The notes under the pieces are model-generated. The model was not told where the DNA came from and made no database searches. It was given only the letters and a program-made list of their open reading frames with translations. 22,323 nt of DNA from a virus, in IMG/VR virus record IMGVR_UViG_3300028920_000287, positions 1 through 22,323 of that record; one strand, 5' to 3'. The position numbers were made by a program, and so were the translations under genes. This document shows, one piece after another, positions 1 through 22,323 of the stretch (position 1 is its first letter; every line of letters starts with the position of its first letter).

Positions 1-1
1 T

Positions 2-184
2 TCACTTTTTTTGTGGACGACTTTTCGGGACCACCGGGCCTTATTTAGAATCCTTACAAATAGACGGGATATGCTATTAAACCTAAGATGTAAAAGGGCT
101 TTGGCATACAGGGCCTTTGGAAGGCCTTTACGCGCGAAAAAGGTAAATGGGAATGGGGGTTTCTACTATCTGGAATCGTTCTAA
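2..184 (+). CDS. C-terminal fragment of a possible gene (hypothetical)
   Basis: A plus-strand frame is open from the left edge to a TAA at 182-184, about 60 codons. It points towards the late operon and ends just before the terminator at 187-218, so the two would converge. The encoded peptide is basic. From the internal ATG at 71 it reads MLLNLRCKRALAYRAFGRPL and continues for 17 more residues. I recognise no domain. Support for coding is that the same frame of the inverted repeat copy at the right end (22192-22323, minus) is also open and gives almost the same peptide. Against it: a 60-codon open frame can arise by chance, and the start lies outside the window or at ATG 71. It may equally be non-coding repeat DNA. 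Confidence 0.3.
   Translation, partial: SLFLWTTFRDHRALFRILTNRRDMLLNLRCKRALAYRAFGRPLRAKKVNGNGGFYYLESF
71..166 (+). repeat. Left copy of a 96-bp inverted repeat
   Basis: Bases 71-166 match the reverse complement of 22228-22323 at 94 of 96 positions without gaps (position sums are constant at 22394). The only differences are the adjacent bases 90 and 91. The match ends at 166/167 on one side. On the other side it runs to the window edge, so the true repeat may be longer than seen. An internal hairpin, GGCCTT-TGG-AAGGCC, lies at 112-126. The repeat is richer in GC than its surroundings. Confidence 0.93.
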
Positions 185-186
185 AT

Positions 187-218
187 AAAAAACCCCTGTA
201 GAGGCTAAACTACAGGGG
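187..218 (-). terminator. Rho-independent terminator of the late operon
   Basis: A perfect 9-bp stem (CCCCTGTAG at 193-201, CTACAGGGG at 210-218) with an 8-base loop is followed, on the minus strand, by a run of six T (192-187). It lies 64 bases beyond the stop of the last late gene. On the plus strand no U-tract directly follows the stem, so it should mainly stop leftward transcription. Confidence 0.88.
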
Positions 219-281
219 CAAGTCGAAAAAAAAATAATTCTACAATACGATGGCTAAGTATCGCATAGTATATATCTTCCT

Positions 282-569
282 TTAAAAAATTCCGATAGCT
301 CCTAAAATCTGTAATACAACACCTGAAAGCACCACTCCAACAAACCAATAGAAAGCTTTTCGTATCTGTCCATTCTTAATTTCCATCTTTGCAAGGTTAT
401 CAACTATAGGGGTATTAGGACATATTTCTCTTGCTTCTTTAAGTTCTATATCCTGTATTCTCTTTTCGTGGTTTGCTACTTTTCCATTCGTTTCCCTAAC
501 GTGTTTCTCTATTGTATCAAGTTTGTCGAAAACTCTGCAAAACTTTTCTTCGAAATATTTTGTCTCCAT
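282..569 (-). CDS. Small coiled-coil/membrane protein, possibly holin-like
   Basis: A 95-residue protein. Residues about 3-47 are charged and heptad-like (KLDTIEKHVRETNGKVANHE), suggesting a coiled coil. Residues about 73-95 form one hydrophobic segment (FYWFVGVVLSGVVLQILGAI) ending at the C terminus. This layout, a cytoplasmic coiled coil followed by a C-terminal membrane anchor, resembles the XhlA/haemolysin-type accessory lysis proteins of phages. It is the last gene of the late operon, where holins often lie. No endolysin gene is next to it in this window, so a lysis role is an inference; it could also be an unrelated small membrane protein. The gene starts at ATG 569, 16 bases after the previous stop, and is followed by the strong terminator at 187-218. 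Confidence 0.6.
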   Translation of the reverse strand: METKYFEEKFCRVFDKLDTIEKHVRETNGKVANHEKRIQDIELKEAREICPNTPIVDNLAKMEIKNGQIRKAFYWFVGVVLSGVVLQILGAIGIF

Positions 570-585
570 ATTTGTATGTCTTTTT

Positions 586-933
586 TTAACTACGTAAACT
601 CTCCAAGATGGAAAGCTTGTCTTCTACCACGGTGTATCTTAATCCCCCTGTGCTGTTATCTATAATCACATCATATTGGTAATCACCTAAAGCAAGGTCT
701 GTATCGGAAGAAGATAACACAAAAGTTATTGCACCTTCGGAAGCATCAATGGAAGTATGGCCAACGGAAATATCTAAAGGCGAATTTCTGTATATAGGAA
801 GTTTCTTCGCATAGAAACCAGCGCTGTATCCATTAAGGTCCATTTGTGCATTGTTGCTATCTGTAACGGATACAAATAGCGTTTTGCTATCCCCTCGGTA
901 TATTTCTAATCGGTTATTGTATGAATTTGCCAT
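586..933 (-). CDS. Baseplate/fibre protein with BppU-N-like domain
   Basis: A 115-residue protein with a pattern I associate with the BppU N-terminal (immunoglobulin-like) domain of phage baseplate upper proteins. It begins NRLEIYRGDSKTLFVSVTD, with the characteristic RGD(S/T)k-t strand, then DLNGYSAGFYAKK and a C-terminal strand GDYQYDVIIDN near residues 82-92. In characterised phages this domain anchors receptor-binding proteins to the tail tip. Here it is a stand-alone domain placed after the adhesin genes, so it may be an adaptor or a small tip subunit. No signal peptide or membrane segment is seen. One DAS motif is present (near residue 63). The family call rests on the pattern read by eye. 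Confidence 0.6.
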   Translation of the reverse strand: MANSYNNRLEIYRGDSKTLFVSVTDSNNAQMDLNGYSAGFYAKKLPIYRNSPLDISVGHTSIDASEGAITFVLSSSDTDLALGDYQYDVIIDNSTGGLRYTVVEDKLSILESLRS

Positions 934-947
934 ATCTCTAATTAATT

Positions 948-1658
948 TTAGCTTCCTCCACCTTCGGTATAAAGTTGCTCTATTTCATCTGTATCCAAAA
1001 CTTTTGTATAAACATAAGCAAGTGCATAATTTCTTGCACCGGGGTCTTTGGATGCATAATTGCTCCAATTTAATCTAAAAGTATCCCCTGCATCCCATTG
1101 GTCTGTAAAAGCTTTACTTCCTTTTAAGGAATTATTTTGGTATAATTTAAAAGAATTTCCTGTGCCATCACAAGTAAACACAAAGTGCTGCCAAACATTG
1201 CTTGCCATATCTGTATATCCTGCTTGCGTCCATTCGCTGCTTCCAATTCTGAATTCCAAACCAGCCCCATACCAAATATTAACACCAAGAATTTTTGTTG
1301 TGGAAGCGGCTTTTCCTAATCCAACAAAATCTTTTCCAGTCGTTGCACCTTTACTCCAAAAAGATATACTCCAATCTTTATCAACACCAACTACATTAGC
1401 CCAGTCTGCATCATCACTATAAAGGTATGCATTTGTATCACAATCAATAGAAGAAAAACCAGATGGCCCAGTTCCATAAGAAGTGCTTCCAGATGCTGTA
1501 AAATCGTGGCCATTAACCGAATCCACCAAATCACTATCGAAATCCCATCTACCATATAAACTATCGGTCGGGTATGCTAATTGTTCATATCCAATCGGGT
1601 TGCCAGCTGCGGTTTTAATTATGCTACCGTTAAAGGTGTAAAATCTATTAAGTCCCAT
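948..1658 (-). CDS. LamG-like (concanavalin-fold) tail adhesin
   Basis: A 236-residue protein with the layout of the LamG/concanavalin A-like fold: an opening strand LYGRWDFDSDLVDSVNGHDF near residues 34-53, a central part with KDWSISFWSK near residues 94-103, WQHFVFTCDGTGNSFKLYQN in the second half, and an ending DTDEIEQLYTEGGGS that is typical of this superfamily in phage proteins. Such domains bind glycans or other surface ligands. It follows a close relative (1691-2410) and shares with it a short N terminus of the type Y-x-G-x-I-I-x-T-x-G. A role as a receptor-binding subunit at the tail tip is inferred from fold and position. It starts at ATG 1658, 32 bases after the previous stop. Confidence 0.7.
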   Translation of the reverse strand: MGLNRFYTFNGSIIKTAAGNPIGYEQLAYPTDSLYGRWDFDSDLVDSVNGHDFTASGSTSYGTGPSGFSSIDCDTNAYLYSDDADWANVVGVDKDWSISFWSKGATTGKDFVGLGKAASTTKILGVNIWYGAGLEFRIGSSEWTQAGYTDMASNVWQHFVFTCDGTGNSFKLYQNNSLKGSKAFTDQWDAGDTFRLNWSNYASKDPGARNYALAYVYTKVLDTDEIEQLYTEGGGS

Positions 1659-1690
1659 TATATTATTGCTTTATTTTATATATTCCATAT

Positions 1691-2410
1691 CTATATGCCA
1701 ATACCAAAATTGTATAGTTGCTCAATTTGTGCATCTGTTAAATCTGAAAGATACCAATACATTTGGTCTATTTGGCAAGATGCATAATCGGTGTTTCCGT
1801 AAGTATATCCGATACTAACAACATCTCCTGGTCTTTGCACCGAAAAATATAAATTATTATCCTGGTCTACGGCATTAACATATAGCTTCCAATACCAAGT
1901 ATTATATCTAACAACCGTAATCATATTCCACCCTGGCTCATCTATTTGGCCTGTGCAAGTTACGGGTCCTGGTGCTCCATCTGTTTCATTAGCATAAAGG
2001 GTTAACTCTCCATCCCCATCAACAGATAATTTAATAATATCATCATAGGAAGTCCCATCATAATATCCATAAATTAAGGTATCTGCTACATTCGCATAGT
2101 TAAGCCAAAAATTAACAGTTAAATCTGAATTTGGCCAAGAATTATTATTAAACCATATATCGGCTAAATTCCCTTCTGAATATATTCCACCTTCTTCTCC
2201 AAAGGATAAAGCCTGGCCATTTACTATCTTTCCTGTGGTATAAGATATACTTCCGGCTGTGGAAAATCCAATAGCACCAATAGATGGTGTTAAATTCCCA
2301 TCGAATTTATACAGCAAATATGGACTACCTGGTGCACTTTCATAAAAGGGAAAGGTTGCTGGTTTGCCTCCTGTAGAAATTATATTTCCTCCGTATCTAA
2401 TTATACTCAT
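1691..2410 (-). CDS. LamG-like (concanavalin-fold) tail adhesin
   Basis: A 239-residue protein paralogous to the proteins at 948-1658 and 6653-7576. The N terminus is MSIIRYGGNIISTGGKPATF. The fold markers follow: LLYKFDGNLTPSIGAIGF near residues 32-49, SGSISYTTGK-like strand, then DLTVNFWLNYA, PGWNMITVVRYNTWYWKLYV and the terminal DAQIEQLYNFGIGI. The start ATG (2410-2408) overlaps the TGA of the glycine-rich protein gene (2409-2407), so translation is probably coupled to it. Its stop is TAG. It probably recognises a surface polymer or protein, but the ligand cannot be read from sequence. Confidence 0.7.
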   Translation of the reverse strand: MSIIRYGGNIISTGGKPATFPFYESAPGSPYLLYKFDGNLTPSIGAIGFSTAGSISYTTGKIVNGQALSFGEEGGIYSEGNLADIWFNNNSWPNSDLTVNFWLNYANVADTLIYGYYDGTSYDDIIKLSVDGDGELTLYANETDGAPGPVTCTGQIDEPGWNMITVVRYNTWYWKLYVNAVDQDNNLYFSVQRPGDVVSIGYTYGNTDYASCQIDQMYWYLSDLTDAQIEQLYNFGIGI

Positions 2411-3150
2411 TGGAATTTATATTTTATTATCACTATCCCTTGCCTTCCGCTTCCACCAACAGCTACACCGGAAGAAGCAAAATCACCACCTCCACCTCCT
2501 CCATAAGAAGATGCATTTCCGCCAAATCCAGTTCCTCCACCGTAATTCGTGCCGCCATTTCTACCTCCAGTTCCTCCACCAGCATAAGCCACCACACTAC
2601 CAGATAAATCGGAATATATTCCATTTCCTCCTAATCCACCAGTTGTGCTATTCCTGGATGCGCCATTTCCCGAAGCACCGCCTCCACCAGCTCCGGCGCT
2701 GTTACAAACTCCACCTCCACCCGAAGTGCCACTTCCGCCTGCTCCACCGCTCGCGTTGTTAAATCCTGGTGTCGTGCCTCCAGCTGCTGTTTCACTAATA
2801 GCCCCTCCAATTATAGAAGTTGCACTTCCATTGGTATAAACCGTTCCACCGTTTCCAATTGTAATTGTATAAGTTTCTGTGCTAACTTCTAAATTCGTTA
2901 CATAAGCATTTCCTGCTCCTCCACCTCCGGGGTTATCACAAGTTGTTCCGTATCCTCCACCTGCTCCACCACCAACTATAAGTGCCGATACATCTCCACC
3001 AGCTGTTACAACAAAATCATCTCCGGAAGTAAAAGTATGAATTTTGTAATCCCCATCTGTTGTAACAGTTCCTCCTGTTGCGGCTACAAAACTACCTCCA
3101 CCTCCTCCGGAAGCGTATATTCTACTACTTTCTGCTATTCCAATAATCAT
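2407..3150 (-). CDS. Polyglycine-rich tail adhesin
   Basis: A 247-residue protein. After a short N terminus (MIIGIAESSRIYASGGGGGS) comes TDGDYKIHTFTSGDDFVVTA, the usual entry strand of phage glycine-rich tail domains. From about residue 60 to the end there are many glycine clusters (GGGGAGN, GGGAGGGYG, SYGGGGGGDF), and it closes with GRQGIVIIKYKFQ. This pattern matches the glycine-rich domain of tail receptor-binding proteins. In the phage S16 gp38 adhesin, related glycine-rich stretches pack as polyglycine type II helices and carry host-range loops. It is coupled by ATGA to the LamG gene downstream and starts one base after the TAA of the large fibre gene. A tip adhesin role is inferred. Confidence 0.72.
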   Translation of the reverse strand: MIIGIAESSRIYASGGGGGSFVAATGGTVTTDGDYKIHTFTSGDDFVVTAGGDVSALIVGGGAGGGYGTTCDNPGGGGAGNAYVTNLEVSTETYTITIGNGGTVYTNGSATSIIGGAISETAAGGTTPGFNNASGGAGGSGTSGGGGVCNSAGAGGGGASGNGASRNSTTGGLGGNGIYSDLSGSVVAYAGGGTGGRNGGTNYGGGTGFGGNASSYGGGGGGDFASSGVAVGGSGRQGIVIIKYKFQ

Positions 3151-3151
3151 A

Positions 3152-6100
3152 TTATCCTTTTAAGTTTCCAAAGGCATACCAAGTTCCACTTCCTTTGTGT
3201 ATTGCTGTTGCTCCAGCATATTGGTCTCTTAATTGCACCGAAGAATCTGTTGTATAAAGCGTGGAAGCTTCTAAAGTAACATATCCAGTTCCAATATTAA
3301 TAATATTAACAGTAAATCCAGCATCCAAACTATCTGGTAAAGTTACAGTAGCCGAAGCATCCATTTCTACTAATCCACCAATATCTCCGGAAGTAACGGT
3401 GTATCCAGTAGATACCTCGTTTAGTGCTAATAACGTGTTGGCTTTAATATCATAAAGGTCTTCTATAGAAGCGTCTTGTGCTCCAATATCAACTCCACCA
3501 ACATAAAGGTCCCCAACTATACTAACGTCATCTGCGAAGTTTGCGGCATTAAGAATCTTTGTTACATCTGGCTCAAAGGAAGCTACATCACCACTACCAC
3601 TCCATATTCGAATCCCATCATAAATATAAATCGAATTGTAATCACCGGATACCGGGTCGTTGGTATCACCAAATTCTACATATCCAAATATTGTATTAAA
3701 AAAGGCTGTAGGAAGAGAGGTAAAAGCAAATCCTGGAATATAAACATCCACACCTGCTTCGATACTAACGTCCATTCCTCCTAAAATCGTTATAGGGCCA
3801 TTAATTTCTAAAGCCCCTGCAATAGCACCACCCGATAACGGTAAATAATCATCTAAGGAAGATATTAAAGCGAAAGATGCATCAATTTGTGTTTGTGTAT
3901 AGAATAAAGCGGATACATCTACAGTTTCGGTTGCCTCCCAATATCCATTTTGGTATACAAGGGTATCGTTATTGCTTGCGTCCGCAATCGATACATCAAG
4001 AAGTTCTGTCTTAAGTGCAAAGGAAGCATCCACATAAGCTATAGTTGCATAATCATCTAAGGAAGTTATTAGTGCAAAGGAAGCATCAACCTGTTCTATC
4101 GTATAGAAGTAATCCCCTGCATCAACAAGTATATCTGCAATATCCGTAGCTACGTCCTCAATAGCTGTGGTCGGTTTGTTTTCCCATACAGCTCCACTAT
4201 ACATTAAAGCATCATCTGTGGATACATCTGTTATTGTTACATCTGTTAATCCAGATAAAGTGCTGGCATAATCAATAGATGCATCAATAACCACCACATT
4301 ATCGGAAGAAGAAATAACAAGCTCTGCGGAAGAAGTATATAATCCTTTAAAAACAAGGTCTTCTAAAACCTTTTCTTTATAGAATCCAATTCCTTCTCCA
4401 GTATTAGATGCTGTGTTAACTTCTCCACTAAAGCTTGCATCAATATTAATATCGATATAATCATCATATTCAACAATATCAATAGCACCTGTTCCACCTA
4501 ATTTCTTAAACATTAAATTGCCGGATGCATCCAATCCTTTGTAAACCGAAGCATCCATTCCAGCCTGGTCTATATTGTAAGCTCCTTTTACAGATACATC
4601 TGGCACAAAGCTTGCAAAGGAAGCATCTACATCGGCTTTAAGTGCAAAGGAAGCATCAATCTCCTCTATAGAATAGAAGTAATCTCCAGCATCAACTAAA
4701 ATATCTGCTATATCTGTAGCTACGTCGGCTATATCCGTTGTTGGTTTATTCTTCCAAAGGCTATCCTCATACATTAGCCCGTCTGCGGTGCTAACGTCTA
4801 CAATAGATACATCTGTTAATTGCGAAAGTGCTGTTGCACCTCCACCCCCGCCTGCTACGGATACATCCAGCTGGCCAGATACCCAATATAATCCATCACC
4901 TAAGCTGGCTTCTTTAACATAAGTGCCATCTGTTATAGTATCTTGTTTAGCATTTAAACTTCCATCCACATAAGCCTGGCTATAGAAGTCTGTTGGAATT
5001 CTTGTAGATACATCATCTATATCTGTGGTGTTCTGTGCTATTAATCCTTCTAAGGCGCCAATAGAAGTATCCAAGTTTCCAATATCGGTTTCAGCTGTAT
5101 TAACTCTTGTGGATACATCTGAAATATCGGTTTCATTGGTATAAACCCTTGCCGATACATCTGCTATATCGGAAGCATTTTGGCTAATTTCTGTATCTCG
5201 TGTAGCTAAACTTCCATCCACGTAAGCCTGTGTAACATCACCTCCAACAGCTACAGATACATCAAGCTGGCCTGCAACCCATACAAGCCCATCCCCAATA
5301 GATGCCTCTGTTAAGAAAGGATATTTTCCTGTTAAGTAATTATATTGTGCTAAGTTTAAGTGGTATCTTTGTGTTGCTAAACCACCTTGTATACCAAGTA
5401 AATCATTGTGGTCCTCTATACTTTGCGGGTCTCCAGCATACCATAGTCCTGTAGTTTCGTTGTATATTAGCACCTCCCCTGTCTGCGGGTTGTTTGCGGA
5501 TACATCTGTTAATCCACCAACAGATAAATCTGTTACTCCACCACCAGCTACAGATACATCTAATTGTCCGGATACCCAAACTAATCCATCACCTAAGCTG
5601 GCTTCTTTAACATAAGTGCCATCCGCTATAGTATCTTGTTTCCCAGCTAAAGCCGTATCAATCTGGCCTAAAGAAGTATCAATATTTCCAATAGTGGTTT
5701 CTGCTGTATCCATCCTCGTAGATACATCTGCAATATCGGAAGTATTAGAAGATATTAGTCCTTCTAAGGTGCTAATAGAAGTATCTAAGTTTGTTATATC
5801 CCCTTCTGCTGTATCCATCCTCGTAGATACATCTGAAATATCGGAAGTATTCTGCCCAATCTCTATATCTCTTGCTGCTAAGCTTCCATCCACGTAAACT
5901 TTAGATACCCCCGAAGCATCAATAGCTGCAATTGCTGCTGTATTTGCTCCAATAGAAGCATCGTGTATTACTAATAAAGTTTCATTAGCATCCACTCTCG
6001 TAGATACATCATCTATATCGGAAGCGTTTGCTGCAACAGATGTATCAAGGGTTTCTACCCTAAGGTATAAATCTGCTACACTTCCATCTGTGGCTGTAAT

Positions 6101-6598
6101 CGATACATCAAGATAACCTGCATTCCAAACAAAGTCTCCTCCTAAAGAAGCTTCTAATACGGCTAATCCAGTATCTAATTTTCCTGCTAAAGCTGTATCT
6201 AATTGTCCAATCGAAGTATCAATATCTAATAAAGAAGCTGCATTTGCTGCTATAGAAGCATCCTGTATTCCTCTATAATTATCAAGCCAAGCTATAGATA
6301 CATCTCTAAGTGCTAAGCTACCATCTACGTAAGTTAAAGTGGTATAATTTCCTAAATCGCTTTCTAAGGATGCTATAGAAGCATCTTGTATAGTTCTATA
6401 ATTATCCAACCAAGCTATAGATACATCTTGCGCATCATTTTCTGTAAACAACACCAAAATAGAAGCATCCCTAAGTGCTAATTGCGCATTAACATAAGTG
6501 GTTGTTGCATATCCTGCTATAGTTCCAGATACTATCACATCGGCTATCCAACCTCTGGTGCTTGCATCGAAAACTCTGCCCGTAATTCCTTGGCTCAT
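3152..6598 (-). CDS. Large modular tail fibre protein
   Basis: A 1148-residue fibre, the longest gene here. About residues 1-330 and 440-560 are heptad-like repeats of the type NTSDIADVSTRMDTAETTIG, predicting a trimeric coiled coil as in many phage fibres. They alternate with small modules ending DGLVWVSGQLDVSV, and from about residue 590 with modules of the type LTDVSIVDVSTADGLMY plus DIADILVDAGDYF. The C-terminal part (about 1050-1148; VEMDASATVTLPDSLDAGFT, later GATAIHKGSGTWYAFGNLKG) resembles a common phage fibre end domain. The tripeptides DAS, DVS and DTS occur about 44 times. There is no enzymatic motif. Internal duplications are visible in the DNA (listed separately). It probably forms the long fibre that carries or precedes the adhesins encoded just downstream. 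The start is ATG 6598, 54 bases after the previous stop. Confidence 0.75.
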   Translation of the reverse strand: MSQGITGRVFDASTRGWIADVIVSGTIAGYATTTYVNAQLALRDASILVLFTENDAQDVSIAWLDNYRTIQDASIASLESDLGNYTTLTYVDGSLALRDVSIAWLDNYRGIQDASIAANAASLLDIDTSIGQLDTALAGKLDTGLAVLEASLGGDFVWNAGYLDVSITATDGSVADLYLRVETLDTSVAANASDIDDVSTRVDANETLLVIHDASIGANTAAIAAIDASGVSKVYVDGSLAARDIEIGQNTSDISDVSTRMDTAEGDITNLDTSISTLEGLISSNTSDIADVSTRMDTAETTIGNIDTSLGQIDTALAGKQDTIADGTYVKEASLGDGLVWVSGQLDVSVAGGGVTDLSVGGLTDVSANNPQTGEVLIYNETTGLWYAGDPQSIEDHNDLLGIQGGLATQRYHLNLAQYNYLTGKYPFLTEASIGDGLVWVAGQLDVSVAVGGDVTQAYVDGSLATRDTEISQNASDIADVSARVYTNETDISDVSTRVNTAETDIGNLDTSIGALEGLIAQNTTDIDDVSTRIPTDFYSQAYVDGSLNAKQDTITDGTYVKEASLGDGLYWVSGQLDVSVAGGGGGATALSQLTDVSIVDVSTADGLMYEDSLWKNKPTTDIADVATDIADILVDAGDYFYSIEEIDASFALKADVDASFASFVPDVSVKGAYNIDQAGMDASVYKGLDASGNLMFKKLGGTGAIDIVEYDDYIDINIDASFSGEVNTASNTGEGIGFYKEKVLEDLVFKGLYTSSAELVISSSDNVVVIDASIDYASTLSGLTDVTITDVSTDDALMYSGAVWENKPTTAIEDVATDIADILVDAGDYFYTIEQVDASFALITSLDDYATIAYVDASFALKTELLDVSIADASNNDTLVYQNGYWEATETVDVSALFYTQTQIDASFALISSLDDYLPLSGGAIAGALEINGPITILGGMDVSIEAGVDVYIPGFAFTSLPTAFFNTIFGYVEFGDTNDPVSGDYNSIYIYDGIRIWSGSGDVASFEPDVTKILNAANFADDVSIVGDLYVGGVDIGAQDASIEDLYDIKANTLLALNEVSTGYTVTSGDIGGLVEMDASATVTLPDSLDAGFTVNIINIGTGYVTLEASTLYTTDSSVQLRDQYAGATAIHKGSGTWYAFGNLKG
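4071..4250 (-). repeat. Direct repeat A, copy 1 (inside fibre gene)
   Basis: This 180-bp stretch aligns without gaps to 4641-4820 (offset 570, i.e. 190 codons). It encodes the module with VDASFAL..., ...WENKPTTAIEDVATDIADIL and DVTITDVST. The two copies have diverged at many positions but stay in the same frame. Confidence 0.8.
4641..4820 (-). repeat. Direct repeat A, copy 2 (inside fibre gene)
   Basis: Partner of 4071-4250. It encodes the equivalent module with WKNKPTTDIADVATDIADIL and DAGDYFYSIEEIDASFALK. Confidence 0.8.
4854..4948 (-). repeat. Direct repeat B, copy 1 (inside fibre gene)
   Basis: This 95-bp stretch matches 5547-5641 at about 85 positions (offset 693, 231 codons). It encodes the block KQDTITDGTYVKEASLGDGL followed by YWVSGQLDVSVA. 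Confidence 0.85.
5547..5641 (-). repeat. Direct repeat B, copy 2 (inside fibre gene)
   Basis: Partner of 4854-4948, encoding KQDTIADGTYVKEASLGDGL and then VWVSGQLDVSVA. Weaker relatives of the same block are visible near 5250-5310 and 6100-6155. Confidence 0.85.
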
Positions 6599-6652
6599 AA
6601 TAAAATCGTTATTTTATACTTTATTTATCTTCTTTTTAACCAACTCCCCCTT

Positions 6653-7576
6653 TTAAAGAAAATTCTCATACATATGCTTCATTGCATATTTCCCAACTCT
6701 AACATCAAATATCCGAAGCTGGTCTAAGGTGCCACCAAATCTCCCAGTTGCTAAATTATTTGCTTGTGTTGGATAATATGGTGTAGTCATTCTCCTTCTA
6801 TTAACCCCATCACATCCAAGCATAATTATATCCCCATTAAAAGTATTGGATGTTACGCTTGCATCATTTTCTAACTCCCCATTAACATAAAAGCTTAATA
6901 CGGAAGAATCGTAAGTTACCCCAAATTGCACCCATTCGTTTTCATACACCTCTGTTGTTGTATAGTCCATTTGCAATACCCCATTGGATATAGCATATAA
7001 CCTCATTTTGTATCGGTCCCTTTGGTTGCTTGGTGTTGCTGTTGTTGCTGTTGGCACAATAGATACTTCTATATAAGAAGAAGCATCTGTTCCACCACAA
7101 GTGGAAAAATAACCACCGCTTTCATATCTTCTGGAAGTTTTAAATAAAGTCTGTTCTATTGGTAACACATCCCCTTCCCAAGCCCCTGTTCCATAACAAA
7201 TATCGTCTGGCATATCTGCCCATCCAGTAACACTCCACCGGTCCTCATTAAAAGTTGTGCAAAGGCTCGGGTCGCTCTGGTTAAGATAAACATAGTGCCA
7301 CCAACACCTCGTTATAGTCCAATAATATCTCGAATATTCCCAAAAGTTGCATATATGGTTTCCGAATTTAACGCCCTTCCCGGAAGAAGTATCTACATAG
7401 GATATACTTTTGCTATAAGCACTAACATCTAAATCAAAGCCCCAATATCCCTCATCGGTTAAATCATTATCGAATTTCCAATATGCCTTGTATAAATCGA
7501 TAACAGGGTATGTTACACTTTCTACATAGTGCCCCTTTCGGCAAACACTCCCATCATATACAGCTATTCCTTCCAT
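6653..7576 (-). CDS. LamG-like (concanavalin-fold) tail protein
   Basis: A 307-residue protein. I place the start at ATG 7576, which overlaps the TAA of the previous gene (TAATG), rather than at the in-frame TTG at 7603. It begins MEGIAVYDGSVCRKGHYVES, then AYWKFDNDLTDEGYWGFDLD, matching the opening strand of the two smaller LamG-like paralogues. Later come WVQFGVTYDSSVLSFYVNGE and GGTLDQLRIFDVRVGKYAMK, the closing part of the fold. It is longer than its relatives because of a tyrosine- and tryptophan-rich insert (EYSRYYWTITRCWWHYVYLN) in the first half. It carries four D-[AVT]-S motifs and several cysteines. The likely role is a surface-binding tail subunit, inferred from fold and location. 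Confidence 0.68.
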   Translation of the reverse strand: MEGIAVYDGSVCRKGHYVESVTYPVIDLYKAYWKFDNDLTDEGYWGFDLDVSAYSKSISYVDTSSGKGVKFGNHICNFWEYSRYYWTITRCWWHYVYLNQSDPSLCTTFNEDRWSVTGWADMPDDICYGTGAWEGDVLPIEQTLFKTSRRYESGGYFSTCGGTDASSYIEVSIVPTATTATPSNQRDRYKMRLYAISNGVLQMDYTTTEVYENEWVQFGVTYDSSVLSFYVNGELENDASVTSNTFNGDIIMLGCDGVNRRRMTTPYYPTQANNLATGRFGGTLDQLRIFDVRVGKYAMKHMYENFL

Positions 7577-9111
7577 TATGTTATTGCATATTTGTAAGTC
7601 CAAACACCAGATAATCTCTTTTCAAATCTTAAGTTTTCGCTGGCATCTACAAAGAATCTCCAACTTCCATCTACATTAGGATAACCAAGATATTGGTATT
7701 CTGGCACTATAAAGTCGTCTGGTGTAACTCCATAAGCTTCATCAACCTGTATTGTTGCCCTTGCCTCCCATTTAGCTATAGAAGCATCATATTGTAGCAC
7801 ATCCCAGTTGCTCGGGTATCCTGGATGCCCAACACTAACATCAATTAAATTATCTAAATATATGTTCCATTGTCCTGCTGCAAGCGTGCCCTCTATAGTT
7901 GCATTTCCAGCAACATATAAATCCTCATAAATATCTAAATCACCATCTATAGTAGCATCATATTGCACATAAAGGTTTGTTATATTCGGGTCTATTATAC
8001 TTCCATCCACATATAAATCCCCATCTATAGAAGCATCCCCTTTAAAATCTACATTATCCCAAAAATATGCAACGTCTTTAGCTTGGAATATTCCATCAAC
8101 ATTTAAGTTTCCATCAATATCTGCACTCCCGGTATGGTAAAGGAATCCACCCCCTAATATAGATACATCTCCACTCTTTATCATTAATCCTTCCCAAACC
8201 TGTAATCCCCCGCTTTGTATATCAACAAAATCCAAAAATTCTGTTGTTCCAACAACTCTTAAGTTTCCAAGGAAATATCCACTTCCATCAACATTTAAGT
8301 TTTTATCTACATTAACATCCCCTTCTACGAAAAGGCTACCATCCACTATAGTTAAATCCCCTTCGAAGTCTACAGATGCAAGGGTAACAACTCCTGGTGC
8401 CCATTTTGTTCCATTCCATTTTAGCACATCTGCTGGTGCCGGGGTGCTTGCATCAACATCTGCCAAATCACTCAAGCTTGCATCTCTTTGCGTCCATAAG
8501 GAAGCATCCGAATTCCATCTTAAGAATTGCCCCTCATTCGGGTTATTAACCGAAGCATCGTTAAGGTCGTTAAGGGATATATCTGTATAAGTCCAATAAT
8601 CGCCATTCCAATAGAGGAATTCTCCTGCTGCAATATCACCAACAGATACATCGTTAATATCTTCTAATTTCTCTACCCCAAAAGATGCATCTGCATACGA
8701 AATCTCTCCAGTTGCTGTATCAAAGAATAGCACTTTATTAGTGGAAGTATCTGCTAAAATTCCTGGCAAGAAAAGGGAAGCATCTAAATAAACATCACCT
8801 GTTATCGAAGCATCTCCACCAATAGAAGTAGCACCGGCAATCTTAACCTCGTCCCAAAAATATACAAGGTCGTTAAAAATAGCTATATCCGAAAAGGTCT
8901 TAACTCCCAAAACAGTTTGTGCCATCTCGGGATAAACATACATTAAATAACCAGATACATCACCAGCCCAAATCTCTGTTTTAGAATAGTAATTATTGCT
9001 GTTAATTGTTCCACCCCCGCCATAATAAACTCCGCCAACATAGTTAGTTCCGGTGCCACCCTGCACTCCTGTATCAACAAATTGTTTTAGTATGGAAATA
9101 TCAATGGCCAT
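7576..9111 (-). CDS. Tail fibre protein with beta-repeat region
   Basis: A 511-residue protein. Many short repeats have the form GDLYVDGSII, IDGDLDIYEDLYVAGNATIE or VEGDVNVDKNLNVDGSGYF, which suggests an elongated beta-structured (perhaps beta-helical) fibre. Between them are modules such as LSDLADVDASTPAPADVLKW and NGTKWAPG, a unit common in phage tail fibres. D-[AVT]-S occurs about 15 times. The C terminus (LRFEKRLSGVWTYKYAIT) looks like a closing strand. The gene is joined by TAATG to the tail hub gene upstream and to the LamG-like gene downstream, so the three should be made together. It is likely to be a fibre attached directly to the hub. Confidence 0.7.
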   Translation of the reverse strand: MAIDISILKQFVDTGVQGGTGTNYVGGVYYGGGGTINSNNYYSKTEIWAGDVSGYLMYVYPEMAQTVLGVKTFSDIAIFNDLVYFWDEVKIAGATSIGGDASITGDVYLDASLFLPGILADTSTNKVLFFDTATGEISYADASFGVEKLEDINDVSVGDIAAGEFLYWNGDYWTYTDISLNDLNDASVNNPNEGQFLRWNSDASLWTQRDASLSDLADVDASTPAPADVLKWNGTKWAPGVVTLASVDFEGDLTIVDGSLFVEGDVNVDKNLNVDGSGYFLGNLRVVGTTEFLDFVDIQSGGLQVWEGLMIKSGDVSILGGGFLYHTGSADIDGNLNVDGIFQAKDVAYFWDNVDFKGDASIDGDLYVDGSIIDPNITNLYVQYDATIDGDLDIYEDLYVAGNATIEGTLAAGQWNIYLDNLIDVSVGHPGYPSNWDVLQYDASIAKWEARATIQVDEAYGVTPDDFIVPEYQYLGYPNVDGSWRFFVDASENLRFEKRLSGVWTYKYAIT

Positions 9112-11066
9112 TATTCGTAGTTTATATTAGTTAATTCTGTATTATACTCATTCCACGTGCATCTGTATTCGTCCTTTAACACATTGTAATCATATGCTGT
9201 TAACACGAATTGTTTGTATCCTTGCGAAGAATCATAATAAAGGCTGAAAGGCCTAATCGGGGTTTCGCTACGTATAGTTCCTGTTATCTTCTGTCTTGTA
9301 TTTGCGTATAGCTGCGCCTTGTTAGATATAAGCATATCTGTTAAGGGGTATGCTGTAATTCCATCCTCCGTCCAAAAATTACTCCTTGCACTATATTCGG
9401 AATTAAAGAATATTCCATTTGCATAATTAAGGCTCTCTATATCGTAAATTGTGCATTCTATTTCCTTCTTGTTAATAAAGGCGTTATTTAACGTCCCTGT
9501 AATTAAATTGTTTTGGAAATCCCCTGTAGCTGCAATCTGGTAATCACCTTGGTATTCTCCAAGCAAAGGTGTATCTGGTGTATCTCCTGCATCTGCATAA
9601 TACCCAACCATCATACCAAATATGAAAGTCTTGTCTCCTGAAAGCCCAACGCTCGGGTCGGAAAGGTCTATATCGATAGTGGTTTCCAAAGGAATAGTTC
9701 CTTTAAAATCACTACCAGATACATTATGGGTATTTATAGCATCTTCAATATATGGCTCGCTACCTCGATACCAACGGCTATTATCATCATCATACATTAT
9801 ATACATAGTCCCATAAGTTCCTGTATAGTCTTTAAGATAATAGCGGATATAGAAATCGTAATCTGCTTCATTTTGTGTTCCCCCTGTAACAACAGGAAGC
9901 CATCTTAACGATATCTTAAGTGCTGTTCCAGCGCTCGGGTCGATAGTCATTTTAAACTTTGTAGCACATCCGGTAGAAGAATCTGATGGCGAATATCCAC
10001 CAGCTCTTAACCAAGCATTTTTAAAGGTCTTGTAAGGTCCAATATAAGGGAAGCTTGCACTTCCAGCTGTATGGTAATAAACCCATTCTTTAGTATAAGT
10101 CGGATACCAATATCTCGGGTTTGGTTGTGTTGTAAAGGTAGCGTTATCGGGCTCAAAAGGGTTTGTTAAATTGCTGAAAGGTATCCCCTCTAATTTAACC
10201 TCTATCTTGTTAAGTCCTGGAATAAATCCAATAGTTGGTGCATCTTCCAAGAAGCATAAGCTCTTTATGTTTATGCTCGAATCTAATATGGATACATCCT
10301 CCCCAGTAGTCCCATAATCATAAGAAGTATCTGGCTGGTATTCTATAAATTCCTTAACGGGCTCTTCCCAAATATCATCATACCTTTCCACATACCAAGC
10401 CCCATCATACCAATAGATGTAATTATCAAAGGGTATTAATATCTTCTCTATAATATCTAATCCACCATCTCTTTCAATATTGTTTTGCCAAAAGTTTTCT
10501 GTGCTAATACCACATCTGTTAAAAGCCTTTCCATACCCAAATCCATAAGAAAGGCTATCTTCATAAAGCCCCATATTAACTCTAATCGGGTCTTCCTTTC
10601 CAGTTAACTTTAACGTTTCATTAAGGATATCAATTATACTCCTTCGGTCTATCGTATCAACAATAGTTGGATGTATATCTCTTAATTTGCTCAAATAGTT
10701 AGAAGCTGTTACTTTAAGGGGTGCATTATGCCTGTATTTCTCGTTAGCCGTTGCTGTATTAATAAAGCCAGTAAAAAGGTTTATGGAATTATCTGTATCA
10801 TAAATTCTAACCTGGAATTGTCTTTCCTCGTTGCTAACCAAATCAAGCAAATCATAGAAATCATCTCTATCATTAAGAATTTGTAAGGTGGAATTTAACT
10901 TTACAATCGGGTCATTCCAATCTGTAAAATCATATTTAATTTGCATTCCCTCTGGTAACAAAGTAATCCTCGTGCTCGGGTCTGTTCCATCAAGCTCATC
11001 AATAAAAAGCATTCCTTGTGTATATTTGCTATACCACGGCGTGTAATATTTAATATTGTATCCCAT
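9111..11066 (-). CDS. Tail hub/baseplate protein (Dit/Tal-like position)
   Basis: A 651-residue protein encoded directly after the tape measure, coupled to it by TAATG. In siphoviruses this position holds the distal tail (Dit) and tail-associated lysin/hub (Tal) proteins. The N-terminal part (GYNIKYYTPWYSKYTQGMLF, then IKYDFTDWNDPIVKLNSTLQ and FQVRIYDTDNSINLFTGFIN at about residues 83-102) looks like a Dit- or hub-type ring domain. Around residue 210-240 is DNYIYWYDGAWYVERYDDIW, a pattern I associate with hub proteins of Bacteroidota phages. Hub repeats are followed by a C-terminal domain with ITGTIRSETPIRPFSLYYDS. I see no clear peptidase or lysozyme motif. No separate Dit gene is present, so this protein may combine both jobs. 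Confidence 0.65.
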   Translation of the reverse strand: MGYNIKYYTPWYSKYTQGMLFIDELDGTDPSTRITLLPEGMQIKYDFTDWNDPIVKLNSTLQILNDRDDFYDLLDLVSNEERQFQVRIYDTDNSINLFTGFINTATANEKYRHNAPLKVTASNYLSKLRDIHPTIVDTIDRRSIIDILNETLKLTGKEDPIRVNMGLYEDSLSYGFGYGKAFNRCGISTENFWQNNIERDGGLDIIEKILIPFDNYIYWYDGAWYVERYDDIWEEPVKEFIEYQPDTSYDYGTTGEDVSILDSSINIKSLCFLEDAPTIGFIPGLNKIEVKLEGIPFSNLTNPFEPDNATFTTQPNPRYWYPTYTKEWVYYHTAGSASFPYIGPYKTFKNAWLRAGGYSPSDSSTGCATKFKMTIDPSAGTALKISLRWLPVVTGGTQNEADYDFYIRYYLKDYTGTYGTMYIMYDDDNSRWYRGSEPYIEDAINTHNVSGSDFKGTIPLETTIDIDLSDPSVGLSGDKTFIFGMMVGYYADAGDTPDTPLLGEYQGDYQIAATGDFQNNLITGTLNNAFINKKEIECTIYDIESLNYANGIFFNSEYSARSNFWTEDGITAYPLTDMLISNKAQLYANTRQKITGTIRSETPIRPFSLYYDSSQGYKQFVLTAYDYNVLKDEYRCTWNEYNTELTNINYE

Positions 11067-13447
11067 TAGAAAGAATTATTTACGATATCTTGGTTTGTTA
11101 ATACTCCAACAAGTTCTGTTCCTTCAATACGGAAGATAACCTCTCCACCAACAAATCCTTTTTTACCAAGAATACCTTCAAGTTTGTTAAGTGGTGCAAT
11201 AACTTCCGGGTTGCTACGTGCCCCTGGATATTCCCCAACCGTAGCTAAAGTCTCTCCATAAGCAATACCACCTTTTGCTAAAGGCGTGGATGCAATAGCT
11301 GCCACCTGTGCTGCTCCCAAGGCTGCTGTAATTCCAGCCAATACAAAACCAAGTGGTGGTGTAACAGTTAAGGCTTTGGATACACCTAAAGCGGTGTTTA
11401 TTAGTGCCTGCACAATAGCTAAAGCCTTTTCCTTCTTCGCATATTTTTTCTCAATTTCTTCACGCTTTTTAGCATTATCTCCAGCGGCTTCTAATTCCTT
11501 GTTTTTCTGTGCTTCGAATATATTGGATACAGCTTCTGTTAACATCATAGCTGCATCTGCAACCTGTTGTGTTATTTCTTGCCTTCTTTGTTCTGCTGAT
11601 TGCTGTATTTCTGTTAACTTCTCTTGGTATTCTGCAAAAGATATTTCCCCCTTCTTAAGTTGTTCTTTCCAATATTCGGGGTTAAACATATCTTCCTGCA
11701 TCTTCTCAAATTGCTTGGTAGAAATCTGGATATCTTTGTCTGTAATCTCTATTGGTTGTATTTTAGGAAATTCTATTTCTACATCTGCAAAGGCACTTTC
11801 CATTTCCTTCATAGTCTCATCAATCCAAGCATCAACATCGAATTCCTCTATTTCTGGCTTAAATACAATCGGCTCTTCATCATCTCCAAGGCTTTTAATT
11901 ATCTCCAGTTTATTCTCTAATTCGTTAATCTTCTTTTGTGTCTCAACTAATCCAGCGTTATTTTTCTTAAAATCTAATACCTCTGCCTTCTCCTTAAGTC
12001 TTGCAATTTCTTGTTGTAAACCTTTTATAGTAGTTAAGCTATAGATAACTTCACCATCCCCATCATCTCCGCCGTCTCCACCGCCTCCGCCTTCATTTCC
12101 AGTAGCTCCACCACCATCTTGGATAGCTTTGTTAATACCTAATAGTTGCTTTAGGGTCTCTGCTCTTAATTTAACAAGTTTATCTTCTTCTGTTTGTATT
12201 CCTTCTAAAGCATTTTGGAAGTTCTCTGCCCTTTCTGCAACTCTTGCCATATTATTGTAAGCTGCTTTAGTGCTACCGTTATATTTTAGTTGTTCTTCAT
12301 TTGCCTTCTTGTATGTTGCTATAAGTTCTTCTAAAGGCATAGCATCGATGGAATCATCATATAAGGAAGTCCAAGTCTTTAAGGCATTTTTCATATTCTC
12401 GATATCCTTAACCTGCTGCTTCCATATTTTGTCTCTTTCTTTATTAACTTTCGTTAATTCCTTCTCATATCTTAAAGCTACAATCCTCTCTGCATAAGCT
12501 TCATTAACTTTGCCTAATTGCGTAAGTAATTCCTCGTTGGATGTTACTTCTGTATCAATATTTGCGAAGTATTCCGGGTATGCTGCTCGTAGTTTTTCTA
12601 AAGCTATTCTCCTTTGGTCCGTCCCTTCTTTTAAACCTGTAACAGCAATAACAGCTGTTTGCACGGCTTTTTGCTCTCTTAATAAAGCTCCTTCTGTTTC
12701 CCCAATATTGTTAACTAAAGTTGTTCCAGCGGATATAAAAGGCATAAGCCCTTTCAATACTAATTGCCCGAATTTAACTTTAGCTTGTTCTGCGGAAGCC
12801 TGTAGTTGTTGCATTTTCTGTGCATCTGTTAAGATAACTTCACCCATCTTGCCAAGCTCTCTTTCTGTAATTGCACCAACGGCACTCATAAAGTCTCCAG
12901 TCTTCTCTATTTCATTTCTTAAATCAACCGCTGAAATACCAAGGTTATCAAGAATCAAAACACTTTTACGTCCCAAACCGGTAACAAAACTCTCAGCCAG
13001 ATAGTCCACGCTTTCCCCTGTTTGTGCTGCTCGTTTAGTTGCAAATTCCAAGCCCCTTGCTAATACATCCATTGGAATACCGAAGTTATCTGCTTTAATA
13101 GCTTTCTTCATAAGTTCAAGCTCTGTTACAGTTCCTCTTGTAGCTTGCTTAAGAGATAGCATATTAGCATCCGCATTTCCTAATCGGTTAAAGGCTTGTT
13201 CTACACCAGCAACTTCCGAAGCTAATTTAGCCGCTTCTTTACCAAATCGTATAATCTCCCTGGCTGCAAAAGCTGCTGCAATCGCACCACCAACCTTCTT
13301 AAAACCCCCGCTTAACTTTTTATTAAAATTCTGCTGGTTTTTAGCGAAGTTAGATATATTTTTATTGGCATCATTTAATCCCTTCTTAAGGTCTGCTGTG
13401 TTAGCTAATAACCTAAGGGATAAATCTGTCATTACTTTTCCGGCCAT
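11066..13447 (-). CDS. Tail tape measure protein
   Basis: A 793-residue protein that sets tail length and is ejected ahead of the DNA. The N terminus (SLRLLANTADLKKGLNDANK) and the alpha-helical, Ala/Lys/Glu-rich body are typical. Residues about 443-463 are a Gly/Asp linker (GGGGGDGGDDGDGE) between two helical parts; the second has long coiled-coil stretches (EMESAFADVEIEFPK, QQSAEQRRQEITQQVADAAM). Near residues 676-719 is a hydrophobic segment (IVQALINTALGVSKAL, GFVLAGITAALGAAQ) usual for tape measures, and the C terminus contains GEYPGARSNPEVIAPLNKLE, also usual. At about 1.5 Å per residue the tail would be roughly 120 nm long (rule of thumb). The gene follows the chaperone genes and a terminator. 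It starts at ATG 13447 with no Shine-Dalgarno sequence. Confidence 0.9.
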   Translation of the reverse strand: MAGKVMTDLSLRLLANTADLKKGLNDANKNISNFAKNQQNFNKKLSGGFKKVGGAIAAAFAAREIIRFGKEAAKLASEVAGVEQAFNRLGNADANMLSLKQATRGTVTELELMKKAIKADNFGIPMDVLARGLEFATKRAAQTGESVDYLAESFVTGLGRKSVLILDNLGISAVDLRNEIEKTGDFMSAVGAITERELGKMGEVILTDAQKMQQLQASAEQAKVKFGQLVLKGLMPFISAGTTLVNNIGETEGALLREQKAVQTAVIAVTGLKEGTDQRRIALEKLRAAYPEYFANIDTEVTSNEELLTQLGKVNEAYAERIVALRYEKELTKVNKERDKIWKQQVKDIENMKNALKTWTSLYDDSIDAMPLEELIATYKKANEEQLKYNGSTKAAYNNMARVAERAENFQNALEGIQTEEDKLVKLRAETLKQLLGINKAIQDGGGATGNEGGGGGDGGDDGDGEVIYSLTTIKGLQQEIARLKEKAEVLDFKKNNAGLVETQKKINELENKLEIIKSLGDDEEPIVFKPEIEEFDVDAWIDETMKEMESAFADVEIEFPKIQPIEITDKDIQISTKQFEKMQEDMFNPEYWKEQLKKGEISFAEYQEKLTEIQQSAEQRRQEITQQVADAAMMLTEAVSNIFEAQKNKELEAAGDNAKKREEIEKKYAKKEKALAIVQALINTALGVSKALTVTPPLGFVLAGITAALGAAQVAAIASTPLAKGGIAYGETLATVGEYPGARSNPEVIAPLNKLEGILGKKGFVGGEVIFRIEGTELVGVLTNQDIVNNSF

Positions 13448-13468
13448 TGTATATCGTCTATTTTAATT

Positions 13469-13500
13469 AAAAAAAGGCATCCGCTTTTGCCGATGCCTTT
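13469..13500 (-). terminator. Terminator between chaperone and tape measure genes
   Basis: On the minus strand GGCATCGGC-AAAA-GCGGATGCC forms a stem with one G-G mismatch and is followed by seven T (13475-13469). The flanking AAA/TTT can extend the stem. The upstream arm overlaps the TAA of the T frame (13501-13499). It should reduce transcription into the tape measure gene. Confidence 0.82.
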
Positions 13501-13846
13501 AAAGTTCCAGTTCCGCCGCGGATGCCTTTTTAGTTGGTCCTTTCATTCGCTCGGCGTGCAATCTATCTTTTTCTGCCCAATCCTCTGATGTTAAGTTCTC
13601 CAATTTCTTTTGGTCTTCAATATCTTTCGGGTCTACTTTGTCCCAGCTGAAAGGCATATATTGTTTACAAAATTGCGTATAGTTCTTTTTGTATTTTTTA
13701 GCAACCTGTAAAGAAAAAGTAAAATATGTTTGCAATCTCATACTCTCGTATATGGTCTTGCTAAAGAAAAGTTGGTCTTCCGCCCAAAGGTTGTTAAGTA
13801 TCTGGAATTCTCGCAAAGTTAATCTAAGGAATTCCCTTTTCTTCAT
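13499..13846 (-). CDS. Tail assembly chaperone T region (made as G-T fusion)
   Basis: This frame from ATG 13846 has 115 codons, but the protein is probably not started there. Reading backwards, the same frame stays open to the slippery site at 13906, adding 20 codons (VEPVELDYERFRLISRHRWN). A -1 slip at AAAAAAG in the G gene enters exactly this frame, giving a fusion of about 270 residues (135 + 20 + 115). The sequence across the ATG, RHRWNMKKREFLRLTLREFQ, looks like one continuous domain of the type found in tail chaperone T proteins, so the Met is most likely internal. The C terminus is charged (TSEDWAEKDRLHAERMKGPT). In lambda the equivalent GT protein bridges tape measure and tail tube subunits during tail assembly. 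Confidence 0.8.
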   Translation of the reverse strand: MKKREFLRLTLREFQILNNLWAEDQLFFSKTIYESMRLQTYFTFSLQVAKKYKKNYTQFCKQYMPFSWDKVDPKDIEDQKKLENLTSEDWAEKDRLHAERMKGPTKKASAAELEL

Positions 13847-13852
13847 ATTCCA

Positions 13853-13912
13853 CCGGTGCCTGGATATAAGTCTAAACCTTTCATAATCCAGCTCAACCGG
13901 CTCTACTTTTTT
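13853..13912 (-). promoter_or_regulatory. -1 programmed ribosomal frameshift signal
   Basis: The end of the G gene reads GCA AAA AAA AAG TAG. The heptamer A AAA AAG (13912-13906) is in the correct frame for tandem -1 slippage and is the most efficient type known in bacteria. Five bases (TAGAG, including the G stop codon) separate it from a stem: CCGGT (13900-13896) pairs with ACCGG (13857-13853) and CTGGAT (13891-13886) with ATCCAG (13865-13860), with a small internal loop and a 20-base terminal loop. The spacing and the open -1 frame into T make this a convincing signal. Confidence 0.9.
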
Positions 13913-14310
13913 TTTGCTACTTCCTTTTGGTTTTCGTCTTCTATTATATCTTCTACCACCTTCTCGCTCATATCACTCATATCGTATAAAAAGGCTGGCA
14001 CAATCTTCAATAGATGCGTCCATTCTTTATCCAACATATAAGGATATTCCTTTTCCTTAATACCAAGTTTATTACCTGCTCTCAAGTAATTTAGAATCAC
14101 CCTAAATAGTGGTGGCCTGTGGTATTCAAATCCGGTCTTAATACCAAGCTTCAACATATCAAGCAAGTTATCTGCTTGCTTGGTAACGTTGCTCTCGGTG
14201 GCTAATAGTTTAACAAAGTCCTCTCCTGTTTCACGCTTGTATTGTATAAGCGTGCTCATAGAGATAACAAAAGGATACTTTCTTTTTGCTAATTTTACAT
14301 ATTCTACCAT
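13903..14310 (-). CDS. Tail assembly chaperone G
   Basis: A 135-residue protein encoded between the tail tube and tape measure genes, the usual place of the G/T chaperone pair. It starts MVEYVKLAKRKYPFVISMST and contains TLIQYKRETGEDFVKLLA, a helical pattern common to these proteins, then PPLFRVILNYLRAGNKLGIK. The C-terminal tail is acidic (EKVVEDIIEDENQKEVA) and ends in three lysines, coded by the slippery A-run, and TAG. Most ribosomes should stop here and make G alone; a minority should shift by -1 into the T frame. G and G-T together coat and keep soluble the tape measure protein during tail assembly. Identification rests on position, size and the frameshift element rather than on strong sequence motifs. 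Confidence 0.82.
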   Translation of the reverse strand: MVEYVKLAKRKYPFVISMSTLIQYKRETGEDFVKLLATESNVTKQADNLLDMLKLGIKTGFEYHRPPLFRVILNYLRAGNKLGIKEKEYPYMLDKEWTHLLKIVPAFLYDMSDMSEKVVEDIIEDENQKEVAKKK

Positions 14311-14322
14311 CGCAATTCGGTT

Positions 14323-14748
14323 TTAAGCGGTTGTTCCAATAGTAATATCTCCGTCGCCTGCAATCTCAAAGCTATAAGTAACCGCTGCTCCAACTCCTCC
14401 CTCTTGGCTTAAGCTGGAAAAATATCCTGCTCCGCTGTAGTAAGTTTGGCTGGATACATCTGGTGTAATAGCCCATCCGATAGAAGCATCACCGGAAGTA
14501 AGGTTTCTCATCATAGAAGAAAATCCGATATCTGTTCCTGGAATTTGGCTGTCTCTAAAAACTAATCCGCTACCAGATATTGTATAGGAATACAAGTCCG
14601 GCACGTTTTGTTTAGAATTTGTGGTGGAATTCATACAAGCAATTTCTATCATATCTTTAGTAACCGCCATAGAAAAATCCGTTGCACATCCAATTATGCT
14701 TCCATCAATGGTTATATCGATGCTCTTGCTGAAAAGTGGTGTTGCCAT
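14323..14748 (-). CDS. Major tail tube protein
   Basis: A 141-residue, beta-rich protein with the pattern of siphovirus major tail proteins: an N-terminal strand pair SIDITIDGSIIGCATDFSMA, then VTKDMIEIACMNSTTNSKQN, the loop region that in tube proteins mediates hexamer stacking, and a closing strand AAVTYSFEIAGDGDITIGTT. It lies between the tail terminator and the chaperones, the usual place. The protein polymerises around the tape measure to make the tube. It contains two D-[AV]-S motifs (GDASIG, PDVSSQ). It starts at ATG 14748 and is separated by 42 AT-rich bases from the previous gene. Confidence 0.82.
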   Translation of the reverse strand: MATPLFSKSIDITIDGSIIGCATDFSMAVTKDMIEIACMNSTTNSKQNVPDLYSYTISGSGLVFRDSQIPGTDIGFSSMMRNLTSGDASIGWAITPDVSSQTYYSGAGYFSSLSQEGGVGAAVTYSFEIAGDGDITIGTTA

Positions 14749-14790
14749 AATCTTTTAAGTTTATTTTTAGTATATTTTATTTATCCAACT

Positions 14791-15171
14791 TTAAATATTC
14801 ATAACGTCGAAATTAAGGGTATTCATATAGATGTTCTTTTCCTGGTCGAAAGTATGCCCATCTCCTGTAAAGTTAATATCCATAATAGTCCCATATTCCG
14901 TAAAGTTTAGATAATCTTTTATTAATTCTGAAATAGAAGTTAAATCCTCGGTGTTTTGTGTTATCAAAGTAACATTAAGGTCTTTTATCTCATAAAGTTT
15001 GCTCCCCTTCATACAATCAATTTGCTCCCTTCCATTGTAGTGGTAAACAATCCATTTTTTTGTAAGGTCGAAATTGTCTGGCAAATTCTCATAGTGGATA
15101 CCCCCATCAATTTCTGTATTAATAGAAGCGTCCCCAATCATAACCGCGTATAAATCTGTTGCAAAGCTCAT
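14791..15171 (-). CDS. Tail terminator/completion protein (DUF3168-like)
   Basis: A 126-residue protein of the right size and place for the tail terminator that caps the tube and meets the head connector. It begins MSFATDLYAVMIGDASINTE, with the short helical start typical of the DUF3168/gpU-like group, followed by KKWIVYHYNGREQIDCMKGS and strand KDLNVTLITQNTEDLTSISE, then helix and the final strands QEKNIYMNTLNFDV. It is coupled by TAATG to the HK97 gp10-like gene. The similarity is moderate by eye, so the family assignment leans partly on gene order. Confidence 0.68.
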   Translation of the reverse strand: MSFATDLYAVMIGDASINTEIDGGIHYENLPDNFDLTKKWIVYHYNGREQIDCMKGSKLYEIKDLNVTLITQNTEDLTSISELIKDYLNFTEYGTIMDINFTGDGHTFDQEKNIYMNTLNFDVMNI

Positions 15172-15599
15172 TATTTAAGTCTCTTAATTTTCTTCTCCAA
15201 GAATTTGTTTATCTCATTTCCATATTCCCTGCTTGTAAAGGATATCACATTATTTATTCGGGAATCAACAAAAGGCTCAATTCTATTCCTTGCCCTAATT
15301 CGGCCTCTCGGTCCTTTTCGCTCTTTTGTTCCTTTCTCTACAAATCTAACATAGTAAACCGAAGAAGTTGGTCCTGCAACAACCGCTGTTTTATTCGCTC
15401 TGTTTGCTGCTACCTTAATCTCCTTCTTTGTCTGGCTCGAATACGGTAAAGCTGCTCTAAGTGGTTTAAGCACCTCTTGTGTAGCCGCTTTTCGGTTAAA
15501 GCTTCTTAATACCTGGTCCCTAACTCTTTCGGGCAAGCCATTAAGAATTTCGGTGTATTCTTTTACACCCTCAAGCTTTATTCCGGTAACCTGTGCCAT
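15171..15599 (-). CDS. HK97 gp10-like head-tail joining protein
   Basis: A 142-residue basic protein with the features of the HK97 gp10 family: an N-terminal helix (GVKEYTEILNGLPERVRDQV), then LKPLRAALPYSSQTKKEIKV with the conserved proline-containing turn, a strand VYYVRFVEKGTKERKGPRGR, and a C-terminal helix of the form GNEINKFLEKKIKRLK. Members act at the head-tail joint or in tail completion. It is joined by TAATG at both ends to the head closure and tail terminator genes, so the four connector proteins should be made in similar amounts. Confidence 0.82.
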   Translation of the reverse strand: MAQVTGIKLEGVKEYTEILNGLPERVRDQVLRSFNRKAATQEVLKPLRAALPYSSQTKKEIKVAANRANKTAVVAGPTSSVYYVRFVEKGTKERKGPRGRIRARNRIEPFVDSRINNVISFTSREYGNEINKFLEKKIKRLK

Positions 15600-15934
15600 T
15601 AGTTAGCTGTTTCTGCCTCCCATACAACACATCTGGCTTTAATAAAAGCATTTCTATCAATAGTTTCAAGATGGTTAATCTCGTAGTATTGGCTATCATA
15701 AAGAATTCGGCATTTGTAATTAATACGCGAATCGTATCTCATCACAAATTCCACACGTGTATAGGGTAAAGTTCCCTCATCCCCATATTCGCTGTTTCCC
15801 GTTAATACTCTGAAATATGCTTTAGTCTCTTTCAAGGTAGCATATCCCTCGGTCGGTGTTCCAACGGTATTCGTTGTAGTAGTCTCCTTCTCTATAAGGA
15901 TGTTTTTATCCAGCTGGTTTGCGTTATATGGCAT
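15599..15934 (-). CDS. Head closure protein (phage head-tail adaptor)
   Basis: A 111-residue, beta-rich protein resembling the SPP1 gp16/head-tail adaptor family: N-terminal NQLDKNILIEKETTTTNTVG, then TKAYFRVLTGNSEYGDEGTL, RVEFVMRYDSRINYKCRILY and YEINHLETIDRNAFIKARC. In this family the small barrel closes the portal channel after packaging and docks the tail. It starts one base after the TAA of the connector gene and overlaps the next gene by TAATG. Confidence 0.78.
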   Translation of the reverse strand: MPYNANQLDKNILIEKETTTTNTVGTPTEGYATLKETKAYFRVLTGNSEYGDEGTLPYTRVEFVMRYDSRINYKCRILYDSQYYEINHLETIDRNAFIKARCVVWEAETAN

Positions 15935-15935
15935 C

Positions 15936-16505
15936 TTAATATGTTATTAATTTGTAGCTTTCCACAAGCCTCTGCCAAGCTTTAGTCTCCTTAAATACCC
16001 CTGGTGCATAAGAAGCTCTTTCCATATCATAAAGGTCTCCAATACGTATAAGTATTGCGTGCTTTATCGGGTATGGGCATTCTCCATCATTAAATCCTGT
16101 GGTATAAGTAACATAAAGCGGGTCGGAAGTTACATTGGTGGATAGTTCTACATAAGTCCTGCTGTATCCAATATCATTCATCGATACAGATATCGAAGTG
16201 CTCGAATCTGTAACAACGCTATCAATGGAAATAACATTACCTTCTTCAATATAAAACTCATCATCAACGAAATTCCAAAGGCTTAAGGCATTGGATGTTA
16301 GTGCCACATCCTTTCCGATATATTGCTCAACACTTTCTGTAGCAACGTATATTAGTTGCCTAACATAATCATTATCCTTGTCCCAATCTTCATCTATTCT
16401 AAGATGTCTTTTGGCCTCATCTAAGGATACAGTATTGTATATCTTGGTCTTAACCGGATGCTGCATATGCGTCCTTCGGTCCGTGGTATAGTTTCCAATT
16501 CCCAT
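15936..16505 (-). CDS. Head-tail connector protein (HK97 gp6-like)
   Basis: A 189-residue protein. After an N-terminal extension it shows the family's typical opening SLDEAKRHLRIDEDWDKDND and YVRQLIYVATESVEQYIGKD, then FYIEEGNVISIDSVVTD, and the characteristic end PIKHAILIRIGDLYDMERA with VFKETKAWQRLVESYKLI. HK97 gp6 forms the ring under the portal. The central strands are Ser/Asp rich. It follows the capsid gene after a terminator, so it is expected at lower levels than capsid. The first ATG at 16505 is used here; the ATG 13 codons further in (MQHPVK) is an alternative start. Confidence 0.87.
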   Translation of the reverse strand: MGIGNYTTDRRTHMQHPVKTKIYNTVSLDEAKRHLRIDEDWDKDNDYVRQLIYVATESVEQYIGKDVALTSNALSLWNFVDDEFYIEEGNVISIDSVVTDSSTSISVSMNDIGYSRTYVELSTNVTSDPLYVTYTTGFNDGECPYPIKHAILIRIGDLYDMERASYAPGVFKETKAWQRLVESYKLITY

Positions 16506-16526
16506 AATATTCTAAATAATTTTAAT

Positions 16527-16564
16527 AAAAAAAGGGGAAAGGGAAAGCTTCCCTAATCCCCTTT
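16527..16564 (-). terminator. Terminator after the capsid gene
   Basis: On the minus strand AAAGGGGA...GGGAA-GCT-TTCCC...CCCCTTT forms a two-part stem with a small internal loop and runs into seven T (16533-16527). It lies 25 bases after the capsid stop and 21 bases before the next start codon. Confidence 0.83.
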
Positions 16565-16589
16565 AGCTTAACAAACAACATAGAATATT

Positions 16590-17711
16590 TTAGATGGATA
16601 CATCTGCAATCCAAGAAGCAAATCTATAGTTACGGAATCCTGTGTCGGTTAAACCGGAAATTGTAACTTTAATTTTTCCTTCTACATCAAATTCATATGG
16701 GTTAACAAGTAGCTCGATACCTTCACCCCATTCTGCTACAACGGCTGCGTTAGCGTCGAAGTATAGAAGATGGTCTGCATTCGCTAAGTTAGAAGCGAAA
16801 GCTGGAAGTCCGTCGATATTTCCTTGCATAAGTGGTCCTTCCCATACCGGTCCCTTAACGGAAGCGATAGTTGCGGTCTTCTTAAGGAAAGCTGCAATAG
16901 CTGGTGTAGCTACGTAAACCGGTCTTGCCATATCATAAGGCACGTTAGCTTGTAATCCAACAACGTCTTCATATGCTAAGGTGCTACCAGCGATAGTAGT
17001 GGAAGCATCCACTGCATCGGTTTGTATCTGGTCGAAAAGGTCGGCAAGCTGTGCTCTGTAGTAAGCGTCCCTGATGTCTTGGATAACACCTGCCCAGATA
17101 GCTGGTTGGCTGTTATTCAATACCTCTTTAGTTACCACATTGTAAGCTCCAAGTCTCCTTGCGGAAAGTTTAAGGTCTGATGGGTCTGCGGAAGCATCTG
17201 CAACGGCAACGGTTTCTGCTGCGAATCCAGCGGATACCTGTGGCATAGATGGTAATACAAAGTCGCCATTCAATCCGGTGTATTTAGTAACACCCATTGC
17301 CATCATAACACTCTCTGCCGGGCTTTTAGCTACGGAAAGGCTGTTATCAACGTCTTTGTTTTTATTATCTGCACCAAGCTGTGTTAGCGTAAGGTCGGTC
17401 CTTAAAAGGAATCCACCTTGTGGTCCACGGTGCTCATCATCAACCTGTCCTGTGCGGAAGAAAGTTTGTAAACTCTCTAAAGCACTTCTGGTTTCTTCTG
17501 GAAGTTCTTCTACCTCTGATGTCTCAACGGTAGCGATATTCATTCTCTCAACTTTTTCTGCTCTTTCAAGGTCTTTTCTTAAGGCCTCTCTTTCAACTTC
17601 CAAAGTATCGAATTCTTCGCGAAGCTCATCTGTAAGCTCAACGGATGCAATTTCTTTCATCCTTGCTTCTTTCTCCGCGATAGTTGCTCTAAGTTCATTA
17701 ATTTTTTTCAT
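16590..17711 (-). CDS. Major capsid protein (HK97 fold)
   Basis: A 373-residue protein. I choose ATG 17711 (MKKINELRATIAEKEARMKE) over the in-frame TTG at 17717. Residues 1-70 form a charged coiled coil, the delta/scaffolding domain that the prohead protease normally removes. The shell domain follows: SLSVAKSPAESVMMAMG, FVLPSMPQVSAGFAAETVAV, LSARRLGAYNVVTKEVLNNS (the usual capsid strand and long helix), YRAQLADLFDQIQTDAVDAS, and near the end FDVEGKIKVTISGLTDTGFR with the terminal FASWIADVSI. The order of elements fits the HK97 fold. It lies directly after its protease, and the terminator behind it implies high expression. The last residues carry the DVSI motif shared with other virion proteins. 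Confidence 0.92.
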   Translation of the reverse strand: MKKINELRATIAEKEARMKEIASVELTDELREEFDTLEVEREALRKDLERAEKVERMNIATVETSEVEELPEETRSALESLQTFFRTGQVDDEHRGPQGGFLLRTDLTLTQLGADNKNKDVDNSLSVAKSPAESVMMAMGVTKYTGLNGDFVLPSMPQVSAGFAAETVAVADASADPSDLKLSARRLGAYNVVTKEVLNNSQPAIWAGVIQDIRDAYYRAQLADLFDQIQTDAVDASTTIAGSTLAYEDVVGLQANVPYDMARPVYVATPAIAAFLKKTATIASVKGPVWEGPLMQGNIDGLPAFASNLANADHLLYFDANAAVVAEWGEGIELLVNPYEFDVEGKIKVTISGLTDTGFRNYRFASWIADVSI

Positions 17712-17741
17712 AATCAAATATGGTTATTTTCTTTATTTATG

Positions 17742-18371
17742 TTAAATTCTAATTCTTAAAAGAAGCTGTTCTTGCTCCTTTGCTTTATCTTGTTCGGCTC
17801 TTTCCTCCTCTTGCTCGGCATTTTCTACATCCTCTTTTTTCCACTCTCGTGCCTCTACGGAAGTGGTCGGGTATGCTGCTCTGGTTACGCTCGATACATC
17901 AAATAATCCAGCAATTCGGGAAATTCTACGTAGAGGAATATCTTCTCCCTCAACGTCCTCGAATCTGTAATCATTTGCATTAACGTAAAAAGCAAAGGAA
18001 TTTTCGGAAATATCGCCCCTTTTAATTCTCAACCAAAGGTCTTTAGCCTCGGATATTTCGGGGTCTATCACGGCTCGAAAGAATAACCCTTTATCATCTG
18101 CTTTTAGGGTTAACGTCCCGGAAGTAGTTCTTGCCATAATCCTGTCGTCATCGTGTTGGAAATTATAGATAACATCAAGTTCATTGCTGGCCACTACTTC
18201 ATCAAAAGCACCTCTTTCTATTTGCTCATAGAAAAGGTCGCCATTTTCGAATAGCAATCTGCTCCTTGTATCATAAACAGCTGCGTATCCTTCAATTATT
18301 CTTTGGCCATCTTCTTCGATAGCTCTGTAATCATTTTGCTCCGAAGAAAAATATCGTCTTTCTGGTTTCAT
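17742..18371 (-). CDS. Prohead maturation protease (HK97 type, S78)
   Basis: A 209-residue serine protease. The family hallmarks are visible: opening GQRIIEGYAAVYDTRSRLLF, acidic loop, FYEQIERGAFDEVV, the catalytic His in IYNFQHDDDRIMARTTSGTL (H73), the catalytic Ser in KRGDISENSFAFYV (S125) and GLFDVSSVTRAAYPTTSVEA. It cuts the delta domain from capsid subunits after prohead assembly and then itself. The last 35 or so residues are Glu/Lys rich (EQEEERAEQDKAKEQEQ), a likely scaffold-binding tail. It starts at ATG 18371, 35 bases after the portal stop. Confidence 0.92.
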   Translation of the reverse strand: MKPERRYFSSEQNDYRAIEEDGQRIIEGYAAVYDTRSRLLFENGDLFYEQIERGAFDEVVASNELDVIYNFQHDDDRIMARTTSGTLTLKADDKGLFFRAVIDPEISEAKDLWLRIKRGDISENSFAFYVNANDYRFEDVEGEDIPLRRISRIAGLFDVSSVTRAAYPTTSVEAREWKKEDVENAEQEEERAEQDKAKEQEQLLLRIRI

Positions 18372-18406
18372 AACGTTTCGTTATTTTATGCTCTTTATAT
18401 ATATGT

Positions 18407-19642
18407 TCATCCAATGGATACATCCTGTATTGGCACCAAATTATTTGCTGGAATAAAGTGGTTGTCCCCTCCTTCATAGAAAGGATACCCTGTTTCCAAC
18501 GCAATTTGGTTACCTGAAATAACACCCATCTGGAATAGTCTCTGGTAATATTCTACTTTTGTTTTTAAGTCTGTAGCAATTAAATCTGCTGCATTAAAGT
18601 GGATAGTTTTTCCAGCCATTCTTTCCTCTCTCGTAAGAATTTTGTTTTCCAATTCCTGTTTGTAAGTATAGAAAATCGGCTGCATTGTAACTTCCTTAAA
18701 ATACGTTAATTCTTCTTCCACTTTGGATAGTCGTCCGCTTTCATAGATACCAACCATAAAAGGCGTAAGTCCATAAAAGGAAGCTACCTGCGCGGAATCG
18801 AATTTCATAGATGCTAAGAATTTCTCATCTATCGGGTCCATTCCCAATTCCTGTATTTCTGTAAAAGCTGGAAGTTCTGGTATTTTACCGGTGTTGGTTA
18901 CGCCTCGATAATTTTCATTCCATTGTTCTCTGGAATCTTTGTATATCTTCTGTAAGTTGGCGTCTGGAATATTGCTCTTTAGCACCTTTCCAATAAAGCT
19001 ATTGTTATCGTAGTTTGCTTCAATAGCTCCTTTTGCTTTCCATAGGGTGGAAAAGTTTGCTCTTTGTTGTTCAATCGGGTTAACGCCCCAAAACCCATTT
19101 CGCGTTACCCATTTAAAGTGCAAAAGGTCTGCACCGTTAACGGTGTCTTTTCTGGTGTTGCCATTTTCCAGCTTTGTATTAATCTTGTAATAAATCTGGC
19201 CCCTAACAACTTTATACCCTTCAACCCAAGTGGATGGCACAACCATAATCTTTTGTATTCGTCCTGTGCTGTCCCTGTAAATTCGGGCAAAAGAATTACC
19301 TTTAAGTGCTCTATTATATTCTAAAGCTGAAAAGAAATCTCTCGAAGTAATAATCCCGTCCGGGCTCCAAGAAAGTAGTGGAAATCGATAGTCTTCTCTA
19401 TCAATTAAATTGCCTTTATCGGTGGTGCTGTAGATGTTAACGGATACCGAAGATATCTTTTCGCTTAAAACTTTTATGCAAGTGGAAGCTGTTCCAACCG
19501 CCTCCGCGTCCTTTTTAGTATTAAAGTGCTTTGCTTGTGTTCCAAGTTCAAGTGGTTTAATAACCTGCTCTTCAAAAGCTTTGTCCGTCCCTAACCAAAT
19601 ATTAGATACACCATCAATATAGTTGCGGTAACTTTCAAACAT
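18407..19642 (-). CDS. Portal protein (HK97 family)
   Basis: A 411-residue portal. Typical features in order: an N-terminal region ending VGTASTCIKVLSEKISSVSV, the wing domain with FFSALEYNRALKGNSFARIY and VVPSTWVEGYKVVRGQIYYK, LLHFKWVTRNGFWGVNPIEQ, clip/stem region ANYDNNSFIGKVLKSN, and FDSAQVASFYGLTPFMVGIY followed by the helix SKVEEELTYFKEVTMQPIFY. The C terminus ends in QDVSIG. The dodecamer forms the DNA channel at one capsid vertex and binds terminase. It lies 35 AT-rich bases downstream of the large terminase gene, and its size is normal for the family. Confidence 0.93.
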   Translation of the reverse strand: MFESYRNYIDGVSNIWLGTDKAFEEQVIKPLELGTQAKHFNTKKDAEAVGTASTCIKVLSEKISSVSVNIYSTTDKGNLIDREDYRFPLLSWSPDGIITSRDFFSALEYNRALKGNSFARIYRDSTGRIQKIMVVPSTWVEGYKVVRGQIYYKINTKLENGNTRKDTVNGADLLHFKWVTRNGFWGVNPIEQQRANFSTLWKAKGAIEANYDNNSFIGKVLKSNIPDANLQKIYKDSREQWNENYRGVTNTGKIPELPAFTEIQELGMDPIDEKFLASMKFDSAQVASFYGLTPFMVGIYESGRLSKVEEELTYFKEVTMQPIFYTYKQELENKILTREERMAGKTIHFNAADLIATDLKTKVEYYQRLFQMGVISGNQIALETGYPFYEGGDNHFIPANNLVPIQDVSIG

Positions 19643-19677
19643 AGTTAGTTCTTAATTTTATATATTTTATATATGCC

Positions 19678-21351
19678 TTAATTTCTTTCGGCATCCTCTA
19701 ATTCTAAAAGCCCTCCTAAAGCCATCGATGTTGCCACGGCTGCGTCCACGGAATCTTTGCTTTTATGTCGGCCTCTGGTGTTCTTAAGAATTTTTATATT
19801 ATCATTTCCATCATAATATAATCCAACATTAGCGAATTGCCATCTAAGGAAAGGGTTATGTCCGAATTTTATGTTCTCATCATAAAAAAGTCTTTGTAAT
19901 TCTTTTAGCGGCCTGTTAAACTTCATAGCATTCTGGCCAAACTCATAACAAGGTATCCCCAAATCCTGTATTTTTGGAATAACGGAATTATACGCATATT
20001 TGTCATAATCAACCCTTCTAATTATATATTTCTGGCTTAATCTTTTTATTTCATCAAATACGGTATCATAGTTAATTGTTCCACCGGGGCATCTTAATAT
20101 AAGCCCATCACGTATCCAAGGTAGTAAATCTGTTCCGCTCTCTCTAATTCTGCTTTTTGCCCCTTCTGGAAAGAAAGATATATTCTTAACATAAATCTGG
20201 CCATCTTTACGAAATACCAAGCTAAAGCTCGTTAAGTCTTTGGTCTTGGAAAGGTCTAATCCAGCGGTGCATTCCATACCTTCAAATTCGCTCCAATCAA
20301 CCTTCTCCTCAATAGCCTTCTTTAGATATTCTGGCTCAACGAATTCATCGTCTCCTGCTTCTGTAAAGATATTTAAGTTCTTTGTGTAAAATTCCTTTAA
20401 GTTACTCTTAACGGTTTTAGCCTGCGTAAATTCCCCTTCTAAAATATCCAGCTTAATTGTCTCCCCCAAGCTCGGGTTTGCTTTTGGCCATACGGAAAGG
20501 TCGTTAGGGTCGTCTTCAAAATCCAACGTAAACATAAGATAGAAAAATATATCATTTTCCATCTCTCTCTTTAATACCCTTTGTCCTTGCTCGAATAGTT
20601 GGTATGCTACAGATGTTGTGGAATAGCCTGCGGAAGTAATATAGTGCGTTAAGGCATTTTCGATGGATACAGTTCCACTTTTAAGGATGTTTATTATATC
20701 CCAGTTTTCCATAGTATGCAATTCATCAACCAAAGTTGTGGAATTTTCCAATCCATCCATACTATCCAAGTTGCTGGATATAGTTCTGCAAATACCGAAT
20801 TTATCCGGGTCTCTGAAATAGATGTCGTAGCTCTTCTTTCCAGTCTTAAGTCGCTTGGAAAGGCTCTTGGAATTTTGCACAATCTCTTTAGCGGCCTTTA
20901 ACGCCAAGCCAGCCTGTGTTTGTGTATTTGCACATAAGATACTTTGTGGGGAAAGATGTTTATCTCCAACAAGCCCGAAAAGTTGCAATATTGCGCTAAA
21001 GGTAGTCTTCCCTGTCTTTCTGGATACCAGCGTGTAATTGTATCGGAATCGTCTACGTCCACTCTTCTTGTAGTAAAATCCATAAAGGTTAACAACCACA
21101 AAAATCTGCCAAGGTATTGGCATAAATCTCTCCCAATGGTCTCCTTTACGTATGGAAAGGTAGTAGAAGAATTTAAACACCCTCTCAACCTCGTTAACCC
21201 TCATATCAAGGTCTTCTCTCGCTAAGTCTTCGCGGAATCTCTCTATTGCTAACTTAAGCCATACCCCAGCAACAACCTTCCCATCCCTAATACCATCAAT
21301 CCAAACTTCGAATCGGTCCCAGATGGTCTTTATGTAAGTATCAATCGGCAT
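19678..21351 (-). CDS. terL: Terminase large subunit
   Basis: A 557-residue DNA packaging motor. ATPase domain: Walker A in LVSRKTGKTTF (residues about 108-118), Walker B LVDE at 207-210 in TTLVDELHTM, with a coupling region near 237-244 (ITSAGYST). Nuclease domain: acidic residues D366 (TAGLDLSKTKDLTS), D448/D450 (RRVDYDKYAYN) and D533/D536 (HKSKDSVDAAV), as in the RNase H-like nuclease of terminases related to the Terminase_1 group. It translocates DNA into the prohead through the portal and cuts concatemers. Its ATG overlaps the stop of the small subunit gene (TAATG). Length is normal and all catalytic residues appear intact. Confidence 0.95.
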   Translation of the reverse strand: MPIDTYIKTIWDRFEVWIDGIRDGKVVAGVWLKLAIERFREDLAREDLDMRVNEVERVFKFFYYLSIRKGDHWERFMPIPWQIFVVVNLYGFYYKKSGRRRFRYNYTLVSRKTGKTTFSAILQLFGLVGDKHLSPQSILCANTQTQAGLALKAAKEIVQNSKSLSKRLKTGKKSYDIYFRDPDKFGICRTISSNLDSMDGLENSTTLVDELHTMENWDIINILKSGTVSIENALTHYITSAGYSTTSVAYQLFEQGQRVLKREMENDIFFYLMFTLDFEDDPNDLSVWPKANPSLGETIKLDILEGEFTQAKTVKSNLKEFYTKNLNIFTEAGDDEFVEPEYLKKAIEEKVDWSEFEGMECTAGLDLSKTKDLTSFSLVFRKDGQIYVKNISFFPEGAKSRIRESGTDLLPWIRDGLILRCPGGTINYDTVFDEIKRLSQKYIIRRVDYDKYAYNSVIPKIQDLGIPCYEFGQNAMKFNRPLKELQRLFYDENIKFGHNPFLRWQFANVGLYYDGNDNIKILKNTRGRHKSKDSVDAAVATSMALGGLLELEDAERN

Positions 21352-21683
21352 TAATCAAATTCTTTACCAAAATCGTCGTCCTCAACCTCTTCCACCATCT
21401 TGGCTAATCGTGCTCTGTCTACCGGTGCGATGTTAAGCTTTGCGTATAAATTCTGGATGTTTTTTAAGCACGTATCGTAAACCCCAACCGCGGGGCTTCG
21501 TTGGTAATACGCTTGTTTTTTAGGGTCCTTTACGGTGTTTAATATAATTCCGTCTTTTAGTATAGATGTCTTGGCTTCATCAAGCATTGCGAAGTTAAAT
21601 ATAAGCTCATCAACAAGTGGCTCATCTGTTGGTTTATATCCGGTGCCAATACATTCAATAATCTCTTTCTTAAAGTCTTTCAT
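21351..21683 (-). CDS. terS: Terminase small subunit (P27 family-like)
   Basis: A 110-residue protein with the P27-type small terminase pattern: LVDELIFNFAMLDEAKTSIL, a central QAYYQRSPAVGVYDTCLKNI with the NP-x-like motif replaced by SPAVG, and IQNLYAKLNIAPVDRARLAK, the usual L-x-L-P-x-x-R-x-R-L end. It recognises the packaging site and directs TerL. The acidic C terminus (EEVEDDDFGKEFD) is a likely TerL contact. It is translationally coupled to terL by a one-base TAATG overlap and starts at ATG 21683, 29 AT-rich bases after the HNH gene. Confidence 0.85.
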   Translation of the reverse strand: MKDFKKEIIECIGTGYKPTDEPLVDELIFNFAMLDEAKTSILKDGIILNTVKDPKKQAYYQRSPAVGVYDTCLKNIQNLYAKLNIAPVDRARLAKMVEEVEDDDFGKEFD

Positions 21684-21712
21684 ATAAGAAATAATTTATT
21701 TATATATTTTGG

Positions 21713-22195
21713 CTAATATAAATACGCCTTGTTGTTTATTATATTCCCAATAGAAGATGTCCCAATACCAAATATATTTTTAAGGTCTGTATAAGAATAA
21801 TTGCCTGTGGAATAGAGATATCTAATTCTATTTGCTTGCGCTAAGGTAATCTTTCTTGCTCCAAATAATCCATTAGCTACGGCGTGGTGCACATTCTGTT
21901 TTTGCGTGCACCACTCTATATTCTCCGCCCTGTTATCTGTCTTAATCCCATTTTTATGGTTAAGTATTTTGTATCCGTTAGGGTTTTCTACAAAGGCTTT
22001 TGCAACAAGGTGGTGCACCATATTATTAGGATATCTCTCTTTATTTTTACGCAAGTTAACTCTTAAGTATCCATTTCCATCAAGAAAGGTTTTCATTAAC
22101 CTTCCTCTCTTGTAGTTTGTATTACTTTTAACTTTGCCCCGGTCGCTAATTTGGTAGTCCGGATATTCCTCTATAGTTAGCCATCTTTCTTTCAT
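21713..22195 (-). CDS. HNH homing-type endonuclease (NUMOD4-HNH)
   Basis: A 160-residue protein. I choose ATG 22195, which overlaps the TGA of an upstream frame as ATGA, over the in-frame TTG at 22210. Residues 4-24 match NUMOD4 (WLTIEEYPDYQISDRGKVKS). Residues 59-105 match the HNH_3 domain: MVHHLVAKAFVENPNGYK, LNHKNGIKTDNRAENIEWCT, with catalytic-site candidates H61/H62, H80 and N92. Residues 116-160 look like a DNA-binding helix-turn-helix (TDLKNIFGIGTSSIGNIINN). Such free-standing enzymes are mobile elements common in phages. HNH proteins next to terminase can also assist packaging, but those belong to a different HNH type, so a selfish role is more likely. The catalytic residues look intact. 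Confidence 0.88.
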   Translation of the reverse strand: MKERWLTIEEYPDYQISDRGKVKSNTNYKRGRLMKTFLDGNGYLRVNLRKNKERYPNNMVHHLVAKAFVENPNGYKILNHKNGIKTDNRAENIEWCTQKQNVHHAVANGLFGARKITLAQANRIRYLYSTGNYSYTDLKNIFGIGTSSIGNIINNKAYLY

Positions 22196-22323
22196 ATTCT
22201 TTTTACACAATAGAATTCCAAAGTTTCGTAGAAACCCCCATTCCCATTTACCTTTTTCGCGCGTAAAGGCCTTCCAAAGGCCCTGTATGCCAAAGCCCTT
22301 TTGTATCTTAGGTTTAATAGCAT
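22192..22323 (-). CDS. 3' end of a possible gene within the right repeat copy
   Basis: On the minus strand a frame is open from the window edge (an ATG occupies 22323-22321) to TGA at 22194-22192, 43 codons. It starts MLLNLRYKRALAYRAFGRPL, carries on with KKVNGNGG and ends TLEFYCVKRI. It overlaps the HNH start as ATGA. The first 32 residues are the same as those encoded at the left end, apart from one Cys/Tyr difference. It may be the tail of a longer gene upstream of HNH. I recognise no domain, and coding is not proven. Confidence 0.38.
   Translation of the reverse strand: MLLNLRYKRALAYRAFGRPLRAKKVNGNGGFYETLEFYCVKRI
22228..22323 (-). repeat. Right copy of the 96-bp inverted repeat
   Basis: Reverse complement of 71-166 with two adjacent differences (22303-22304). 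It reaches the window edge, so its full length is unknown. It lies directly upstream of the HNH gene. Confidence 0.93.

Follow-up and report, generated by a model that had tools for sequence, protein, structure and literature searches.

A conserved nine-A tract at the junction of the putative tail chaperone genes G and T as a likely site of slippage in a group of tailed phages

Tail-length chaperones are the textbook case of phage ribosomal frameshifting, and two overlapping reading frames in the tail region of a phage raise the question of whether they too are joined into a longer product and, if so, whether the ribosome or the RNA polymerase slips. The frames lie in an IMG/VR record of 22,323 bases (the whole stretch analysed, called here the window) with a tailed-phage structural cassette on the minus strand, in the order terminase, portal, capsid, connectors, major tail protein, G, T and tape measure (Table 1). 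The two overlapping ORFs, G and T, stand between the major tail protein and the tape measure gene, and the order is the same in relatives. In phage lambda the tail assembly chaperones G and G-T are produced by a ribosomal -1 frameshift (Xu, Hendrix, Duda 2004, as reviewed in PMC5009743), and the tail-chaperone frameshifts described in that review are ribosomal. From its place in this gene order, G probably has a chaperone function as well; its predicted fold weakly resembles phage p2 ORF12 (Z 3.5) and YqbN (Z 2.9), both VIA hits that are not diagnostic, and a fold search of the PDB gave no significant match for G or T.

Table 1. Coordinates of the features discussed, numbered along the window
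Feature	Position	Strand	Evidence or remark
Major tail protein	14323..14748	minus	phrog_1407 1.7e-10; query used to find relatives
G, short putative tail assembly chaperone, 135 aa	13903..14310	minus	Position between major tail protein and tape measure; AF2 pLDDT 90.6
A9 homopolymer tract, conserved slippage element	13907..13915	minus	A9 in 27/30 non-redundant loci
In-frame heptamer A_AAA_AAG, slippery site of the earlier note	13906..13912	minus	3' part of the A9G run
T, -1 frame extension, predicted GT fusion KKK-VEPVELDYERF...	13499..13915	minus	Conserved from the run onward; AF2 pLDDT 85.8
ATG, would-be gene-finder start of T	13844..13846	minus	Not conserved; a start here would remove residues 11-22, the first confident helix
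RNA hairpin H1 (CCGGT..CTGGAT / ATCCAG..ACCGG), two-part stem	13853..13900	minus	Synonymous null p 0.0035-0.0075
RNA hairpin H2 (GGAATTCCTTAGA..TTTGCGAGAATTCC)	13804..13835	minus	Counterpart of the hairpin in most relatives
Tape measure protein	11066..13447	minus	phrog_2854 (tape measure) 5.5e-5 and phrog_32115 (unknown function) 3.5e-36

On the minus strand G ends in GCA AAA AAA AAG TAG. An earlier note on this DNA had described the heptamer A_AAA_AAG together with a downstream stem as a complete -1 ribosomal element, and its local description is accurate: the heptamer (13912-13906) lies in the G frame with the stop codon TAG (13905-13903) directly behind it, the stem (13900-13853) begins 5 nt behind the heptamer, and the -1 frame, which reads KKK-VEPVELDYERFRLISRHRWN-M, contains 20 codons before the ATG at 13846 and is open on to 13499. 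An in-frame X_XXY_YYZ heptamer and a -1 relation of the frames, the features by which programmed -1 ribosomal frameshifting is recognized, are thus both present in the window. The heptamer is also the end of a run of nine As (13915-13907), which the earlier note did not mention.

Relatives were found by searching IMG/VR with the major tail protein, which yielded 26 loci at first and four afterwards, of which three are near-identical. The T of one relative led to the cultured Cellulophaga phages phi12:1, phi17:1 and phi18:1 and to phages of Bacteroides uniformis; Cellulophaga phi39:1 and Flavobacterium phage 11b came from further searches. No relatives were retrieved with the window's G, T or portal from IMG/VR or with its G, T or tail tube protein from INPHARED; in the genome collection no prophage relatives were detected, one search giving a single weak Gammaproteobacteria match (37% over 43 residues). 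The terminase, matching thousands of phages, was uninformative as a route to relatives. Clustering at 90% nucleotide identity left 30 non-redundant loci from IMG/VR contigs and from Cellulophaga, Flavobacterium and Bacteroides phages, and the counts given here are of clusters, not of independent evolutionary events. Since the cultured relatives are phages of these three genera, the host of the window phage is probably a Bacteroidota bacterium. Two relatives differ in gene content near the pair: one (L005) has two tandem, similar major tail protein genes upstream of G (1864-2283 and 2316-2738), and another (L004) has an extra small ORF (MKNEDYRGVYSSQYF...), absent from the window, between T and the tape measure gene (~6250-6540).

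The comparison bears first on whether the fusion exists. Conservation of T sets in shortly after the run (DYxxLRLxxRxxFNIKKKEFLxLTFREFQ in the near group), upstream of any start codon, and the region between the slip site and ATG 13846 encodes conserved protein with a confident predicted helix (AF2). Among the relatives T has no conserved start codon, the first ATG being found 7 to 104 codons behind the run and, in L012, not at all. In addition, 11 of 22 members of the T family match Pfam PF09550 Phage_TAC_6 (best 2.7e-6) and their gene position agrees with it; the T of the window itself matches nothing in Pfam, so that this link is carried by the relatives. Because T is conserved upstream of the ATG, with a helix there and no conserved start, and because relatives match Phage_TAC_6, the G-T fusion protein is considered real on the grounds of sequence conservation and structure prediction, and slippage on the A-run almost certainly makes it. 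This phage and about thirty others, of which the known ones infect Bacteroidota, would accordingly produce a short and a long tail-building helper from one gene pair. An alternative is that T is translated from a separate start without any programmed shift, perhaps by coupling to G; ATG 13846 is the first start codon of the T frame in the window, and the cultured relatives are annotated with two separate "hypothetical proteins", the splitting by gene finders that the earlier note had foreseen. This explanation is highly improbable, as relatives place the first ATG of T at such different distances or lack it, conserved T begins close behind the run, and a start at 13846 would remove the helix. 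The earlier note was therefore right to regard this ATG as a false start and the frame transition as joining G and T.

The comparison gives a different outcome for the slip site itself. Apart from the A9 loci counted in Table 1, the junction run is A8 in two clusters (L002 and phi39:1) and A18 in one (L004); all 30 thus have A8 or longer, A10 is recorded in phi17:1, which is nearly identical to phi12:1, and no A7 junction occurs among the loci examined. A_AAA_AAG is not conserved, most relatives carrying A_AAA_AAA in its place, and the loss of the heptamer while both genes persist, which the earlier note had named as refuting its proposal, is the situation in most relatives, where a run of A8-A10 persists in any phase. 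With the stem also lacking a counterpart in near relatives, A_AAA_AAG plus stem cannot be maintained as the complete element. The run occupies all three codon phases (NNT AAA AAA AAA TAA; GCA AAA AAA AAG TAG; GAA AAA AAA AGT TAG), and in the commonest of these a ribosomal A_AAA_AAA would need seven As, leaving the first two surplus. Conservation confined to the heptamer, which is expected of a ribosomal shift without strictly defining it, was not observed; the longer run is kept. In most loci a T nucleotide precedes the run, so that TAA closes the T frame at its 5' edge, and the stop codon of G is found at the 3' edge or a little way past it, indicating that the shift occurs inside the run.

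The frame relation of G to T is -1 almost everywhere, with apparent +1/-2 relations in phi12:1, phi39:1 and L004. One more A would restore -1 in each of these, and phi17:1 has A10 with a -1 relation; the deviating relations may be homopolymer-length errors. Homologs that do not share the direction of the shift are expected of transcriptional slippage (PMC3711429); however, metagenome contigs and older phage records can give a run one base too long or too short, and for this reason the direction was not used as evidence. The +1/-2 relations were likewise dropped as proof of transcriptional slippage in view of the A10 of phi17:1. The recorded lengths, A10 in phi17:1 vs A9 in phi12:1 and phi18:1 (L043:201-210 and L031:1499-1507), differ among near-identical Cellulophaga phages and change their apparent frame relation. 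In L004, a near relative of the window, the A18 tract (~5832-5849) leaves G and T related by +1/-2, lengths of A16 or A19 would make the relation -1, and the tract is either a real expansion or an assembly error. A homopolymer that is recorded as A9 and A10 in near-identical phages could also suggest a phase-variable contingency tract, in which replication slippage toggles genomes between G-only and fused states; yet none of the loci examined is in the fused (in-frame) state and lambda tail assembly requires both products at once (PMC5009743), which makes such toggling very hard to credit.

As to which enzyme slips, the balance of the features tilts toward the polymerase. The RNA-DNA hybrid in the polymerase spans 9-10 bp and on an A9 tract is all rA:dT. 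A nine-A run of conserved length with a conserved ORF arrangement was proposed as the mark of purposeful transcriptional slippage (Baranov 2005, PMC1088944), and homopolymers of 8 or more were described as transcriptional slippage sites (Antonov 2013, PMC3711429). The junction presents a conserved-length run of eight or more identical bases, as specified for transcriptional slippage (PMC1088944), and such runs are avoided in other coding sequence, a further feature expected of it. In the other ORFs of the same phages (~130 kb), A8 or longer was observed once against ~31 expected from synonymous recoding (0/7.5, 1/11.5 and 0/11.6 by codon phase), two further counts being remnants of the A18 tract left by the mask. 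Like the gene arrangement, the conserved tract and the conservation of T from the tract onward, this avoidance is directly observed; it extends to every phase, which favours slippage by RNA polymerase, although replication slippage may also account for the scarcity of such runs. For in-frame A_AAA_AAG the ratio was 0.67 vs 0.68 for out-of-frame AAAAAAG, so the in-frame heptamer is not the more avoided.

Since the run is nearly invariant in length and occurs in all three codon phases, transcriptional slippage is favoured, and on balance it is somewhat more likely than not that GT is made mainly in this way. In the proposed mechanism, the nine-A tract at the G end would allow both G and the GT fusion to be obtained from one overlapping gene pair: unslipped mRNA would yield G, ending just behind the tract, while RNA polymerase realigning on the tract would insert one A (or an equivalent number modulo 3), and ordinary translation of the slipped mRNA would give GT. 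By analogy with lambda, G would cover the tape measure protein, with recruitment of the tail tube protein falling to GT. We infer both that the polymerase slips rather than the ribosome and how efficiently slippage proceeds.

Programmed -1 ribosomal frameshifting on the A-run (at A_AAA_AAA or A_AAA_AAG), with RNA structure behind the run as stimulator, is a possibility to be taken seriously, though we lean away from it. Tail chaperones as a rule use ribosomal frameshifting (PMC5009743), an in-frame A_AAA_AAA or A_AAA_AAG is present in nearly all runs, the G stop lies immediately behind in most loci, and the predominance of the -1 relation is as in ribosomal cases. It gives no account, however, of the constant retention of eight or nine As whatever the codon phase, or of in-frame heptamers being avoided no more than out-of-frame ones. 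Its best argument is the downstream structure: a polymerase still on the run cannot be influenced by RNA that it has yet to make, and such structure therefore speaks for a ribosomal event or for some other function.

The stem of the window, significant and 5 nt behind the heptamer, belongs to this argument. Compared with dinucleotide shuffles, H1 has a z of -1.7 to -2.0 (as good in 13/200 and 3%), and compared with synonymous recodings of T a z of -3.0, so the unusual clarity ascribed to it by the earlier note is borne out as better than chance, but not as a conserved trait: L002 and L005 have no counterpart, and other loci have their own structure in that interval. H2 in the window alone is not significant (p 0.23-0.28). 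Across loci the signal is stronger, with z-scores that are MFE-based and depend on the folding model. In sliding folds of 20-22 loci, mean z was -1.8 and -1.6 for starts at -12 to 0 and -2.6 and -2.8 for starts at +36 to +48, most other positions being near -0.4. When the T protein was fixed and codons were redrawn from each locus's usage (20 loci), selection of structure at synonymous sites was evident, mean z reaching -1.83 at +0-60 and -2.3 to -2.5 at +36-108 (p 0.05 or less in 12 to 14 of 20 loci), and falling to ~0 beyond +140; some downstream structure at z -2 or lower was present in 5 of 8 further loci. The ~105 nt downstream of the run thus carry RNA structure selected beyond protein and codon use. 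RNAalifold on H2 gave a weak consensus in two subgroups and none in a third, where the hairpin is kept in a shifted register, and for this reason selected structure is claimed here and not column covariation.

The placement of this structure fits a ribosomal stimulator less well. Measured from the run, the second hairpin is found at 48 to 71 nt and the strongest structure at about +50 to +70; its position follows the T protein motif instead of keeping a set distance, which is odd for a stimulator. The same sliding folds of 20-22 loci contained no structure peak just upstream of the run and thus give no indication of a polymerase slip stimulated by a stem, such as that of the Roseiflexus IS element. 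Polymerase and ribosomal slippage may act together; a plausible if tentative proposal is that a wide group of Bacteroidota siphophages sets its chaperone ratio through polymerase slippage on a strict A9, with the hairpins as a second, translational layer of control.

The G/GT frame transition is a known kind of system. Lambda G/GT shares with it the site between major tail protein and tape measure, the pair of products and the mostly -1 relation; lambda, in contrast, uses one heptamer, whereas here a conserved-length A9 tract is accompanied by selected downstream RNA structure. The dnaX gene of Thermus thermophilus and Deinococcus IS elements (PMC1088944) have a conserved-length nine-A run with overlapping frames behind it, although slippage in Thermus dnaX gives the shorter product and here, in a phage structural gene pair, it would give the longer one. 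Chlorobi dnaX and poly-A transposase genes (PMC3711429) also have overlapping ORFs joined at poly-A, for which transcriptional realignment was proposed, but these are other genes with runs of 7 to 10, and the run is nearly always 9 here. In the open-licence papers searched, transcriptional slippage was not described for any tail chaperone gene, and the combination of a fixed-length homopolymer and selected RNA structure in this phage group is new as far as that literature shows. If the polymerase does slip, a phage group setting its chaperone ratio by transcriptional slippage would, like dnaX, show that control can move to another level without altering the ratio of the products. For the annotation of Bacteroidota phages, a G-T fusion that is now split can be recognized by an A9 located between the genes for tail tube and tape measure, and homopolymer-length errors at the tract will look like changed frames.

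Other regions of the window show features of their own. Very long tail-region proteins (3152-6598 and 7576-9111, the former on the minus strand) are dense in repeated DAS/DVS motifs, and this motif comes back in many structural proteins of the phage. By reading only, a Gly-rich tail-region protein (2407-3150, minus) adjoins two LamG-type-looking proteins, and an HNH-type homing-endonuclease-like ORF (21713-22210, minus) lies beside the terminase genes.
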